Source: an uncultured bacterium (lineage in GTDB: Bacteria > Cyanobacteriota > Vampirovibrionia > Gastranaerophilales > Gastranaerophilaceae). From it: DNA of 64,000 nt. Shown in pieces: positions 1-64,000 of the stretch. Position 1 is the stretch's first letter. Every line of letters starts with the position of its first letter. The translations under genes and the position numbers were made by a program. Location of the stretch: assembly GCA_949290355.1 (NCBI GenBank), contig CASERN010000008.1, positions 1 through 64,000 on the forward strand, in the 5' to 3' direction. The notes below the pieces were generated by a model that was given only the letters and a program-made list of their open reading frames with translations, was not told where the DNA came from and did not search any database.

Positions 1-129
1 CAGATTCTCTACATATTACTCACCCGTCCGCCACTTTCCTCTCTAGCAAGCTAGAGATTCTCGTTCGACTTGCATGTATGAAGCACGCCGCCAGCGTTCG
101 TCCTGAGCCAGGATCAAACTCTCCATTGT
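1..129 (-). rRNA. rrs: 16S ribosomal RNA, 5' end only
   Basis: The reverse complement carries the universal 16S 5' segment. The 27F primer site AGAGTTTGATCCTGGCTCAG lies at 103-122, followed by the conserved GACGAACGCTGGCGGCGTGC and TGCAAGTCGAACG, the variable V1 loop, and GTGGCGGACGGGTGAGTAA. Placing E. coli position 8 at base 122 puts the mature 5' end near 129. The gene continues off the left edge, so only about 8% is present. The sequence would place the organism by database comparison. Seen directly; very sure. Confidence 0.98.
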
Positions 130-256
130 CAGAAAGTTATGATTCTCTGTTCTTTCGAACAGTTTCTCGCTCATTACATTCGCAAAGCTTTTGCTTCGCG
201 TGTCCTTATCATTTGTTTTTAGAATTAACAAAGTATTGTTTGTTTCAGCTATTCTG

Positions 257-269
257 TTGTCAAAGTACA
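257..269 (-). promoter_or_regulatory. boxA-like antitermination motif in rRNA leader
   Basis: On the minus strand the leader reads TGTACTTTGACAA, close to the rrn boxA consensus TGCTCTTTAACAA bound by the NusB/S10 antitermination complex. It lies about 130 nt before the mature 16S 5' end and downstream of the predicted promoter, which is where boxA is expected. The identification rests on motif similarity and position only. Confidence 0.55.
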
Positions 270-401
270 TTCTTTTAAAATCTTCAGCCACTCATTTCTG
301 AGCTCTGCATAAGCAGACGAATCAACTTGGGGCTTACTATTTACTTTCTTTTAAGATCAGATGCTTTATGCTATTCTTTGCTAGTGTCATCTGCATCTCT
401 T

Positions 402-429
402 ATCTTATATCATCAATTTTTTTTGTCAA
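402..429 (-). promoter_or_regulatory. Putative rRNA operon promoter
   Basis: On the minus strand there is a perfect -35 TTGACA (424-429), a 16-bp spacer and a -10 TAAGAT (402-407). Transcription would start near 395 and give a leader of about 265 nt before 16S. An overlapping TATAAG at 404-409 is an alternative -10 with a shorter 14-bp spacer. The AT-rich spacer suits a strong rRNA promoter. Confidence 0.55.
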
Positions 430-760
430 GTACTTATTTTTAATTTCTTAAAATTTCTTAACTTGTCTTGATTTTTTGAAAGTTCACTGTGCACTGAGCA
501 CGTCTCTAATTGTATGCAAAAGAAATTTTAAAGTCAAGCACTTCTTTTCATGTTTTTTTAACTCATTTTTTTTAATTTCCCCAAAACCATTATAAATAGT
601 GGACATCAAAGCTTAATATTTTTTAATATTTATTTAATTAACACTTTTTTTGACGATATTTATAATAAAAAGTTTCTTATATTTCTCATTTTTTTGAATG
701 AGTACTTTTTATTTTCCATAATATATACTTTATTTATAAGTTTATATAAGGAGAAATAGC
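430..760. other. Intergenic region between rRNA promoter and 761 gene
   Basis: This is about 330 bp of very AT-rich DNA with no ORF that looks coding on either strand. The only features seen are a short dyad GTGCACTGAGCAC near 487-499, T-rich runs, and the Shine-Dalgarno AAGGAGA (748-754) of the following gene. Upstream control elements for the divergent rRNA operon could lie here, but none is recognisable. Confidence 0.5.
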
Positions 761-1186
761 ATGAAAAAAACTTTAAAAAATTGTATTTTATCATTATCAA
801 TTCTTGTAGCATGCTCTTGTGCAGCTTTTGCTGATGGAAATGCTTTCACACCATTGAACTTTAGCGACAACAATTATAGTCAGCCTATTAAAACATCAGC
901 TGTAAGTACTCAACCAGTAAGTGTTCAATCTACAAAAACTACAATCAACAGTGATGAACCTGCAGGGAACGCTAAAATGCAAAATGCAATAATTCAGTTG
1001 GATAATGCTCAAGTAGATGTTAGAAATGAACTTTTAAATTATAAATCAAAATATTCTGATGTAGATGCTCAATATACAGCAGTTAAAGCTGAAAGAAAAG
1101 CTCTTGATAAACAAATTAAATCACTTGAAAAAAGAATCAAAAAAATTGATAAACAAAAAGAAAACATCAGAAAGAACATGATTTAA
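761..1186 (+). CDS. Small exported coiled-coil protein
   Basis: This 141-residue protein begins with a clear export signal: KK at residues 2-3 and a hydrophobic core to about residue 20. The end of the signal is ambiguous. AFA-D (residues 22-25) fits signal peptidase I, while LVAC (15-18) fits a lipobox with Cys18. Residues 30-65 are Ser/Thr/Asn-rich linker. Residues 70-140 are highly charged, with heptad-like spacing predicting a coiled coil. AAGGAGA lies 6 nt before the ATG, and a strong terminator follows. It is monocistronic. It is probably a periplasmic or lipid-anchored structural protein; no family was recognised. Confidence 0.8.
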   Translation: MKKTLKNCILSLSILVACSCAAFADGNAFTPLNFSDNNYSQPIKTSAVSTQPVSVQSTKTTINSDEPAGNAKMQNAIIQLDNAQVDVRNELLNYKSKYSDVDAQYTAVKAERKALDKQIKSLEKRIKKIDKQKENIRKNMI

Positions 1187-1210
1187 TAGGGAACAAAATA
1201 TATTTAACAA

Positions 1211-1243
1211 AAAAAATGTCTGTTTATTACAGACATTTTTTTT
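1211..1243. terminator. Bidirectional rho-independent terminator
   Basis: A 12-bp stem (1211-1222 with 1230-1241) has a 7-nt loop and T-runs on both sides. It ends the gene at 761-1186. The A-run on its left makes it work in reverse for the convergent transglycosylase gene ending at 1254. Confidence 0.85.
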
Positions 1244-1253
1244 GAGCATGCTT

Positions 1254-3242
1254 TTAATTATTACCATTATATAATCTAATGTAATTCCAATAAGTAGCAA
1301 AAACTTTTTTTACATAATTTTTAGTTTCCGGATATGGAATTTGCTCTACAAATTCATCTGTATCATTATAGTGCAACGATGTTTTCCATCTTTGAATAGA
1401 TCCTATTCCACCATTATATGCAGCTACTGAAGATATATCATAACCTTCTAAATTATTTCTTAAAAATTCATAATAATAATTTCCCAATTTGATATTTTTA
1501 TATGGATTAAATAATGCTTCTGGCAAATCCATGCCAAGTTTATATTTATTATTGATTTCATTAGCAGTAATAGGCATCAACTGCATTAGCCCTCTTGCTC
1601 CTGCCAAACTTTGAGCTAGTGGGTCAAAATAGCTTTCTTCCCTTGCTAATGCAAGCATTAAAGGTGGATTGTTCCCAGTCTCTGATGCATATTTATATAT
1701 ATAATCATAATATTGCACTGGATAAATTAATCTCCACCTAAGATCATATTTATCAGGCTTATCTTTTAATTTTTCCATGGCATCTCGAGCAATAAGCATG
1801 CTATGAGAATAATCTCCTTTTTTATAAAGAGCCCAACTTTTTATAAAATCATCGTCTCCTGCAATTTCATTAACGATATCATAATCTTTTAAATCAACTA
1901 ATTTAACAATTATATTATTTCTAGTATATTTATATGGATAAAGAACAGGTTTTGGATTGATATAACTTGTAATTAAAGGGTTATTTAATCGTCTTAATTT
2001 CAAGTATGCCCTGTATGCGTAATAAGAATCAGGATATCTATCAATTACTCCTTTATAGTAATTTGTATATTCCTCATAGTTATTTGTTTTTTCTGAAATT
2101 TTTCCAAGCCAAAACATGACCATTGGAGATGAATTTACGTCTGGGAATTTTCGCAAATGATCCATGCCTATTTTTTTTGCATTCACATAGTCATGTGCTT
2201 TTATTTTTGCAAAAAATATGTTAGACAGAGCATCTGCAGAAAATCTTCCATGCGGATATTTTAAATACAAATTGCTATAGCATGCTGCTTTATCTTTTTG
2301 TAAAACATTTTGGCATTTCAAACTCATTAAATAATCTCGCCCTTTTCCATTAGAAATAGACAAAAGACGTTCTATAGATTTTGATTTTTCCGTCGACAAT
2401 GTATTATAAATATCTATTGCAGCAATTATGTCATCGTCTTTTACATATTGAGAACGTTTTTGCAAACCATTTTCTGTCAGGAATTTTGCTCTTTGAAAAT
2501 CTTTTAATGCATAAGAGATTTTTACATCCAAAGCCCAGCTTTCATTAGTATCAGATTTTCTTACAAGTTCTTTTGCCTTTGAATATTCTCCAAATAAATA
2601 ACATGTATTAGCCATTAATAAATAATCATCTTTTGATATATCTTGAGTAAAATCAAGCCAATTATTTACAGCACCCATGGCATGTGTCCCAGATGGCGCT
2701 TTTTTTAAATAATGACGAAAACAGTTTTGCACATCATCCTTTACAGAATTAGGAATAAATTTTGAAGACTCATATTTATTTTTCAAAATTACTCCTAAAT
2801 AATATTCAGAAGCAATTGCATAGTCAGTATTTGGATGATTATGTATAATGTTTTCGAAATATTTTTTAGCAACTGCCGGTTTATTTTCTACAAGCTTTTG
2901 TCCTGCAAGATACCTTGAACGAAGGCTTAAAGGGTGATTAGGGTAATTATTAAATAATACTTCATATTGTTTTAATTCAGACTTATCATCCCCAAGCATT
3001 CGAGCACATTCTGCTCTATGGTAAACTGCTATAGGTTTTAAATTAGAAAATAAAGTAACCTTCGAAAAAAGGTAATATGCATTTTGGTAATCACCTTTCT
3101 TGTAATCATCTAGAGCTGCTGAATAAATTTGATTAGTTTTTTCTTGCGGTTGATACAAAAAACAACTCAAACCACCTATAACAAATATAAATACAGCTAT
3201 AGATCCAACTGCTACTCTCTTTTTCATATCCCAATATAACAT
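1254..3242 (-). CDS. slt: Membrane-anchored soluble-type lytic murein transglycosylase
   Basis: The 662-residue protein cleaves the MurNAc-GlcNAc bond of peptidoglycan, releasing 1,6-anhydro-MurNAc. An N-terminal membrane anchor (about residues 10-30) is followed by about 470 residues of TPR-like helical repeats, the Slt70 superhelix type. The C-terminal SLT domain starts near residue 525. The motif AREESYF matches the family ARQES motif, giving catalytic Glu536, and GARGLMQLMP and AAYNGG are the other family signatures. Two starts are possible, ATG at 3242 or the in-frame ATG at 3227 (MKKRVAVG), neither with a good ribosome-binding site. It is convergent with the 761 gene and divergent from manC. 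Confidence 0.93.
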   Translation of the reverse strand: MLYWDMKKRVAVGSIAVFIFVIGGLSCFLYQPQEKTNQIYSAALDDYKKGDYQNAYYLFSKVTLFSNLKPIAVYHRAECARMLGDDKSELKQYEVLFNNYPNHPLSLRSRYLAGQKLVENKPAVAKKYFENIIHNHPNTDYAIASEYYLGVILKNKYESSKFIPNSVKDDVQNCFRHYLKKAPSGTHAMGAVNNWLDFTQDISKDDYLLMANTCYLFGEYSKAKELVRKSDTNESWALDVKISYALKDFQRAKFLTENGLQKRSQYVKDDDIIAAIDIYNTLSTEKSKSIERLLSISNGKGRDYLMSLKCQNVLQKDKAACYSNLYLKYPHGRFSADALSNIFFAKIKAHDYVNAKKIGMDHLRKFPDVNSSPMVMFWLGKISEKTNNYEEYTNYYKGVIDRYPDSYYAYRAYLKLRRLNNPLITSYINPKPVLYPYKYTRNNIIVKLVDLKDYDIVNEIAGDDDFIKSWALYKKGDYSHSMLIARDAMEKLKDKPDKYDLRWRLIYPVQYYDYIYKYASETGNNPPLMLALAREESYFDPLAQSLAGARGLMQLMPITANEINNKYKLGMDLPEALFNPYKNIKLGNYYYEFLRNNLEGYDISSVAAYNGGIGSIQRWKTSLHYNDTDEFVEQIPYPETKNYVKKVFATYWNYIRLYNGNN

Positions 3243-3389
3243 TCTACCAATAAAATAACAGAAAATTTGATATTATTCAAGAGAATTAAAAAATTCTTTT
3301 ACCTAAAAGGTTAAAATATAATACATACAACTAAAAATATTCCATGTTTATAATATAATTAAGTTAATAATAATATATTTGGAGGTTAA

Positions 3390-4778
3390 ATGTTCGGAAT
3401 AATATTAGCTGGAGGTTCTGGCAGCAGGTTGTGGCCATTATCAAGAGAGTTGTATCCTAAACAACTTTTAAACCTTAATTCAGAAAAAAGTCTTTTGCAG
3501 TCAACTTTTGAAAGATTAAAATGTTGCATGCCTGACAATAAAATTATCAGTATAACAAACACAAAACATACATCGAATGTAAAAATGCAATTAGGGGAGC
3601 TTACTGATAATCCGGTTGTACTCTCTGAGCCTGTAGCTAAAAATACAGCTCCTGCAATCGTTCTTGCAACTAAATTTATAATGCAAAAATTTGACTCAGA
3701 TCCTGTAATAATAGTTGTTCCATCCGATCATTTAATTAAGGATAATCAAAAATTTCTTTCAACCGTAAAAAAGGGAGAAAAATTAGCAGAAGACGGATAT
3801 ATCGTTACTTTTGGTATTCAACCTAACTATCCGGAAACTGGATATGGATATATTAATACCGATGAAAAACTTGAAAGCGGATATAAAGTTAAAAAATTTG
3901 TAGAAAAACCTGATTTTGAAACTGCAAAACAATATTTAAAAGACGGAAATTATTTTTGGAACAGCGGAATATTCATGTTTAAAGCTTCTACTTTATTAAA
4001 TGAAACTGAAAAGCATGCTGCTGATATCGCAAAAATTGCAAATGAATTTGATTTTACACAAAGTGAGGAAATTCCTTTTGTTAATTTTGATAAAATGCCA
4101 AGCATTTCAATAGATTATGCTATTATGGAAAAATCAGATAAAATTGCACTTGTAAAACTTGAAAGTGATTGGAATGATCTAGGGTCATGGCAGTCTATTT
4201 ATGATATTAGTCCAAAAGATGAAAATGGAAATGTTTTTATTGGGCATGTGCTTGACAAAGATTCAAAAAATTCTTTTGTATATGCATCATCAAAACTAGT
4301 TACAACAATTGGGCTTGAAGATACTGTAATTGTTGAAACAGAAGATGCAATATTAGCTTGTAAAAAAGATAAAACTCAAGATGTAAAGCATATTTATGAA
4401 ACATTAAAAAAACAAAATGATAATACACATCTTGTACACAAAACTGTTTATCGTCCTTGGGGATTTTACACTGTCATCGCTCAAGGACAAGGATTCTTGA
4501 CAAAAATAATACATGTAAACCCAGGGCAAAAGCTTTCTGTCCAATCTCACAACTTTAGAAGTGAACATTGGGTAATTTTATCAGGAACAGCCAAAGTTGT
4601 TTTAGAAGGAAAAGAATTGATTTTATCACCAGGACATAGTGTAGATATTCCTCTAAAAGCGATTCACTCTTTACAAAATCCATATAAAGAAGACATCGAA
4701 ATTATAGAAGTGCAAAAGGGCGATCCTTTGATAGAAGAAGATATTATACGTTATGAAGACATGTATGGTCGAGTATAG
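3390..4778 (+). CDS. manC: Mannose-1-phosphate guanylyltransferase / mannose-6-phosphate isomerase
   Basis: This 462-residue bifunctional type II PMI enzyme makes GDP-mannose for surface polysaccharides. The N-terminal nucleotidyltransferase domain has the signature GGSGSRLWPLSRELYPKQLL near residue 8. VPSDH (about 110), the FVEKP segment and NSGIF follow as in the family. The C-terminal cupin carries GQKLSVQSHNFRSEHW and supplies the isomerase activity. GGAGG lies 4 nt before the ATG, and TATAAT at 3349-3354 is a possible -10. Its 3' end overlaps the convergent gene at 4744 by 35 nt. Glycan genes near 61-62 kb would be logical consumers of GDP-sugars. Confidence 0.95.
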   Translation: MFGIILAGGSGSRLWPLSRELYPKQLLNLNSEKSLLQSTFERLKCCMPDNKIISITNTKHTSNVKMQLGELTDNPVVLSEPVAKNTAPAIVLATKFIMQKFDSDPVIIVVPSDHLIKDNQKFLSTVKKGEKLAEDGYIVTFGIQPNYPETGYGYINTDEKLESGYKVKKFVEKPDFETAKQYLKDGNYFWNSGIFMFKASTLLNETEKHAADIAKIANEFDFTQSEEIPFVNFDKMPSISIDYAIMEKSDKIALVKLESDWNDLGSWQSIYDISPKDENGNVFIGHVLDKDSKNSFVYASSKLVTTIGLEDTVIVETEDAILACKKDKTQDVKHIYETLKKQNDNTHLVHKTVYRPWGFYTVIAQGQGFLTKIIHVNPGQKLSVQSHNFRSEHWVILSGTAKVVLEGKELILSPGHSVDIPLKAIHSLQNPYKEDIEIIEVQKGDPLIEEDIIRYEDMYGRV

Positions 4779-5556
4779 TTTTTAATTCCATGTAATATCC
4801 TTCGTTTAGCAATTTGTTAAACATTTTAGTAATATTTGGAGAAATTGCTTCAACCCATGCCTTATCAAGGTACAATCCTTCTACATACCTTGCAAAAAGT
4901 TCGCATGGCTTTTCATAGTATTTTTTGTATCTGTTTATTCTAGCAGAAATTCGTGATTGTTTTTTTTGCAGAGAATGAAGTCTTATATATGCAGCAAATG
5001 CCTCTGGCATATCACAAAAATCTTTTTCTATATTATCTATTGTATAAAGTTTTGTTGTTTTTTTAAAAAAGCCTCTTTCTATCAATTTTACCCTATCATA
5101 TCGCAATAAATAACGAGCATTCGAATGTCTGATGTATTTATCAAACTCTTTAAATTTCTTTGATCGCATAAATTTTGGATAATAAAGCTTTATAATTTTT
5201 TCACAATCTTTTATTTTAGCTTTTACTCTTTCCTTATGTTCTAAAAGCCTTATACAAGCAGAATTTTTATCAACAAAATTAGTAACTTGAATTAATTCTT
5301 CAACATACTTTTCCGCATTTTCTCCAAAAACAGATGATAAAGTACCACCCGTCTTATTCATATCAGGTTCAATTTTTGAATGTATATAATGAGCAAATTC
5401 ATGAAGCAAAGTAGGAATAAATCTGTCTTCAGAAATATTTTTGGAAATATCAATACGATTGTTCAAAAAAAATCCCTGATGACCTCTTGCTTTCGTAGTT
5501 GTATGAACTGACAAACCTATAGATTTTAAATATTTTACAAGCTCTTTTTTATCCAT
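4744..5556 (-). CDS. Zincin-like HExxH putative metallopeptidase
   Basis: This 270-residue protein has LLHEFAHYIHS, giving H52-E53-x-x-H56 on a predicted helix, the signature of a zinc peptidase active site. Upstream residues resemble the short beta-rich front end of ImmA/IrrE-type or SprT-like peptidases. The rest is Lys/Arg/Tyr-rich and helical. No signal peptide is visible, so it is probably cytosolic. It is the last gene of a minus-strand run (giant coiled-coil, glcD, this gene), 16 nt after glcD. Its stop lies inside the manC 3' end. The motif is seen; peptidase activity and substrate are inferred. The third zinc ligand is not obvious. Confidence 0.72.
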   Translation of the reverse strand: MDKKELVKYLKSIGLSVHTTTKARGHQGFFLNNRIDISKNISEDRFIPTLLHEFAHYIHSKIEPDMNKTGGTLSSVFGENAEKYVEELIQVTNFVDKNSACIRLLEHKERVKAKIKDCEKIIKLYYPKFMRSKKFKEFDKYIRHSNARYLLRYDRVKLIERGFFKKTTKLYTIDNIEKDFCDMPEAFAAYIRLHSLQKKQSRISARINRYKKYYEKPCELFARYVEGLYLDKAWVEAISPNITKMFNKLLNEGYYMELKTILDHTCLHNV

Positions 5557-5572
5557 ATTTCAAACTTATTTT

Positions 5573-6964
5573 TTAAAAAATTTTGTAAGGATTCAAAATA
5601 TTATTTGGATCAAAAGTTGCTTTGATCCTGCGCATATAATCCAAAGCAACAGAATTAATTACTTTACTGATATGGTCCCTTTTTTCTATTCCTATGCCAT
5701 GCTCTCCCGATAATATCCCTCCCAATTTTGCAGTTAGAGAATATATTTCAGCTTTTGCAAGTTTAAACCGTTTATATTCATTTTCATCATTATAATCTAT
5801 TGGGATTTGAGGATGTACACTGCCATCTCCAACATGTCCGACCATACAAACTGTTAAATTATATTTTTCACAAATTCCGCGTATACCAAGTACCAAAGCT
5901 TCTAATTTTTCTCTTGGTACAATTAAATCATCAGTTGTAACATTTGGCTTTAATTTTGCACATGCCCCCATTGAGGAACGTCTGGCTGTCCAAATTCTAT
6001 TATATTCTTCTTCGTTATGAGATATTTGGATTTCTGATGCATGACAATCATTTAATATATTTACAATAATATCTTCCTGATACTTCATAGAACAATCAAA
6101 TCCATCTATTTCAATAACCAAAGCAGATTCTTTGTCTATACGCAAATTCGCAGGATAAAATGTCTCAACAGTCTGTATTGCATTTTTATCCATAAAATCT
6201 ATTGTAGATGGATAAATTTGATGTTCAATAATTGAATTGACAGTTGAAACAGCTTCTTTTACTGTATCAAAATATGCCATGATTACTTTTTTACTTTGAG
6301 GCTTTGGAATTAATTTTAAAGTAGCTTCAACAACAATACCTAATGTACCTTCTGATCCGACAAATAGAGTATTCAAATTATAACCTGTTGCATTTTTTAT
6401 TGTATTTGAACCAGTTCTTAAAATTTCACCATCTGCCATGACAACTTTTAAATCTATAACATAATCTTTGGTTGTTCCATACTTAAAAGACTTTGCTCCG
6501 CCTGAGGATTGCGCAATACTTCCTCCGATTGTGGAAACAGCTAAATTTGAAGGATCTGGAGGATAAAAAAGTCCAATTTTTTCAACTTCTCTTTGTAAAT
6601 TACCTAATACAACACCTGGTTCTACAACTGCTGTCATATTCTCTTTACTTATTGATATAATTTTATTCATTTTTGAAAAATTCAAAATTATCCCCCCATG
6701 CTCCACTGCACAAGCACCTACTACATTGGTACCTGCACCACGACAGATAACTGGGGTTTTATATTTATTAGCAAGCTTTACTACCTTCTGAACTTGCTCT
6801 ATATTTTCAACAAATACAACCACATCAGGTATATTATTTTTTTTAATATTTTTCAAATTACTTGCATCTTGAGAATATGCATAGCATTCTTCTAATGAAT
6901 CTAATACATTTTCTTGTGGGATATTCTTTTTCAAATCAGAGATTAAACTATTCTTCATCAACAT
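5573..6964 (-). CDS. glcD: FAD-binding glycolate/D-lactate oxidase, GlcD type
   Basis: This 463-residue member of the VAO/PCMH flavoprotein family oxidises 2-hydroxyacids such as glycolate or D-lactate. The FAD-binding domain shows CRGAGTNVVGACA (about 75) and SSGGAKSFKYGTTKDYV. The C-terminal oxidase domain shows GHVGDGSVHPQ and SGEHGIGIEKRD, which are family signatures. Neither the Fe-S partner GlcF nor GlcE is adjacent. The ATG overlaps the 3' end of the giant coiled-coil gene by 17 nt, implying translational coupling. A second in-frame ATG (6958) is an alternative start. The family is sure; the substrate is unknown. Confidence 0.92.
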   Translation of the reverse strand: MLMKNSLISDLKKNIPQENVLDSLEECYAYSQDASNLKNIKKNNIPDVVVFVENIEQVQKVVKLANKYKTPVICRGAGTNVVGACAVEHGGIILNFSKMNKIISISKENMTAVVEPGVVLGNLQREVEKIGLFYPPDPSNLAVSTIGGSIAQSSGGAKSFKYGTTKDYVIDLKVVMADGEILRTGSNTIKNATGYNLNTLFVGSEGTLGIVVEATLKLIPKPQSKKVIMAYFDTVKEAVSTVNSIIEHQIYPSTIDFMDKNAIQTVETFYPANLRIDKESALVIEIDGFDCSMKYQEDIIVNILNDCHASEIQISHNEEEYNRIWTARRSSMGACAKLKPNVTTDDLIVPREKLEALVLGIRGICEKYNLTVCMVGHVGDGSVHPQIPIDYNDENEYKRFKLAKAEIYSLTAKLGGILSGEHGIGIEKRDHISKVINSVALDYMRRIKATFDPNNILNPYKIF

Positions 6965-9900
6965 ATGATGCCAACTTTTCTATATTTGTACCAAGTCTGG
7001 AGATCAATTTTTCAATTTTATCCACTTTCCTATTTAACATCATATCATCTTTTTCTTCAAGTAGTGATAAAATTTTCTCTAATTTTACTTCTAATCTATC
7101 GATACGTTCTTCTTGCTGCTCAAATTTTGACTCAATATTATTTATAAGCTCTGCTTTATCAGGTAAAGCATCTTTCAACTCAGCTAAATTATCTTTAATT
7201 AATTCAATTTCTGAAGTTTTTTCAGTTATATCTGAAATTTTATCAGTTGTCGAATCTATCCATTCTCCCATATATGTCATAACTGTTTGGAAAACTTTAT
7301 TTGCATTGGCAGATGCCAAGGACATATTTTGGATATTATCAATTTTCTTTTCAATTCTTTCTGTAATTTCTGACTTATCTAAATAATCTATACGATCTTC
7401 TAATTTAAAAATAAGACTATTGAAAGTACTTAATCCGTCATTTAATGTTTTATATGACTCATCAGAAGTCAAAAGAAGCTTATTTGTACGAGTACTTATA
7501 CTAAGAATATCTTCATTTAACTTTTCAATATCACCTTTTAAATCAACTATCTGATCTTGTGTAAGAGAATTTTCAAGCCCCTCTACTGATTTTACAATTT
7601 TTTTAATATCTTCTGAAAAACCTTCAAAATCGCTTCCTGACATATTATTTATTGCCAGTCTTAATTTCGCAATATCTGATTCTACATCCTGCAGAGTGTA
7701 AGAATAACCAAAATCATCATTTGAACTTGCTATTTGTCTTAATTGATTTTGAACTTCTATCAAATTTTGGTTAATTGCATCAGTTTTTTCTTCAACAAAA
7801 TCTTTTATTTCTTCAGTCTCTTCAACAAAGGAAATTTGGTCAACCAAAGAAACAAGGGCATTCATAATAGATTCTTTTATATCTTCTGAATTTTTTTCTA
7901 AATCAACATTATCAAGTTTTAATAAAACATCTCTCAAATATTTATCTATTTGTGCCGCTTTTTCATCAGATGTTACATCGAAAAACTTTCTTTGTTCAAA
8001 AATAAGTTCCTTAATATCTTCTATTTCTTCTTCAAGATCAAATTCCGCACCATCCATAGCTAAAATATCTACTTTTTCATGCAAAGTAGTTAACATTTCA
8101 GATACTTTATCTTCAGTTTGAGATATTCCATTAATTTTTTCGCCAATGCTATTTACGGAATTATTTATATGTTCTTTTAGGTTTTGATGCCTTCTTTCGG
8201 AATTTTCATTTGAATCTTCAATCAAATCCAAGATATCATTATTATCACTAGAAAGCACAAGAACATCCATTTTTTCATGCAAAGTAGTTAACATTTCAGA
8301 TACTTTATCTTCAGTTTGAGATATTCCATTAATTTTTTCGCCAATACTATTTACGGAATTATTTATATGTTCTTTTAGGTTTTGATGCCTTCTTTCGGAA
8401 TTTTCATTTGAATCTTCAATCAAATCCAAGATATCATTATTATCACTAGAAAGCACAAGAACATCCATTTTTTCATGCAATGCATCAATTGATTGTTTAG
8501 CCTCTATTGGTCGATATTTATCTATTGTATTTTCACAAGCATCTTGGATATAATTTTTCAAATCATCACCAAGTGTATTCATCTTCGCAGATAGAACATT
8601 TGTTTGTGTTTCTATTGAATTTTGAGTATTCATAATTGTGTCAAATTTATTTGACATTTCAGCTTTCAATTCTTTAATTTTCTCATTGCTGTCATCATTT
8701 GCAAGTATTATATTCAAATAATCTTTCAAAGCATCTATACCTGATACAAATGATTCTGAAAGAGTTGATTTTAGATCTTTTGTATTCTGATCATAATTAA
8801 CCTTTAAAAGTTCAATATCTGCCTCAATTTTTTCACTTACATAATCTTCAATTACTGAAATTTTATTGAATGTTTCTTTGTATGCTTGTTCTAATTTTGA
8901 TATAGCTTCAGAACCTTGAGCAAATTCTCCGTTTATATCAACAGTAAATTTTACAAAAGATTCTTCCAAATGAGATTTTATTTCAGATAAAATTTTCTCA
9001 TAATCAAATGCAGCAAATTCATCTATTGCAGTTTTTATCGGGTCAAAAGCTCTTATTATCTCTTCTGACTTGTTTTGCAAAGCGTCAACAATATCAGTAT
9101 TTACAAGACCAATTTCCTGTTTCAATCCTGATATTTTTTCTTCTAAATCATGATAAATATCGTTATCATCATTTTCAGCATTATCTTTTATTTCATTTAG
9201 CTGCTGCATTAATGAATTAAATTTATCTTCTACAGATTCCAAATTTTCTTTTATTGAATCAGTAAATCCATTAGATAAAGAGTCATTTAACTTATTTATA
9301 TTATTGATTATATTATCAATACCGGATTCGAAAATAGAAATATTTTCAGTAAATTTTTCATCCGCACTAATTTTAAGAGACTTTAAAACATCACTAATCA
9401 TTGACAATTCAGTCTTAACGTCAGCAATTTCATCCAAAGAGGATGCTATTTTGGCTTCAGTATCAGAATTACTATTTTCTATAATATGAGCAAATTCTGA
9501 AATTTTTCCTTGCAAAAGTTCAAGTTTTCTTTCATAATTTTCTCCGCTATTTACAAGGTCGGCCTCTAAATTTAATAATTTTTCTGTAAGCTTATTATCC
9601 AAATCATTCCTTGCAGAAGTTTCTGCAGCATCCAAATTTGCTATATAAGTTTTTAGAGACTCCGAAATTTCTTCAACACAAGATTTAAAATCCTCACGAG
9701 AAGAAATAATATGATTTGTCAATTCAAGAATTTTTTCTTCATTTTTTTCATCAATTCTTTTCAGAATATTGTCTTTTAATGAAGTCAAATCTTGGATTAA
9801 ACCATCAAACATATCTTTAGCTGATTCAAAATTTCTTCCAAGTTTATTTTCGATATCATTTGATAAAAGTTCAATCTTATCTGATATATTCTGTGCATCA

Positions 9901-12900
9901 TTACATATTTGTGCAAGATATTCTGTAGATAAATTTTTCAATTCATTTTTCAAACCTTCAAAATGTATTGATAAATCGTTTATACCATCAAAAATATTTT
10001 TTAAATCATCTGATGTTAAATTTTTAATTCCATCATTGTAACTGTTTAGAGATTCTAAAATACTATCAACGGATAATTTTAAATTATCAAAAGCAATGTC
10101 CGTATCAGATTTAACATTTTCAGCTTTCTCAGACACAAAACCTTTCAAATCAAATATTTCACTTTTTACATTAGCTATTGTAATTTTTAAATCATCTAAT
10201 TTGGAAACTGATTTTGTATCAATTTCTTCCTCTAGATTTTGTAATGCTACATTCAAAGAATTTGTAATATCATCTACTAATCCTTCTTTTATATTTGATG
10301 AAATATTTTCAAATTCTTTTATCTTATTAGAAAAACTTGAAAGAGCATTATCCAATTTCTCCAATTTCTGAGCATCTTTTTCATCAAGAGAAATAATATT
10401 TTGTCTAAGTTCATTTTTTACATCTTCAATTTTGCTTATAATATTTTCATAATTTTTTTGAGAACTATTTTCAAAAGAATTTTGAACAACACATATTTGT
10501 TGATTTAAACTGTCAAATTTATCAGAATAATCTAAAGAATTAATATTCTCAATCAATTTGAAGAGTTTTTCTCTATTAATATCGGAATCTGTATGCAAAA
10601 TAGTTAGATTATTAAGCATTTTTTCTGCAAATTCATTGAAATTATCTTTCAATTCCTGAAAATCCTCGACAGACAAAACTCTAGCCAAAGAAGACTCAAA
10701 TCCTTCTATTATAGCTTTATACTTATTATCTCTGTCTATATCAGAATTATTTATTAAACTCTTTATTTCTTCACAAGAATCAACAAATTTGTTCATCAAT
10801 AATACTGACAAACTATTTACATCTTCTTTAGAAGCTAAAAATTCCCTCAACTCTGTTATTAAATCTATCACTTTGCCATTCTGATCATTTCCGGAATTAA
10901 TTCCGCTTATAATCATATATAAAGAAGATTTTATATTTTCAGCTTCATTTTTTAATTCTTCACTTAACACAGAAAGATCAATTTGTCCTATCTGTTCTTG
11001 AATTTTTTTAATTTCAGAATTTATTGTAATTACAGATGCATCAAAAGCATGATTCAAAGCATCTAAAGCTTCCAACTTTAAAATAAGTTTATTATTGTTA
11101 TCCGTATGAGAAGAATGTATTGATTTACTTACATCATCAATATATTCTTTTATTTCTAAAATATTTTCCCTTACTGATACTTTAAAAGCTTCACTATTTG
11201 CTTGAGAAAGAGATTCAATATTTTTTATGTCATTAGCTAAATTTTGTAATAGTTCTAATTTATTAGCATTATTATCATCATTAGACACTCTCAAAACATC
11301 ATATTGACTTGCAATATCATTTGATAACTGTTTAGATATATTTTCTAAAATTGATTTTAATGCATCTAAATTTATTTTTGAATCCTCTTTTAAAGAATTT
11401 TCGATTCCATCAATTTTTGATACTACATTTGACACACAATCTATTATTTTAGATGAATTTTCTAAATCCGCAGATACAGTCTGTTTAAACTCATCTCTTA
11501 AATCAGAAATATCTGAAGCAACATCTTTTACTGCATCAATTATAGTTTTAGAATTATTTTCAGCTTTTTCATTAAAATCAAGTTGCAAATTATTTACACT
11601 TACATTTAATTCTTCAATATAAGCTTTTATTGCTTCATAATTGGAATTTTCATTATCATTAATATTTGTAACCAAAGCAGAAATATCATTATTTAACTTA
11701 TCTATAGCTTCAATTACCTGAGAAGCATTTTCCGAACCGGTGTCAGAAAACGAATTATATATCCCTTCAATTTTTTCTGTTTGCTTGTTAATACATTCTT
11801 GTATCAATTCAAAATTACGGCTATTACTTGAATCTTGAATATCTGTTCTCTCGAATAATTCATTTTTTACCGCTTGTAAGGAAGATAACACAGAACCTAC
11901 AGAAGCTTTTAAATCACCATAATCAGATTGGATATCGCTCCCTATTCCATTTCTTACATCTTTTAAATTTTCTTGTAAATCTTCAATTAATTTTTTAGGG
12001 TTAACTTCAAGAATTTTCTGTAAATTTACTAATATAGAAGTTAATTCTTCTTTAAATGACGAATAAATTTTTTGTGTTTCAACATCCAAATTATCAAAAC
12101 TTGCATGCATTTGCTCAGCTAATTTCAAAATTTCAGAGGAAAGATTTGAATAATTTATATTAGATCCCTGCTCAAAAGCTTCTTTAACCTCATTTATTTT
12201 ATAAGTAATATTTTGAAAATTATCACTGAAATCAAGTGATTTAATCTGATTTAAAATATTTTCTATATTTTGTTTATTACTTGAAAGTTCATAATTAAGA
12301 GCAGAACAATTGTCTATTATTTTTTGAACAAAATCAGCTAGATCCGTTTTAAAAGATGAAAAATCATCGCTAGAAATTATAGTATCAAATTTTTCCTCAA
12401 GAGTAGAAAATTTATCTGACAAAACATTATTATCAGACAATTTTATTTGTTCTAACTCATTTTTCAATGAATCCATAACTGTTTTGAAAGCCGAAATTTT
12501 TTCTTCCAGATTATCAAATACACCCTGTTGAGGAATATTTTTTACAGTTGAAGATAAAACCTGTATTTGAGCAGATATCATATTAAAATTGTCTGTCAAA
12601 TTAAAATTATTCAAACTTGTAATCAAGTCAGAAATAGCTTGTCCAATATTCTCATAATTTTTAGAAACATAATTGTTTAACTGAGATATATTTGCAGAAA
12701 TAGACGACATTACTTCAGATAGTTCATGTTTATCAGGAACAGTAGTATTTATCTTATCAAGTTTCTGTTCTATCTCAAAAAGAGAATCTTTCTGCTTTTC
12801 ACTTATAATAGAAAAATTATTAATTTCTTCTTTTAGATTATTAAAAGCGCCATTAACCTCAACTGATTTTGCAACTTCTTTTTGTGATGTTATTATATTT

Positions 12901-13139
12901 CCAAAAGCAACTTCTGCATTTTTAAAATTCCCCATGAAATCATTGTAGTTGTCCGCAACAAGATTTTTTAACTCAGAGATATAAACCTTTATCAAATCAG
13001 TTTCTTCATTATCTTCAGAAATCATTTGAAGTTTTGTATTAATACCTGTCAAAACCTTTTCAAAATTCTCTACGTTTGCTTCATTTTCATCACGCATTGC
13101 ATTTAAAATTTTCGCAATTTCTTCTATATCTGGCGCCAT
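6948..13139 (-). CDS. Giant cytoplasmic coiled-coil protein (about 2060 residues)
   Basis: No family is recognised with confidence. The protein is almost entirely Asn/Asp/Glu/Lys/Ser/Ile/Leu-rich helix with heptad and hendecad spacing, with recurring phrases such as 'F..L...I..I...L'. It has no signal peptide, membrane segment or globular enzymatic motif and very few cysteines. ATG at 13139 was chosen (product begins MAPDIEEIAKIL) because AAAGAG precedes it. An in-frame ATG at 13175 adds 12 residues but has no ribosome-binding site. A -10 TATAAT at 13191-13196 suits the shorter form. An exact 66-residue internal duplication lies at about residues 1560-1690. It is coupled to glcD. A scaffold, intermediate-filament-like or polar-organising role is inference. 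Confidence 0.85.
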   Translation of the reverse strand: MAPDIEEIAKILNAMRDENEANVENFEKVLTGINTKLQMISEDNEETDLIKVYISELKNLVADNYNDFMGNFKNAEVAFGNIITSQKEVAKSVEVNGAFNNLKEEINNFSIISEKQKDSLFEIEQKLDKINTTVPDKHELSEVMSSISANISQLNNYVSKNYENIGQAISDLITSLNNFNLTDNFNMISAQIQVLSSTVKNIPQQGVFDNLEEKISAFKTVMDSLKNELEQIKLSDNNVLSDKFSTLEEKFDTIISSDDFSSFKTDLADFVQKIIDNCSALNYELSSNKQNIENILNQIKSLDFSDNFQNITYKINEVKEAFEQGSNINYSNLSSEILKLAEQMHASFDNLDVETQKIYSSFKEELTSILVNLQKILEVNPKKLIEDLQENLKDVRNGIGSDIQSDYGDLKASVGSVLSSLQAVKNELFERTDIQDSSNSRNFELIQECINKQTEKIEGIYNSFSDTGSENASQVIEAIDKLNNDISALVTNINDNENSNYEAIKAYIEELNVSVNNLQLDFNEKAENNSKTIIDAVKDVASDISDLRDEFKQTVSADLENSSKIIDCVSNVVSKIDGIENSLKEDSKINLDALKSILENISKQLSNDIASQYDVLRVSNDDNNANKLELLQNLANDIKNIESLSQANSEAFKVSVRENILEIKEYIDDVSKSIHSSHTDNNNKLILKLEALDALNHAFDASVITINSEIKKIQEQIGQIDLSVLSEELKNEAENIKSSLYMIISGINSGNDQNGKVIDLITELREFLASKEDVNSLSVLLMNKFVDSCEEIKSLINNSDIDRDNKYKAIIEGFESSLARVLSVEDFQELKDNFNEFAEKMLNNLTILHTDSDINREKLFKLIENINSLDYSDKFDSLNQQICVVQNSFENSSQKNYENIISKIEDVKNELRQNIISLDEKDAQKLEKLDNALSSFSNKIKEFENISSNIKEGLVDDITNSLNVALQNLEEEIDTKSVSKLDDLKITIANVKSEIFDLKGFVSEKAENVKSDTDIAFDNLKLSVDSILESLNSYNDGIKNLTSDDLKNIFDGINDLSIHFEGLKNELKNLSTEYLAQICNDAQNISDKIELLSNDIENKLGRNFESAKDMFDGLIQDLTSLKDNILKRIDEKNEEKILELTNHIISSREDFKSCVEEISESLKTYIANLDAAETSARNDLDNKLTEKLLNLEADLVNSGENYERKLELLQGKISEFAHIIENSNSDTEAKIASSLDEIADVKTELSMISDVLKSLKISADEKFTENISIFESGIDNIINNINKLNDSLSNGFTDSIKENLESVEDKFNSLMQQLNEIKDNAENDDNDIYHDLEEKISGLKQEIGLVNTDIVDALQNKSEEIIRAFDPIKTAIDEFAAFDYEKILSEIKSHLEESFVKFTVDINGEFAQGSEAISKLEQAYKETFNKISVIEDYVSEKIEADIELLKVNYDQNTKDLKSTLSESFVSGIDALKDYLNIILANDDSNEKIKELKAEMSNKFDTIMNTQNSIETQTNVLSAKMNTLGDDLKNYIQDACENTIDKYRPIEAKQSIDALHEKMDVLVLSSDNNDILDLIEDSNENSERRHQNLKEHINNSVNSIGEKINGISQTEDKVSEMLTTLHEKMDVLVLSSDNNDILDLIEDSNENSERRHQNLKEHINNSVNSIGEKINGISQTEDKVSEMLTTLHEKVDILAMDGAEFDLEEEIEDIKELIFEQRKFFDVTSDEKAAQIDKYLRDVLLKLDNVDLEKNSEDIKESIMNALVSLVDQISFVEETEEIKDFVEEKTDAINQNLIEVQNQLRQIASSNDDFGYSYTLQDVESDIAKLRLAINNMSGSDFEGFSEDIKKIVKSVEGLENSLTQDQIVDLKGDIEKLNEDILSISTRTNKLLLTSDESYKTLNDGLSTFNSLIFKLEDRIDYLDKSEITERIEKKIDNIQNMSLASANANKVFQTVMTYMGEWIDSTTDKISDITEKTSEIELIKDNLAELKDALPDKAELINNIESKFEQQEERIDRLEVKLEKILSLLEEKDDMMLNRKVDKIEKLISRLGTNIEKLASYVDEE
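8073..8480. repeat. 198-bp tandem duplication inside the giant coiled-coil gene
   Basis: Two adjacent 198-bp units (8073-8270 and 8271-8468) encode the same 66 residues each, including HEKMDVLVLSS and SERRHQNLKEHINNS. They differ at one base seen by eye (8148 G against 8346 A), and the start of a third unit runs to about 8480. The 198-bp period keeps the frame and equals 66 residues, six hendecads, so coiled-coil phase is kept. The near identity shows a recent duplication or ongoing homogenisation. Confidence 0.93.
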
Positions 13140-13301
13140 TTTATTTCTCTTTCTTAAAATATCCCTAGTTATCATATATATATTAACAGAATTATAATAA
13201 ACTTTGCAAACTGTTAACGTTTATTATTACAATTGTAAAGATATAGTATCTCTTTTGATTTTAAGTGATATAATGTAATTTAGACACATAAAAAGAGGTT
13301 A

Positions 13302-13517
13302 TTGATGAGTCATATAGTAATTAATCCGGAAAAATGCAAAGCATGCTACTTGTGCATACAGGAATGCCCTAAAAAACTACTAAAAATTAGTGAAAAGACT
13401 AATAGTTTAGGGAATCGTGTAGTAGAATTTGATGATCCAAATCATGAGTGTCTCGGGTGTGCAATGTGTGCAACTAGATGCCCAGATTTAGCAATTACGG
13501 AAGTATATAGAGGATAA
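13302..13517 (+). CDS. korD: 2-oxoacid:ferredoxin oxidoreductase delta subunit (2x[4Fe-4S] ferredoxin)
   Basis: The 71-residue protein has two CxxCxxCxxxCP clusters, CKACYLCIQECP near residue 12 and CLGCAMCATRCP near 47, each binding a [4Fe-4S] centre. It passes electrons between the thiamine enzyme and external ferredoxin. It is the first gene of a four-gene operon with alpha, beta and gamma subunits. Upstream, an extended -10 (TGATATAAT, 13266-13274) without a clear -35, and AAAGAGG before the ATG, support expression from here. Confidence 0.93.
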   Translation: MMSHIVINPEKCKACYLCIQECPKKLLKISEKTNSLGNRVVEFDDPNHECLGCAMCATRCPDLAITEVYRG

Positions 13518-13548
13518 AAAACCAAATAAATTATCCGAAAGGGAAAAA

Positions 13549-14613
13549 ATGGTTGAATGTTTAACAAATAAAAAAGTATTAACTAAAGGGAATTATGCAA
13601 TAGCAAACGCTGCAATATTAGCAGGATGTCAATGTTATTTTGGCTATCCTATAACTCCGCAAAGTGAGATAGGAGAATTTATGAGCGGCAAAATGCAGGA
13701 ATTAAAACGTGCATACGTTTCTGCGGAAAGCGAATTAGCCGCAATTAACATGGTAATAGGAGCAGTGTCTACAGGAGTGAAAGCTATGACATCTTCTTCA
13801 TCTTGTGCAGTATCACTTATGCAAGAAGGTCTATCTTATGCTACATCAGATGAATTGCCTGTTGTACTGGTTAGCGTAATGCGAGGAGGTCCAGGCTTAG
13901 GAAATATTTATCCATCTCAAGGAGACTATTTTCAAGCAACAAAAGGCGGTGGGAATGGAGATTATAAGCTTATAGTTCTTGCACCTGCTACAGTTCAAGA
14001 ATGTGTAGACTTAACATATAAAGCTTTTTATTTAGCTCAAAAATATAGAAACCCAACAGTCCTATTAGCAGACGGATTATTAGGGCAAATGATGGAACCT
14101 GTAGAATTTTACGATTATCCATACCCTGAAATTGATAACTCTAATTGGGCACTTTCAGGCGCTAAAGGACGCGATGGAAGAATAATTCGTTCATACGCAC
14201 CACTGGCAGATAACCAATGCGTATTCCTTGAAAAATTGTATAAAAAATACAAAACTATTGAAGAAAATGAAACTGAATGGGAAGAAATTAATACAGAAGA
14301 TGCTGAAATAATCCTCATAAGTTTTGGCAGCACATCGAGAAATGTAAAAACTGCAATGAAAACATTAAGACAAAAAGGGATTAAAGCAGGATTTTTAAGA
14401 CCAATCACATTATATCCGTTCCCTTCAAAAAGGATTGCAGAACTTTCTAAAACAGCTAAAAAAATATTTACAATTGAAGTAAATATGGGGCAAATGATTA
14501 ATGATGTCAAATTAGCTGTTAATGGAGAATGTCCTGTTGACCTAATAAATAAAGGGGTTGGAGCTCCGCCTTCAGCAAAAGAAATAGTTACAAGAATCGA
14601 GGAATTATTATAA
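13549..14613 (+). CDS. korA: 2-oxoacid:ferredoxin oxidoreductase alpha subunit
   Basis: This 354-residue subunit carries the pyrimidine-binding domain (YPITPQSEIGEFM near residue 38, with the conserved glutamate in SAESELAAINMVIGA) and a transketolase C-terminal-like domain. With beta and gamma it oxidatively decarboxylates a 2-oxoacid to acyl-CoA, reducing ferredoxin. The separate delta-alpha-beta-gamma arrangement matches 2-oxoglutarate (Kor) and branched-chain (Vor) enzymes; sequence alone does not fix the substrate. Its stop overlaps the korB start by one base. It is typical of anaerobic carbon metabolism, alongside ppdK downstream. Confidence 0.92.
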   Translation: MVECLTNKKVLTKGNYAIANAAILAGCQCYFGYPITPQSEIGEFMSGKMQELKRAYVSAESELAAINMVIGAVSTGVKAMTSSSSCAVSLMQEGLSYATSDELPVVLVSVMRGGPGLGNIYPSQGDYFQATKGGGNGDYKLIVLAPATVQECVDLTYKAFYLAQKYRNPTVLLADGLLGQMMEPVEFYDYPYPEIDNSNWALSGAKGRDGRIIRSYAPLADNQCVFLEKLYKKYKTIEENETEWEEINTEDAEIILISFGSTSRNVKTAMKTLRQKGIKAGFLRPITLYPFPSKRIAELSKTAKKIFTIEVNMGQMINDVKLAVNGECPVDLINKGVGAPPSAKEIVTRIEELL

Positions 14614-15371
14614 TGGCAACACAAGTTTTTAAATTACCGGAATCCCTAAAAGGCGATGTAAAATACTCATTCTGTCCAGGATGCGACCATGGCGTTGCTG
14701 TCAGACTTGTGGCAGAAGTCCTTGATGAATTAGGTATTAGAGAAAATACAATACTTGCAGCATCAATAGGCTGTTCTGTAACAATATATGATTTTATAAA
14801 TGTTGATGCTCTTGAAGCACCTCATGGCAGAGCAATGGCAGAAGCTACAGGTATAAAAAGAGCCAGACCCGACAAAATAGTATTCACTTATCAAGGAGAC
14901 GGGGACTTTGCCTCAATTGGCCTTGCTGAGAGTATGCATGCTGCTCTAAGAGGGGAAAATTTAACTGCTATATGCATAAATAATACAACATATGGTATGA
15001 CAGGCGGTCAATTAGGACCTACTACATTACTCGGGCAAAAAACAACAACATCACCAACAGGTAGAAATATAGAATACTATGGCTACCCTATTAAAATAGC
15101 GGAACACATTGCACTATGTGATGGAACAGCATTCTCAGCACGAGTATCATTAGATACTGTAGCAAATATAAAAAAAGCAAAACAAGCTATTAAAAAAGCT
15201 TTTGAGGTTCAAATGAAAGGGCTTGGTTTTGGTTTTGTAGAGATACTATCAACTTGCCCTACAAATTGGAAAATGTCTCCGGAAAAAGCACATGAAAGAG
15301 TAAGAGAAGAAATGATGCCTGTGTTCAAACCCGGCATTTATAAAGATAAAACTCAAGAATTAAGCAAATAA
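14613..15371 (+). CDS. korB: 2-oxoacid:ferredoxin oxidoreductase beta subunit (TPP-binding)
   Basis: The 252-residue subunit binds thiamine diphosphate. It has CPGCDHGVAVRL near residue 22, GCSVTIYDF, HGRAMAEATGIKRARPD, and the TPP/Mg motif GDGDFASIGLAES followed by NNTTYGMTGGQ. Family members carry one [4Fe-4S] cluster through scattered cysteines, and several are present. Its ATG shares one base with the korA stop (TAATG), implying coupled translation and equal stoichiometry. Confidence 0.94.
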   Translation: MATQVFKLPESLKGDVKYSFCPGCDHGVAVRLVAEVLDELGIRENTILAASIGCSVTIYDFINVDALEAPHGRAMAEATGIKRARPDKIVFTYQGDGDFASIGLAESMHAALRGENLTAICINNTTYGMTGGQLGPTTLLGQKTTTSPTGRNIEYYGYPIKIAEHIALCDGTAFSARVSLDTVANIKKAKQAIKKAFEVQMKGLGFGFVEILSTCPTNWKMSPEKAHERVREEMMPVFKPGIYKDKTQELSK

Positions 15372-15434
15372 TTATATAAGGAATAAATAATACAAGAAAG
15401 GCGGCTTCTATTAACAGAGGCTGTAATAGGAAGA

Positions 15435-15986
15435 ATGGAAAAAAATTTTATAATAGCAGGATTTGGCGGACAAGGCGTTTTATTAGCAGGAGAAGTTCTT
15501 GCTAATGCATTCATGCTTGCAAATAAAAATGTAACTTGGTATCCGTCATATGGAGCAGAAATGCGCGGTGGAACAGTAAACTGTGAAATAGTTATGAGTG
15601 ATGAAGAAGTAAGTGAAGTTAACAAATCTGATGTAGATTTTTTAGTTGCATTAAATCAAGCTTCATTTGATAAATTTCTTGCAAAAATAAAACAAGGCGG
15701 TTGGATGATAGCTAATTCCACTCTGGTAAAAGAAATCAAAACTAGAACAGATATCAATTATATTTTCGCACCTATTACAAAATTAGCTTCTGATCTTGGA
15801 AATGGTAAAATGACAAATATACTTGCACTTGGAATACTTGCTAAAGCAAGCAAATTAGTTTCTATTGAAACATTAAACCAAGCTCTCGACAATGTAATTC
15901 CACCTCATAGAAAGAATCTGTTACCTCTAAATATTAAAGCTTTAAAAATCGGCTATGAGTATGATTTATTGCCAATGAATGCTTAA
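15435..15986 (+). CDS. korC: 2-oxoacid:ferredoxin oxidoreductase gamma subunit
   Basis: The 183-residue catalytic gamma domain begins with the signature IIAGFGGQGVLLAGEVLA and has SYGAEMRGGTVNCEIVMSD. It completes the enzyme with korD, korA and korB. It starts 64 nt after korB with AGGAAG before the ATG. No terminator is evident after it, so the small gene at 16062 may be co-transcribed. Confidence 0.93.
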   Translation: MEKNFIIAGFGGQGVLLAGEVLANAFMLANKNVTWYPSYGAEMRGGTVNCEIVMSDEEVSEVNKSDVDFLVALNQASFDKFLAKIKQGGWMIANSTLVKEIKTRTDINYIFAPITKLASDLGNGKMTNILALGILAKASKLVSIETLNQALDNVIPPHRKNLLPLNIKALKIGYEYDLLPMNA

Positions 15987-16061
15987 ATCAACTAAAAAGT
16001 CGATTTAAAATTTTCAAATTAAGATTATTCTAATATGGTACAGTTCGAGAGGTCTTTCAAA

Positions 16062-16295
16062 GTGAAAAGAGAACTAATCCAATCAATTAGAGAAAAAGAG
16101 ATTCAACTTAAAAAATTAAAAGAACACATTGATAAAAGTATCGTGTGTTCTGATTTGTACAACAAAGTCGTTTTAGAAAAAGCAATCCTAAAAAAAGAAC
16201 TTGAAGATTTGAACAAAAAAACAAACTTTTTGGACGGTTTAAAAAAGCTAATTCCACATAAAAAAACATTAATTTGCGATTATTTCAAAAAATAA
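16062..16295 (+). CDS. Small coiled-coil protein of unknown function
   Basis: The product is about 77 residues, Lys/Glu/Leu-rich and helical, with regular hydrophobic spacing (IREKEIQLKKLKEHI) predicting a coiled coil, then a basic tail. GTG at 16062 was chosen because GAGAGG (16047-16052) sits at ideal distance. The in-frame ATG at 16035 would add nine residues but has no ribosome-binding site. It follows korC by 75 nt. No family recognised; moderately sure it is a gene. Confidence 0.5.
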   Translation: MKRELIQSIREKEIQLKKLKEHIDKSIVCSDLYNKVVLEKAILKKELEDLNKKTNFLDGLKKLIPHKKTLICDYFKK

Positions 16296-16364
16296 AAGAC
16301 CAAAAATTATTGACACTTGCAAAAAAATGAAATAACCTTTATAATTATAAAAAAGGAGTTTTTT

Positions 16365-17108
16365 ATGGAAAGAGACAAGAAGCTAAGAATCGCCCCCCCC
16401 CCCGAAAAGTCAGATATAGCAAGCATTTCAGAGGTAAAGTTTGATATTAAAACAAAAACAAGTTATAATAGTGATGTTATGAATCACAATTATAAAAAAA
16501 GACGAGCTTTTACTTTAGCAGAAGTGCTAATCACTATAGGAATTATAGGAGTTGTAGCAGCCCTTACGATTCCAACTATCATTACAAAATATAGAAGACA
16601 AACAGTTGAAAATAAACTAAAGAAATTTTATTCTGTTGTCAACCAAGCCATACAAATGTCTATTGCAGAACATGGACAAATAGATTTTGAGAATCAAACA
16701 ACCGGAACAAACGATAATTCTGAATATATCACTAAATGGTATAATGAATATCTTACCAAATATATGAAAAATATTGAAAACGAAAAAGTTGGTCAAGATT
16801 ATTATAAGGTATCCTTTACTGATGGCACGGGGTTTAATTCATACCTAGGTTCAAACAACGTTTTATACATATTCTATTGCCTGAATTTTAGTAGTTGTGC
16901 ACTTGGGCATTATAATGGAAAAGATCAATTTTTATTTACATATAGCCCAAAACAACAAAAAGTAGCTCCCGCATATTCAGGGGAAAATATAAACGAGTTA
17001 AAAAATAGATGTTACAATGCATCTAATGAAGGATCACGTTGGCATTGTGCAGCACTCATTGAAGCAAACGGCTGGAAAATCCCTGATGATTACCCTTACA
17101 TAAGATAA
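16365..17108 (+). CDS. Prepilin-like protein with long leader and C11 tract
   Basis: The frame encodes a type IV pilin-like N-terminus: KKRRA|FTLAEVLITIGIIGVVAA, with predicted prepilin-peptidase cleavage after Ala, conserved Glu5 of the mature form and a hydrophobic helix. About 190 residues of pseudopilin-like globular domain with several Cys follow. AAAAGGAG (16351-16358) supports the ATG at 16365, giving an unusual leader of about 47 residues containing RIAPPPEK encoded across an 11-C run. An in-frame ATG at 16479 (MNHNYKKRRA) would give a canonical short leader and lies just after an internal promoter. The arrangement is duplicated at 33638. The family is sure; the start and role (minor pilin or secretion pseudopilin) are open. 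Confidence 0.85.
   Translation: MERDKKLRIAPPPEKSDIASISEVKFDIKTKTSYNSDVMNHNYKKRRAFTLAEVLITIGIIGVVAALTIPTIITKYRRQTVENKLKKFYSVVNQAIQMSIAEHGQIDFENQTTGTNDNSEYITKWYNEYLTKYMKNIENEKVGQDYYKVSFTDGTGFNSYLGSNNVLYIFYCLNFSSCALGHYNGKDQFLFTYSPKQQKVAPAYSGENINELKNRCYNASNEGSRWHCAALIEANGWKIPDDYPYIR
16393..16403 (+). repeat. Poly-C(11) homopolymer within prepilin gene
   Basis: Eleven consecutive C residues lie in codons 10-13 of the long form, in strongly AT-rich DNA. Such tracts slip during replication, and a change of one or two bases would frameshift the 38-codon extension away from the pilin. The same C11 with flanking GAAAAGT is found at 33666-33676. Confidence 0.9.
16441..16469 (+). promoter_or_regulatory. 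Predicted internal promoter of prepilin gene
   Basis: -35 TTGATA (16441-16446), a 17-bp spacer and a perfect -10 TATAAT (16464-16469) lie inside the reading frame, 9 nt before the in-frame ATG at 16479. Transcription from here would give a nearly leaderless mRNA for the short prepilin. An identical -35/17/-10 layout is at 33714-33742, although the residues encoded around the -35 differ. Confidence 0.55.
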
Positions 17109-17190
17109 ATTAAAACTATTGCATTCCGTATTTTCATGTTATAGTAAAATAATCAAAAGTGTTTATTATTGATAAGAAAGGAGATATACT

Positions 17191-19869
17191 ATGACTGAAA
17201 AACGTGTATGGCTCTTCAAAGAGGGAAATGCAGATATGCGAAATCTATTGGGCGGTAAAGGTGCAAACCTTGCTGAGATGACAAATTTAGGCTTACCTGT
17301 ACCTCCGGGACTAACCATCACAACTGAAACCTGTATGGACTACATAAATCACGGGAATAAAATGCCTGATGGTTTGATGGATGAAGTGCGAACTGCTTTG
17401 TCAATTGTTGAAACACAAGCAGGCAAAAAATTTGGAGATCCTGAAAATCCGCTTTTAGTATCAGTAAGATCAGGCGCAAGACTTTCAATGCCTGGTATGA
17501 TGGAAACAATCTTGAATTTGGGATTAAATGACCAAACAGTTGAAGGTATGATTAAATTAACAAATAACCCAAGATTTTGTTATGACTCATACAGAAGATT
17601 TTTAACAATGTTTGGTTCTGTTGCTTGGGAAATTGACAGACAAAAATTTGAAGATTACTTGGATAAAATTAAAGAAGAAAAAGGATACAAATCAGATACA
17701 GATTTAACCGCAGAAGATTGGAAATCTTTAATAGAACCATATAAAGAGCTAATCAAAAAAGAAACAGGCAAGGAATTCCCTCAAGATCCTTATGTTCAAC
17801 TGGAAGAAGCCATAGAAGCCGTATTCAGATCATGGAATATCCCGCGTGCAGTTGCATATAGAAACCATTATAAAATTGATCATAATTATGGAACAGCAGT
17901 AAACGTTCAAACAATGGTATTTGGAAACATGGGAGATGATTGTGCAACAGGTGTTTCTTTCACAAGAAATCCATCTACAGGGGAAAATAAATTCTACGGA
18001 GAATACTTAACAAATGCTCAAGGCGAAGACGTTGTAGCAGGTATTAGAACTCCAAAGCCTATTGCAGAATTAGAACATGAAATGCCTGCACTATACAAAC
18101 AATATGTTGATATAGCTAAAAAACTTGAACAAGGCTATAAAGATGTTCAAGATATGGAATTTACAATAGAAAAAGGTAAATTGTATATATTACAAACACG
18201 TAACGGAAAAAGAACTGCTAAAGCATCTGTAAGAATTGCAGTAGAAATGTGTGAAGAAGGTATAATTGATAAAGAAAGAGCAATAGAACTTGTAGATCCA
18301 AATCAATTATATCAAGTTCTATTACCTGACTTTGACCCAAAAGCTAAAAAAGAAGCTCATAAAATTGCGCAAGGACTTGCAGCATCCCCTGGCGCAGCTG
18401 TTGGTAAAATTGTATTTGATACAGAAGAAGCAGCTGAACGCGGGAAAGCAGGTGAAAAAGTTATACTAGTAAGAATTGAAACCTGCCCTGATGATATTCA
18501 CGGTATGATTGCCTCTCAAGGTGTATTAACCCTAAGAGGAGGTATGACATCTCATGCTGCAGTAGTTGCAAAAGGAATGGGCAAACCTTGCGTTGCAGGT
18601 TGTGAAGATTTGCAAATTGATCTTAAAAATGAAACTTTAACAGCAGCAGATGGTACTGTATATCATAAAAACGATATAATCTCACTAGATGGCGGCACAG
18701 GTGAAGTTATGGAAGGTGCAGTCCATTTAGTACCTCCTACAATGGATGATAACTTTAAAAAACTATTTAAATGGGTAGACGAAGTAAAACTTCTAGGAGT
18801 AAGAGCAAACGCTGATACTCCGGCAGATGTTGCAAAAGCTCTTGAATTAGGTGCTGAGGGCGTAGGTCTTTGCCGTACAGAACACATGTTTATGGATCCT
18901 GACAGATTACCTTGGGTTCAAAAAATGATTATTGCAGGGACTCCTGAAGCCAGAAAAGAAGCTCTTGATCATTTATTACCAATGCAGTACAGTGATTTTT
19001 ATGCAATGTTTAAAGCATTAGGTGAAAAATCAATGACAATAAGACTTTTAGATCCACCATTACATGAATTCTTACCGGATAAAGAAGAATTAATAGCAAA
19101 AGTTGCAACTAAAAAAGCAAAAGGAGAAGATTACAAAGAAGACGAAAAACTTCTTAATATCGTTGAAGCAATGTCTGAATCTAACCCAATGATGGGCTTG
19201 AGAGGATGTCGTTTAGGATTGACATATCCTGAAATCAACGAGATGCAAGTAAGAGCTATTTTTACAGCAGCTTGTGATTTGAAAAAAGAAGGACTAAACG
19301 TAAAACCTGAAGTTATGATCCCTTTGGTCGGTCATGTAAACGAACTTAAAACTGTTCAAGGATTACTTGAAAGAGTTGCAAAAGAAGTAATGAATGAAAA
19401 AGGCGTAATCGTTGATTACATGTTTGGAACAATGATTGAAATTCCTCGTGCAGCTTTAACTGCTGATCAAATTGCAGAATATGCCGAATTCTTCTCATTC
19501 GGAACAAATGACTTAACTCAAATGACATTTGGTTACTCAAGAGACGATGCAGAAGGTAAATTCTTACAAAACTACGTAGAACAAAAAATACTTCCTGCAA
19601 ATCCATTCGCAACTCTTGATCAGGAAGGTGTAGGTCAATTAATGAAAATAGCTTTAGAAAAAGCTCTAAAAGTAAGACCTCACCTAAAACGCGGGATTTG
19701 CGGTGAACATGGCGGAGATCCAGCTTCTGTTAAATTCTGCCACAGAATTGGATTAAATTACGTATCATGCTCTCCATTTAGAGTTCCTCAAGCAAGACTT
19801 GCTGCTGCTCAAGCTGTTATTGAATTTAAGCACAGCAAAGAAGAAGAAGGACCTCTGGGTTGCAAATAA
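17191..19869 (+). CDS. ppdK: Pyruvate, phosphate dikinase
   Basis: This 892-residue enzyme interconverts pyruvate, ATP and Pi with PEP, AMP and PPi, serving glycolysis or gluconeogenesis in anaerobes. The N-terminal ATP-grasp domain begins LLGGKGANLAEMTNLG. The swivelling domain has GGMTSHAAVVAKGMG with catalytic His455. The C-terminal PEP/pyruvate TIM barrel has FGTNDLTQMTFGYSRDD and the active-site Cys in GICGEHGGDP. The length matches the family. AAAGGAG precedes the ATG, and a strong bidirectional terminator follows. It stands alone, near the kor operon that handles acyl-CoA/2-oxoacid flow. Confidence 0.97.
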   Translation: MTEKRVWLFKEGNADMRNLLGGKGANLAEMTNLGLPVPPGLTITTETCMDYINHGNKMPDGLMDEVRTALSIVETQAGKKFGDPENPLLVSVRSGARLSMPGMMETILNLGLNDQTVEGMIKLTNNPRFCYDSYRRFLTMFGSVAWEIDRQKFEDYLDKIKEEKGYKSDTDLTAEDWKSLIEPYKELIKKETGKEFPQDPYVQLEEAIEAVFRSWNIPRAVAYRNHYKIDHNYGTAVNVQTMVFGNMGDDCATGVSFTRNPSTGENKFYGEYLTNAQGEDVVAGIRTPKPIAELEHEMPALYKQYVDIAKKLEQGYKDVQDMEFTIEKGKLYILQTRNGKRTAKASVRIAVEMCEEGIIDKERAIELVDPNQLYQVLLPDFDPKAKKEAHKIAQGLAASPGAAVGKIVFDTEEAAERGKAGEKVILVRIETCPDDIHGMIASQGVLTLRGGMTSHAAVVAKGMGKPCVAGCEDLQIDLKNETLTAADGTVYHKNDIISLDGGTGEVMEGAVHLVPPTMDDNFKKLFKWVDEVKLLGVRANADTPADVAKALELGAEGVGLCRTEHMFMDPDRLPWVQKMIIAGTPEARKEALDHLLPMQYSDFYAMFKALGEKSMTIRLLDPPLHEFLPDKEELIAKVATKKAKGEDYKEDEKLLNIVEAMSESNPMMGLRGCRLGLTYPEINEMQVRAIFTAACDLKKEGLNVKPEVMIPLVGHVNELKTVQGLLERVAKEVMNEKGVIVDYMFGTMIEIPRAALTADQIAEYAEFFSFGTNDLTQMTFGYSRDDAEGKFLQNYVEQKILPANPFATLDQEGVGQLMKIALEKALKVRPHLKRGICGEHGGDPASVKFCHRIGLNYVSCSPFRVPQARLAAAQAVIEFKHSKEEEGPLGCK

Positions 19870-19910
19870 AATTAACACATAACAACCAATGGAGCATAAA
19901 TTCCAAATAA

Positions 19911-19946
19911 CAAAAAGACGAGAATTTTAAAATTCTCGTCTTTTTG
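19911..19946. terminator. Bidirectional terminator between ppdK and ycf45-like gene
   Basis: A perfect 18-bp inverted repeat (19911-19928 with 19929-19946) has A-run and T-run flanks, so it terminates both converging genes. Confidence 0.9.
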
Positions 19947-19948
19947 TT

Positions 19949-21580
19949 TTAATTGTTAAAATCCTTACCGCCCACTATTCGCAAATGCCTATTACTACCT
20001 TCTCCAACAGACTTACTTGTTAAGTTATGCTGCTCTACAAGTTCATGCTGTAACTTTCTTATATGTTGGTTTTGTGGGGTTAATTCAACATGTTCTGCTC
20101 CTGCAAGAATTTTATTTATAGCCGCTTTTGCTTCATCCAAAGCTCTTTCGGCATCATCATAATATCCGCATAATGTCTCAGAAGCTTCTGTTATTTGCAA
20201 AGCTTCTTTTAATACTTTTTGAATTTGAGCCATTGAATTAGTTTTTACATAAAATATTTGCAATCTATAATCATTTGCTGTACTCAACACTTTCGCTCCG
20301 CCTTTGATAAAGTTTTTATGAGCAATAACTATATCAGCATCTTCAAGATTACGTGTAATTTCAGCATTCAAATCGAGTCTTTCAATAACTTTTTCAACAA
20401 TACTTCTTGAAACTGCATAAAGATAAATTTTCTTGATTCCTTTGACTTCTTCAACATATTTTTGTCTTGAAAAACTAAATTTCAAACTATCAGTATTATG
20501 CTCTGGTACACTTTTGTCCAAACGATTAATCTCTTTTGGAATATCACTTAATGTGGGTTCTATTTTTTGCGTTGCATCCTTTGGAGGAAGTTCTCCTTCA
20601 TATGATTTATCAACTTTTCTTATCTCTGGTCTTATTGGCCAGCCACGCAAAATATAATCAACTGCCTCTGCAGTATTTTTATAGACTGCTAAAGTATTTC
20701 TATCCAAAATTTCAATTACAACATCAAATGTAGGCTGTTTTTCTCTTTCTAAAACCGTTTTTTGAGAAGCTCTACGCTTTGCTTCATCATCTCCTAAAGT
20801 TACAGATTGAATTCCTCCAACCAAATCTGACAATGTTGGGTTTTTAATAAGATTCTCCAAACTATTACCATGAGCCGTTGCAATCAACATAACTCCTCGT
20901 TCAGCAATAGTACGAGCAGCTTGAGCTTCTTCTTCTGTACCGATTTCATCTACTACAATAACTTCAGGAGTATGATTCTCAACCGCTTCAATCATAATAT
21001 CCTTTTGATACTGAGGCTGGGTAACTTGCATACGTCTTGCATGACCTATTGCAGGATGCGGTGTATCACCATCTCCTGCTATTTCATTAGATGTATCTAC
21101 TATTACAACACGTTTTCCTAATTCATCTGCAACCAATCTTGATATTTCTCTTAATTTTGTGGTTTTCCCAACTCCTGGACGTCCCAAAAACAAGATACTC
21201 TTGTTCATCATACAAATATCTTTTATACAAGCAATAGTCCCTGTAACAACACGCCCAATACGACATGTCAAACCTATGATTTTACCTTGCCTGTTCCTTA
21301 TAGCACTAATTCGATGAAGCGTGCCGGGAATACCTGAACGATTGTCAGACGTAAAGTCCTGTATTCGACTTGTAATATAATTTATGTCATCTTCAGTAAC
21401 AAATTCATCTCCCAAATACTCTATTTTTCCACCAGAATGTCTTATTTCAGGAGTTCTACCAATATCCAATACAATTTCTATAACGTCTTCCATTTTTTCA
21501 TAGGAGATGTGCTTTTTTACCTTATCCGGCAAAACTTCTGTCAAGCGGTCCAAATCGTTCTGAAATTGTAGGTTACTCAT
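19949..21580 (-). CDS. ycf45: Ycf45-like AAA ATPase with C-terminal R3H domain
   Basis: This 543-residue protein belongs to the cyanobacterial/plastid Ycf45 family, related to the SpoIIIAA ATPases. Walker A is GRPGVGKTTKLREI (about 133), Walker B is in VIVVDEIGTEEEAQAARTIA, and family phrases include HARRMQV, LIATAHGNSLENL and GGIQSVTLGD. The last 50 residues (RKLQHELVEQHNL, then GSNRHLRI) form an R3H single-stranded nucleic acid-binding domain. The cellular role of Ycf45 is not well established. Its presence is one of the best taxonomic hints here. It is convergent with ppdK and divergent from the 21897 gene. Confidence 0.9.
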   Translation of the reverse strand: MSNLQFQNDLDRLTEVLPDKVKKHISYEKMEDVIEIVLDIGRTPEIRHSGGKIEYLGDEFVTEDDINYITSRIQDFTSDNRSGIPGTLHRISAIRNRQGKIIGLTCRIGRVVTGTIACIKDICMMNKSILFLGRPGVGKTTKLREISRLVADELGKRVVIVDTSNEIAGDGDTPHPAIGHARRMQVTQPQYQKDIMIEAVENHTPEVIVVDEIGTEEEAQAARTIAERGVMLIATAHGNSLENLIKNPTLSDLVGGIQSVTLGDDEAKRRASQKTVLEREKQPTFDVVIEILDRNTLAVYKNTAEAVDYILRGWPIRPEIRKVDKSYEGELPPKDATQKIEPTLSDIPKEINRLDKSVPEHNTDSLKFSFSRQKYVEEVKGIKKIYLYAVSRSIVEKVIERLDLNAEITRNLEDADIVIAHKNFIKGGAKVLSTANDYRLQIFYVKTNSMAQIQKVLKEALQITEASETLCGYYDDAERALDEAKAAINKILAGAEHVELTPQNQHIRKLQHELVEQHNLTSKSVGEGSNRHLRIVGGKDFNN

Positions 21581-21896
21581 TTTCTTTTCTGCCTTTCCAC
21601 TATTCTATTAAAATTATAACAGAATAAATACTGGCTATGAACATTTCGCACCCGCAGCGAAATAATTTTTTTTATTTAATTTTTCTATACCTTTTCTAAT
21701 TATATTATACCACTTTTAGCAAAAAACTCATCAATCCTAAGTACTACTAAAGTAGCAACTTTACATATCTTTACATTTTTGCAGTATAGAAATTGTTAAC
21801 AATTGTTACACTATATTGTAAATTTTTAAAGTTAAAATAAGAAAATTCCGTAATACTACATGAACGTTACTAGTTTTGAAAGGAAAATCTCAAGAA
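21581..21896. other. Divergent intergenic region with TTGTTAACAA palindrome
   Basis: This is about 315 bp of AT-rich DNA between the divergent ycf45-like gene and the 21897 gene. It contains a 10-bp perfect palindrome TTGTTAACAA (21793-21802) and a following TTGTTACA. The same palindrome lies upstream of the paralog at 53265 and a degenerate TTGTTACAAA upstream of the one at 30312. No RNA gene or small ORF is convincing. Confidence 0.5.
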
Positions 21897-23561
21897 ATGG
21901 GCTTAGCAGCAGGACAAGCAAGATTATTGAGTATCACAGCAAGGAAATCAGACTGTGAATTTCAATCAATGCGACTTTCTCATCAGAAAATCGCACTTTC
22001 TCGTGAGCTTTCCGATCTTTCTAATGAATATGAAAATTCATTAGACCAAACTAAGCTAGTTTATGATTATTATGGTACTGGGGATACTTCAAATCCTTTA
22101 TCATATAACTTATTAATGACTCCTTCAGCCCTGAATGAATATATGCCAATTACAGTTACTGATTCTATGGGCAGAGTAACACTGGACAGCAAATATGCAG
22201 CTGCTGCTCGTGCTGCAGGTATACCACAAGAAGGGTTAGGGACATTACCTTCTGAAGAAACAAGAAATAAATTTATACAAGGATTATGCGATAACGGTTT
22301 AATCACATCAACGTTATCTTCAACAATACAAGGTCTACCCTACAACCAATCAGCAGGTTTTGGAGGAGATATTACAACATCAACGACAGTTGTTACAGGT
22401 AATATTAATGACTTAGTAAGCTATTTAAAAGAAAATTATACAGATCAATACCATTTATCAATAGATTCTTCAAGTGGTCATGATATAAAAATTCTTTCAA
22501 ATGGAAGTTCCGATATTAGTGATAGCAGTGATGAAAATAAATCTGCAGATATAAATATTTGGGATTTATTAAGTACTGACGATGAAGACCAGTATAACAT
22601 CTGGTTTCAAAGTCCAGACGGGAAACGTATGCCTACTGATGCAATGAAGTATGTAAACGATACAATGATGAGTGATTTTCTGGACTGGATAGAAGACTCT
22701 CTTGGCAGTGTACTTATTACTGACACAGCATCACAACAAGCATTCGATAAAGCACGCAGCCAAATTGAAAGTATATTATTTGGTGGTTTTGATCAAAGTA
22801 TGAGTGCAGACGATTTCAGAACAGATTATACAACTGAAGCTGGGCATAAAAGAAATTCAGATTGGGCTAGAGAATGGGCAGCACTGTATGGATCTGATTA
22901 TGTCGGTTATATGTATGTGAAAAACACACAAAACCGTATTAACAAAAACAACGGTGCGGGTTCTATCAACTTAAACAATATAGCTCAAGCTTTCTTAACT
23001 TTATTTGTCAAAGGAATGGATGGTTGGTCTAAGACAAATGCTGCAGGAGAAGAAAAATACTATGTAACAAGTGGAGCATTATCTGAAAACAGACTAGTTA
23101 CAAATACAGATTTAAAATATTCATATACATACACAATGAAAACAGGTTCATCTGTATCAAGTGATGATCTTGCACAATCTACATTCTATGACACATTATT
23201 CAACCAAATATGTGCAAACGGATGGACTGAGAACAATAACATTAACGATAATGAATATTTACAAGAAATGTTACAAAGTGGAATGCTTTATATTACAAAA
23301 GCTAAAGAAGATGGGTATTATTATCAAGGTAACTATGCAACTGACTCTTATATAAAAGTAGTTTCAGATGAAACAGCAATAGCACAAGCTGAAGCAAAGT
23401 ATTCTTCTGAAAAAGCAAAACTTAATTCAAAAGAAGAAGAACTTGATTTGAAAATGAAAAATTTAGATACAGAAATTTCTTCATTAAGCACAGAATATGA
23501 AACAGTAAAAAATACAATATCAAAAAACATAGAAAAATCATTTAAACGATACAATGCGTAA
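21897..23561 (+). CDS. Large protein, 'MGxAAxQARLL' paralogous family, member 1
   Basis: No named family is recognised. The product is 554 residues from ATG 21897, which begins MGLAAGQARLLSITARK and aligns with both paralogs. A TTG at 21876 would add seven residues not shared by them; AAAGGA lies about 12 nt upstream. The N-terminal 60 residues and C-terminal 55 residues (LDTEISSLSTEYETV, then KNIEKSFKRY) are helical and shared with 30312-31454 and 51517-53265, while the middle is variable and Ser/Thr/Asn/Tyr-rich. There is no classical signal peptide. Conserved coiled-coil ends around a variable centre recall axial or exported filament proteins, but that is inference only. Confidence 0.8.
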   Translation: MGLAAGQARLLSITARKSDCEFQSMRLSHQKIALSRELSDLSNEYENSLDQTKLVYDYYGTGDTSNPLSYNLLMTPSALNEYMPITVTDSMGRVTLDSKYAAAARAAGIPQEGLGTLPSEETRNKFIQGLCDNGLITSTLSSTIQGLPYNQSAGFGGDITTSTTVVTGNINDLVSYLKENYTDQYHLSIDSSSGHDIKILSNGSSDISDSSDENKSADINIWDLLSTDDEDQYNIWFQSPDGKRMPTDAMKYVNDTMMSDFLDWIEDSLGSVLITDTASQQAFDKARSQIESILFGGFDQSMSADDFRTDYTTEAGHKRNSDWAREWAALYGSDYVGYMYVKNTQNRINKNNGAGSINLNNIAQAFLTLFVKGMDGWSKTNAAGEEKYYVTSGALSENRLVTNTDLKYSYTYTMKTGSSVSSDDLAQSTFYDTLFNQICANGWTENNNINDNEYLQEMLQSGMLYITKAKEDGYYYQGNYATDSYIKVVSDETAIAQAEAKYSSEKAKLNSKEEELDLKMKNLDTEISSLSTEYETVKNTISKNIEKSFKRYNA

Positions 23562-23592
23562 AAAAGTCCGATTATAGTCGGACTTTTTTATT
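23561..23592. terminator. Bidirectional terminator
   Basis: Arms AAAAAGTCCGA and TCGGACTTTTT around a 6-nt loop lie between the converging 21897 gene and the acyltransferase. T-runs on both strands make it work both ways. Confidence 0.85.
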
Positions 23593-24418
23593 AAACACCT
23601 GCAACAGGAGGTAAATCAATACGTTTCAAACGTTGCTCTATTCGCCTGTACCATTTTAAATGTTGTTTAAATAAAATATTGTATTTGGTTATATCCCCTT
23701 GAGAAATTTCTTTAAATTGATTATCACAAGTTTCTTCTAAAGCTTGCTCTAACATATGAGTTAATTCTTTTCGACCTAATAAATTTTCCTTTGAAAGTTC
23801 TATTCTTTTCCCGAATTCAACAATTACTTCAGGCCTATTATCTCTAAAGAAACAATAGTCAATAGCTAAAGGAATAAGGTTAACTCTACCGTACCTTTTC
23901 ACGGCATTTTGAGCAATATATGCCAAACCTGTTTGAAATTCGATAGGTCTGTAATGAGGTGGACGTATAATTCCCTGAGGGAAAATACATAAAATATTGC
24001 GCAAGTCTCCAACTACATCTACAGAATATTGTAAAGCCTTCATAGCTGATTGCGCAGATTTTTTATTAACAGAATAAGCTCCGCCCCTTCTTAATAGAGG
24101 AAATCTGTTTAATTCTTCCACCATAAGACGGATTTCTTTATGAAATATTCTATGAGTAATATTATAAAATACTATACCATCCCACCAATTACAATGCGGA
24201 GCAAATAATATTGTTGGCACATTTGTATCACCGTCAAAATAATTTTCTGCCCCCCTATAACGGAATGCATAAAAACGATTTTGAAGCATGTTAAAGAAAA
24301 ACATGCTAGCAACCCATAGCCAAAATCTGCTTGTCTTTGCGGGTTTAAATTTCTCCTCTTTATTCCTAAGTTTTGTAGGTGGGACGTCAGAATATAATTG
24401 TTCTTCTTCTGCTAACAT
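23591..24418 (-). CDS. Lysophospholipid / glycerol-phosphate acyltransferase (PlsC-like)
   Basis: This 275-residue protein has the acyltransferase block I motif H-x4-D in FAPHCNWWDGIVFY (about residue 73), and block III is a variant, FPQGIIRPP instead of FPEG. A hydrophobic segment around residues 30-45 suggests membrane association. Such enzymes transfer acyl chains from ACP or CoA to lysophospholipids or glycerol-phosphate at the inner membrane. It is monocistronic and shares a terminator with the 21897 gene. The family is sure, the exact acceptor unknown. Confidence 0.82.
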   Translation of the reverse strand: MLAEEEQLYSDVPPTKLRNKEEKFKPAKTSRFWLWVASMFFFNMLQNRFYAFRYRGAENYFDGDTNVPTILFAPHCNWWDGIVFYNITHRIFHKEIRLMVEELNRFPLLRRGGAYSVNKKSAQSAMKALQYSVDVVGDLRNILCIFPQGIIRPPHYRPIEFQTGLAYIAQNAVKRYGRVNLIPLAIDYCFFRDNRPEVIVEFGKRIELSKENLLGRKELTHMLEQALEETCDNQFKEISQGDITKYNILFKQHLKWYRRIEQRLKRIDLPPVAGV

Positions 24419-24520
24419 AAATTAATTGTACTCCATTTATTATAAATATTCAAATCTATGATAGATAATTTTAAGAAAAATTAACTTATTTAGAAATTAC
24501 ATCCATATAAAAAACAAGTT

Positions 24521-25198
24521 TTATCGTAAAAAGACATTATTAATTTTAGTGGATAAAGCAGAAATAATAACCTCAAAATCTTTATCTGAATATGTTTCTT
24601 GATTCATGAAATTTTTATCTAAAGTTTTAGTAGGAATAAATTTTTGTAGATAATAACGTTTTGCGTTACAAATTAAATTCCCAATATCCGCGAAATCATC
24701 TATAGATAATTGAGACCTTACAACAGTAGTCCTAAATTCATAATCTACACCGCTATTCATTATTATGTCTATACTGTCTTTTATATTTTGGATATTTACG
24801 TTTATCCCGACTATATTTTTATATTTATGTAATGGAGCTTTTATATCCATTGCAATATAATCAATATGCGGCAAGGCTTTCTTTATCATCTCAGGGAATG
24901 TCCCATTTGTATCGAGTTTTACTAAAAAACCTAAAGTTTTAATTTTTTTTATAAAATCAATTAAATCATATTGTAAACAGGGTTCTCCTCCTGTTATTAC
25001 AACTCCGTCTAATTTCCCTTGTCTTGTTTTTAAAAAATCTAAGAAACCGGCACTAGTCCATGCCGGTTCCTTAAGTGTTATTAATTCAGGATTATGGCAA
25101 TATCCGCAGCGGAAATTGCAACCTTGAGTAAAAACAATTGCACAGATTTTTTCAGGAAAATCCAAAAGCGAAGTTTTTTGCACCCCGCCTATTTGCAT
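24521..25198 (-). CDS. nrdG: Anaerobic ribonucleotide reductase activating enzyme
   Basis: This radical SAM enzyme, about 225 residues, generates the glycyl radical of NrdD using S-adenosylmethionine and a [4Fe-4S] cluster. CNFRCGYCHNPEL near residue 29 is the CxxxCxxC cluster motif, and GGEPCLQ follows. ATG at 25198 was preferred over the ATG at 25204 because AGGAGA within the nrdD 3' end is 7 nt before the former but almost touches the latter. It overlaps nrdD by 10 nt, so translation is coupled, and it should be under the same cobalamin riboswitch. Confidence 0.93.
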   Translation of the reverse strand: MQIGGVQKTSLLDFPEKICAIVFTQGCNFRCGYCHNPELITLKEPAWTSAGFLDFLKTRQGKLDGVVITGGEPCLQYDLIDFIKKIKTLGFLVKLDTNGTFPEMIKKALPHIDYIAMDIKAPLHKYKNIVGINVNIQNIKDSIDIIMNSGVDYEFRTTVVRSQLSIDDFADIGNLICNAKRYYLQKFIPTKTLDKNFMNQETYSDKDFEVIISALSTKINNVFLR

Positions 25199-27039
25199 GT
25201 GCATTCTCCTATTTTAAATTCTTTACGATCAACAAATTCTTTTTTCTTACCTTTATTCCATTGTTGAACAGGCCTAATATATCCAACAACACGAGAATAA
25301 ACCTCACAATCAGCACCGCATTCTGGGCATGTAAAATGTTCACCTGCAACATATCCATGATTTGGGCAAGTACTAAATGTCGGAGAGAAAGTAAAATATG
25401 GCAAATGATAATTATTGCATACTTTTTTTACAAGATTTTTCATTGTTTCAATATTCTGAATTCTTTCTCCGGCATATATATGAACAACTGTCCCGCCAGT
25501 ATACTTTGTCTGTAAATCATCTTGATGATCTAATACCTCAAAAATATCATCAGTATAATTTACCGGTAATTGTGTTGAATTTGTATAATATGGGTATTTT
25601 TCCTTATCAAGCTTAGCTAGTCTATATGATGTGCCCTCGCCAGGAGTTGCTTCCAAATTATAATTATTACCTGTTTCTTTTTGGAACTCTACAATTTTCG
25701 CTCTCATAAAATCCATTACCTCTAGAGCAAATTGTTTACCTCTGAAACTTCCGATATCACTTCCTAAAAGATTTATACAAGCTTCATTCATTCCGATAAG
25801 ACCGATTGTTGAAAAATGATTTTTCCAATATACTCCGAAACGAGCTTTTATATCTCTCAAATAAAACTTTGTATAAGGATACAAATTTTTATCAGTCATA
25901 TCTTCAAGCAATTTACGTTTGATTTCAAGACTTTCCTTTGCTATTTCCATCTTCTTAGCTAAAGTTGCAAGGAATTCCCCTTTTGAATTTGAATTTTCAG
26001 CAATCTTAGGAAGGTTTATTGTTACTACTCCAACTGACCCTGTAAGAGGATTAGAGCCAAAAAGTCCACCACCTCTATATTCAAGTTCTCTGTTATCGAT
26101 TCTCAAACGACAACACATAGATCTTGCATCTTCTGGCGACATATCAGAATTAATAAAATTGGAGAAATACGGAATTCCATACTTTGCAGCCATCTCCCAT
26201 AGGCCTTCAATATTTTTATTATCCCAATCAAAATCTTTTGTTATATTATAGGTTGGAATAGGGAACGTAAACACCCTTCCGGAATTATCACCTTCCATCA
26301 TTACTTCAAAGAATGCTTTATTTAACATATCCATTTCTTTTTGGAATTCTTTGTATGTTCTTTCTTGAAGCTCTCCTCCAATAATTACAGGCTGTTCTGC
26401 ATAATAAGAAGGAACTGTTAAATCCATAGTTATATTTGTAAAAGGTGTTTGGAATCCAACTCTTGTAGGTACATTCATGTTAAATACAAATTCTTGAATA
26501 GCTTGTTTAACTTGTGCATAATCAAGATTGTCATAACTTATAAAAGGAGCTAAAAGTGTATCAAAGTTTGAAAAAGCTTGAGCCCCTGCAGCTTCACCTT
26601 GCATTGTATACATAAAATTGACAATTTGTCCTAAAGCAGTTCTAAAATGCTTTGCAGGAGCACTTTCTATTTTTCCTTTTACACCTGTAAAACCTTCTGA
26701 TAATAAATCTTTTAAATCCCAACCGACACAATATACAGATATTATATTCAAATCGTGAATATGAATATCTCCTCTCAAATGAGCATTTTTTATCTCAGCA
26801 GGATATACCTTATTTAACCAATATTGTTTGCTGATTTCTGAAGCAATATAGTTGTTTAAACCTTGAATTGAATAAGCCATATTTGAATTTTCATTAACCT
26901 TCCAATCAAGTTTTTTCAAATATCCCTCAACTAAATTAATATTAGCATCCTTATCAGATACTACAGAATTAGACATAAATGAACGTTTAGCTTCATCCAT
27001 ATTGACAACTTTGTTGTCATGCATAATTGTATTGTTCAT
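25189..27039 (-). CDS. nrdD: Anaerobic (class III) ribonucleoside-triphosphate reductase
   Basis: The 616-residue catalytic subunit reduces NTPs to dNTPs anaerobically by glycyl radical chemistry. The C-terminus has zinc-site cysteines (STCPNHGYV, FTCPECGADC) and the glycyl radical loop RVVGYIRPVQQWNKG. FGVYWKNHFSTIGLIGMNE and GSFRGKQFALEVM are family-typical. It is shorter than NrdD proteins with an N-terminal ATP-cone, and no cone-like segment is visible. GGGAGA lies 7 nt before the ATG inside the riboswitch expression platform. The pathway duplicates that of nrdJ at 57768, which needs B12. Confidence 0.96.
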   Translation of the reverse strand: MNNTIMHDNKVVNMDEAKRSFMSNSVVSDKDANINLVEGYLKKLDWKVNENSNMAYSIQGLNNYIASEISKQYWLNKVYPAEIKNAHLRGDIHIHDLNIISVYCVGWDLKDLLSEGFTGVKGKIESAPAKHFRTALGQIVNFMYTMQGEAAGAQAFSNFDTLLAPFISYDNLDYAQVKQAIQEFVFNMNVPTRVGFQTPFTNITMDLTVPSYYAEQPVIIGGELQERTYKEFQKEMDMLNKAFFEVMMEGDNSGRVFTFPIPTYNITKDFDWDNKNIEGLWEMAAKYGIPYFSNFINSDMSPEDARSMCCRLRIDNRELEYRGGGLFGSNPLTGSVGVVTINLPKIAENSNSKGEFLATLAKKMEIAKESLEIKRKLLEDMTDKNLYPYTKFYLRDIKARFGVYWKNHFSTIGLIGMNEACINLLGSDIGSFRGKQFALEVMDFMRAKIVEFQKETGNNYNLEATPGEGTSYRLAKLDKEKYPYYTNSTQLPVNYTDDIFEVLDHQDDLQTKYTGGTVVHIYAGERIQNIETMKNLVKKVCNNYHLPYFTFSPTFSTCPNHGYVAGEHFTCPECGADCEVYSRVVGYIRPVQQWNKGKKKEFVDRKEFKIGECTCK

Positions 27040-27200
27040 AAAAAAATCTCCCAGATTTCCGTGGTAACACTAACTTCAATAAGCATTCCGACTATCTCAT
27101 TTCATGAGGTCATTTTACAACCAGATTATTGTAAAAAAGACACGGCTGCGGTCCAGTGAGGGATTTTCACCCATGCTTTCCTTATAGAAGTATTTCAATT
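27040..27200 (-). ncRNA. Cobalamin riboswitch controlling nrdDG
   Basis: The minus strand carries the B12-box core: GGGTGAAAATCCCTCACTGG, then ACCGCAGCCGTG, then AGTCGGAATGCTTATTGAAG. These match the conserved segments of the AdoCbl riboswitch (RF00174) in order and spacing. The platform is a short hairpin AAATCT/AGATTT that includes the nrdD ribosome-binding site GGGAGA, followed by a T7 run. B12 binding should therefore hide the ribosome-binding site, end transcription, or both. The exact ends are approximate. Confidence 0.92.
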
Positions 27201-27226
27201 TTATAACTTTGTTTAAAATTTGTCAA
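27198..27226 (-). promoter_or_regulatory. Promoter of nrdDG riboswitch transcript
   Basis: Minus strand -35 TTGACA (27221-27226), a 17-bp spacer and -10 TAAAAT (27198-27203). Transcription would begin just before the aptamer. It is back to back with the promoter at 27244. Confidence 0.75.
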
Positions 27227-27243
27227 CAAATCGGAAGATTTAT

Positions 27244-27272
27244 TTGACATGATTTTTCCCTTATTTTACGAT
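27244..27272 (+). promoter_or_regulatory. Promoter of B12-controlled unknown operon
   Basis: Perfect -35 TTGACA (27244-27249), a 17-bp spacer and -10 TACGAT (27267-27272) on the plus strand. The start would fall near 27280, at the 5' edge of the second riboswitch. Only 17 bp separate its -35 from that of nrdDG. Confidence 0.7.
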
Positions 27273-27279
27273 TTTAATA

Positions 27280-27424
27280 TAGAGGGAATGGAGTGAATAT
27301 CTCCAGCTGTGCCGCAACCGTAAAAGCCGGAATACTCAGAAAAACTTGTATACTGCGAGCATCGGTATGTAAGAAATAAATTTTCTCAGTTGTCCTCTTT
27401 AGATATAAAACAAGAGGATTTTTT
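27280..27424 (+). ncRNA. Cobalamin riboswitch controlling 27425-30194 operon
   Basis: The plus strand has AGGGAATGGAGTGAATATC, CCAGCTGTGCCGCAACCGTA and AAGCCGGAATACTCAG, the conserved elements of a cobalamin aptamer in order. A terminator hairpin TCCTCTT/AAGAGGA (27393-27418) with a T6 run ends one base before the ATG at 27425. Its 3' arm is also the ribosome-binding site (AGAGGA). One structure can thus block both transcription and translation when B12 is bound. Recognised from conserved sequence; the fold was not computed. Confidence 0.9.
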
Positions 27425-28123
27425 ATGTCCCTTACAGCAGTAAATACAAATAGCGCAAAAATAGGTACTTGTCCTCACGGGCTGCCGCTCGGAGCATGTC
27501 CGATTTGTAACGGAATGAGCGGTGGCGGAGGTGCAAAAAAAGCTGATTTTTCTGCAAAGCCAGGCGAAATGAGTTGGAATGAATGTGCTGCAATCGGAGC
27601 TTTTTTAAAAGCTCAGCAACAGGCAAAAGCACAAAGGCAGGAAGATGCTCTAAATTATGCAAAAAATGTACAGGCTTTTCAAAATGCTCTAATGAATTCA
27701 AGCCAAAAATTAGCAAATATTGCCCAATTTTTTTCGAATAATACTCCTGCAATAATTGCAAAGCCAATAAATTTCGTATTAAATACCGTATTAGGCAACA
27801 TAACAAAAGCAATTGCAAACCTTCCAACAACTATCTCAAATGTAATACATACAATTCAACAGAGACTTGCTGATATTTCAGATAAACTTACAGCAATGAT
27901 GGGAGAATTGAAAGCATCTATAGAAAAGAAAATATCGGAATCTTTCAAAGAAATTAAAAAGAAAATAAAATCAATATTCTCAATATTTCAAACATCAGAT
28001 TCAGACAATGAAGATAAACAAATAGATGAAACTAAAAAAGCTTTTGAATTAAGAACTTTCATACACAACTTATATAAAAAACTTACAGAAACTGAAAAGG
28101 ATTTAGAAGAAAATGAACGTTAG
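27425..28123 (+). CDS. Unknown Cys/His-motif protein, first gene of B12-riboswitch operon
   Basis: Unrecognised 232-residue protein. The N-terminus has GTCPHGLPLGACPICNGM, giving Cys16, His18, Cys25 and Cys28, a plausible metal site, then a Gly-rich turn and PGEMSWNECAAIG with Cys54. Residues 60-110 are Gln/Ala-rich helix, residues about 90-150 are amphipathic to hydrophobic helices, and the C-terminal 80 residues are charged coiled coil. There is no signal peptide. The riboswitch 5' of it implies a link to B12 or cobalt, or a function replaceable by a B12 enzyme. It overlaps the next gene by 11 nt. Confidence 0.85.
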   Translation: MSLTAVNTNSAKIGTCPHGLPLGACPICNGMSGGGGAKKADFSAKPGEMSWNECAAIGAFLKAQQQAKAQRQEDALNYAKNVQAFQNALMNSSQKLANIAQFFSNNTPAIIAKPINFVLNTVLGNITKAIANLPTTISNVIHTIQQRLADISDKLTAMMGELKASIEKKISESFKEIKKKIKSIFSIFQTSDSDNEDKQIDETKKAFELRTFIHNLYKKLTETEKDLEENER

Positions 28124-29603
28124 TCCGCTACAAGATGCAGAATTTAAACGACAACAAAAAAATATGACTTTAACTCAAAAAAAGACAAATCTGTCTACGA
28201 AAGAAGGAGTTTTAGTAAATAATTTTATAAAAGACAATCAATGCAACTTAAATGATACATATAATTCAATGATAATTTCCGAACAAACGAAATTACCTAA
28301 AAAGATATATGAAAATCAAACTACTAAAGAAAAAAATCTTTTGCCACTCGCAGGGATTTCTGTTGCAGTAATGGGAACAGTTGCCTTGTTATCAACGTTT
28401 GTAAAGAAGAATGCAAAAAATGTAATTGGTTTGGCTAAAGAAAAATGGCTGCCGACTGTAACAAGAAATGTAAATCTTAGTGAAGAAACTACTCAAGCAA
28501 TTTATCAAATGGTACAAAACCCAGGAAGAACATCGGTAATTGCAGGAACAGGAGTGTTGGCTCTTTCAGCCATGGCCTTTATGGGGAAGATGTTTTGTGA
28601 AGGATACAAAGAAATTTGGGTTAAAAGAAAAGAAGCCGATATACAAAAAAATCTTCAAGAAAAGCTTATAGACGTTGAAACTCAAGCATTTTCAGGGAAA
28701 ATACAAATAATTAGAAGCATGTTATCAAAACAAGCTCACGATTTTGAAAAATATCTTACTAATGATAATGATAAAATTCTTCCTGATTTTGGTAAAAAAG
28801 TTTTAAACTCAAACGGTCTTTATTTCATGGGAGAAAACAATAAAAAAGATCCTAAAACAAATAATTTAAAATATATATTTATGGGACTTGGAACAATTTC
28901 TTCAATAATCGGATTAGGATATTTTGCTTTTAAAAATGCTTCTAAAAGCAGAGCTTTAATTGATAAATATCTCCAAGACACTGAAAAATGCATTAATCAG
29001 GTCGTAAAATCTTCAAATGAAACTACAAAACAAACTGATAAAGAAACTTTAGAGAATTTATTTAAAATATTAGATGCTGACAAGAATTTTATAAAATCCA
29101 AATTATTAAAAATCAAATGGAGTGATAAAGAAAAAGAAGATTTCATAGAAAATGTCTATACAAAAATACAAACATCTACAACAAAAGTAAATCCAAACAT
29201 TGGAGGAGATGGAACATCAAAACCAGCATTCAATTCTTTTGTAAACGATTATAGAGCATTTTTCTACAACTGGCTTTTAGACACTTCAAACCCTCAATTC
29301 AAACAATTATTCTTCGGAGTTACAGGAGTAACAGCCGCAGGATATGCAGGGAAATTGTATGGCGATGCTATGAAAGATGTTCAAGTAAAAAAAATAAATG
29401 CAGAAACAGAATTGGATTTACAAAAAAGACTTGTATCTACAGAATTGAGAAATTTTAAATCAAAAAAAGAAGCAGCAATCCAACCTCTTGTTGACGAATT
29501 TTATAAGCAGGTTGATAATGGCAAACCAAAAGAAGAATTAAAAGTAATGGCAGATAATATATTATTTGAAATTAAAAACGGACCACCATTCGTATATTCA
29601 TAG
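28113..29603 (+). CDS. Unknown multi-span membrane protein with internal duplication
   Basis: Unrecognised 496-residue protein. Predicted membrane segments lie near residues 76-96, 141-160, 254-274 and about 415-432, separated by long charged coiled-coil stretches. The module 'NP...TGV..GK...K-E/D' plus VKRKEADIQKNLQEKL (residues about 138-200) recurs near the C-terminus as VKKINAETELDLQKRL (about 405-465), an internal duplication. Translation is coupled to the preceding gene (ATGA-type 11-nt overlap). The long polar N-terminus lacks a signal peptide. It is part of the B12-riboswitch operon; the function is unknown, and transport or membrane remodelling are only guesses. Confidence 0.85.
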   Translation: MNVSPLQDAEFKRQQKNMTLTQKKTNLSTKEGVLVNNFIKDNQCNLNDTYNSMIISEQTKLPKKIYENQTTKEKNLLPLAGISVAVMGTVALLSTFVKKNAKNVIGLAKEKWLPTVTRNVNLSEETTQAIYQMVQNPGRTSVIAGTGVLALSAMAFMGKMFCEGYKEIWVKRKEADIQKNLQEKLIDVETQAFSGKIQIIRSMLSKQAHDFEKYLTNDNDKILPDFGKKVLNSNGLYFMGENNKKDPKTNNLKYIFMGLGTISSIIGLGYFAFKNASKSRALIDKYLQDTEKCINQVVKSSNETTKQTDKETLENLFKILDADKNFIKSKLLKIKWSDKEKEDFIENVYTKIQTSTTKVNPNIGGDGTSKPAFNSFVNDYRAFFYNWLLDTSNPQFKQLFFGVTGVTAAGYAGKLYGDAMKDVQVKKINAETELDLQKRLVSTELRNFKSKKEAAIQPLVDEFYKQVDNGKPKEELKVMADNILFEIKNGPPFVYS

Positions 29604-29612
29604 GAGGATATC

Positions 29613-30194
29613 ATGTCTTATATATATATACAACCTTATCAAACAAATCAACAAAATATTTATAAATCAAAAAAATCTGCACTAAAAGATACTTTTCCAC
29701 TTTTGCAGATTCCTTGCCCTTTAGTTGATAATCAAAACATTACTAATATTTCAAAACAGCATACAAATTGTTTGCTGCCAAAAGGAAACAGAAATTACAC
29801 AATTGTTGATAAAAACAAAGTAGATTATTTTGTTTCGCAAAAAGAAGCGTCTCTTCCTTATTTAGCAGATATTCTTTCTCATTCAAATAACGAAGAACAA
29901 ATAGTTGAGACCTTGAATATTCTAAATTCAATGCTTGATAATGGGGTAAAAGGTATTGATAAAATGTACCCGATATTATCACGTTTTAACAATACAAATT
30001 CTCCTAATATCCAAACTTTTCTTGCTGGTATTTACAGAAAAACCCAAGTTCCTGATGCATTCGGACCTCTTGTAAAAATGTTAATACAAAATTCCCTTAA
30101 TCCGCAAACTTCAAACTTTGATCCGAATGAAGAAATCGGAGGGGCAATATTATCCTACATTTCAGACCGGTTTAGAAATCAACAACAAAAATAA
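29613..30194 (+). CDS. Unknown HEAT-like helical protein, third gene of B12-riboswitch operon
   Basis: Unrecognised 193-residue protein. The first 75 residues are polar, Tyr/Gln/Asn-rich and probably disordered. Residues 85-190 form short antiparallel helices (SLPYLADILSHSNNEEQIVE, then LNILNSMLDNGVKGIDKMYP) resembling HEAT/ARM repeats used for protein binding. GGAGG lies 6 nt before the ATG, which is 9 nt after the membrane gene, so all three are one transcript. No enzymatic motif is visible. Confidence 0.82.
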   Translation: MSYIYIQPYQTNQQNIYKSKKSALKDTFPLLQIPCPLVDNQNITNISKQHTNCLLPKGNRNYTIVDKNKVDYFVSQKEASLPYLADILSHSNNEEQIVETLNILNSMLDNGVKGIDKMYPILSRFNNTNSPNIQTFLAGIYRKTQVPDAFGPLVKMLIQNSLNPQTSNFDPNEEIGGAILSYISDRFRNQQQK

Positions 30195-30311
30195 AACAAT
30201 ATTTTTTGTTACAAAAACTTAACATGATTTCAGACATGATTAAAGTTTTAACTCCAATGTGTCGATAACATGCATGTAAGTACTAAATGTAAGAAAGGAA
30301 GATCGACAGCA

Positions 30312-31454
30312 ATGGGAATGGCAGCGTCACAAGCTAGATTTTTAGGCCTGACAGCCAGAAAAACCAATGTTGAATTTGAAGGTCAACAAGTTAACCAACA
30401 AAGAACAACATTGTCAAACCAGTCTGCTAATTACTACAACGATTTGTTGGGTATGTCAGTACCGGTTCCTCCGTCTGTCGATGATTACACAAAAACTGTG
30501 TATACTTTCGAAGATGGAGCTTTGACAAACCAAATAACAGCAATGATTGCTCAAGGTGATGGTACTTATACTGTTAGCTATTTAAGACAATGGACAGATG
30601 ACTTTTCAGTTGTTTCAGCTTCTACAAGTATTGTTAACAGAAATACTAATGGAACTGAAGATAAATCTGACGATATTTACAAAGTTGGCTCTACAACTCT
30701 TAGAAATATGACAGACCCTATTACTTATGATATTGAAGGAACTACTGCATATTACAACCCTGAAGACAAAAACTATTATGCTAATGCAGATTTTTCAGGT
30801 AATGCTATTGATACAAAAGATAAAGACATCAAACTTAACAGCGAAGATGATTATTTAAAAAGTTTATCAGCAGATCAAGTTTATCAATTACAAAAAGAAG
30901 AAGCAGAATATCTTCAGTTATTACAACAAAAATATGGTGATGGAGACTACCTTGTTAGATATGTCAAAGATACAACGACAGGGGAATATAATCCTTATTT
31001 TTACAAATTATCAGACTTAGAAGGTGCAAACTATGATCAAAACGGTAATTCTCAATCAAATATTAACTGTTACAAAATAGGGAGCGAAACTAAATCTGAA
31101 GAAGTAAAAGCCGTAAAAGGATGTCAAATAGAAAAAGACAGCTCAGGTCGTTACATAAAGATTTCAATTCCAAACGGAGATACATCAGTTGATTACGCAT
31201 TAACAACATCAACAGTTACTGACCAAGCAGCTTACGATGATGCAATGAACCAATATGAGTTTGAAAAATATGAATATGACCAAGCTATCCAAGAAATTAA
31301 CTCTAAAATCGAAATTGTTCAAGCTCAAGATAAAAACCTTGAATTAAGATTGAAACAATTAGATACTGAACAAGATGCAATTCAAACAGAAATGGATGCA
31401 GTACAAAAAGTTATTGAAAAAAACACTGAATCTACATTCAAAACATTCGGTTAA
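30312..31454 (+). CDS. 'MGxAAxQARLL' paralogous family, member 2
   Basis: The product is 380 residues from ATG 30312 (begins MGMAASQARFLGLTARK). A longer in-frame ATG at 30270 lacks a ribosome-binding site, while GAAAGGAAG precedes 30312. The N-terminal helix and the C-terminal LRLKQLDTEQDAIQTEMDAV and KNTESTFKTFG match members 1 and 3. The central part is shorter and different, rich in Tyr, Asp and Thr. It lies 118 nt after the B12-riboswitch operon, probably with its own promoter. Function unknown. Confidence 0.8.
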   Translation: MGMAASQARFLGLTARKTNVEFEGQQVNQQRTTLSNQSANYYNDLLGMSVPVPPSVDDYTKTVYTFEDGALTNQITAMIAQGDGTYTVSYLRQWTDDFSVVSASTSIVNRNTNGTEDKSDDIYKVGSTTLRNMTDPITYDIEGTTAYYNPEDKNYYANADFSGNAIDTKDKDIKLNSEDDYLKSLSADQVYQLQKEEAEYLQLLQQKYGDGDYLVRYVKDTTTGEYNPYFYKLSDLEGANYDQNGNSQSNINCYKIGSETKSEEVKAVKGCQIEKDSSGRYIKISIPNGDTSVDYALTTSTVTDQAAYDDAMNQYEFEKYEYDQAIQEINSKIEIVQAQDKNLELRLKQLDTEQDAIQTEMDAVQKVIEKNTESTFKTFG

Positions 31455-31539
31455 TACAAAAAATAAAAAAGGCTATACACATAATAAAAACTAACTAAAA
31501 ATAAAATTTTTTCCTTTCCCTTTTTCCTATTGATTTTCC

Positions 31540-31572
31540 AACGACAAGCACAAAGTTTGTCGTTTTTTTTAT
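31540..31572 (+). terminator. Rho-independent terminator after 30312 gene
   Basis: Stem AACGACAA/TTGTCGTT around a 9-nt loop with a T8 run, ending 15 nt before the prenyl synthase start. Confidence 0.8.
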
Positions 31573-31586
31573 GTTAAAATATTCAT

Positions 31587-32441
31587 ATGAAATTTCAGGA
31601 TGAATATGCCGAAATATATAATATGGTAAAAAATGACATTGAAAAGGTCTCGAATAATGTCATTAAAGAAATCAATATTGAAGAGCCTTTTAAATCAAAA
31701 CTCATCAATATACTAACTGCACCATCTAAACATATAAGAACATTAATTTCTTTTTTGTATCTAAAAATGTTTGGAAGAGAAATTGATGAAAAACAAATTA
31801 TATTTCATAGTGCAATAGAACTTGCTCACAATGCATCTTTAATTCATGACGATATAATGGATGAAAGTTTGATAAGAAGAAATACAGATACATTAAATTC
31901 TTCTTTCGGTGATAAAACTGCAGTAATTTGCGGGGATTATATACTATCAATAGCTATGCAGCAAATTTGCAAACTCAATTCTATACAACTTGTTGAAATA
32001 TTCTCGCAAACACTGTCAGAAATGACTCAAGGTGAAATGTTTCAAATAAACAGTAAATATAAAATCCCAAAAATTGATGAATACATCAAAAAAAATTATC
32101 AAAAAACAGCAAAATTATTCGAAACTGCACTTGAAGGATCATTAATTCTTGCAAATATAAATACTAATGCAAAAGAATTTGCAAAAAATTTTGGTATAGC
32201 TTTTCAAATAAGAGATGATTTGATAAATACATTAACTACAAAATCAGATCTTTCAGATGGAATCTATACAGCACCAATCATTTTTTCACAAGATATAACC
32301 ACAACTGAAAATGGGATTGAAAAAACACGAATTTTGTTAAATAATTACCTGAGTAATGCAGAAAAATCTTTACAATTTTCAGATAATAATGAATATAAAC
32401 AAGCACTAATTAAACTTTTAGGAATAATAGGTCATGCATAA
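31587..32441 (+). CDS. Polyprenyl (isoprenyl) diphosphate synthase family protein
   Basis: This 284-residue trans-prenyltransferase-fold protein condenses IPP with allylic diphosphates. The first aspartate-rich motif is intact: LIHDDIMDE gives D88-D89-x-x-D92, with KHIR (48-51) before it. The second motif reads FQIRDDLIN, in which the last Asp of DDxxD is Asn. That may lower catalysis or mark a subunit role. It is shorter than the usual 300-330 residues. It overlaps lepB by 8 nt. Product chain length cannot be judged. Confidence 0.86.
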   Translation: MKFQDEYAEIYNMVKNDIEKVSNNVIKEINIEEPFKSKLINILTAPSKHIRTLISFLYLKMFGREIDEKQIIFHSAIELAHNASLIHDDIMDESLIRRNTDTLNSSFGDKTAVICGDYILSIAMQQICKLNSIQLVEIFSQTLSEMTQGEMFQINSKYKIPKIDEYIKKNYQKTAKLFETALEGSLILANINTNAKEFAKNFGIAFQIRDDLINTLTTKSDLSDGIYTAPIIFSQDITTTENGIEKTRILLNNYLSNAEKSLQFSDNNEYKQALIKLLGIIGHA

Positions 32442-33081
32442 AATAAAAAAAATAATTAAACAAACAAAAGATAATTATATGAAAATAAACCCAACAGTAA
32501 GGGAAATAATAGAAACTGTAGTATTCGTAGTAGTTATGGTTATCATAATAAGATTTTTCATAGGCGAAATCCGCTGGATACCTTCAGCATCAATGCACCC
32601 TACCCTTATTGAAGGAGACAGAATAGTTGTAGAAAGATTTTCTAGATTTTATACAACTCCAAAACGTGGAGATATAATGGTATTTTATCCCCCGTTTGAA
32701 AAGCTGCCCAATACTCCATGGCGAGTTTTTTCAAGACTAACAGGATTTTTCTGCAAAGATGTTGCATATATAAAACGTGTAATAGGTATGCCTGGAGATA
32801 AATTTGAAATAAAAACTGACAAAAACGGAAAAAGTACTGTCTACATCAACGATAAACCTCTCAATGAACCATATATTCAAAGTCAATATTATGACAAACC
32901 GTGTAATGAAGATATGATATGCGGACCTATTGTTATCCCTGAACATAAATACTTAATGATGGGTGATAATAGAGGTAATTCATTTGACGGTCGCTGGTGG
33001 GGATTTTTACCGGAAGACAGATTTATTGGCAGAGCAGTATTTTTATTCTGGCCAATAAATAGAGTCAAAATTTTACATTAA
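32434..33081 (+). CDS. lepB: Signal peptidase I
   Basis: This 215-residue membrane endopeptidase removes signal peptides from exported proteins. One N-terminal transmembrane segment (about residues 25-43) is followed by IPSASMHPTL with nucleophile Ser53, then AYIKRVIGMPGD with general base Lys114, and the C-terminal box MMGDNRGNSFDGRWWGFLP. AGGAA precedes the ATG, which overlaps the upstream prenyl synthase. Confidence 0.96.
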   Translation: MHKIKKIIKQTKDNYMKINPTVREIIETVVFVVVMVIIIRFFIGEIRWIPSASMHPTLIEGDRIVVERFSRFYTTPKRGDIMVFYPPFEKLPNTPWRVFSRLTGFFCKDVAYIKRVIGMPGDKFEIKTDKNGKSTVYINDKPLNEPYIQSQYYDKPCNEDMICGPIVIPEHKYLMMGDNRGNSFDGRWWGFLPEDRFIGRAVFLFWPINRVKILH

Positions 33082-33088
33082 TCTTATA

Positions 33089-33475
33089 TTACATAAGCAT
33101 ATGATAATATTTCATATAATCAGCCATAATCTGCGAACTTGTAGCATTAGCAACTGTTGCTTTTAATTCCTGATTTTTGTCATTCTCTGATGACTTTTGA
33201 ACTTTTTCTGTTTCTTTATTATCAGGAGCGTTTTGCTGAATTTTTTCTTGTGCCTGCAATTCATTAACATACTCTTCAACAGCTTGTTGAATTTCCTGCA
33301 TTCTTGCTTTATCTCCTGAATATGATCCAGTAGATTCAATGCCGTTTTCAGCAAACTCTTTTAATATCTGCGACCACTCATTATAATTTGTAATTGAAGT
33401 TCCTTGAGCTTGCGCAGCAGCCTGTGCTTTTCTCAAATCATCTTCAGATTCAATACCATCTACTTTTATTGCCAT
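33089..33475 (-). CDS. Small hydrophilic protein of unknown function
   Basis: This 128-residue protein is rich in Gln, Glu, Ala and Lys. It starts MAIKVDGIESEDDLRKAQAA, with helical segments and a polar linker, and ends in a Met/Tyr-rich tail. GGAGAG lies 6 nt before the ATG. No signal peptide, membrane segment or motif. It is convergent with lepB, with 7 nt between stops and no terminator seen. No family recognised. Confidence 0.72.
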   Translation of the reverse strand: MAIKVDGIESEDDLRKAQAAAQAQGTSITNYNEWSQILKEFAENGIESTGSYSGDKARMQEIQQAVEEYVNELQAQEKIQQNAPDNKETEKVQKSSENDKNQELKATVANATSSQIMADYMKYYHMLM

Positions 33476-33576
33476 AATACTCTCCGATTATTTACTTCTC
33501 ATATATATATTAAGTATATTGTTCCCAGTGAATTTCAAAAAATAAAAAAGTTGTAAAAAAAGTTAACAGATACAAC

Positions 33577-33605
33577 TTGACAAAATACTGAATATAATAA
33601 ATAAT
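33577..33605 (+). promoter_or_regulatory. Upstream promoter of second C11 prepilin gene
   Basis: Perfect -35 TTGACA (33577-33582), 17-bp spacer, -10 AATAAT (33600-33605, five of six). The start near 33612 gives a short leader with AGAGGAG before the ATG at 33638. A second, internal promoter lies at 33714. Confidence 0.65.
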
Positions 33606-33637
33606 GAGTATGGTTAAGAAATAAGAGGAGTTTGAAA

Positions 33638-34483
33638 ATGAATACACAAGAAGCTTTCAGGATTGCCCCCCCCCCCGAAAAGTTAAATTATGACTGCATT
33701 TCAAGAGAATGGCTTGATAAATACAAAAATATAAGTTATAATAGTGATGTTATGAATCACTATTATGGAAGAAAAAGAGCTTTTACTTTAGCGGAAGTTT
33801 TAATTACTTTAGGAATTATCGGAGTCGTTGCTGCGATGACTATTCCTACGTTAATCGCTAACTACAGAGTTAAACAAACTGTAACTCAACTAAAAAAAAT
33901 TAATTCTACTTTGCAAAATACTTTTACTTACACAAAATTAAATGATTTTGCAGGTGCAAACGTAAAAGATTGGAATATCAATTATACAGAATTTACAAAT
34001 ATTCTCGCTAAAAACATGAAATCATCTAAAGTCTGTGGACAGAGCAATATAGAAGACTGTTTCCCTAATGTTAACTACAAGAATCTTTCAGGAGAATCAA
34101 ATGTATTACCACTAAGCTCTCTTCAAGGAGGTATAGTACTGAACGACGGGACCTTGCTTGGTCTTGTTTTTAATCCAAATAGTTCAAATGCAAATCTTTC
34201 TGGAGATTTGGGGCAAATATTTGTTGATATAAACGGAATTAAAGCTCCGAATGTATTAGGTAGAGATGTATTTTCTTTTATGATCAGAAATGATAAATTA
34301 ATTGCCAGAAATACACCAACTGAAACTAATTCTGCAGCATTAGGACCTCAAAAATATTGTTCAGTATCAAGCGGTTACGGTCATAATGGTCTTGGCTGCA
34401 CAGCTTGGGTAATTTATAACGAAAATATGGATTATCTGAAATGTGAAGGTTTAAATTGGCATACAAAACTACATTGCGATTAG
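33638..34483 (+). CDS. Prepilin-like protein with long leader and C11 tract (second copy)
   Basis: The 281-residue frame has the prepilin motif GRKRA|FTLAEVLITLGIIGV, then a pseudopilin-like domain with several Cys. AGAGGAG (33624-33630) supports ATG 33638; a TTG at 33632 is less likely. As in the 16365 gene, exactly 38 codons separate this ATG from a second in-frame ATG (33752) that would give a canonical leader, and the extension contains RIAPPPEK over a C11 run. Two stretches (19 and 28 nt) are identical between the genes at DNA level, while the pilin core has diverged at synonymous sites. It may be a type IV pilus or type II secretion component. Confidence 0.85.
   Translation: MNTQEAFRIAPPPEKLNYDCISREWLDKYKNISYNSDVMNHYYGRKRAFTLAEVLITLGIIGVVAAMTIPTLIANYRVKQTVTQLKKINSTLQNTFTYTKLNDFAGANVKDWNINYTEFTNILAKNMKSSKVCGQSNIEDCFPNVNYKNLSGESNVLPLSSLQGGIVLNDGTLLGLVFNPNSSNANLSGDLGQIFVDINGIKAPNVLGRDVFSFMIRNDKLIARNTPTETNSAALGPQKYCSVSSGYGHNGLGCTAWVIYNENMDYLKCEGLNWHTKLHCD
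33666..33676 (+). repeat. Poly-C(11) homopolymer within prepilin gene (second copy)
   Basis: Eleven consecutive C with identical flanks (G before, GAAAAGT after) to the tract at 16393-16403. At length 11 the long frame is open; any change not a multiple of three closes it. Confidence 0.9.
33714..33742 (+). promoter_or_regulatory. Predicted internal promoter of second C11 prepilin gene
   Basis: -35 TTGATA (33714-33719), 17-bp spacer, perfect -10 TATAAT (33737-33742), with 9 nt to the in-frame ATG at 33752. Same sequence and spacing as 16441-16469, in a different local protein context. Confidence 0.55.
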
Positions 34484-34748
34484 TTTTGTTTAATTAAAAA
34501 TAAAAGCAATTAAAAATATTAAGAAAAATTTACAAAAGTCTGAAAAGTTGCTTTAGTAATGATTTTTTAAGATTCAAGTAAATATTGTTAGTGTGCCGTT
34601 TTTAAAAAAACATTCAACATTTTAATTAATACAAGTGGACGAAAAACATGTCTAAACTGCTTGCAATCAAATATTTTGCAAGTATTATTAAAATAGCGCC
34701 TAAAATAGGTGTAAATTTAACAGCCGAATTTAACAAAATGAGGAAAAT
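34484..34748 (+). other. Leader region upstream of infA ribosomal cluster
   Basis: This 265-bp gap holds two possible RNA hairpins: CTTGCAA/TTGCAAG around 34659-34685 and GCCTAAAATAGGTG just after. They may be a ribosomal-protein leader, which is inference. A 39-codon ORF (34648-34767) overlaps infA but has no good ribosome-binding site. No terminator for the preceding pilin gene is clear. Confidence 0.35.
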
Positions 34749-34964
34749 ATGTCAAAAGACGTTATAGAAATAGAAGGTACAATTTTAGAAGCGATGCCGA
34801 ACGCAATGTTCCGAGTAAAGCTTGAAAATGACCACGAAATATTAGCTCACATCTCTGGAAAAATAAGAAAAAATTTCATCAGAATTTTACCTGGAGATAG
34901 AGTAAAAGTAGAAATGACACCTTATGATTTAAGCAGAGGTCGTATTACATTCAGATTAAAATAA
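34749..34964 (+). CDS. infA: Translation initiation factor IF-1
   Basis: The 71-residue OB-fold protein binds the 30S A site during initiation. It shows the family pattern [39 protein letters not shown] and [18 protein letters not shown] lies 5 nt before the ATG. It opens a ribosomal cluster, but the usual upstream secY-adk-map genes are absent. Confidence 0.97.
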
Positions 34965-35010
34965 CAAAAGCTAAAAATATTGTACAAACACAAAATAAAA
35001 GGAAAGAAAA

Positions 35011-35124
35011 ATGAAAGTAAGATCATCAGTAAAACCAATTTGCGATAAATGCAAATGTATTAAAAGAAAAGGCAGAATCGCTGTAATTTGTGAAAATCCA
35101 AAACACAAACAAAGACAAGGCTAA
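35011..35124 (+). CDS. rpmJ: Ribosomal protein L36 (bL36)
   Basis: The 37-residue protein reads [20 protein letters not shown] and ends NPKHKQRQG, the bL36 zinc-ribbon protein with Cys11, Cys14, Cys27 and His32. AAAGGAAAG precedes the ATG. It sits between infA and rpsM as in most bacteria. It is followed at once by a palindromic repeat. Confidence 0.97.
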
Positions 35125-35214
35125 TCAGAAGGCAGGAAGTTCAGAAGACAGGAAGGCAAGCATTTACTGTAAATAGCCCGACCTCCTAACCTCTTTTCAT
35201 CTGAACCTCTGATT
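35123..35214. repeat. Intergenic palindromic repeat, copy 1
   Basis: This is about 92 bp of imperfect inverted repeat. Outer arms are AATCAGAAGG (35123) and CCTCTGATT (35206); inner arms are TTCAGAAGACAGGAAGG and CCTCCTAACCTC...TCTGAA around a TTTACTGTAAA loop. Related copies lie at 36811-36897 and 48366-48465. It lies between rpmJ and rpsM, so it is probably transcribed as a long hairpin. Confidence 0.8.
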
Positions 35215-35311
35215 AAACAAGTTGAATTGACGGACTAAAACGGTCAATGGTGAGGAAGAATTTATGCCTCATAACAAAAAAAATCTAACAACAAGAAAGG
35301 AAAAATTAAAA

Positions 35312-35683
35312 ATGGCAAGACTATCTGGGGTAGATTTACCTCGTAACAAAAGAATGGAAGTAGCATTAACATACATATATGGTATCGGACCTACAAGAGC
35401 AAAAAAAATTCTTGATGCTACAAAAATATCACCTGATTTAAGAACAGATGATTTAACAGATGAAGATATTAAATTATTAAGAAATGAACTAGCTAATTAT
35501 CACATTGAAGGTGATCTTCGTCGTGAAGTAACTTTACATATCAAACGTCTTCAAGAAATCGGATCTTACAGAGGCTTAAGACATAAACGTAACCTTCCTT
35601 GCCGCGGTCAAAGAACTAAGACAAATGCTAGAACAAGACGTGGTAAAAAAGGATTAGCTATCACTAAAAAGAAAACAGTTTAG
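35312..35683 (+). CDS. rpsM: Ribosomal protein S13 (uS13)
   Basis: The 123-residue protein starts [20 protein letters not shown] and has [32 protein letters not shown] and NARTRRGKK, all uS13 signatures. It contacts the 30S head and the P-site tRNA. An in-frame ATG at 35264 would add 16 atypical residues; AAAGGAA before 35312 and family length favour the shorter start. Confidence 0.97.
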
Positions 35684-35719
35684 TAAAAATTATTAATTTA
35701 TAAAATAGAGGAAATAAAA

Positions 35720-36106
35720 ATGGCAAGACCAGTAAAAACTAAGAAAAAAGAAAAAAAGAACGTATTGCAAGGTGTTGTACACATTCAATCAACATTTAAC
35801 AATACAATCGTAACTTCAACAGATACTCAAGGTAATGCTATTGCATGGGCAACAGCAGGTGCTACAGGATTCAAAGGAGCAAGAAAAGGAACTCCATTTG
35901 CTGCTCAATCAGCAGCAGAACTTGTTGCAAAAAAATCAATTGACCAAGGTATGAAAAAAGTTGAAGTACATATCAAAGGACCTGGTTCAGGAAGAGAAAC
36001 TGCAATCAGAGCAATCCAAGCTGCAGGTTTAGAAATCACATTAATTAAAGATGTAACTCCTATCCCTCACAATGGATGTCGTCCACCTAAAAAACGTCGT
36101 GTATAA
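35720..36106 (+). CDS. rpsK: Ribosomal protein S11 (uS11)
   Basis: The 128-residue protein has [48 protein letters not shown] and the C-terminal [18 protein letters not shown] of uS11, part of the 30S platform. GAGGAAA lies 6 nt before the ATG. In operon after rpsM. Confidence 0.98.
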
Positions 36107-36132
36107 TGACAAATTAAGTAAAAGAAACAACA

Positions 36133-36182
36133 GATAGGGGCTTGCGTTAAAAGCCAAAACAGCAAACCATAGATGCCCTATC
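36133..36182 (+). other. Structured leader between rpsK and rpsD
   Basis: Outer arms GATAGGGGC (36133-36141) and GCCCTATC (36175-36182) enclose GGCTT/AAAGCC and a possible second pairing TTGC/GCAA, suggesting a compact or pseudoknotted RNA directly before rpsD. S4 autoregulation through such leaders is known in other bacteria. Here it is inference from visible complementarity; no fold was computed. Confidence 0.4.
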
Positions 36183-36209
36183 ACAATAAAAAGGAGAAAA
36201 TAAAAAAAA

Positions 36210-36812
36210 ATGGCTAGATATACAGGACCAACAAATAAATTATTCAGAAATAAAAAAGTAAAAGATTTGTCTAACAGAAAATTAACTTCTTCTATGAGAC
36301 AAACTGCTTCAGGCCAACACGGCGCTGTTAGAAAAAAACTTTCTGAATACGCAATACATTTAGCAGAAAAACAAAAAATCAGATTCACTTATTTAGTTAG
36401 TGAAAAACAATTTGCTAAATATTATAAAGAAGCTGCAAGAAGAAAAGGCGTAACAGGTACAATCCTTTTACAAATCTTGGAATCAAGATTAGATAACGTT
36501 CTTTTCAGAGCAGGTTTAGGTATTACGCGTAAGCAAACAAGACAAATTGTTAACCACGGACACGTTTTAGTTAACGATAAAAAAGTTGATATTCCGTCAT
36601 ATTTAGTAAAAGCAGGCGATGTAATCACTATTAAATCAAAAAGTAACGCATTTTTGAAAAGTGTAACAGATTTAATTGATATGGCTTGTGCACCTGCTTG
36701 GATGACAATTGACAAAGATGCTTTGAAAATCACTTTTGACAGAATTCCGGAAAGAGAAGAATTAGACCCTGAATTCAAAGAACAACTTGTAATCGAGTAC
36801 TACTCTAAGTAG
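36210..36812 (+). CDS. rpsD: Ribosomal protein S4 (uS4)
   Basis: The 200-residue protein starts MARYTGPTNKLFRN, a zinc-free type lacking the N-terminal Cys cluster. It has the S4 RNA-binding domain LESRLDNVLFRAGLGITRKQ, HVLVNDKKVDIPSYLVKAGD, and ends QLVIEYYSK. It initiates 30S assembly and often autoregulates its operon. The rpsK-rpsD-rpoA order matches many Firmicutes. Its stop is immediately followed by palindromic repeat copy 2. Confidence 0.97.
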   Translation: MARYTGPTNKLFRNKKVKDLSNRKLTSSMRQTASGQHGAVRKKLSEYAIHLAEKQKIRFTYLVSEKQFAKYYKEAARRKGVTGTILLQILESRLDNVLFRAGLGITRKQTRQIVNHGHVLVNDKKVDIPSYLVKAGDVITIKSKSNAFLKSVTDLIDMACAPAWMTIDKDALKITFDRIPEREELDPEFKEQLVIEYYSK

Positions 36813-36897
36813 GAGGCAAGAAGTTCAGAAGGCAGGAAGGCAAGTCTTTTAATGTAAATAGCCTGACCTCCTGACCTCTGTTCATCTGACCATCTAA
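36811..36897. repeat. Intergenic palindromic repeat, copy 2
   Basis: This copy shares AAGTTCAGAAGGCAGGAAGG, AATGTAAATAGCCTGACC and TCCTGACCTCTGTTCATCTG with copy 1 at 35123, with the same arm order and loop position. It fills the gap between rpsD and rpoA, starting inside the rpsD stop codon. Confidence 0.8.
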
Positions 36898-36935
36898 AGA
36901 ACAAATAGTTAGCAACAACTAGGAGATTTAAAAAT

Positions 36936-37904
36936 ATGGAATTGAAAATTAAATGTGTTAATACAACAACAAGTTCTGACGGATCACAATACGGTAAATT
37001 CGTAATTGAACCGTTAGAAAAAGGTTTTGGTACAACAATCGGTAATTCTTTAAGACGTGTACTTCTATCAAGCTTAGAAGGTACAGCTGTTACTGCAGCT
37101 AGAATAGAAGGGATTACACACGAATACACAGCAATTCCTGGTGTATTGGAAGATGTAATCGATGTTATGCTAAACCTTAAAGGATTGGTTGTAAAAACTG
37201 ATTCCAAAGAACCTCAAACATTGAGAATTGATGTTGATCGTCCAGGCACAGTACTCGCAAGTGATATTCAATTACCTGCAGGGGTTAAAGTTGTAAACCC
37301 TGACTGGTTAATTTGTACGGTTGCAGATGGCGGAAGTTTCCATGCTGAAGTTACAGTAGAAACAGGTAAAGGTTATGTAGCTCATGACGTACCTAGAGAT
37401 TCTAAAGGTGTTGCAATTGATATCCTTCCTATAGATGCAACATTCATGCCTATCAAACGTGTTAGCTACAACGTAGAAAGCACTCGTGTAGGTGATTCTA
37501 TTGACTTTGATAAATTGACTCTTGAAATCTGGTCAAACGGATCTATCGATGTAACAAATGCATTAAGCCAAGCTTCAAATCTTCTTATAGATCATTTCAT
37601 GCAAATAGCTGCAATTACAGGGCAACCTGTAATTACACCTTCAATGACTGTAGAAGATGAAGTAGAAGATGATTCAAACGCTCCTACAATGACAATTGAA
37701 GAATTGGAACTTTCTGTAAGAGCATATAATTGTTTGAAACGTGCAAGCATTAATTCAATGGCTGAATTATTGAAAAAATCAGAACATGATTTACTAAATA
37801 TTAAAAACTTTGGTAAAAAATCTTCTGATGAAGTAATTGAAAGACTACATCACTTCGGTTTAGATTTGGCTCCAAATCCTGAAACAGAAGAAGAAGTAGG
37901 CTAA
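36936..37904 (+). CDS. rpoA: RNA polymerase alpha subunit
   Basis: The 322-residue protein has an N-terminal dimerisation domain (FVIEPLEKGFGTTIGNSLRR near residue 27, GTAVTAARIEG) and a C-terminal DNA/activator-binding domain (ELELSVRAYNCLKRASINSM near 255, NFGKKSSDEV). Length and domains are standard. GGAGA precedes the ATG. It is inside the ribosomal operon. Confidence 0.98.
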   Translation: MELKIKCVNTTTSSDGSQYGKFVIEPLEKGFGTTIGNSLRRVLLSSLEGTAVTAARIEGITHEYTAIPGVLEDVIDVMLNLKGLVVKTDSKEPQTLRIDVDRPGTVLASDIQLPAGVKVVNPDWLICTVADGGSFHAEVTVETGKGYVAHDVPRDSKGVAIDILPIDATFMPIKRVSYNVESTRVGDSIDFDKLTLEIWSNGSIDVTNALSQASNLLIDHFMQIAAITGQPVITPSMTVEDEVEDDSNAPTMTIEELELSVRAYNCLKRASINSMAELLKKSEHDLLNIKNFGKKSSDEVIERLHHFGLDLAPNPETEEEVG

Positions 37905-37947
37905 TCTTAAATTAAGAAATAGTAAAAACAATATAAAGGACAGTAAA

Positions 37948-38376
37948 ATGAGACACCAAACTAAAAAAAATACGCTCGGTAAAGCAAAGGATCAAAGAGA
38001 TGCTTTATTACGCTCTTTGGCTACCGAACTTTTTGTGCACGGTGAAATCAAAACAACTATGGCTAGAGCTAAAGCTCTAAAACCATATGCTGAAGAAATT
38101 ATCACCCTTGCAAAAAGAGGCGACCTTCATGCTCGCCGTCAAGCTGCTAAATTTATTTTTGACAAAGAAACTGGAAAATTTATGGATTTAGCAACAGGAG
38201 AAGTTTTCGAAGCTCCATCTGCAGACAAAAAATTAGCAGAAGAAACAGTTCTTAGAAAACTTTTTGTAGTAATCGGTAAAAAATATTCAGACCGTCAAGG
38301 CGGATACACTAGAATATTCAGATTACCTCCTAGACGCGGAGATGCTTCTGAAATGGCTTTAATCCAATTGGTATAA
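37948..38376 (+). CDS. rplQ: Ribosomal protein L17 (bL17)
   Basis: The 142-residue protein has an N-terminus of the MRH-x-K type, RDALLRSLATELFVHGEIKT, ARAKALKPYAEEIITLAKRG and the terminal GGYTRIFRLPPRRGDASEMA. It is slightly longer than the usual 120-130 residues through an insert around residues 75-90 (TGKFMDLATGEVFEAPSADK). Four nt separate it from truA. Confidence 0.97.
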   Translation: MRHQTKKNTLGKAKDQRDALLRSLATELFVHGEIKTTMARAKALKPYAEEIITLAKRGDLHARRQAAKFIFDKETGKFMDLATGEVFEAPSADKKLAEETVLRKLFVVIGKKYSDRQGGYTRIFRLPPRRGDASEMALIQLV

Positions 38377-38380
38377 GCCT

Positions 38381-39148
38381 ATGCGTTATACGCTTCAAGT
38401 TCAGTATATTGGAAAAAACTATGCAGGAAGCCAAATTCAATTTGAAAACGGCAAAGAAATAGATATTCCAACTATACAAGGAGAACTTGAAAGAGCAATT
38501 AGTACATTGATAAGCGGTGATACCGCAAATAATAAAAGGCACATTAAAACAATTTTTTCAGGAAGAACTGACAGAGGTGTCAACGCAATTGGACAAGTTA
38601 TTCATTTTGACACAGACAAGCCTATTGTTGCTTCAAAGTTTGTCTACCAACTTAATGAAATTCTCCCAAAAGACATATCTGTCAGTGATTTAAAACAGGT
38701 AGATAACAATTTTCACGCTCAAAAATCTGCCAGACGCAGATATTATAGATTTGTTTTTATAAACAGAAAATGCAAAAATGCGTTTGATGGAGATTTAATG
38801 AGAGTAAAATATGATATCGACACAGAAAGAATGCAAAAATCTCTTAATTATCTTTTAGGAGAGCATGATTTTTCGAGTTTTAAAAGTTCCGGAACGCTAA
38901 ACCCAAGCAAAATTTGTTTTATTGAAAAAGCCAAATGTAAAAAACAAGACGATAAAGTTATTATAGATATTGTAGGGAATCGTTTTTTATACAATATGGT
39001 AAGAACTATCGTCGGAACCCTTTTAGAAATAGAAGGGCACAATCTTCCTGCAGAACATATGCAGAAAGTTTTAGAGGCCTGCGACAGAAAATTAGCAGGT
39101 CAGACAGTCAGTCCTTTCGGATTGACATTAATGAAAGTAGAATACTAA
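38381..39148 (+). CDS. truA: tRNA pseudouridine(38-40) synthase
   Basis: The 255-residue enzyme isomerises uridines 38-40 of the tRNA anticodon arm. [19 protein letters not shown] contains the catalytic Asp, and [17 protein letters not shown] and [19 protein letters not shown] are family motifs. It is co-transcribed with rplQ and rplM, a common bacterial arrangement. Confidence 0.96.
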
Positions 39149-39173
39149 ACAAAAATATAAATGGAGACTAAGC

Positions 39174-39611
39174 ATGAAAACATATTCAGCAAAACCTCTT
39201 GAAGTAGAAAGAAAATGGTATTTAATTGATGCTGAAGGAGAAATCCTTGGCAGATTAGCTACTAGGGTTGCTAACATTTTAAGAGGAAAAAATAAACCTG
39301 AATATACACCAAATGTTGACACTGGCGATTTTGTAATCGTTATTAATGCTGACAAGGTTTTGGTATCAGGTAAAAAAGAAACTGATAAAATTTATTATCA
39401 CCATACAGGTTTCCCTGGTGGATTAAAAAGTGCAAGCGTAAAAGAATTACGCGAAAAAGATGCAAGACTTTTAATTGAAAAAGCAGTTAAAGGTATGCTT
39501 CAACACAATACATTAGGTGATACTCAATTCACTAAATTAAAAGTATACAACGGAAGTGAACATCCGCATGCAGCACAAAAACCAATCGTGTTGGAAAAGG
39601 AGGCTAAATAA
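39174..39611 (+). CDS. rplM: Ribosomal protein L13 (uL13)
   Basis: The 145-residue protein has [38 protein letters not shown], the [11 protein letters not shown] motif and [12 protein letters not shown], all uL13 signatures. Its stop overlaps the rpsI start by one base (TAATG), the conserved rplM-rpsI coupling. Confidence 0.98.
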
Positions 39612-40006
39612 TGGCAGATAAAGAAATTATGGCTACAGGCCGCAGAAAAACCTCTATTGCGGTTGTTAAATTAGTAAAAGGTAAAGGCAGAATTTTTGTT
39701 AATGGTAAAACTTTAAAAAATTATATCGGTAACAGACCTGCTATTGAGATGTTAGTATACAGACCTTTAGTTTTAACTGATAATCAAGAAAAATACGATG
39801 TAAAAGTAAAAGCTGTTGGTGGCGGTGTTGTTGCTCAATGCGGAGCTATCAGACATGGTATTTCTAGAGCATTAGTTAAAGCTAATGAAGAATATAAAAA
39901 CGTTTTACGTTTAGAAGGCTTATTAACTCGTGATCCACGTGTTAAAGAACGTAAAAAATACGGTCGCAAACGTGCAAGAAAACGTTTCCAATTCTCAAAA
40001 CGTTAA
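39611..40006 (+). CDS. rpsI: Ribosomal protein S9 (uS9)
   Basis: The 131-residue protein has ATGRRKTSIAVVKLVKGKGR, GGGVVAQCGAIRHGISRAL and the C-terminal tail DPRVKERKKYGRKRARKRFQ with FSKR at the end, which reaches the P-site tRNA. It is the last gene of the cluster, followed by a strong terminator. Confidence 0.98.
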   Translation: MADKEIMATGRRKTSIAVVKLVKGKGRIFVNGKTLKNYIGNRPAIEMLVYRPLVLTDNQEKYDVKVKAVGGGVVAQCGAIRHGISRALVKANEEYKNVLRLEGLLTRDPRVKERKKYGRKRARKRFQFSKR

Positions 40007-40030
40007 TATTTCAGACAAATATATCAACAA

Positions 40031-40063
40031 AAAAAGACAAACATTATTGTTTGTCTTTTTTTA
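40031..40063 (+). terminator. Terminator of the ribosomal cluster
   Basis: Perfect 12-bp stem (40031-40042 with 40049-40060), 6-nt loop and T-run, 24 nt after rpsI. Confidence 0.9.
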
Positions 40064-40069
40064 TACAAA

Positions 40070-40098
40070 ATAAAAGCGGAGATTTAAAATCACCGCTA
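40070..40098 (-). terminator. Terminator of small gene 40130-40414
   Basis: On the minus strand, AGCGGTGATTT pairs with AAATCTCCGCT across a 2-nt loop and is followed by TTTATTTT, 30 nt after the gene's stop. Confidence 0.7.
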
Positions 40099-40129
40099 AC
40101 TAAATTCCTTTTCCTATTTATCCTATTGA

Positions 40130-40414
40130 TTATCTAACGACTTGTGATACAAAATTTGCGATATCGAAAAATGAGTCTCTTACAAATTCTTTTGCTAAAG
40201 TTTTAATTGGTCTGTTTTCTATGACATCAAAAACATAATAGATTGGGTCTTTAGCATTGTTAAAACGCATTCTTCTATCTTTTTTTTCAAGATAATTATA
40301 ATCTTCAATATTAAAATCTTGAGTATTAGTACTTTGTCTTTTTTTTCTTAATAATGAACCAAATTGTCCATTACCGTTTGTATTATTATTTGATTCAGCA
40401 GTTGTTTTCAACAT
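40130..40414 (-). CDS. Small protein of unknown function
   Basis: Unrecognised 94-residue protein. The N-terminal 30 residues are Asn/Thr/Gly/Ser-rich and probably disordered. The middle is charged (IEDYNYLEKKDRRMRF), and the C-terminus is an amphipathic helix (FVRDSFFDIANFVSQVV). AGAGAGAG precedes the ATG, and a hairpin terminator follows. No signal peptide. It is a monocistronic unit between the ribosomal cluster and the efflux operon. Confidence 0.65.
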   Translation of the reverse strand: MLKTTAESNNNTNGNGQFGSLLRKKRQSTNTQDFNIEDYNYLEKKDRRMRFNNAKDPIYYVFDVIENRPIKTLAKEFVRDSFFDIANFVSQVVR

Positions 40415-40514
40415 TTTCTTTTCTCTCTCTTTATATCTCTTACATATATATAAAGTATATCAAAAGAAAAAAATTGCTTTTTATGGAGTTTGTTTATTAA
40501 AAAATATTAAGAAA

Positions 40515-41930
40515 TTATTTTCCTAACTCTACAATATCATTTTGATCAGCAGCGATATTTTTCCCAATTGCTTTTTCCAGAGCAGCTTTCGCTGAATTAT
40601 ATTGATATAGAGCATTATAATAACTTAATTGTGCTTGCTGATAATTTATTTGAGCATCCTTCAATTCGGTAGGATTAGCTTCACCTACACGGTATCTGCC
40701 ATATGACAATTCGTAATTTTCTTTTGCCTGTTTTACCCCTAACATTGCTACAGGCATTTGATTTTTCTTTTCTTCCAATGTTAAGTATGCATTTTGAATT
40801 TCCAAATATATAGCATTTTGAGTATTTTTGGCATTTGCTATTTCTTTATCATATAAATATCTGGCTTCTTGAATTTCATTTTTTATTAACATCCCATTTA
40901 CTGTAGGAAAATTTAAATATCCGCCAATATTATAACCATGGTTTGAAGTCCAACTTTTACCACCTAGCTGAAGCTGACCTTCTATAGAAAGTGTAGGGAA
41001 ATATGATTTTTTAACAAGCTTCAATGTTTGATTAGCACTTTCAACTTTTAATTCAGCTAATTTTAATTCAGGTCTAGCATCTCTTGCAATATCAATAGAT
41101 TGGTTAAAAGAAATATCTACAGGTTGATATTTTAAACGTTCCTGCACATTATACTTATCAATAAAAGGGACACCCATAACATTATTTAATTTTGCTACAG
41201 CTAAATTCACAGCATTATCTGCCTGAATAAGTTGCAATTTAGCATTACTTAAATTAACTTCCGCTATTGTTACATCAACTTTAGGATTCATACCTATTTC
41301 ATAAAAAGCTTTTGCTTGATTATAAAACATCTCAAATTTATTTACAGTATCTTCTGCAACTCTTTTATTTTCAAAAGCATATAGTAAATTATAATAAGCA
41401 TCCTTTGTTTGATAAATTACATCATTTATTGTGGCACCTAAAGTTGTCTTATATGCTTCGTAATCTAATCGTTTTATTGTTGCTTGATTTTGGGTTACAC
41501 CGAAATCATATAACATTTGCTGCAATGTTACCTGCCCTAGAATATAATAATTAAATGTAAGGTTTTTACCTAATGCATCAGACAATTGTAATTGACGAAT
41601 TCTTGTATAACCTGTCTGCCAACTAACTTGTGGAAAATAATTTGACCAAACCTGCTTTATTCTGGCATCAGAAGCAAGAATATCATGGAATGCTGCATTA
41701 ATTTGGGGATTGTTTCCAAGTGCAAGTTCAATACACTTTTCTAGAGTCATATCTACATTTTTTTCTACCGATCCCTCTATGATAAAATCCGCTTTACTAG
41801 AATTTTGTGGCAAAACAGACTCAGCTGCAGGATATTCTTTTTCATTGACTTTATTTCCTATATCCTCAGCTTGAGCATTCAAGGCTGTTAATGTTATTAT
41901 AAAAGCGATTATTACTAGATTTTTTAACAT
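40515..41930 (-). CDS. tolC: TolC-family outer membrane efflux channel
   Basis: This 471-residue protein has a signal peptide (cleavage near LNAQA-E, residues 18-23). Two repeated outer membrane efflux domains follow: MTLEKCIELALGNNPQINAA (about 61) and a second block around YELSYGRYRVGEANPTELKD. It forms the trimeric exit duct for the AcrAB-type pump encoded just upstream. Its ATG follows the acrB stop with no spacer, so it is the third gene of acrA-acrB-tolC. This is firm evidence of an outer membrane. Confidence 0.93.
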   Translation of the reverse strand: MLKNLVIIAFIITLTALNAQAEDIGNKVNEKEYPAAESVLPQNSSKADFIIEGSVEKNVDMTLEKCIELALGNNPQINAAFHDILASDARIKQVWSNYFPQVSWQTGYTRIRQLQLSDALGKNLTFNYYILGQVTLQQMLYDFGVTQNQATIKRLDYEAYKTTLGATINDVIYQTKDAYYNLLYAFENKRVAEDTVNKFEMFYNQAKAFYEIGMNPKVDVTIAEVNLSNAKLQLIQADNAVNLAVAKLNNVMGVPFIDKYNVQERLKYQPVDISFNQSIDIARDARPELKLAELKVESANQTLKLVKKSYFPTLSIEGQLQLGGKSWTSNHGYNIGGYLNFPTVNGMLIKNEIQEARYLYDKEIANAKNTQNAIYLEIQNAYLTLEEKKNQMPVAMLGVKQAKENYELSYGRYRVGEANPTELKDAQINYQQAQLSYYNALYQYNSAKAALEKAIGKNIAADQNDIVELGK

Positions 41931-44900
41931 TTAATTATCCTTTTTCTTCAAAGATTTTATCTTCTTAGCTGTATAAATTTTTAAATCTTCAACTAATACA
42001 AAAAATGCGGGCACAAGGAACGTACCAATAAATGCTACAGCCATCATCCCTCCAAACACTGTCATTCCGACAGAATTTCTACTTGCTGCACCTGCCCCCT
42101 TAGCAAATACTAAAGGTAACAGCCCTAAAATAAATGCAATATTGGTCATCATAACCGCTCTAAATCTCAATTTTGCAGCTTGTACAGCGGCCTCTTTTAT
42201 CCCCATACCATTTTCATGGGCATCTTTAGCAAATTCAATAATCAAAATAGCCTGCTTTGTAGACAAACCAATTAACATAACAAGACCGATTTGAGAATAC
42301 AAATCAAGGGAGTATCCTGAAACATATTGGAAGAACAAAGCTCCTACTAAAGCCACAGGAGATATTAAAAGTACAGCAATTGGCAACATCCAACTTTCAT
42401 ACAAACCTACTAAGAAAAGATATATGAATACTAGGGACATAACCAAAATAGGTCCGATTTGTCCGCTTGATTCTTTTTCCTGTAAAGAACTACCTGACCA
42501 AGCATATCCCATATCTTTAGGTAGAGTTTTCTGGGATATTTTTTCCATCTCATCCATTGCTTGACCAGAACTTACACCATTTCTAGCCTGACCGTTTATT
42601 GTTATTGCAGGGTACATATTGAATCTTGTCAAACTATAAGGTCCGACAATATTCTTTATAGAAACAACAGCAGATAATGGCACCATAGTTCCTTGATTAT
42701 TTTTAACATAAATTTTATCAATATCAGCAGTTTTTTCTCTGAACTGAGCATCTGCTTGAAGGTACACACGATATACACGGCCATATTTATTAAAATCGTT
42801 TACATAAGATTTTCCGAAATATCCAGACAAAGCATTATATATTTCAGAAATATCTACCCCTTGAGCTAATGCTTTTTTCTCATCTACATTTATCAATAAC
42901 TGAGGTAAATTAGCCGTAAATGACGTATATACCATTTGGAAAGCCGAATTTTTATTAGCTTCAGTTATTAAATTTTGAGCTTCATCATACAATTCTTGTG
43001 GAGTTCTATCTCCTTTATCCAAAAGCTGATATTCAAATCCACCAAACATACCCAAACCTGAAATTGAAGGTGGCGAAAAAGATGCGATTGTTGCAGATGG
43101 ATAATTCGCAAATTCTTTTTTTATCTTTCCTAAAATACTTTGCATAGACAAATCTTTGCTTTTTCGTTCAGACCAATTTGATAATTCTGCAACAATAAGG
43201 GCTGTATTTTCTCCGGAATAACCTACCAAAGTAATAGTATTTTCCACTCCTGGAATTTTCAAAATTCTATCTTCAACCTCACTTGCAACCATATCAGTTC
43301 TTGAAGCAGAAGATCCATCAGGCAATTGTATTTGAGAGAATACTGCACCTTTATCCTCTGTAGGTAAAAAACCTTTTGGAATCAAATAAAACATTCCTAA
43401 AGTAAATATGATAACAACAGCATATAAAGAAAGTGTCATTTTGGGTGAATTTATAAACAAATTAACACCTTCTAAATATTTATTTCTTATGTTATTAAAC
43501 CAATCATCAAATTTTTGTATAAATTCAAAATCAGCTTTTTCTTCCCCTGATTTTAATATCATTGCACAAAGAGCAGGAGCCAATGTTAGAGCCACCAAAG
43601 TTGACAAACCAATAGATGAAGCTATACATAAAGCAAATTGTCGAAACATTTGCCCTGTAATACCTGACATAAATGATACAGGGACAAATACCGCCATCAA
43701 TACTAAAGACGTAGCTAATACAGCTCCAAATACCTCATCCATTGTAACTTCTGTAGCATCTACAGGAGTTTTACCTTCTTGGATATGTCTTTGCGTATTT
43801 TCTAAGACAACAATAGCATCATCAACTACCAAACCTACAGCAAGAACTAAACCAAAAAGTATTAAAAGGTTTATAGAAAAACCTAAAATATTCATAAATA
43901 TGAATACCCCAATTAAAGAAACGGGAATTGCGCAAAATGGGACTAAAGCTGCTCTACCACTGCCTAAAAACATATAAGTAACTATACCTACCAGCACAAT
44001 AGCAAGCCCAATTGCGTTAATTACCTCTTTAATTGATTCTCTTACAAATTCAGTTTCATCACGTTGAATTTTATACTCAATACCTTGAGGAAAACTTTTA
44101 CTAAGCTCTTCCATCTTGGCTCTTATTTTATTTGATAAGTCAATAGCATTAGCTTCAGGTAACTGACTTACAGATATCATTGCAGTATCCTTACCGCCAA
44201 TTCTTGAGAAGTATGAATAACTTTCAGCACCCAATTCAACTCGTGCAATATCTTTCAACTTAATTTGAGAACCGTCAGGTTTTGATCTTACAATGATATT
44301 TTCAAATTCAGAAACATCTTTCAATCTCCCTTTAGTTCTCATTGTAAGTTTTATCATCTGTTTGTTTTTCATAGGTTCGACACCCAAATCACCAGCAGGA
44401 ACTTGAGTGTTTTGAGATTGGATTGCAGAATTTACCTCAGATACAGATACACCTAAATTAGCCATTTTAGCTGCATCAAGCCATATTCTCATTGAATAAT
44501 CTTTAGACCCGAAAACTTGGACTTTACCTACACCTTTAATACGGGCAAGTTCATCCTTGATAAAAATTGATGCATAGTTAGCAATATATAAAGAATCATA
44601 GGTCCCAGTAGGAGAATTAACTGAAATCATCATTAAACCGGGTCCGCCTGTTGATTTTTTTACAGAAAGTCCATATCTTCGAACTTCTTCCGGCAAACGC
44701 GGAGTAACAAGCTGTAATTGGTTTTGAACATTTACTACAGCCATATCAGGGTCAGAACCTATTTCAAAATACAATGTTAATTGATATTGACCGTTTTGAG
44801 AAGTTGATGACATATAAATCATATTCTCAACCCCGTTTAGTTGAGCTTCAACAGGCGCAGCAATAGTGTCTTCAATTACATCTGAGCTAGCACCTGCATA

Positions 44901-45059
44901 AGTCGCAGTAACAACTACCTGCGGAGGAGTAATTGATGGGTACTCTTCCAAAGGCAGCGCCGTAATCATAAGCATACCTGCCAACATAATTGCTAAAGAT
45001 ATGACAATAGCAAGCTTTGGCCTTTTTATAAACAAATTCCCTGACTTTTCTTTACTCAT
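41931..45059 (-). CDS. acrB: RND multidrug efflux permease (AcrB/HAE1 type)
   Basis: This 1042-residue proton-driven pump is of usual length. TM1 starts near residue 13 (AIVISLAIMLAGMLMI). The proton relay in TM4 is GLVLAVGLVVDDAIVVLENT, with the conserved Asp pair, and TM10 has GLSTKQAILIIEF with the conserved Lys. Porter-domain phrases such as YPSITPPQVVVTATYAGAS are typical. The substrate range cannot be predicted. It is co-transcribed with its periplasmic adaptor (50 nt upstream) and TolC. Confidence 0.95.
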   Translation of the reverse strand: MSKEKSGNLFIKRPKLAIVISLAIMLAGMLMITALPLEEYPSITPPQVVVTATYAGASSDVIEDTIAAPVEAQLNGVENMIYMSSTSQNGQYQLTLYFEIGSDPDMAVVNVQNQLQLVTPRLPEEVRRYGLSVKKSTGGPGLMMISVNSPTGTYDSLYIANYASIFIKDELARIKGVGKVQVFGSKDYSMRIWLDAAKMANLGVSVSEVNSAIQSQNTQVPAGDLGVEPMKNKQMIKLTMRTKGRLKDVSEFENIIVRSKPDGSQIKLKDIARVELGAESYSYFSRIGGKDTAMISVSQLPEANAIDLSNKIRAKMEELSKSFPQGIEYKIQRDETEFVRESIKEVINAIGLAIVLVGIVTYMFLGSGRAALVPFCAIPVSLIGVFIFMNILGFSINLLILFGLVLAVGLVVDDAIVVLENTQRHIQEGKTPVDATEVTMDEVFGAVLATSLVLMAVFVPVSFMSGITGQMFRQFALCIASSIGLSTLVALTLAPALCAMILKSGEEKADFEFIQKFDDWFNNIRNKYLEGVNLFINSPKMTLSLYAVVIIFTLGMFYLIPKGFLPTEDKGAVFSQIQLPDGSSASRTDMVASEVEDRILKIPGVENTITLVGYSGENTALIVAELSNWSERKSKDLSMQSILGKIKKEFANYPSATIASFSPPSISGLGMFGGFEYQLLDKGDRTPQELYDEAQNLITEANKNSAFQMVYTSFTANLPQLLINVDEKKALAQGVDISEIYNALSGYFGKSYVNDFNKYGRVYRVYLQADAQFREKTADIDKIYVKNNQGTMVPLSAVVSIKNIVGPYSLTRFNMYPAITINGQARNGVSSGQAMDEMEKISQKTLPKDMGYAWSGSSLQEKESSGQIGPILVMSLVFIYLFLVGLYESWMLPIAVLLISPVALVGALFFQYVSGYSLDLYSQIGLVMLIGLSTKQAILIIEFAKDAHENGMGIKEAAVQAAKLRFRAVMMTNIAFILGLLPLVFAKGAGAASRNSVGMTVFGGMMAVAFIGTFLVPAFFVLVEDLKIYTAKKIKSLKKKDN

Positions 45060-45109
45060 TATATCCCTTTATCTTAATTTTTCTATTTACAAATTTATTT
45101 ACAATATAA

Positions 45110-46282
45110 CTATTTTTTCTTGGTTTGAGTAACTTGCTCTTTTTTGATTTTAGCCATTTCTTCATCAGAAACAATTTTTACAGGTTTACCAGGAATAACC
45201 TTTTGTAACCCTTCAGTTACAACCCTGTCGCCTTTTTTTAAGCCCTCTGTTACAATCCATTTATCACCATTTTGTTCCCCTATTTTTATATATGTAAGTT
45301 GAGGAATATCATTTTCGTCTAATTTATAAACATATTTACCCGCCTGATTTTCCAAAACAGCTGTTACAGGTGCAACAGGCACTTCAACTGGGTTGTTTGC
45401 ATATAATTTAACTGTTACAAATTCTCCATGAATAAGTTCATTATTAGGATTTTTAAATGTTGCCCTCATAGTAACAGTACCTGTAGATTGGTCAACTTTG
45501 TTATCTTGAAAATCCTGAGAACCGTCATAAGCATATTTAGCTCCACCTGATAGTATCAATTCAACTTTTCTATTTTTATTATTGTTTTTATCAGCATTTG
45601 CAAGAACTTGAAAATCTGCAGAATCCAATGGGAATGTAACATAAATAGGGTTAGTACTATTAATAGTTGTTAAGGCACCTGAATTGGGTGAAACATAGTT
45701 TCCTACTGTTACATTAATTATACCGACTTTCCCATCCACAGGAGATTTTACATGAGTATAACCCAAATTTCTGTTTGCATCATTATAAGATGCCTGTGCA
45801 GAAGCTAACTGCGCTTTTAAAGCATCTCTATTAGAAAGCATTTGATCATACTGCGCCTTTGCAATGTAATCTTTTTTTACCAATTCACTTGCTCTGGCTA
45901 ATTGTTTTTCAGCATAAACAAGCTGCGCTTTTAAATTTTTAACATTTGCAGCAGCAACATTTGAAGCATTTGAATATTCAGTAGGCTCAATTAAAAACAA
46001 CACCTGCCCAGCTTTTACAAAATCACCTTCTTTAAAGTAACTTTTTTGTAAATATCCTGAAATACGAGCAAGGACATCAACCCTATACTTAGATACAACT
46101 CTTCCAGGAGCCTCAAAACTTCTTATAACCTTCTGTTCCTGAATTTCTGCAACAGAAACTGTTGGAGCAGGTTTGTTCATCATAGCTTTGTTTTGCATAA
46201 TATTGCTTATCGCAGAAAAGCCATACCTTATTAAAATTGCCGCCACAATAATCGACAAAAATATGATTATATTTTTTTTCAT
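45110..46282 (-). CDS. acrA: RND efflux periplasmic adaptor (AcrA/MexA type)
   Basis: This 390-residue membrane fusion protein has an N-terminal membrane anchor or signal (about residues 4-24) without a lipobox. It has the lipoyl half-motif VSKYRVDVLARISGYLQKSY, KEGDFVKAGQVLFLIEP, an alpha-hairpin of Ala/Lys/Gln-rich coiled coil, and VKSPVDGKVGIINVTVGNYV. It bridges AcrB and TolC. It has its own promoter (46341-46369) with an adjacent dyad, so it is regulated as a unit. Confidence 0.94.
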   Translation of the reverse strand: MKKNIIIFLSIIVAAILIRYGFSAISNIMQNKAMMNKPAPTVSVAEIQEQKVIRSFEAPGRVVSKYRVDVLARISGYLQKSYFKEGDFVKAGQVLFLIEPTEYSNASNVAAANVKNLKAQLVYAEKQLARASELVKKDYIAKAQYDQMLSNRDALKAQLASAQASYNDANRNLGYTHVKSPVDGKVGIINVTVGNYVSPNSGALTTINSTNPIYVTFPLDSADFQVLANADKNNNKNRKVELILSGGAKYAYDGSQDFQDNKVDQSTGTVTMRATFKNPNNELIHGEFVTVKLYANNPVEVPVAPVTAVLENQAGKYVYKLDENDIPQLTYIKIGEQNGDKWIVTEGLKKGDRVVTEGLQKVIPGKPVKIVSDEEMAKIKKEQVTQTKKK

Positions 46283-46319
46283 TGTCTCTCCCTGTCTGAT
46301 ATTTCAGTTTATAAACTTG

Positions 46320-46335
46320 TGTTGTTTTTGCAACA
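46320..46335. promoter_or_regulatory. Palindromic operator candidate at acrAB-tolC start
   Basis: TGTTG-TTTTTG-CAACA forms a 5-bp inverted repeat with a 6-nt centre, overlapping the expected transcription start of acrA. This is a typical repressor position. The cognate regulator is not known. Confidence 0.4.
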
Positions 46336-46340
46336 GAAAT

Positions 46341-46369
46341 ATTTTACTATCAATTATTATCCATGTCAA
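46341..46369 (-). promoter_or_regulatory. acrAB-tolC promoter
   Basis: Minus strand -35 TTGACA (46364-46369), 17-bp spacer, -10 TAAAAT (46341-46346). It lies between the XRE regulator stop and acrA, so the pump need not depend on read-through. Confidence 0.75.
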
Positions 46370-46403
46370 CAAGGAAAGTGTATATAATTTCAACGAAAGC
46401 GGG

Positions 46404-46730
46404 CTATTTTCTATTACGATGAATAACCTCAATTATCTCTTTTATAATATTTAATTCATGTAATGAAGAAACCTGAATTAAATTATAAATATCATCTCGG
46501 ATTGTATTATCACTATGAAATTTCAAATTAAAGAAATCATTTACATCTATATCAAGAATTTTTGCAATTTTGATAAATGTCTCTATAGATGGATATGAAT
46601 TTCCATTTTCTATAGTACACATATGACGGGGAGAAATATCAATTTTCTCAGACAGCTTTTCTTGCGAAAACCCTTTTTCTATACGTATTCGTCTAATTTT
46701 TTTACCAATAATTTCTTTATCAAGTTCCAT
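46404..46730 (-). CDS. XRE-family transcriptional regulator
   Basis: This 108-residue protein has an N-terminal Cro/CI helix-turn-helix: IGKKIRRIRIEKGFSQEKLS, then ISPRHMCTIENGNSYPSIET (residues about 8-60). A short C-terminal helix probably mediates dimerisation. AGAGG lies 6 nt before the ATG. It is divergent from the pilin gene at 46854, and two TGATAT-N2-ATATC dyads lie in the shared region. It is upstream of acrA in the same direction. It most likely represses itself and/or the pilin gene; control of the pump is possible. Confidence 0.9.
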   Translation of the reverse strand: MELDKEIIGKKIRRIRIEKGFSQEKLSEKIDISPRHMCTIENGNSYPSIETFIKIAKILDIDVNDFFNLKFHSDNTIRDDIYNLIQVSSLHELNIIKEIIEVIHRNRK

Positions 46731-46774
46731 ATAAACCTCTATTAAAATATATAGATAAGTTTAACTTGATAAAA

Positions 46775-46817
46775 TGATATTTATATCAATAATCTTGACA
46801 AATTGATATAAATATCG
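46775..46817. promoter_or_regulatory. Two operator-like dyads between XRE gene and pilin gene
   Basis: Site 1 is TGATAT-TT-ATATCA (46775-46788). Site 2 is TGATAT-AA-ATATCG (46804-46817), 29 bp further on. Site 2 fills most of the -35/-10 spacer of the pilin promoter, and site 1 lies just upstream of its -35. This is the layout expected for a dimeric XRE repressor. Which protein binds is inferred from adjacency. Confidence 0.6.
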
Positions 46818-46823
46818 TATAAT
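46795..46823 (+). promoter_or_regulatory. Consensus promoter of pilin gene 46854
   Basis: Perfect sigma70-type TTGACA (46795-46800), 17 bp, perfect TATAAT (46818-46823). Such a strong promoter with an operator in its spacer suggests tight repression with high output on release. Confidence 0.85.
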
Positions 46824-46853
46824 ACTCATGTATACAATTTAAGAAAGGCGGAA

Positions 46854-47597
46854 ATGATTATGAGATTATCAAACATGGGTAAGAATGGGGGTTTTACACT
46901 TGCTGAAGTTTTGATCACTTTAGGTATCATCGGGGTAGTTGCCGCAATGACTATGCCTACTTTGATTAATTCTACACAAGGTGCTCAGTACAAAGCAGCA
47001 TTCAAAAAAGCTTTATCTGCTATTTCACAAGGTGTTACATTAAATGTTGCTTTGGATGGAAGTAGTTTTGCTGATGCAGTAGCAGGCACAGCTGGAGAAA
47101 CAACAAAACCAACTACAGGTGATTCTGTAGCAAGTATTCTTAACTCAAGAATGAATATAGTTAAAGCTGCTACAGCTTCAAATAGCGGATATGGTATGAC
47201 AGGTTCAGGAAGCACTGCAACATCAAGTTTTCCAGGACAAATTACTATAAATACCTGTAACGAGCCAGGTAAAAACCCGGGAGATCAAGGATGCACAGCT
47301 AAAACTGAGAGCATAACTCCAGATACTTTCTTATTCTTTAATGATGGAAGTATGTTTGCCTTTAGTTCTGCAAATGCTGCAGGTTGTACAAGCGACGAAG
47401 TTACAGGTGTTAACAAATGTTCAGGCGTAATTGATGTCAATGGTACAAAGGGACCAAACAAAGTTGTTGCTTGTGATAATGCAAACTCTGACCCTTGCGT
47501 AGTATCAAATCCTACAGATATCTATCCTGTAGAATTTTATGACCAAACAATTTTACCTGCATCAGATGCAGCTAAAGCTGTATTATACGGTAAATAA
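46854..47597 (+). CDS. Type IV pilin-like protein (canonical short leader)
   Basis: The 247-residue prepilin has a leader of about 13 residues ending KNGG|FTLAEVLITLGIIGVVAA, with cleavage after Gly and conserved Glu5. The exported domain is rich in Gly, Ser, Thr and Asn, with Cys pairs (NTCNEPGKNPGDQGC; AAGCTSDE; VACDN...DPC) that may form disulfides. AAAGGCGG precedes the ATG at 46854, and a second ATG at 46860 is possible. Unlike the 16365 and 33638 genes it has no C tract or extension. Expression is probably controlled by the divergent XRE protein. Confidence 0.9.
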   Translation: MIMRLSNMGKNGGFTLAEVLITLGIIGVVAAMTMPTLINSTQGAQYKAAFKKALSAISQGVTLNVALDGSSFADAVAGTAGETTKPTTGDSVASILNSRMNIVKAATASNSGYGMTGSGSTATSSFPGQITINTCNEPGKNPGDQGCTAKTESITPDTFLFFNDGSMFAFSSANAAGCTSDEVTGVNKCSGVIDVNGTKGPNKVVACDNANSDPCVVSNPTDIYPVEFYDQTILPASDAAKAVLYGK

Positions 47598-47670
47598 TAG
47601 TTTTAAGCATTAATATTCTAAAATATTCAACATTAGAAGAAAATGCTTCAAAAAGTTCGAATCTTTTTGT

Positions 47671-47705
47671 AGACCGGAAATCTTTTCACGCCGGTCTTTT
47701 TTTTG
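47671..47705 (+). terminator. Terminator of pilin gene
   Basis: AGACCGG/CCGGTCT stem (47671-47677 with 47691-47697), 13-nt loop, T8 run. Confidence 0.85.
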
Positions 47706-47738
47706 TGCTACGCAAGTAGCCACAACCAAAGTTAACAT

Positions 47739-48332
47739 TTAATGCGAAGGACTATTAAAATCGTTTAAAAACTCAAGCACTTTTCTCAATGCTCTGCCTC
47801 TGTGAGATATTTCATTTTTTTCTTTTTCTGACATTTCTGCCATAGTAATTTTGTAATCAGTATCTTTAGTCAGAAATACCGGATCATACCCAAAACCATT
47901 CCCACCTGATTGTTTTTCTGCAATTTTGCCAAAACATTCACCACGAGTCTGAAAAAGGAGATTCCCATCTGCATCAACCAAACTCATTGCACATACAAAT
48001 TTTGCATTTCTATTATTTTTTCCATTTAAAACATTTAATAGTTTATCAATCCTTGCTTGAGGAGTTTCTGCATAACGTGCAGAATATATTCCAGGCTCGC
48101 CATTCAATATGTCAACACACAAACCTGAATCATCTGCAAGTGAAATTTGTCCACTCACTCTTGCAGCCTCTTTCGCTTTAATCAAAGAATTTTCCTCAAA
48201 AGTTTTCCCGTCTTCTATAGGATTAAACCCTTCTGCAGGAAGTATAAATTCTATATCGGTATCTTTTGCAATCTCTTGTATTTCTTGTAATTTATGAGTG
48301 TTTCCTGTAGCAAATACGATTGTTTTTGTCAT
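47739..48332 (-). CDS. rdgB: XTP/dITP diphosphatase (RdgB/HAM1)
   Basis: The 197-residue house-cleaning enzyme hydrolyses deaminated purine NTPs (ITP, XTP) to monophosphates. It has the FATGNTHKLQEI start, TFEENSLIKAKEAA, SLADDSGLCVD with metal-binding acids, and GFGYDPVFL. AAAGGA is upstream of the ATG. It follows uppS on the same strand, with a palindromic repeat between them. Confidence 0.95.
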   Translation of the reverse strand: MTKTIVFATGNTHKLQEIQEIAKDTDIEFILPAEGFNPIEDGKTFEENSLIKAKEAARVSGQISLADDSGLCVDILNGEPGIYSARYAETPQARIDKLLNVLNGKNNRNAKFVCAMSLVDADGNLLFQTRGECFGKIAEKQSGGNGFGYDPVFLTKDTDYKITMAEMSEKEKNEISHRGRALRKVLEFLNDFNSPSH

Positions 48333-48365
48333 ATATCTTATATCCTTTGATTAACAAGCTTTACA

Positions 48366-48465
48366 GGAGTTCTGAGGGCAGGAGGTCAAGCTATCATAGG
48401 TGCTTTGCACAAAATTTCTATTAAAAATAGCCTGTCATCTTGTCTTCTGAACATTTTGTCCTCTT
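48366..48465. repeat. Intergenic palindromic repeat, copy 3
   Basis: Arms AGTTCTGAGGGCAGGAGGTC and CCTGTCATCTTGTCTTCTGA share the GTTCwGA ends and AAATAGCCTG segment with the copies at 35123 and 36811. The centre is longer and different. It lies between uppS and rdgB and is read in the opposite orientation relative to transcription. Confidence 0.7.
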
Positions 48466-48470
48466 ATAAT

Positions 48471-49199
48471 CTATTTCCCAAATCTTCTTTGTCTGTTTTT
48501 GAATTCTTCTACAGCCTTAGCTAAAGAATTTCTGCCAAATTCAGGCCAATATTCTTTTGTTACTAAAATCTCTGAATATGCTATTTGCCATAAAAGATAA
48601 TTTGAAATTCTTTTTTCTCCGCCTGTTCTTATTAATAAATCAGGATCAGGAATTCCTTTTGTATAAAGGTTATCTGATAATGTTTGCTCTGTAATTTCAT
48701 CTATGGATAATCCTTGTGCAACAATATTTTTAACAGCGTGAACAATTTCATCTCTTGATCCATAGTTGAATGCGATTTGAAGATGTACTCCTGTATTGTT
48801 TTTTGTTTTTTCAACTGAATTATTAAGAATTTTTTGTAACTTATCACTCAATTTTGTAGTGTCGCCTATAAATGAAATTACTACACCCTCAGAATGCATT
48901 TCGGCAAGTTCATTTGTAAGTGTAATAGCAAGAAGTTCCATCAAAAAGTCAACTTCTTCTTTTTTACGGTTCCAATTTTCAGTAGAAAATGCATATACCG
49001 TAAGATATTTTATACCAAAATCCTTGCAAGCTCGAAGAGTATTTTTTAAAGCATCCACACCTTTTTTATGCCCCATAGCAGACGGCAGATTTTTTTCTTT
49101 TGCCCAACGTCTGTTACCATCCATAATTATAGCAATATGCTTTAAATTAGTTTCTTTTACTATTTCAGCTGTTGTTAAATCTTTTTCCATTGTTTTCAT
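48471..49199 (-). CDS. uppS: Isoprenyl transferase (undecaprenyl diphosphate synthase)
   Basis: The 242-residue cis-prenyltransferase makes the lipid carrier for peptidoglycan and glycans. It has HIAIIMDGNRRWAKEKNLP with catalytic Asp (about residue 28), GHKKGVDALK, YLTVYAFSTENWNRK and the C-terminal PDLLIRTGGEKRISNYLLWQ. There is no ribosome-binding site, and the -10 ends 7 nt before the ATG, so the mRNA may be leaderless. An in-frame ATG at 49190 is an alternative. cdsA, its usual neighbour, is absent; rdgB follows. Confidence 0.96.
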   Translation of the reverse strand: MKTMEKDLTTAEIVKETNLKHIAIIMDGNRRWAKEKNLPSAMGHKKGVDALKNTLRACKDFGIKYLTVYAFSTENWNRKKEEVDFLMELLAITLTNELAEMHSEGVVISFIGDTTKLSDKLQKILNNSVEKTKNNTGVHLQIAFNYGSRDEIVHAVKNIVAQGLSIDEITEQTLSDNLYTKGIPDPDLLIRTGGEKRISNYLLWQIAYSEILVTKEYWPEFGRNSLAKAVEEFKNRQRRFGK

Positions 49200-49206
49200 A
49201 ATTATA

Positions 49207-49234
49207 ATTATATTGCAAATATGTAAAATATCAA
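49207..49234 (-). promoter_or_regulatory. uppS promoter giving a probably leaderless mRNA
   Basis: Minus strand -35 TTGATA (49229-49234), 16-bp spacer, -10 TATAAT (49207-49212; a second TATAAT abuts at 49201-49206). The expected start coincides with the uppS ATG at 49199. Confidence 0.55.
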
Positions 49235-49328
49235 TAAATCCATTTGTAAAAATATTTGTTTGTGTGATAATTTTAATGAGGCTAAAATATTAATAGCGAT
49301 GTACACAATATAAAAAAGGAAACAAAAA

Positions 49329-51419
49329 ATGGCAAGAAAAACTCCATTAGAAAAAATCAGAAACATTGGTATTGCCGCTCACATCGATGCCGGTAAAACC
49401 ACTACAACTGAACGTATTTTGTTTTACACAGGTAAAACTCATAAAATCGGTGAAGTTCATGACGGCGCAGCTGTAACAGACTTCATGGATCAAGAACGTG
49501 AAAGAGGTATCACAATCCAATCAGCAGCAGTTACTGCAGAATGGAAAGGACACCAAATTAACATCATTGACACCCCGGGCCACGTTGACTTCACAATCGA
49601 AGTAGAACGTTCATTACGTGTATTAGATGGTGTTGTAGCTGTATTCTGTGCAGTAGGCGGTGTTCAATCTCAATCAGAAACAGTTTGGAGACAAGCTAAC
49701 AGATATGAAGTTCCTCGTATGGTATTCATTAACAAAATGGATAGAACTGGTGCTGATTTCTACAGAGTTGTTGACCAAATTAAAAACAGATTAGGTGCAA
49801 ATGCTGTTCCTATCCAATTACCAATCGGTTCTGAAGATAAATTTACAGGTTTAATTGATCTTATGACAATGAAAGCTGAAATTTATACAAACGATTTAGG
49901 AACTGATATTAAAGAAGAAGATGTTCCAGCAGATATGGCTGATAAAGCAAAAGAATACAGAGATGCAATGGTTGAAGCTATCGCTTCTGAAGATGATGCT
50001 TTAATGGAAAAATATTTTGAAGATCCTGATTCTATAACTGTTGATGAATTAAAAGCAGTATTAAGAAAAGCTGTTTGTGATAACAAAATTGTACCTGTAA
50101 CTTGCGGTACAGCATTTAAGAACAAAGGTGTTCAACTATTATTGAATGCTGTAGTTGATTATATGCCATCTCCTGTTGATGTAAAAGCTATTGAAGGTGA
50201 ATTGGAAGACGGTACAAAAACTGAAAGACATTCATCTGATTCAGAACCATTCTCAGCATTGGCATTCAAAGTTATGACAGACCCTTATGTTGGTCGTTTG
50301 ACTTTCTTAAGAGTATATTCTGGCGTAATCACTTCTGGATCTTATGTTCTAAATGCTACAAATGGTAAAAAAGAACGTATCGCAAGATTAGTTCGTATGT
50401 ATGCTGATCAAAGACTTGAAGAACAAGAAGTATACGCAGGTGATATATGCGCTGCAGTAGGTTTGAAAGACACTACTACAGGTGATACATTATGCGATGA
50501 AAAAGCTCCTATCATCTTAGAAAAAATGACTTTCCCAGAACCTGTAATTTCTGTAGCAATTGAACCAAAAACTAAAGCTGACCAAGATAAAATGGGTATC
50601 GCTTTACAAAAACTTGCTGAAGAAGATCCATCTTTCCGTGTTAAATCTGACACAGAAACTGGTCAAACAATTATTTCAGGTATGGGTGAACTTCACCTTG
50701 ACATCATCGTTGACCGTATGTTAAGAGAATTCAAAGTAGAAGCTAACATCGGTAAACCTCAAGTTGCATACCGTGAAACAATCCGTGGAACAGCTGATCA
50801 AGACTCTAAATTCATCCGTCAATCAGGTGGTAAAGGTCAATATGGTCATGTTAAGGTTAAAATTTCTCCAGCTGAAGAAAATGCAGGATTTGTATTTGAA
50901 AACAAAATCGTTGGTGGTGCTATTCCTAGAGAATACATTGAACCTGCAAGAAAAGGTATGGAAGAAGCTCTTGAAGGCGGTATCTTAGCAGGATTCCCAA
51001 TGATTGACGTTAAAGTTGAACTTTATGATGGATCTTACCACGAAGTTGACTCTTCAGAAATGGCATTCAAAATCGCAGGTTCTATGGCTATTAAAGAAGG
51101 TTGCCGCAAAGCTCAACCTTGTATCCTTGAACCTATGATGAAAGTTGAAATTGAAATTCCTGATGAATTTACAGGAACAATTATCGGCGACATTTCAAGA
51201 AGACGTGGCCGTGTTGAAGGACAAGAACCTGTTGGTAATACAGGAAACGTTATAGTAAGAGCATTAGTTCCTCTTGCTAATATGTTTGGATATGCTACAG
51301 ATTTGAGATCTAACACTCAAGGTCGTGGTACATTCTCTATGGAATTCAAGTGCTACGAACAAGTTCCTGCAAATATCGAAAAAGAAATTATCGAAAAATC
51401 AGGTTCTTCTAAAGAATAA
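49329..51419 (+). CDS. fusA: Elongation factor G
   Basis: The 696-residue translational GTPase drives ribosomal translocation. It has G1 [14 protein letters not shown]2 region [10 protein letters not shown]3 DTPGHVDF, G4 NKMD, and domains II-V ([39 protein letters not shown]). AAAGGAAA precedes the ATG. It stands alone here; the usual rpsL-rpsG-tuf neighbours are absent. Confidence 0.98.
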
Positions 51420-51440
51420 GTTTATACTTATTTTAATAAA

Positions 51441-51478
51441 ACGAAAAAGCTTACCAAGATTTGGTAAGCTTTTTCGTT
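51441..51478 (+). terminator. Terminator of fusA
   Basis: Perfect arms CGAAAAAGCTTACC and GGTAAGCTTTTTCG with a short loop, 20 nt after fusA. The symmetrical T-runs also let it serve the convergent gene at 51517. Confidence 0.88.
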
Positions 51479-51516
51479 AACTTTTCCGTCGAAATCCATC
51501 GCCCCGAAAAAGTTTT

Positions 51517-53265
51517 TTAACCAAAAGTTTTAAATGAATTTTCAACGTTTTTATCCACAACATTTTTTATTGAGTCATATTCAGTTTGTAATGCACTATG
51601 TTCTGTATCTAATTTTTTCAGCTCTAGATCATATTTTTTGTCTTTATTTTCAAGATCTGCCATATCTTGATTATATTTTGATTCAGCCTTTGCAATAGCT
51701 TTTTCATCTGCTACTTCTTGTATACAAGTATCTTCAGATATTGTTGTAGATTTGAATGCTTTATCAGTTGATGAATAATATTCCAATCTCAATGTTCCAT
51801 CTCTCAAAGCTGCTTCGAATACAGTATTATCTTTTAATGGAGATTTTTGAACATTACCTGCTGTACCTGTAGCAATACTTGCATAAATATAATGTTCAGG
51901 ATCATTTGTTGCATCAGCAAGAGTGTCTGTATAAGTAAAATAACCACTTGACTGCATCTTTGTGAAAATATTTTGATAATATTTAATTATACTAGCATTT
52001 TCAGAATCTGAAGCAGACTCTAATAAAGACATATCATACACTGTATTATAATCTTTATTAGCACCTTCATTAACTCTCAAATATGCTTCTGTAATTGCCA
52101 TTGCATAATCAAAAAGTTGACGTTGTTCATCAGTTGTACCTTCATAGTTTATAGGATCATAAACTACCTTTGAAGAATCAGTAACCATTTTATCATATGA
52201 AGCTTGAGAATAATTGTCATATTCTATAATATTACCATTACTATCAGCATACTTGTATGTAAAAGCATCATTTGTTGTTATGGAATCTGAATATTTATCA
52301 TATGGAACTTCTTTTCCACTTGCATCAGAATATTTATAAGTGTAATTTGAATTATTTATTACGTCATCTGAATATGCATCAGGAGTTCCATCATTATCTG
52401 TATCCAAATCATATGGAATTTCTTTTCCATTTATATCATAATATTTTTTTGAATAACCATTGTCTTTTGTATAAGATGACTCATCTGCATATGCATCTTT
52501 ATCCAACAATTCATTATTTAAACCATAATAAACTTTTGAATATCCATTTTCTTCTGTATACAAAGACTCATCTGCATATGCATCTTTTGCAACGATATTA
52601 CCGTCTTTATCTACAAAATTACCTGCAGCGTCTGTTGTATATGCTAATTCTCCTTTATTAGTTATAGGATTACCGTTTTCGTCAGTTCTTAAATAACCTG
52701 CATAACCTTGGCCTATATCATAATTACCATCTTTATCCACAGTTTCAGTCCAACTAAAACCAAAATCATGTTCATTATCGCCAAGATTTACACCTATAGT
52801 TGCGAAATAAGCATCCCAAGCTTCATGAATTTGTTGTTCTGTTTGTTGTTTTGCCTGCTCATCTGAGCTGTTTTTTTGAACTGTTATATCTGCTTGAGAA
52901 TAACCAATATTTGCAAGAAATTGATTGTAATTGCCATTTGATTTTTGATATGCATCAGCTAAATTTTTTGTAACCAATACTCTACCTTTTGTATCTGTTA
53001 CAACATATTGTTTAACATTTTCCGCCATTTGGGGAGAAGTCATTAAATTATAAGAAATATCGGTATAATTAGCATCTGCACCATTAAAACTAGTTAGTAC
53101 CGTTAATTTTGTAGCAGACAAAGCTTCATTGTATTCGTTTGTAATCTGTTGAGTTTGATCTGCCAAGCGCTGTTTTGAATAGGAAACACTTTGACCAGAA
53201 TTTTCATTGTTGGTCAACCTTGCAGTTATACTTAATAATCTTGCTTGTGATGCTGCCATTCCCAT
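51517..53265 (-). CDS. 'MGxAAxQARLL' paralogous family, member 3, with tandem repeats
   Basis: The 582-residue protein begins MGMAASQARLLSITARLTNN and ends in the family C-terminal helix (LDTEHSALQTEYDSIKNVV, then NVENSFKTFG). It shares SYNLMTSP and VVTDTKGRV with member 1. Residues about 210-352 are five degenerate repeats of about 28 residues (D-NGKEIPYDKYSD type, ending Y-KY), with one calcium-site-like DTDNDGTPD at 288-296. GGAAAGGG precedes the ATG. There is no signal peptide. An exported or surface role is inferred from the repeat composition; no family was recognised. Confidence 0.82.
   Translation of the reverse strand: MGMAASQARLLSITARLTNNENSGQSVSYSKQRLADQTQQITNEYNEALSATKLTVLTSFNGADANYTDISYNLMTSPQMAENVKQYVVTDTKGRVLVTKNLADAYQKSNGNYNQFLANIGYSQADITVQKNSSDEQAKQQTEQQIHEAWDAYFATIGVNLGDNEHDFGFSWTETVDKDGNYDIGQGYAGYLRTDENGNPITNKGELAYTTDAAGNFVDKDGNIVAKDAYADESLYTEENGYSKVYYGLNNELLDKDAYADESSYTKDNGYSKKYYDINGKEIPYDLDTDNDGTPDAYSDDVINNSNYTYKYSDASGKEVPYDKYSDSITTNDAFTYKYADSNGNIIEYDNYSQASYDKMVTDSSKVVYDPINYEGTTDEQRQLFDYAMAITEAYLRVNEGANKDYNTVYDMSLLESASDSENASIIKYYQNIFTKMQSSGYFTYTDTLADATNDPEHYIYASIATGTAGNVQKSPLKDNTVFEAALRDGTLRLEYYSSTDKAFKSTTISEDTCIQEVADEKAIAKAESKYNQDMADLENKDKKYDLELKKLDTEHSALQTEYDSIKNVVDKNVENSFKTFG
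52212..52638 (-). repeat. Degenerate about 28-residue tandem repeats within paralog 3
   Basis: Successive units share DAYADES-YT-(E/D)NGYSK-YY and NGKEIPYD / SGKEVPYDKYSD, and the DNA is correspondingly repetitive. Number and spacing are uneven, so the array may vary between strains. Confidence 0.75.
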
Positions 53266-53412
53266 TTTTTTTTACCCTTTCCGTAAAACTTTGGTGTAAA
53301 TTTTAGTTTATGATTGGAAGCTGATTTCCTTTCAAATAGTACTCTTAATCATGATTACGGCTGGATTTATACAAATCTTTAAATTTTTGTTGACTTTGTT
53401 AACAATTCGTAA

Positions 53413-53448
53413 TAAAAAAAAAGCCTTTAATAAGGCTCTTTTTTTTAT
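53413..53448 (-). terminator. Terminator of ileS
   Basis: On the minus strand AGAGCCTTATTAAAGGCTTT gives an AGCCTT-type stem followed by a long T-run, just after the ileS stop. Confidence 0.8.
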
Positions 53449-53461
53449 TCAATAGTTTAAT

Positions 53462-56284
53462 TTATTTAATAGCTTCTTCACATTCGCTGCATATGCCATC
53501 AGAATTTAATTCTCTATATTTCCAACAACGTTCGCACTTATGTCCTTTAGCTTTTGTTACCCAAACTGTATAACCTTCTTCATTATATTCATTTAACACA
53601 TCTACAGGTTTTTCATCTGTTACATAAGCTTGAGAAGTAATAAATATATTACAAAGTTCACTTTCATTAGATTTTAATATTGCATTATCATCAGCTTTTA
53701 CATAAACTGCAACTTCCAAAGAACTACCAACTTTTTTGTCTGCACGTAAAGGTTCAATAGCACGAGTTACAACTTCTCTTGCTTTTAATATTTTTGAAAA
53801 ATCATCTTCCAATGTCTCATTATGCCATTCTGGCTTAGCTTTTGGCCAATCCGAAAGAAGAATACTTTCCAAACCATTTTTTTGACATTCAGGTACACTC
53901 ATCCAAATATCTTCTGCTTGGTGAGGCATTACAGGTACCAAAATACGAACTAATGTCTGCAATATTTCATATAAAACAGTTTGACAAGCTCGACGAGAAA
54001 GTGATTTTTTACCTGCAGTATACAATCTATCCTTTACTATATCTAAATAGAATGAACTTAAATCCACTGCTGCAAAATTTTGCAACTGTTGGAAATATTT
54101 GTAAAATTCATAATTATCAAATGCTTCAGTTACACTTTCTATCAAATTATTTAATTTATGAAGAGCGAATTTGTCTATCTCTTTCAAATCTTCATATTTT
54201 ACATAATCAACACTTGGATCAAAGTCAAACAAATTTCCGACTAAAAATCTTGAAGTATTTCTAGTCTTTTTAAATATTTCAGCAAGTTGTTTTACAATAT
54301 TATTTCCAATTTTGGTATCATTTCTGTAATCAACAGATGCAGCCCAAAGTCTTAATATATCTGCACCATAAGTCTTAATTATTTCATCAGGTCTTATATA
54401 ATTTCCTAATGATTTTGACATTTTTCTTCCATCTTCTCCAAATACAAACCCATGAGTTAATACAGATTTATATGGAGCAATTCCTTGAGTAGCAACTGAT
54501 GTTAAAAGAGAAGATTGGAACCAGCCCCTATGTTGGTCAGAACCTTCTAAATACATTTCAACTGGAGTAGTACCAAGAACGTCAGAACGTTTGTTAACTA
54601 CAGCACGCCAAGTTATACCAGAATCAAACCAAACATCCATAATATCATTTTCTTTGCGGAAATGGTTTTTACCGCATTTAGGGCATTTGAAACCTTGTGG
54701 CAGCAATTCTTCAACAGAATATTTTACCCAAGCATCAGAGCTTTCTTTTTCAAATATTTTAGCTACATTTTCAATTGTTTCATCAGTAACAATTACTTCA
54801 CCACAGTTCTCACAATAGAATACAGGGATTGGAACTCCCCAAGCTCTTTGTCTTGAAATGCACCAGTCAGTTCTTCCTGCAACCATGTTTGAAATTCTTG
54901 CCTCTCCGCCTGATGGAATCCATTTTACATTCTTAATTGCTTCCAATGCTTTATCTCTAAATTTTTCAACCTTTACAAACCATTGAGGAGTTGCTCTGTA
55001 AATTACAGGATTTTTACATCTCCAACAATGTGGATAGCTATGGTTTATATCTTGAGATTTTAATAATGCTCCACAATTTTGAAGTTTTTCAATAACAATT
55101 GAATTTCCTTTGTAATATGGAACCCCTTCTAAATCTTTATCTTTAACAGCATCTGTCCATATACCTCTGCTATCTAATGGAGAAAATACTTCTATTCCAT
55201 ATTTACAACCAACCTCATAATCTTCAAGCCCATGTCCTGGAGCTGTATGTACAGAACCTGTACCTGCATCCAATGTAACATGTTCGCCTAAAATTATAGG
55301 GGATTTCCTTTCAACTAAAGGATGTTTAGTATTTAATAATTCTAAATCCTGTCCAATACAAGATCCCAAAACTTTAATATCATTTTCATCCCACTCAACA
55401 TCAGACAAGAAACTACCTAAAAGCTCTTGAGCTGCAACATAAACATCACCATTGTATTCAAAGAATGTGTATTCGAATCTAGGGTGCATGCTGATTGCCA
55501 TATTTGAAGGTATTGTCCAAGGAGTTGTTGTCCAAATTACACAGTATATATCCTGAGAACAAGAAGACAAAAAGTCAAATTTATCATGTAATTTATTTGT
55601 ACTTTCTTCATCGAATTTAAATCGTACGTATATAGAAGTTGATGTATGATCTGCGTATTCAACTTCTGCTTCAGCAAGAGCAGTTTCGCAGGCTGCACAC
55701 CAATATACAGGTTTCAAACCTTTTTCAATATAACCTTTTTTGTACATATCGCCAAATACTCTTACCTGTTCAGCTTCAAATTCAGGATTAATAGTCAAAT
55801 AAGGATGTTCCCAATCTCCTAAAACACCTAGACGTTTAAATTCACTTTCCTGACCTTTTAAGCTTGTATGAGCAAACTCTCGGCATTTTTGTCTTAATTC
55901 ATACGGAGTAACAGCATTTCTGCCACCTTTAATATTTTTTACAACCTTATTTTCAATAGGTAATCCATGCCCGTCATATCCAGGGACATAAGGAGTATAA
56001 AAACCAGCTTGAGCTTTGTATTTTAGCAAAATATCTTTCAAAATCTTATTCAGAGCTGTTCCAACATGTATTTTTTCAGAACTCAAATAAGGTGGTCCGT
56101 CATGCAAAATAAATTTATTAACTTTATCACGGTTCCCAATAATTTTGTTATAAATATCATGTTCTTGCCAGAATTTTTGAATTTCCGGTTCTCTAACAGT
56201 TGCATTTGCTCTCATTGCCAAAGTTGTCTGAGGCAAGTTTAAAGTTTCTTTATACTCTGTTTTTGTTCCTGTTTCATTACTCAT
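53462..56284 (-). CDS. ileS: Isoleucyl-tRNA synthetase
   Basis: The 940-residue class I synthetase is of usual length. HDGPPYLSSEKIHVGTALNK (61-80) corresponds to the HIGH region but reads HVGT (73-76). RKMSKSLGN is intact, and WCISRQRAWGVPIP and GSDQHRGWFQSS are family signatures. The C-terminal zinc finger CERCWKYRELNSDGICSEC is present. It lies 6 nt downstream of the symporter gene on the same strand, so the two are probably co-transcribed. No T-box leader was seen. Confidence 0.96.
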   Translation of the reverse strand: MSNETGTKTEYKETLNLPQTTLAMRANATVREPEIQKFWQEHDIYNKIIGNRDKVNKFILHDGPPYLSSEKIHVGTALNKILKDILLKYKAQAGFYTPYVPGYDGHGLPIENKVVKNIKGGRNAVTPYELRQKCREFAHTSLKGQESEFKRLGVLGDWEHPYLTINPEFEAEQVRVFGDMYKKGYIEKGLKPVYWCAACETALAEAEVEYADHTSTSIYVRFKFDEESTNKLHDKFDFLSSCSQDIYCVIWTTTPWTIPSNMAISMHPRFEYTFFEYNGDVYVAAQELLGSFLSDVEWDENDIKVLGSCIGQDLELLNTKHPLVERKSPIILGEHVTLDAGTGSVHTAPGHGLEDYEVGCKYGIEVFSPLDSRGIWTDAVKDKDLEGVPYYKGNSIVIEKLQNCGALLKSQDINHSYPHCWRCKNPVIYRATPQWFVKVEKFRDKALEAIKNVKWIPSGGEARISNMVAGRTDWCISRQRAWGVPIPVFYCENCGEVIVTDETIENVAKIFEKESSDAWVKYSVEELLPQGFKCPKCGKNHFRKENDIMDVWFDSGITWRAVVNKRSDVLGTTPVEMYLEGSDQHRGWFQSSLLTSVATQGIAPYKSVLTHGFVFGEDGRKMSKSLGNYIRPDEIIKTYGADILRLWAASVDYRNDTKIGNNIVKQLAEIFKKTRNTSRFLVGNLFDFDPSVDYVKYEDLKEIDKFALHKLNNLIESVTEAFDNYEFYKYFQQLQNFAAVDLSSFYLDIVKDRLYTAGKKSLSRRACQTVLYEILQTLVRILVPVMPHQAEDIWMSVPECQKNGLESILLSDWPKAKPEWHNETLEDDFSKILKAREVVTRAIEPLRADKKVGSSLEVAVYVKADDNAILKSNESELCNIFITSQAYVTDEKPVDVLNEYNEEGYTVWVTKAKGHKCERCWKYRELNSDGICSECEEAIK

Positions 56285-56290
56285 AACTCA

Positions 56291-57595
56291 TTATCCTTCT
56301 TTAATTTGTCCGATTGTTTTATCTGAATCGTTACCTTTAATTTCTTCATTTGAATTTTTTACAAATTCATGCATTTTATCATAATCAAATTCATTTTCCC
56401 ACCTTGCAATAACAACTGTTGCAACACAGTTACCGATAAGATTTACAGTAGTCCTTCCCATATCAAGAATTTGATCTATTCCTAATAGTATTGCAACTCC
56501 AAGTATAGGTATATTAAAACTTGCAAGCGTTCCTGCAAGCACAATCAATGAGACTCTCGGAACTCCTGCCACACCCTTACTTGTTAACATCAATGCTAAC
56601 ATTATAATAATCTGTTGATTTAAATCAAGATTAATTCCCACAATTTGAGATGAAAATATAACAGCCATAGCCAAATAAAGAGTACTTCCATCCAAATTGA
56701 AAGTATAACCTGTAGGCATAACAAAACCTACAATATTTTTAGGAACTCCGAAACGTTCCATAATTTCCATTGCTGTTGGGAAAGCAGCCTCGGAACTTGC
56801 TGTTGTAAATGCTAATAAGGCAGGCTCCTGCAATGCTTTTAATAAATTTCTGAATGATATTTTTACAATTTTACAAACAATAATCAAAACTAAAAAGACA
56901 AAAACTGCAAGAGCGACATATAAAGCTCCTATAACTTTGAAATAACTTTTTAGTACAGATAATCCATTAGCTCCAATAGTAGAAGCAATAGCTCCAAATA
57001 TACCTAAAGGTGCAAAATACATAACGTATTCTGTAAATTTAAACATTATTTGTGATACAGAATTTAATAAATCTATCACAGGTTTTGCAGTTTTTCCAAC
57101 TGCCATAATAGCCAAGGCAAAAAATATTGAAAACACTACAATTTGTAATAAATTCCCTTGAGCCATAGCGTCAACAATACTAGTAGGGAAAATACTTATT
57201 ACCATATCACTGACAGAAGTATGAGCTTGCGTAGCAGCCATAAGTCCAGCTTCTTGCATATGAATAGCATGTACAGAGCTTCCTGTAACAAAACCTACTC
57301 CCGGTTTGAAAATATTAGCCATTGTCAAACCGATAATCAAAGCCAATGTTGTTACTATTTCAAAATATATAATAGTTTTAATCCCTATTTTGCCCAAACT
57401 TTTTGCATCACCATGCCCTGCAACACCAACAACTAATGTCGCAAAAAGTAAAGGAGCTATGATCATTTTCACCATTCTTAAAAATATAACAGCAAATGGT
57501 CTCATTTTTACTGCAAAATCTGGGGCAAAATGACCAACTATAACTCCCAATATCAGAGCTAAAAATATCAGGGCTGTAAGTTTTGAATGTTTCAA
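56291..57595 (-). CDS. Dicarboxylate/amino acid:cation symporter (DAACS family)
   Basis: The 434-residue protein has about eight hydrophobic segments and two re-entrant hairpins. The signature VMPTGYTFNLDGSTLYLAMA and ASSEAAFPTAMEIMERFG match GltP/DctA-type sodium- or proton-coupled carriers of glutamate, aspartate or C4-dicarboxylates. The substrate is unresolved. It is followed after 6 nt by ileS. No signal peptide; the N-terminal helix is TM1. Confidence 0.92.
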   Translation of the reverse strand: MKHSKLTALIFLALILGVIVGHFAPDFAVKMRPFAVIFLRMVKMIIAPLLFATLVVGVAGHGDAKSLGKIGIKTIIYFEIVTTLALIIGLTMANIFKPGVGFVTGSSVHAIHMQEAGLMAATQAHTSVSDMVISIFPTSIVDAMAQGNLLQIVVFSIFFALAIMAVGKTAKPVIDLLNSVSQIMFKFTEYVMYFAPLGIFGAIASTIGANGLSVLKSYFKVIGALYVALAVFVFLVLIIVCKIVKISFRNLLKALQEPALLAFTTASSEAAFPTAMEIMERFGVPKNIVGFVMPTGYTFNLDGSTLYLAMAVIFSSQIVGINLDLNQQIIIMLALMLTSKGVAGVPRVSLIVLAGTLASFNIPILGVAILLGIDQILDMGRTTVNLIGNCVATVVIARWENEFDYDKMHEFVKNSNEEIKGNDSDKTIGQIKEG

Positions 57596-57767
57596 TTTTT
57601 TACCTCAATATTTATTATATTACAAACATAAATGTTTAGAAAATTCCTGTAACGTTTCGTAAAAGTTTTTTAACACTTTTACCCATGCCCTTTCGAAAGT
57701 GATGTATGATTATTAAATAAAGAAAGGTTAAAATCATAGAAAATAAATAAAAATAGGGGAGGTTAAT

Positions 57768-59750
57768 GTGACAGATACCACATGTATGGATAACTTAAAT
57801 TTATCCGAAAATGCAGTTAAAGTTCTTGAAAAAAGATATTTGAAAAGAGACAAAGAAGGGAAATGCGTGGAAACTCCTGCTGACATGTTCAGAAGAGTAG
57901 CAGATACTATTGCTGCAGGAGATTTAAAATTTGGAAAATCTCAAGCTGATGTTGATAAATTATCAGACAGATTTTATAAAGCTATTACAAATAGATATTT
58001 TATGCCTAATTCTCCAACATTGATGAACGCAGGTCGTGAGTTAGGACAACTTGCAGCTTGTTTTGTATTACCTGTTGAAGATTCTCTTGAAGGCATTTTT
58101 GAAACTGTCAAAAATACAGCTTTAATTCATAAATCAGGCGGTGGAACAGGTTTTTCTTTCTCAAGATTAAGACCTAAAAATAGTGTTGTTCGTTCTACTA
58201 TGGGAGTTTCTTCAGGCCCTGTATCATTTATGGAAGTATTTAATGCTGCAACTGAAGCTGTAAAACAAGGTGGCACAAGACGTGGTGCCAATATGGGTAT
58301 TTTAAGAGTTGACCACCCCGATATTTTAGACTTTATTGAATGCAAAAGCGATAATAATAAATTAAATAACTTCAATATTTCTGTAGCTATTACAGACAAG
58401 TTTATGGAAGCATTGAAAAATGGTACAGACTATGAATTAATTAATCCTCAAAATAATACTGTAGCAGGCAAATTAAGTGCTAAAAAGGTATTTGACATGA
58501 TTGTTGACGGTGCTTGGAGAAATGGAGAGCCTGGCATTATATTTATAGATAAAATGAATGCTGATAATCCGACACCTTTAGTTGGACAAATCGAATCAAC
58601 AAATCCTTGTGGAGAAGTGCCTTTACTTGCTTTTGAAGCTTGCAATTTAGGTTCTATAAATCTTGGAAGAATGGTAGAAAATGGTGAAATTAACTGGGAT
58701 TTACTTGCTCAAACGACAAGAACTGCTATTAGATTTTTAGACAACGTAATTGCAGTTAATAACTATCCTCTACCTCAAATTTCTGAAATGGTACAAAACA
58801 ACAGAAAAATTGGTTTAGGCGTAATGGGCTGGGCTGACATGCTTATGAAATTAGGCATTTCATACGCATCAGCAGAAGGCACAAAATTAGCTGGACAAGT
58901 CATGGAATTTATTGATTACGAATCTAAGTGCGAATCTATTGAACTTTCTAAAGAAAGAGGAAAATTTAATAACTTCAAAGGCAGCGTTTACGAAAAACCT
59001 AACTACCTTTATAATAAATACAAAGGGAAATCTGCAGGCAAAATTTCTGATGAACAATGGAAAGAATTAGATGAGCAAATTGCAAAAGTTGGCATAAGAA
59101 ATGCTACAACAACTTGTATCGCTCCTACTGGAACTATTTCGATGATAGCATCCGCATCAGGCGGTGTTGAACCATTATTTGGTCTTGTATTCTCAAGATT
59201 AATCATGGATGGTACTGAAATGCTTGAAGTTAACCCAATATTTAAAGATTATGCTATCAAACATGGATTCTATTCAGAAGACTTGATGAAAGAAATTGCA
59301 AAAACAGGTTCTGTAGCTCATGTCGATGGAGTACCTGCAGAAGCTAAACATATTTTTGTAACAGCTCATGATGTTTCTCCATATTGGCATGTAAAAATGC
59401 AAGCAGCATTCCAACTTCATACAGACAATGCTGTTTCAAAAACTGTTAACTTCGAAGAACATGCAACACGTAAAGACATTGAAGAAGCATATATCTTAGC
59501 TTATGAAAACAACTTAAAAGGAATTACAGTTTACAGAAACAACTCTCGTCAATTCCAACCTATGAATTTAGACGATAAGAAAAAAACTGAAGAAGCTAAA
59601 GTTGAAGAAACAAAACTTGAAGAATCTGTTGCATCTGAAGAACCTACAGGTGAAATAAAAACAGTTAAATGTCCTGAATGCGGAAATGAAATACAAATGG
59701 CAGAAGGATGTTTCATTTGTTTAAAATGCGGATATTCAGGTTGTTCATAG
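57768..59750 (+). CDS. nrdJ: Adenosylcobalamin-dependent (class II) ribonucleotide reductase
   Basis: The 660-residue enzyme makes deoxyribonucleotides using a radical from coenzyme B12. [20 protein letters not shown] (about 92), [36 protein letters not shown], and [20 protein letters not shown] are class II signatures. A Glu/Lys linker and a four-Cys zinc ribbon (CPECG...CLKCG) end the protein. GTG start at 57768 with a strong AGGGGAGG; no suitable ATG lies nearby. It is functionally redundant with nrdDG at 24.5-27 kb, whose leader is a B12 riboswitch. No riboswitch precedes nrdJ. Confidence 0.95.
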
Positions 59751-59841
59751 CACATTAAAGCTGCTGTTCCAATCAGTTTGAACAACACAAATGGGACAAC
59801 TTAAAACTTAATAATAAGAGGTTTATCCGTTTAGAGAGATA

Positions 59842-59874
59842 AAATACTACCCCAAAAATTTGGGGTAGTATTAT
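59842..59874 (+). terminator. Terminator of nrdJ
   Basis: AATACTACCCCAAA pairs with TTTGGGGTAGTATT around a 2-3-nt loop, then TATTTG; about 90 nt after nrdJ. No gene is seen in the remaining gap. Confidence 0.8.
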
Positions 59875-59979
59875 TTGTTTTGTAAATAATTATTAAAAAA
59901 TTCTAAAAATTTAGCATTTTTTTTATTTTACGAATATTGTTAATATATAAAAGTGTGTAAAAAAGAAAGGTAGAAGCAT

Positions 59980-60552
59980 ATGACAAATAATATGACAATC
60001 GGACCTACTTTAGCTATTGGTGGTAATAAAGTAGAAATGACTACAAAAGGGAAAATAAAAGTTACTAACACCGAAGGTAAAGTTAGCACTTTATCTCAAG
60101 ATGAATTCAAAAAACAATTAGTTAAAAATGCAGATAAAATTAACGCAGGCGAAAATTTTGAATTCAAAAAAGAAAGTAAAAATAGAAATATCTTAGTTGG
60201 TCTTGGCGGACTTCTTGCTGCAGCTTATATTAGCTTAAGTATTGCTGTTGGAAAAGGTAAATTAACAAAAACTAATGCAAAAACTTTTGCAGCTAAAGCT
60301 AAAAACACGTTTGTTAAAATTGGCGAAAGTGGTGTGAATATTTGGGAAAGTATCACTAAGGGAGTAAATAAATTAAAAAACAAAGTTTCAAGCAAATCAA
60401 AAAAATTACAAGAAAAACGTTATGCAACTTATTCAAAAGAACAAGCGGAAAATATTGCACATAAAAATTTTATCAATAATTTTGACAAAAACCTAAGTTC
60501 AGCACAACGCAGAGACTTAATCCTTGATGCTAGAGAAGCATTTTCAAAATAG
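59980..60552 (+). CDS. Small single-span membrane protein of unknown function
   Basis: Unrecognised 190-residue protein. Residues 1-65 look like a small beta-rich domain (KVEMTTKGKIKVTNTEGKVS). One transmembrane helix follows (about residues 68-90, NILVGLGGLLAAAYISLSIA), then a Lys-rich cytoplasmic helical tail. AAAGG lies upstream of the ATG. Monocistronic with its own terminator. It may tether something basic to the membrane; no function is assigned. Confidence 0.72.
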   Translation: MTNNMTIGPTLAIGGNKVEMTTKGKIKVTNTEGKVSTLSQDEFKKQLVKNADKINAGENFEFKKESKNRNILVGLGGLLAAAYISLSIAVGKGKLTKTNAKTFAAKAKNTFVKIGESGVNIWESITKGVNKLKNKVSSKSKKLQEKRYATYSKEQAENIAHKNFINNFDKNLSSAQRRDLILDAREAFSK

Positions 60553-60606
60553 GAATCAGATGTTTTAAATAAGTAATACAGCCCTTTCTAATTTACACAT
60601 AAATTA

Positions 60607-60640
60607 AAAATCGTCTTCTTTATCAGAAGGCGATTTTTGT
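60607..60640 (+). terminator. Terminator after 59980 gene
   Basis: AAAATCGTCTTCT pairs (with G-U) with AGAAGGCGATTTT, then a T-run. Confidence 0.8.
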
Positions 60641-60680
60641 ATGATAATAAATAAAAATTTGTTTATTGTATTATGATTAT

Positions 60681-61505
60681 ATGAAAATTTCCATAGTAAC
60701 AGCAAGTTATAATTATCAAGATTATATAAAAGAAACAATACAATCTATCATAGATCAAACTTATAGCGACTGGGAATTAATTATAGTAGATGATTGTTCT
60801 ACAGATAATTCTGTTAACGTCATAAAATCATATACTGATAATAGAATAAAACTATTTATAAATAAAGAAAATCTAGGACTTGCTCAAACTGTAAAAAGAG
60901 GGATTGAAAAAGCCACAGGGGAATGGATTGTATTTTTAGAAAGTGATGATATTTTAACTAAAGATTATATTGAAAAAAAAGTAAAAATTGCACATAAATA
61001 CCAAAACATAAACTTAATTTTTAATGACTGTGAGTTTTTTGGAGATGAAAAAAAGATTCACAACTTCACCAAAGCATTAAAAAAAACAAGAAAAGTATTA
61101 AAAAATAAAAATTATCCGAGAAATATGTTCTACAATTTTTACTTAAGCAATAAGATTTTTACATTTTCTTCTGTCATGGCTAAGAGGGAAGATTTACTAA
61201 AAATAAATTTCGAACCACCTATAGATAGTCTTTTAGACTGGTGGTTATGGGTCCAAATGGCATATATAGGGGATTTTTATTATATCCCTGAAATGCTTAC
61301 AAAATGGAGACTACATACTGATAGCTATATTTACAAATCAAAACATTTCTCTCCAAAACAATTACAAATGAAAATATATATTGAAATATTTAAAAAAACT
61401 TCAAATATATTGATACTATTATTTATTCCTTTTGCTCAAATTACATGGTGCTTACAACAAATAAAAAAGAATATAAAAAAATCAATCCTTAATAAAGGGA
61501 AATAA
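60681..61505 (+). CDS. Family 2 glycosyltransferase
   Basis: The 274-residue GT-A enzyme uses a nucleotide sugar to extend a surface glycan. The N-terminus KISIVTASYNYQDYIKETIQ and ELIIVDDCSTDNSV are the GT2 nucleotide-binding motifs; the metal-binding motif is LESDD (about 92). A C-terminal hydrophobic stretch (ILILLFIPFAQITWCL) suggests membrane contact. ATG 60681 was chosen over an upstream TTG (60666); neither has a ribosome-binding site. It is convergent with, and overlaps by 24 nt, the RgpF-like gene. Confidence 0.9.
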   Translation: MKISIVTASYNYQDYIKETIQSIIDQTYSDWELIIVDDCSTDNSVNVIKSYTDNRIKLFINKENLGLAQTVKRGIEKATGEWIVFLESDDILTKDYIEKKVKIAHKYQNINLIFNDCEFFGDEKKIHNFTKALKKTRKVLKNKNYPRNMFYNFYLSNKIFTFSSVMAKREDLLKINFEPPIDSLLDWWLWVQMAYIGDFYYIPEMLTKWRLHTDSYIYKSKHFSPKQLQMKIYIEIFKKTSNILILLFIPFAQITWCLQQIKKNIKKSILNKGK

Positions 61506-62369
61506 ATTATTTATCATAATTGCAAATATCTTTCTTAATGAAAATGGTAAACTTCCTAAAACATCAAATATAAATTTTTTAATCAAAAATGGTGTTTTTT
61601 TTGAAATTTCTCTTGGCAGTTTAATTAAATTTTGGGGATAATCTTTTAATAACAATTCATAGTTCTCAATTGTAGTTGAATCAGTATTTCTTAAATCAAA
61701 CAATGATTTTTTCATAAATGGCATATTATAATTTTCAATAATCTGACGCCATTTTAATATCGTTATATTATTTATATTTTCGTAAGCATTAACAAAAGTT
61801 TTATATTTATATCCATTTTCAACAAGCAATTTCGTCAATCCCATTTCATAATTGATAATAATCAATTTTTTGTTATCTTGATGTGTAATTGATTGCATAA
61901 ACTTTAAGAAAAACTCTTTTGTGAAAATATTTTTTTTCAAAACAACAAAATAACTTTGAATATGCGTACACTTTACAAAAAAATGCCTAATATTTTGGTG
62001 ATAACCAAAATTATTTTTAGTAATACCCCAAAAATCACAATCTTTATTATCCATTTCTTCAAATACTTTTTCTAAAGGATGGAAAGGACCATAACAACTG
62101 TCATTTGCAAAAATAACCTCATCATAATCAGATAATTTGTCTTTATAAGATAAAAATCCTCGTTTGTAAGAGCCGAAATCATATTCATCATGTTTCTCAT
62201 CTATAATTAAATCAGCAAGTCCTGACAATACTTCAGGATTTTTTATTTTATTACAAGAAACAAAAACTAATGTATCACAGACTTTTTTAAGTTCTTTAAT
62301 ATAATAAATTACATAATCATCTACAATAAAATCTTTGTCATAATGAGCAAAAAAAGCAATTCTTTTCAT
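61482..62369 (-). CDS. Rhamnan synthesis F (RgpF)-like glycan protein
   Basis: The 295-residue protein resembles the RgpF family linked to rhamnose-glucose polysaccharide synthesis: a start of the IAFFAHYDKDFIVDDYVIYY type, EYDFGSYKRGFLSYKDKLSD and EVIFANDSCYGPFHPLEKVF. These proteins are putative glycosyltransferases. It pairs convergently with the GT2 gene, and together they form a small surface-polysaccharide locus. The family call is good; the sugar is unknown. Confidence 0.85.
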   Translation of the reverse strand: MKRIAFFAHYDKDFIVDDYVIYYIKELKKVCDTLVFVSCNKIKNPEVLSGLADLIIDEKHDEYDFGSYKRGFLSYKDKLSDYDEVIFANDSCYGPFHPLEKVFEEMDNKDCDFWGITKNNFGYHQNIRHFFVKCTHIQSYFVVLKKNIFTKEFFLKFMQSITHQDNKKLIIINYEMGLTKLLVENGYKYKTFVNAYENINNITILKWRQIIENYNMPFMKKSLFDLRNTDSTTIENYELLLKDYPQNLIKLPREISKKTPFLIKKFIFDVLGSLPFSLRKIFAIMINNLFPFIKD

Positions 62370-62401
62370 AAATTTATTATAACATAAAATTATACCTTTA
62401 A

Positions 62402-62430
62402 TTTACATTCCATCTCGTTTGTAGTATTAT
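62402..62430 (+). promoter_or_regulatory. pheT promoter
   Basis: -35 TTTACA (62402-62407), 17-bp spacer, -10 TATTAT (62425-62430), 40 nt before the ATG. pheS is not adjacent, so pheT appears to be expressed separately. Confidence 0.6.
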
Positions 62431-62470
62431 TCATTTATAGAATAGTTAAAATAAGAGGGAATTATAAAAA

Positions 62471-64000
62471 ATGCAAGTATCATTAAACTGGTTAAACGAA
62501 TTCGTTGATTTATCTGATATAGATGTTGAGCAAATTGCTCATGAACTTACAATGAGTGGATTAGAGGTTGAAGGAATAGATGAGTTAAAACCTCAATTTA
62601 CAAATATAAAAACTGTAAAAATTGAAAAAATAGATAATCATCCAAATTCTGACCACCTGCATTTGGTAACTGTAAATACAGGCTCCGGATTAAAAACAGT
62701 CGTTTGCGGAGCTCAAAACATTGCAGAAGGTCAAGTTGTACCCTATGCATCTGTCGGCTCAAAGGTATTGGATAGAAAAACCGGAGAAATGTTTACACTT
62801 ACTCCTGCTGTCATAAGAGGAGTGGAATCACAGGGAATGCTATGTTCTGCAGATGAACTTGGCGTTTCTGAAAGAAATTACCAAGATGAAGATGGTATTC
62901 TTGTATTAAACAGAATCTTCAAAGATGTAAAAATTGGCGAAGATGTTGAAAAAGTCTTAGGCTTTGATAAAGATTACATATTAAATGTTGCACCAACAGC
63001 TAACAGAGGTGATCAAATGTCAGTTATTGGTGTTGCTAGAGAACTTAGTGCAATTTTTAACAAACCTCTTAAGTTCTCTCCGCTTGAATGCACTAAAGAT
63101 CTTTCAACAGACAAGTTTAAAGTTGAAATTATTGATAATGATGTATGCAAATATTACTCAATCGGCGTTTTGAAAAATATAAAAATCAAACCTTCACCTG
63201 ATTGGATGCAAAAAAGACTTATAGCATCAGGCGTTCGCGCAATAAATAACGTTGTCGATATTACAAATTATGTAATGCTTGAATATGGAACACCTTTTCA
63301 TGCTTTTGATTTGGATAAATTGGATGGATATCTGTGTGTAAGACGAGCTAAAGAAGGCGAAAAAATTGTAACTTTAGACAGTGTTGAAAGAGAATTAACA
63401 ACAGACAGCGTACTTATTGCAGATCAAGAAAAAGGAGTATGTCTAGCAGGAGTATTTGGAGGAGAAAATTCCGAAATTGATGATAATACAAAAAATATAG
63501 CACTTGAAGCAGCTTATTTTACACCCGCAAGTAACAGAAAATCTGCAAGAAGTGTTGGTTACCGTTCTGAAGCTTGTGCGAGATTTGAAAGAGGAATTGA
63601 TATCGAAGCTATAAGACCGGCATTAATGCGTGCGATGCAACTACTAGTAGAATTGGCTGACGCCGAGATTGAAGGAGTTGTTGAAGCAGGTGAAAATAAA
63701 CTTGAGCCTATAGAAATTACTTTAAGATATGCTCAAATAAAAAGGATTTTAGGATGCGAAATTGAGCCTGAAAAATGTATTTCAATATTAGAGAAATTAG
63801 GATTTAAAAAACTTGGAGGAAATACCGCTGCTGCAAAATTTTTAGTTCCATCATTCAGATCAGGAGATGTTACAAGAGAAATTGATTTAATAGAAGAAAT
63901 TGCAAGAATTAACGGTTATGATAAAATTACTCCTACACTACCAAGCAAAAATCAAACAGCAGAAATTTCTCTTGAAGAAAAGATTATAAAAAAAGTTAAT
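62471..64000 (+). CDS. pheT: Phenylalanyl-tRNA synthetase beta subunit (5' part, cut by window end)
   Basis: The first 510 codons are open to the last base. MQVSLNWLNEFVDLSDIDVE is the typical start. A tRNA-binding OB domain (about residues 40-150; NHPNSDHLHLVTVNTG, VVCGAQNI) is followed by the B3/4 editing domain (ASGVRAINNVVDITNYVMLE, GTPFHAFDLDKL) and the start of the B5 domain. AGAGGGA precedes the ATG. Usual length is about 800 residues, so roughly 290 are missing. No frameshift was seen. Confidence 0.96.
   Translation, partial: MQVSLNWLNEFVDLSDIDVEQIAHELTMSGLEVEGIDELKPQFTNIKTVKIEKIDNHPNSDHLHLVTVNTGSGLKTVVCGAQNIAEGQVVPYASVGSKVLDRKTGEMFTLTPAVIRGVESQGMLCSADELGVSERNYQDEDGILVLNRIFKDVKIGEDVEKVLGFDKDYILNVAPTANRGDQMSVIGVARELSAIFNKPLKFSPLECTKDLSTDKFKVEIIDNDVCKYYSIGVLKNIKIKPSPDWMQKRLIASGVRAINNVVDITNYVMLEYGTPFHAFDLDKLDGYLCVRRAKEGEKIVTLDSVERELTTDSVLIADQEKGVCLAGVFGGENSEIDDNTKNIALEAAYFTPASNRKSARSVGYRSEACARFERGIDIEAIRPALMRAMQLLVELADAEIEGVVEAGENKLEPIEITLRYAQIKRILGCEIEPEKCISILEKLGFKKLGGNTAAAKFLVPSFRSGDVTREIDLIEEIARINGYDKITPTLPSKNQTAEISLEEKIIKKVN

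Follow-up and report, generated by a model that had tools for sequence, protein, structure and literature searches.

A conserved operon behind a cobalamin riboswitch is a candidate for obtaining or handling B12 in Gastranaerophilales

The 64,000-nucleotide contig stretch from an uncultured member of the Gastranaerophilaceae analysed here (the window) contains three adjacent genes, g1, g2 and g3, behind a cobalamin riboswitch. Judged from the DNA, this operon is a strong candidate for the way in which the bacterium gets or handles B12, because the bacterium uses B12, has no late gene for its synthesis and carries none of the importers that were searched for. In the reading we prefer, to which we give just short of an even chance, the operon is repressed by cobalamin, is switched on in B12 shortage and encodes an inner-membrane-centred system for corrinoid acquisition or handling in B12 auxotrophs. 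Our confidence stays below one half because the operon has no energising or outer-membrane part, coexists with btuCDF in some genomes and occurs without a clear NrdJ in others, and because the predicted structures are uninformative.

The operon and its three proteins

The genes lie on the forward strand at 27425-28123 (g1, 232 residues), 28113-29603 (g2, 496 residues) and 29613-30194 (g3, 193 residues). The first-pass annotation described them as tightly packed and unlike known B12 proteins, and both points hold: g1 and g2 overlap by 11 nt, g2 and g3 are separated by 9 nt, and none of the proteins reaches the curated cut-offs of Pfam or NCBIfam. With these two libraries, g1, g2 and g3 showed neither an enzyme family nor a catalytic signature, and nothing identifies the proteins as B12-independent isozymes. 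PADLOC and PHROGs gave weak coiled-coil matches only, to g1, and no paper was found in the open-access literature that treats a g1-g2-g3 operon or the cobalamin riboswitches of this lineage. The best reading is that the protein families of the operon are not described in the libraries searched.

The first protein, g1, is a helical soluble protein with an invariant CPHGxPxGxCPxC motif and a glycine run. The C-x-H-x6-C-x2-C pattern reported earlier is present in it, and its residues C16, H18, C25 and C28 do not vary among 29 homologues, the most distant of them at 17% identity; nor do P17, G19, G23, P26 and G30. This Cys-His-Cys-Cys site may bind a metal, either zinc or possibly the cobalt of a corrin. 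The AF2 model of g1 is mostly helix, at a mean pLDDT of 50, which is not confident. Weak helical matches to tape-measure proteins, apolipoprotein, Cob_adeno_trans (E 0.028) and ZorA were discarded as noise from coiled coils; all of them lie below curated cut-offs where such exist.

In the membrane protein g2, an internal duplication proposed before proved real, with residues 127-205 matching residues 381-461 (HHalign probability 98%, E 1e-13). Each copy has a hydrophobic segment that continues as a charged helix of ~50 residues, and the protein ends in a highly conserved EIKNGPPFVYS tail. The four membrane spans that had been assigned to it are borne out in part: three hydrophobic segments (79-97, 140-158 and 255-273) are over the threshold, with a weaker fourth one at about 397-415. 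Four long helices stand at the predicted spans in the AF2 model, again not confidently (mean pLDDT 67), and a Foldseek search with this model found no significant structural match and no transporter fold.

The third protein, g3, has the conserved motifs IYRK..PDAFGPL and FDPxEEIGGAIL. It was described as HEAT-like, and the evidence for a HEAT/ARM-like fold is weak: the best matches are designed armadillo proteins, with an E-value of 5e-7 for the whole sequence, but no single stretch passes and no Pfam match lies above the cut-off.

The riboswitch and the B12 regulon

A candidate sigma-70 promoter (TTGACA-17-TACGAT, 27244-27272, forward strand) can be read in the sequence before the riboswitch, and most relatives likewise have TTGAC and then a -10-like box 5' of the aptamer. 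The cobalamin riboswitch claimed by the first-pass annotation was confirmed as an AdoCbl-II aptamer (RF01689) at 27271-27344 on the same strand. It scores 40.8 bits, where the cut-off is 36.5 (E 2.6e-6 for a search of the entire window), and R1, a model built on aptamers of this operon, gives it 76.1 bits. The aptamer ends 80 nt before the start of g1. In an alignment of 32 aptamers, 99.8% of the pair cells are standard and 21 double changes occur, and none of 500 shuffles reaches either value; a long-range pair resembling J3/4-J6/3 alternates between A-U and G-C. P4 covaries in the leader alignment A8, and the P4, P6 and CCTC:GAGG pairs are conserved across 56 homologous leaders.

Two hairpins follow on the forward strand. 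The first (27348-27370) has an L13-like loop (tgcgagcat) facing L5 (tgccgc), a candidate kissing loop whose pairing was drawn by eye, unscored, from the sequence and alignment A8. The second (27393-27424) is terminator-like, with tcctctt...aagagga followed by TTTTTT, and also covers the Shine-Dalgarno sequence of g1, the start codon of which comes directly after the six T. Its core CCTC:GAGG is kept in 55-56 of the 56 sequences. Alternatively, tcctctt can base-pair with AGAGG, the 5' strand of the aptamer, and the GAGG in this strand is complementary to both the CTC of the aptamer and the CCTC of the terminator-like hairpin. From these alternative pairings, together with the conserved pairs and the covariation in the alignments, we infer an OFF switch that works through both termination and the ribosome site, and repression by cobalamin is predicted. 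Without B12, the AGAGG strand would pair with CCTCT and so free the AGAGGA ribosome site; with B12, the AGAGG strand would be held in the aptamer and CCTCT would pair with the ribosome site, forming the terminator-like hairpin.

A second cobalamin aptamer, absent from the first-pass annotation, lies on the reverse strand at 27079-27184 before nrdDG and has a long P6 insertion. Its Rfam score is below the cut-off (RF01689, 18.2 bits), and it is supported by the lineage model R1 (26.7 bits, E 1.3e-4); an RF01689 search of the window's genome at E<=0.01 found the operon aptamer alone. The genes behind it, also on the reverse strand, are nrdD for the anaerobic, B12-independent ribonucleotide reductase (25189-27039; NCBIfam TIGR02487, E 2.5e-178) and nrdG (24521-25204; TIGR02495, E 1.6e-61). 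The nrdDG aptamer and the operon aptamer belong to the same B12 regulon, and within the order cobalamin switches also precede nrdDG, metE, cobT and btuB-btuCDF. As the other B12 switch of the host controls a backup reductase, and metE and nrdDG stand behind such switches in relatives, the operon might likewise be a B12-sparing backup that replaces or protects a B12-needing process, as nrdDG does for NrdJ. We regard this as quite improbable. The switched nrdDG and metE share the regulation of the operon and its genomes or order, but they are B12-independent isozymes with known enzyme folds, whereas g1-g3 have no enzyme family or catalytic signature and are of membrane, coiled-coil and HEAT-like make-up. 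Moreover, g1-g2 is retained both with and without NrdJ.

Conservation of the operon and its switch

Nearly every genome of the window's family, and the majority of those sampled from the order, have a single copy of the operon. The g2 gene was found in 50 of 58 relatives and, in a class-wide draw, in 181 of 289 genomes, all listed positives falling within the window's order. Co-occurrence of operon and riboswitch, a check named beforehand, was positive in nearly every locus, over several families and for two classes of riboswitch. When loci were retrieved by the g2 profile only, a cobalamin aptamer stood 5' of g1 in 80 of 80 cases; 32 of these loci went into building the aptamer model, and results with the Rfam model agree. 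An order-wide set, which shares some genomes with the first, has the aptamer in 42 of 43 loci, and only locus L082 (genome G052) is without an upstream cobalamin aptamer there. Genomes G039, G042, G162 and G235 were rejected as riboswitch-free cases, their aptamers being diverged, with insertions or of the other class, and overlooked by a filtered genome search; all four count among the 42. Several genomes of family f3 carry the RF00174 class at the same place instead of AdoCbl-II. A long RF00174 riboswitch was seen before g1-g2 in loci L081, L083 and L085 of this family, and also in L078, L080 and L155. Homologues were thus neither regularly without a riboswitch nor members of an unrelated known family, and the link between switch and operon proposed earlier stands.

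Because g1 precedes g2 in 117 of 117 loci and g3 lies directly 3' of g2 in 102 of them, while the other neighbours vary (none exceeds 44 of 117), the unit is g1-g2, usually with g3; g3 is missing from family f3 and some genera. Within the window's family, an AdoCbl-II match is present in 173 of 176 g2-positive and in 4 of 12 g2-negative genomes (Fisher p 2e-9, kinship uncorrected), and NrdJ is missing in 8 of 12 g2-lacking against 6 of 30 g2-positive genomes (Fisher p 0.009, kinship uncorrected). Four of the losses in this comparison belong to a single genus (g39).

Some features around the operon were recorded besides. Paralogues at 30270-31454 and 21876-23561 share an N-terminal AAxQARxLxxTARK motif, a copy of their family follows g3 in about one third of the loci, and the paralogue at 30270-31454 has no Pfam match. 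A prepilin-like protein (33632-34483) has, ahead of its pilin motif AFTLAEVLITLGIIG, an N-terminal extension of unusual length that includes RIAPPPEK, and the gene at 16317-17108 has the same extension motif.

B12 economy of the host and possible roles of the operon

The host is a B12 consumer through its adenosylcobalamin-dependent ribonucleotide reductase, NrdJ (57768-59747, forward strand; TIGR02504, E 1.6e-222). The earlier suggestion that it uses NrdJ while scavenging the cofactor is supported, as CobS was found in none of 42 genomes searched, including the host, with positive controls; these genomes are therefore without a late step of B12 assembly. The FecCD/BtuC-type permease (PF01032) and the TonB plug (PF07715) are absent from the window's genome, and EcfT/CbiQ (PF02361) from all 35 genomes searched, with positive controls in each case. 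Among the genomes surveyed, FecCD is present in 7 of 44, BtuC-type permeases are rare (7 of 58 and 9 of 69), and the TonB plug occurs in 7 of 38, each also with a BtuC-type permease. The absence of known importers refers here to the families FecCD, EcfT, TonB plug and BtuC. The genes of cobalamin regulons serve B12 synthesis or the transport of B12 or cobalt, or encode isozymes (PMC3766115). Roles in B12 synthesis and cobalt transport are unlikely here, since there is no CobS and no CbiQ. Synthesis and cobalt supply do not fit, and none of the proteins can be recognised as an enzyme, which leaves acquisition or handling of B12 as the best class.

The earlier reading of the operon as a corrinoid-linked system thus gains from the riboswitch association and from NrdJ without synthesis, but not from a strict anticorrelation with btuFCD, which was not found: the two occur together in several genomes, and most genomes without g2 are without btuFCD as well. 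The operon coexists with btuCDF-type genes in G006, G040, G045, G102, G279, G305 and others, and the g2-lacking G313 has a switched btuB-btuCDF instead. In the NrdJ-positive genomes G209, G214 and G293 neither g2 nor a BtuC-type permease was found, possibly owing to incomplete assemblies or another route. This coexistence, like the invariant Cys/His site of g1 and the lack of a transporter fold found for g2, would suit a membrane-based role in B12 trafficking or storage, such as handing B12 on to NrdJ, in which the operon itself is not an importer. Such a role is unlikely in our view, since operon and riboswitch are kept without a clear NrdJ in G065, G197, G199, G202 and G235, three of which (G065, G202 and G235) have no PF02310 match either, and since expression under B12 scarcity fits capture better than storage.

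Corrinoid acquisition or handling, the preferred reading, may be set against the known uptake systems. BtuFCD with BtuB, a type II ABC transporter with a TonB receptor, is itself placed behind AdoCbl-II switches of this kind in a number of relatives (L090, L091, L096, L098), would be expected to be needed at low B12 like the operon, and can share one genome with it. The operon, however, has no sequence relation to it: no Pfam match above the cut-off for a FecCD/BtuC permease exists in g1-g3, and no ATPase, substrate-binding protein or outer-membrane component is encoded. Hence, the operon alone cannot make up a full importer of any known type. BtuM is a stand-alone B12 membrane protein in which a cysteine ligates the cobalt of the corrin (PMC6072759). 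Like g2 it is an inner-membrane protein without an ATPase, and its metal-ligating cysteine recalls the invariant Cys/His residues of g1; but BtuM has ~22 kDa, six TM helices and an S-component fold, whereas g2 has 496 residues, three to four TM segments, a tandem duplication and long helical arms, and the Cys site of the operon sits in a separate soluble protein. ECF-CbrT would resemble the proposed system in taking up B12 without BtuFCD, but it requires EcfT, the family missing from all 35 genomes. For a BacA/SbmA-like importer, with ABC membrane part and ATPase in one chain, g2 itself shows no Pfam match above the cut-off. In a complex of the three proteins, g2 would sit in the membrane with its helical arms in the cytoplasm, g1 would be its soluble helical partner holding a metal at the Cys-His-Cys-Cys site, and g3 a HEAT-like scaffold. 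Such a complex may move B12 across the membrane directly, and of all the steps this one is the least secure.

In other orders of the class (families f12 and f10), an AdoCbl-II switch precedes an unrelated membrane-type protein of ~480-590 residues with repeated R..LH..DS..S motifs (f12: L274:5049-7532, L275:4914-7346, L276:5914-8443 and L277:5340-7865; f10: L278 and L280). In the four f12 loci whose sequence continues intact on the 3' side (L274-L277), a helical Gly-run protein is encoded next. Homology of the membrane-type protein with g2 was rejected (HHalign probability 1%), and the likeness of g1 to the Gly-rich partner is unconvincing (82% over 37 residues of helix). FecCD is also absent from the f12 and f10 genomes with this protein; in f13 the switch precedes a different gene (L279), and FecCD is present. 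It is rather doubtful, if conceivable, that g1-g2(-g3) represents a new non-ABC, non-ECF and non-TonB class of B12 uptake and that Vampirovibrionia evolved at least two unrelated B12-switched membrane systems, the second being the membrane-type protein with its Gly-run partner. Membrane-type proteins behind cobalamin switches in other orders, and the long helical arms of the membrane protein g2, might also point to an envelope or surface response to B12 starvation, such as remodelling, contact or vesicles, that leaves B12 itself untouched; a study of Bacteroides is reported to tie B12 acquisition to vesicles (PMC12751083). With no signal peptide or surface domain recognised in a search made without a dedicated signal-peptide predictor, this explanation is hardly probable.

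BtuCDF is predicted in only about half of B12 auxotrophs (PMC6072759), and the B12 uptake route of most B12-dependent bacteria is still open. The lineage studied here, a common one in animal guts, uses B12 without CobS, mostly lacks the importers searched for and has one deeply conserved B12-switched operon whose proteins are undescribed, which narrows the search to a short, testable list of two to three candidate genes.

Follow-up and report, generated by a model that had tools for sequence, protein, structure and literature searches.

The DNA analysed here (the window, a 64,000-nucleotide stretch of contig 8 from a gut bacterium that is a cyanobacterial relative) contains two prepilin genes whose upstream regions are built from the same series of parts. 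Gene A (33638..34483, + strand) encodes a mature pilin that begins with FTLAEVLIT at 33782, and gene B (16365..17108, + strand) one that begins at 16509; both have the N-terminal methylation and cleavage motif of type IV prepilins (Pfam N_methyl PF07963 and TIGR02532), and gene B also matches DUF6613. Upstream of gene A a predicted outer promoter, TTGACA-17-AATAAT (33577..33605), read from the sequence and from paralogues that are arranged alike, precedes a Shine-Dalgarno sequence AGAGGAG and an ATG at 33638 (together 33624..33640), and the reading frame then enters a run of eleven C (33666..33676) whose length (n = 2 mod 3) places this ATG in the pilin frame. The corresponding parts of gene B, identified in the same way from sequence, are TTGCAA-17-TATAAT (16317..16345), AAGGAG with an ATG at 16365 (16353..16367) and an in-frame C11 tract (16393..16403). 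A third prepilin gene in the window (46854-47597, +) lacks a tract; it has a Shine-Dalgarno sequence of its own and a promoter that fits the consensus, TTGACA-17-TATAAT.

Between tract and pilin each of the two leaders contains a second promoter-like sequence, TTGATA-17-TATAAT, followed by an in-frame ATG, as the sequence-only reading had noted; the coordinates and spacing were confirmed. In gene A it spans 33714..33742 (TTGATA 33714-33719, TATAAT 33737-33742) and the ATG is at 33752..33754; in gene B it spans 16441..16469 (TTGATA 16441-16446, TATAAT 16464-16469) and the ATG is at 16479. The two genes are identical over 28 nt here (33733-33760 and 16460-16487), and no such match was obtained with shuffled sequences. 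This block, which has at least five more copies in the same genome, proved to make up the greater part of an inverted repeat: ATAATAGTGAT-GTTATGA-ATCACTATTAT in gene A (33738..33766, covering the -10 and the predicted start site), where the palindrome GTGAT-N7-ATCAC is perfect over 11 bp, and TTATAATAGTGAT-GTTATGA-ATCACAATTATAA in gene B (16463..16495, with one mismatch). The consensus of the whole unit is TGTTATAATAGTGATATGAAACATCAC.

The 1.85-Mb genome holds 51 prepilin matches (L015-L064), 36 of which have a run of 8-11 C or G in the upstream leader, and the number of prepilin matches per genome among relatives in the genus ranges from 7 to at least 150. The order of parts in the 36 tract genes is promoter, Shine-Dalgarno sequence, ATG, about 10 codons, tract, and a leader in frame with FTLAEVLIT; in seven of them, the two window genes included, the tract length sets the pilin in frame with the upstream ATG. 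We examined 160 tract leaders drawn from many genomes (L015-L254). From tract to pilin the pilin frame is free of stops in all 160 and each of the other frames is closed in 158. For 138 of them a tract of n = 2 mod 3 is what an in-frame reading needs (a single leader showed an in-frame stop in this latter count, and its run is distant and spurious). Tract lengths, which were taken from assemblies, range from 7 to 12 across paralogues and species; 131 of the 160 tracts have length 10, the upstream ATG being out of frame in 125 of those, and about 21 of the 160 leaders are in frame. A G/C homopolymer of at least nine in a reading frame whose alternatives are closed, with lengths that differ between copies, is the arrangement of a phase-variable gene. 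The excess of n = 10 possibly reflects genes that are off by default, assembly bias or transcriptional slippage. Outside the inner element substitutions in the leader fall evenly over the three codon positions, so here the frame is kept and the peptide is not.

The slipped-strand phase-variable gene pilC of Neisseria (PMC5953494) shares with these genes a G/C tract within the reading frame and closed alternative frames; here, however, it is the pilin genes themselves that carry the tract, within their leaders and in dozens of paralogues per genome; the majority of these tracts have length 10 and are out of frame, and a promoter-like element is embedded downstream. Among the papers searched, none joins Gastranaerophilales with phase variation, and the one that mentions prepilins does no more than list pilus genes. 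Some leaders depart from the common pattern. L027 (G000:C7:34465-34608, minus strand) is a prepilin copy whose tract is interrupted (CCCCTCCCCC); a TGA lies between its inner element and FTLAEV, and the copy looks silent from either start. A third leader type (L022, L026, L028, L042, L043, L046, L049, L056 and L059) is marked by a conserved segment rich in G+C, GTGTCGGGTCAAGCGGCACGCTTGGG, which contains the inverted repeat CAAGCG-GCA-CGCTTG; these leaders have a possible GTG start and no TATAAT. The leaders of L078, L103, L107, L093 and L143 contain other inverted repeats or repeat-like inserts, all in frame, such as TTATAATTC-N9-GAATTATAA, GTGAGCGAAGCTCAC and a 19-bp repeat in L107.

Is the inner sequence a promoter, or does it merely resemble one? 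Promoter statistics were calculated for the window and the fetched stretches. TTGATA-N15-19-TATAAT occurs at 4 sites in the window against 0.41 expected, and in the window's other coding sequence, on the sense strand, a TATAAT preceded at 16-18 bp by a -35 that matches at 4/6 or better was found 3 times in 47 kb; with three look-alikes in that length of coding sequence, two matches in two leaders of ~115 nt are not due to chance. The element typically has its -35 at 16-17 bp, often a TGn, and then TATAAT. A -35 matching at 4/6 or better is present in 91% of element copies and 25% of shuffles, and the -10 column frequencies are T.77 A.98 T.94 A.85 A.74 T.95, with positions 2 and 6 the most conserved. 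Since the -10 columns, the preceding TG and the -35 frequency all match, we read the element as a putative sigma70-type promoter, with hexamers 16-18 bp apart that are conserved beyond what coding would need. The exact hexamer is far from universal: TATAAT is found in 32 of 75 motif copies (~43%) in an unbiased sample, is absent from the inner position in 14 of this genome's 36 tract genes, and is degraded in many C-tract copies to TATACT, CATAAT or AATAAT. An Rfam search returned no family at the inner-element site; elsewhere the window has an AdoCbl-II riboswitch match (27271-27344, +), upstream of the gene at 27425.

The conservation of the element could in principle be that of a peptide motif in the leader, YNSDMKHH, and in favour of this are a frame that is always maintained and a second His conserved at 91%. 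The codons argue strongly against this. The Ser of the element is AGT in 86 of 87 copies (a count that takes in copies fetched by their TATAAT), while AGT makes up 44 of 214 Ser codons (21%) elsewhere in the same leaders; in a sample not chosen by TATAAT, CAC encodes the His of codon 7 in 68 of 72 (background CAC 17%) and CAT that of codon 6 in 58 of 58. In the genes with these fixed CAT and CAC codons the codons of FTLAEVLIT are highly mixed, and between genes A and B this segment shows the synonymous changes that had been remarked on earlier (GCG/GCA, GTT/GTG, TTA/CTA and ATT/ATC). Two element positions vary in residue, as S/G/C/R in NGT codons and H/Y/N/D in NAT codons, and in a neighbouring genus, whose tracts are 9-12 long, the second His is preceded by Y, N, H or D, in every case encoded by NAT, and the Ser is AGT throughout. 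Substitutions in the motif lie mainly at codon position 1, third positions staying fixed, whereas 79% of those in FTLAEV are at position 3. Relatives of the element also occur in noncoding position (L039 and L063). All copies of the element are related and their counts are not independent, though synonymous sites of FTLAEV in the same genes are highly varied. On the codon statistics a protein motif was rejected as the cause of the conservation, and we regard ordinary protein-level constraint as very improbable. As AGT and CAC are fixed against background while residues vary and FTLAEVLIT codons mix, selection is indicated on the DNA; the inner element, judged by its codons, evolves as DNA and not as peptide. 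The earlier suggestion of DNA-level selection for a promoter is thereby supported, through both the fixation of silent sites and the promoter geometry.

Gene conversion between the two window genes, the explanation of the 28-nt identity that the sequence-only reading had named as its refutation, turned out not to be needed. The 7-nt spacer GTTATGA is identical in both genes, as a recent conversion would leave it, but the same spacer is found in other close paralogues of the family, and the identity ends at the edges of an element that is present genus-wide, falling to ~60% on the tract side. A recent conversion is accordingly the least probable of the explanations considered here, and we give it almost no weight. 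The arms of the dyad recur across the genus, and GTTATGA is confined to close paralogues.

The distribution of the palindrome is narrow. This genome has eight exact dyads, all within prepilin leaders, and two relatives have 15 and 12; the reversed pattern yields 0 or 1. With TATANT attached to the dyad, a search of 241 genomes of the order gives about 100 sites, spread over 17 genomes, and almost every site belongs to the window's genus or to a single neighbouring one; a spacer of 6 in place of 7, used as a negative control, gave 1 site in the same 241 genomes. Such a repeat might act in RNA, as a translation-controlling hairpin on the long outer transcript with the internal ATG placed in the loop, and the folds in the window genes are indeed strong (stems of 12-13 bp in both, with z = -5.0 and -3.9 over 46 nt). 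However, among 74 sequences the arms pair no better than when partners are shuffled, only a 5-bp core is conserved, and that as sequence, and changes in the left arm are mostly uncompensated. As a cause of the conservation the hairpin was rejected for want of compensatory changes, and a role in RNA seems to us improbable. Since the core dyad is kept as sequence, its spacer is fixed and pairing is no better than shuffled, the reading that fits best is a regulator site, and the palindrome is most likely a candidate binding site for a dimeric regulator over the predicted start point; it could also have some other use.

Operators of repressors or activators may overlap a -10 and start point. The fixed-spacer dyad, conserved across the predicted start site, resembles these, whereas GTGAT-N7-ATCAC is unmatched to any named regulator. 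The dyad was also sought in other genes, such as that of an autoregulated regulator, and because all eight exact copies in this genome lie in prepilin leaders, they point to no candidate regulator gene.

Which ATG starts these genes? The sequence-only reading joined to the inner promoter a near-leaderless message that begins at the internal ATG as a canonical prepilin start; the DNA-level promoter part of this interpretation stands and the start-codon part does not. The internal ATG is ATT in L016 and ACG in L032, both close paralogues, and is absent from 14 of 79 leaders; exact TATAAT and the presence of the ATG are not significantly associated (p = 0.14). In both window genes it lies 9 nt past TATAAT, and not at the ~6-7 nt of a leaderless start. 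Leaderless bacterial genes have their -10 box ~10-12 bp before the start (PMC3160421), and many tract-bearing sister genes, whose ATG follows TATAAT by exactly 6 nt (TATAAT-AGTGAT-ATG), resemble them in having the start codon at the expected +1, unlike the window genes with their more distant, unconserved ATG. Two non-pilin genes of the window (61482-62369 and 48471-49199, both on the - strand) have TATAAT 6-7 nt before their ATG and no Shine-Dalgarno sequence, and from these it appears that leaderless starts may be in use in this genome. In the tract-bearing genes the general start is, from the arrangement of the leaders, the upstream ATG that precedes the G/C tract: many of these prepilins lack both an internal promoter and an internal ATG, no stop interrupts the pilin frame between tract and pilin, and the shortest leaders (EG, QNTYCSKA, NFVAPKPA and QNVGGSKG) leave no space for an internal start.

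The same losses of the internal ATG, together with the decayed -10 of many C-tract copies, would be expected if the inner element were an ancestral relic, an old prepilin promoter overrun by an extended phase-variable leader and now only coding, with all pilin made from the upstream ATG. A relic should drift as freely as the leader around it does, but the silent positions AGT, CAC and the T at -7 are fixed while amino acids change, and we consider this explanation unlikely, although less so than the other alternatives. A DNA-level promoter inside the prepilin leader is the reading that the conservation supports.

Relatives of the element are also used alone. In five tract-less prepilin genes (L040, L063, L037, L039 and L177) a related element is the only visible promoter. 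In L040 it stands behind a terminator-like hairpin with the upstream frame closed (TTGTAA-17-TGTTATAAT, with a Shine-Dalgarno sequence before MKKYFG); L063 has TTGAAA-17-TGCTAAAAT-AGTAAT-ATG with a stop codon within the -10; and L177, from a relative, has TTGACA-17-TATAAT-AGTGAT-ATG. These stand-alone promoters match the -10 region well and the palindrome in part, and L063, L037 and L177 look leaderless.

Taken together, each window gene is a prepilin gene that probably has one expression unit nested inside another, with a slipped-strand switch on the outside and a regulated promoter within. In the outer unit (promoter, Shine-Dalgarno sequence, ATG, ~10 codons and G/C homopolymer) the length of the tract would decide whether translation stays in frame along the long leader and reaches the pilin. 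Tracts with n = 2 mod 3 are in frame, and the C11 tracts of both window genes are of this kind. The inner unit would be a sigma70-type promoter embedded in frame in the leader and overlapped at its predicted start point by GTGAT-N7-ATCAC, and its transcript would start at or just before the codons of a short canonical prepilin leader. The outer unit would thus be stochastic and the inner promoter and regulator site common to many pilins. Both units could supply one and the same mature pilin, from leaders of 48 or ~10 residues, which may give each gene two separate ways of being switched on. The geometry, the conservation at the DNA level, the kept frame and the stand-alone use of related elements are seen in the sequences, and from them we infer firing of the inner promoter, protein binding at the palindrome and switching of the outer unit by the tract. 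The PilA gene of Geobacter sulfurreducens is reported to yield prepilins with leaders of 10 aa and 29 aa from one pilin gene (PMC6201914, citing Juarez 2009 and Richter 2012). The likeness lies in the pair of short and long leaders, possibly 10 and 48 aa here, the short form being putative; the part of that paper concerned with PilA describes no homopolymer switch or inner-promoter palindrome.

Prepilin genes number up to ~100 or more in these genomes of less than 2.5 Mb, and in many of the genes the leader contains a G/C tract. We suggest, more tentatively than the two nested units themselves and with some doubt, a switch with two layers that operates in dozens of pilin genes in each genome, and in which the tract selects long-leader prepilins and a shared in-frame operator-promoter lets one regulator drive the short forms together; random pilin choice and coordinated control would then reside in the same stretch of DNA. 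The locus offers an example of a putative promoter that is concealed when the longest open frame is read and exposed by silent-site conservation. If the inner promoter works, one stretch of DNA would be peptide, promoter and operator at once, and stochastic pilin choice could be joined to coordinated control in common, poorly studied gut bacteria.
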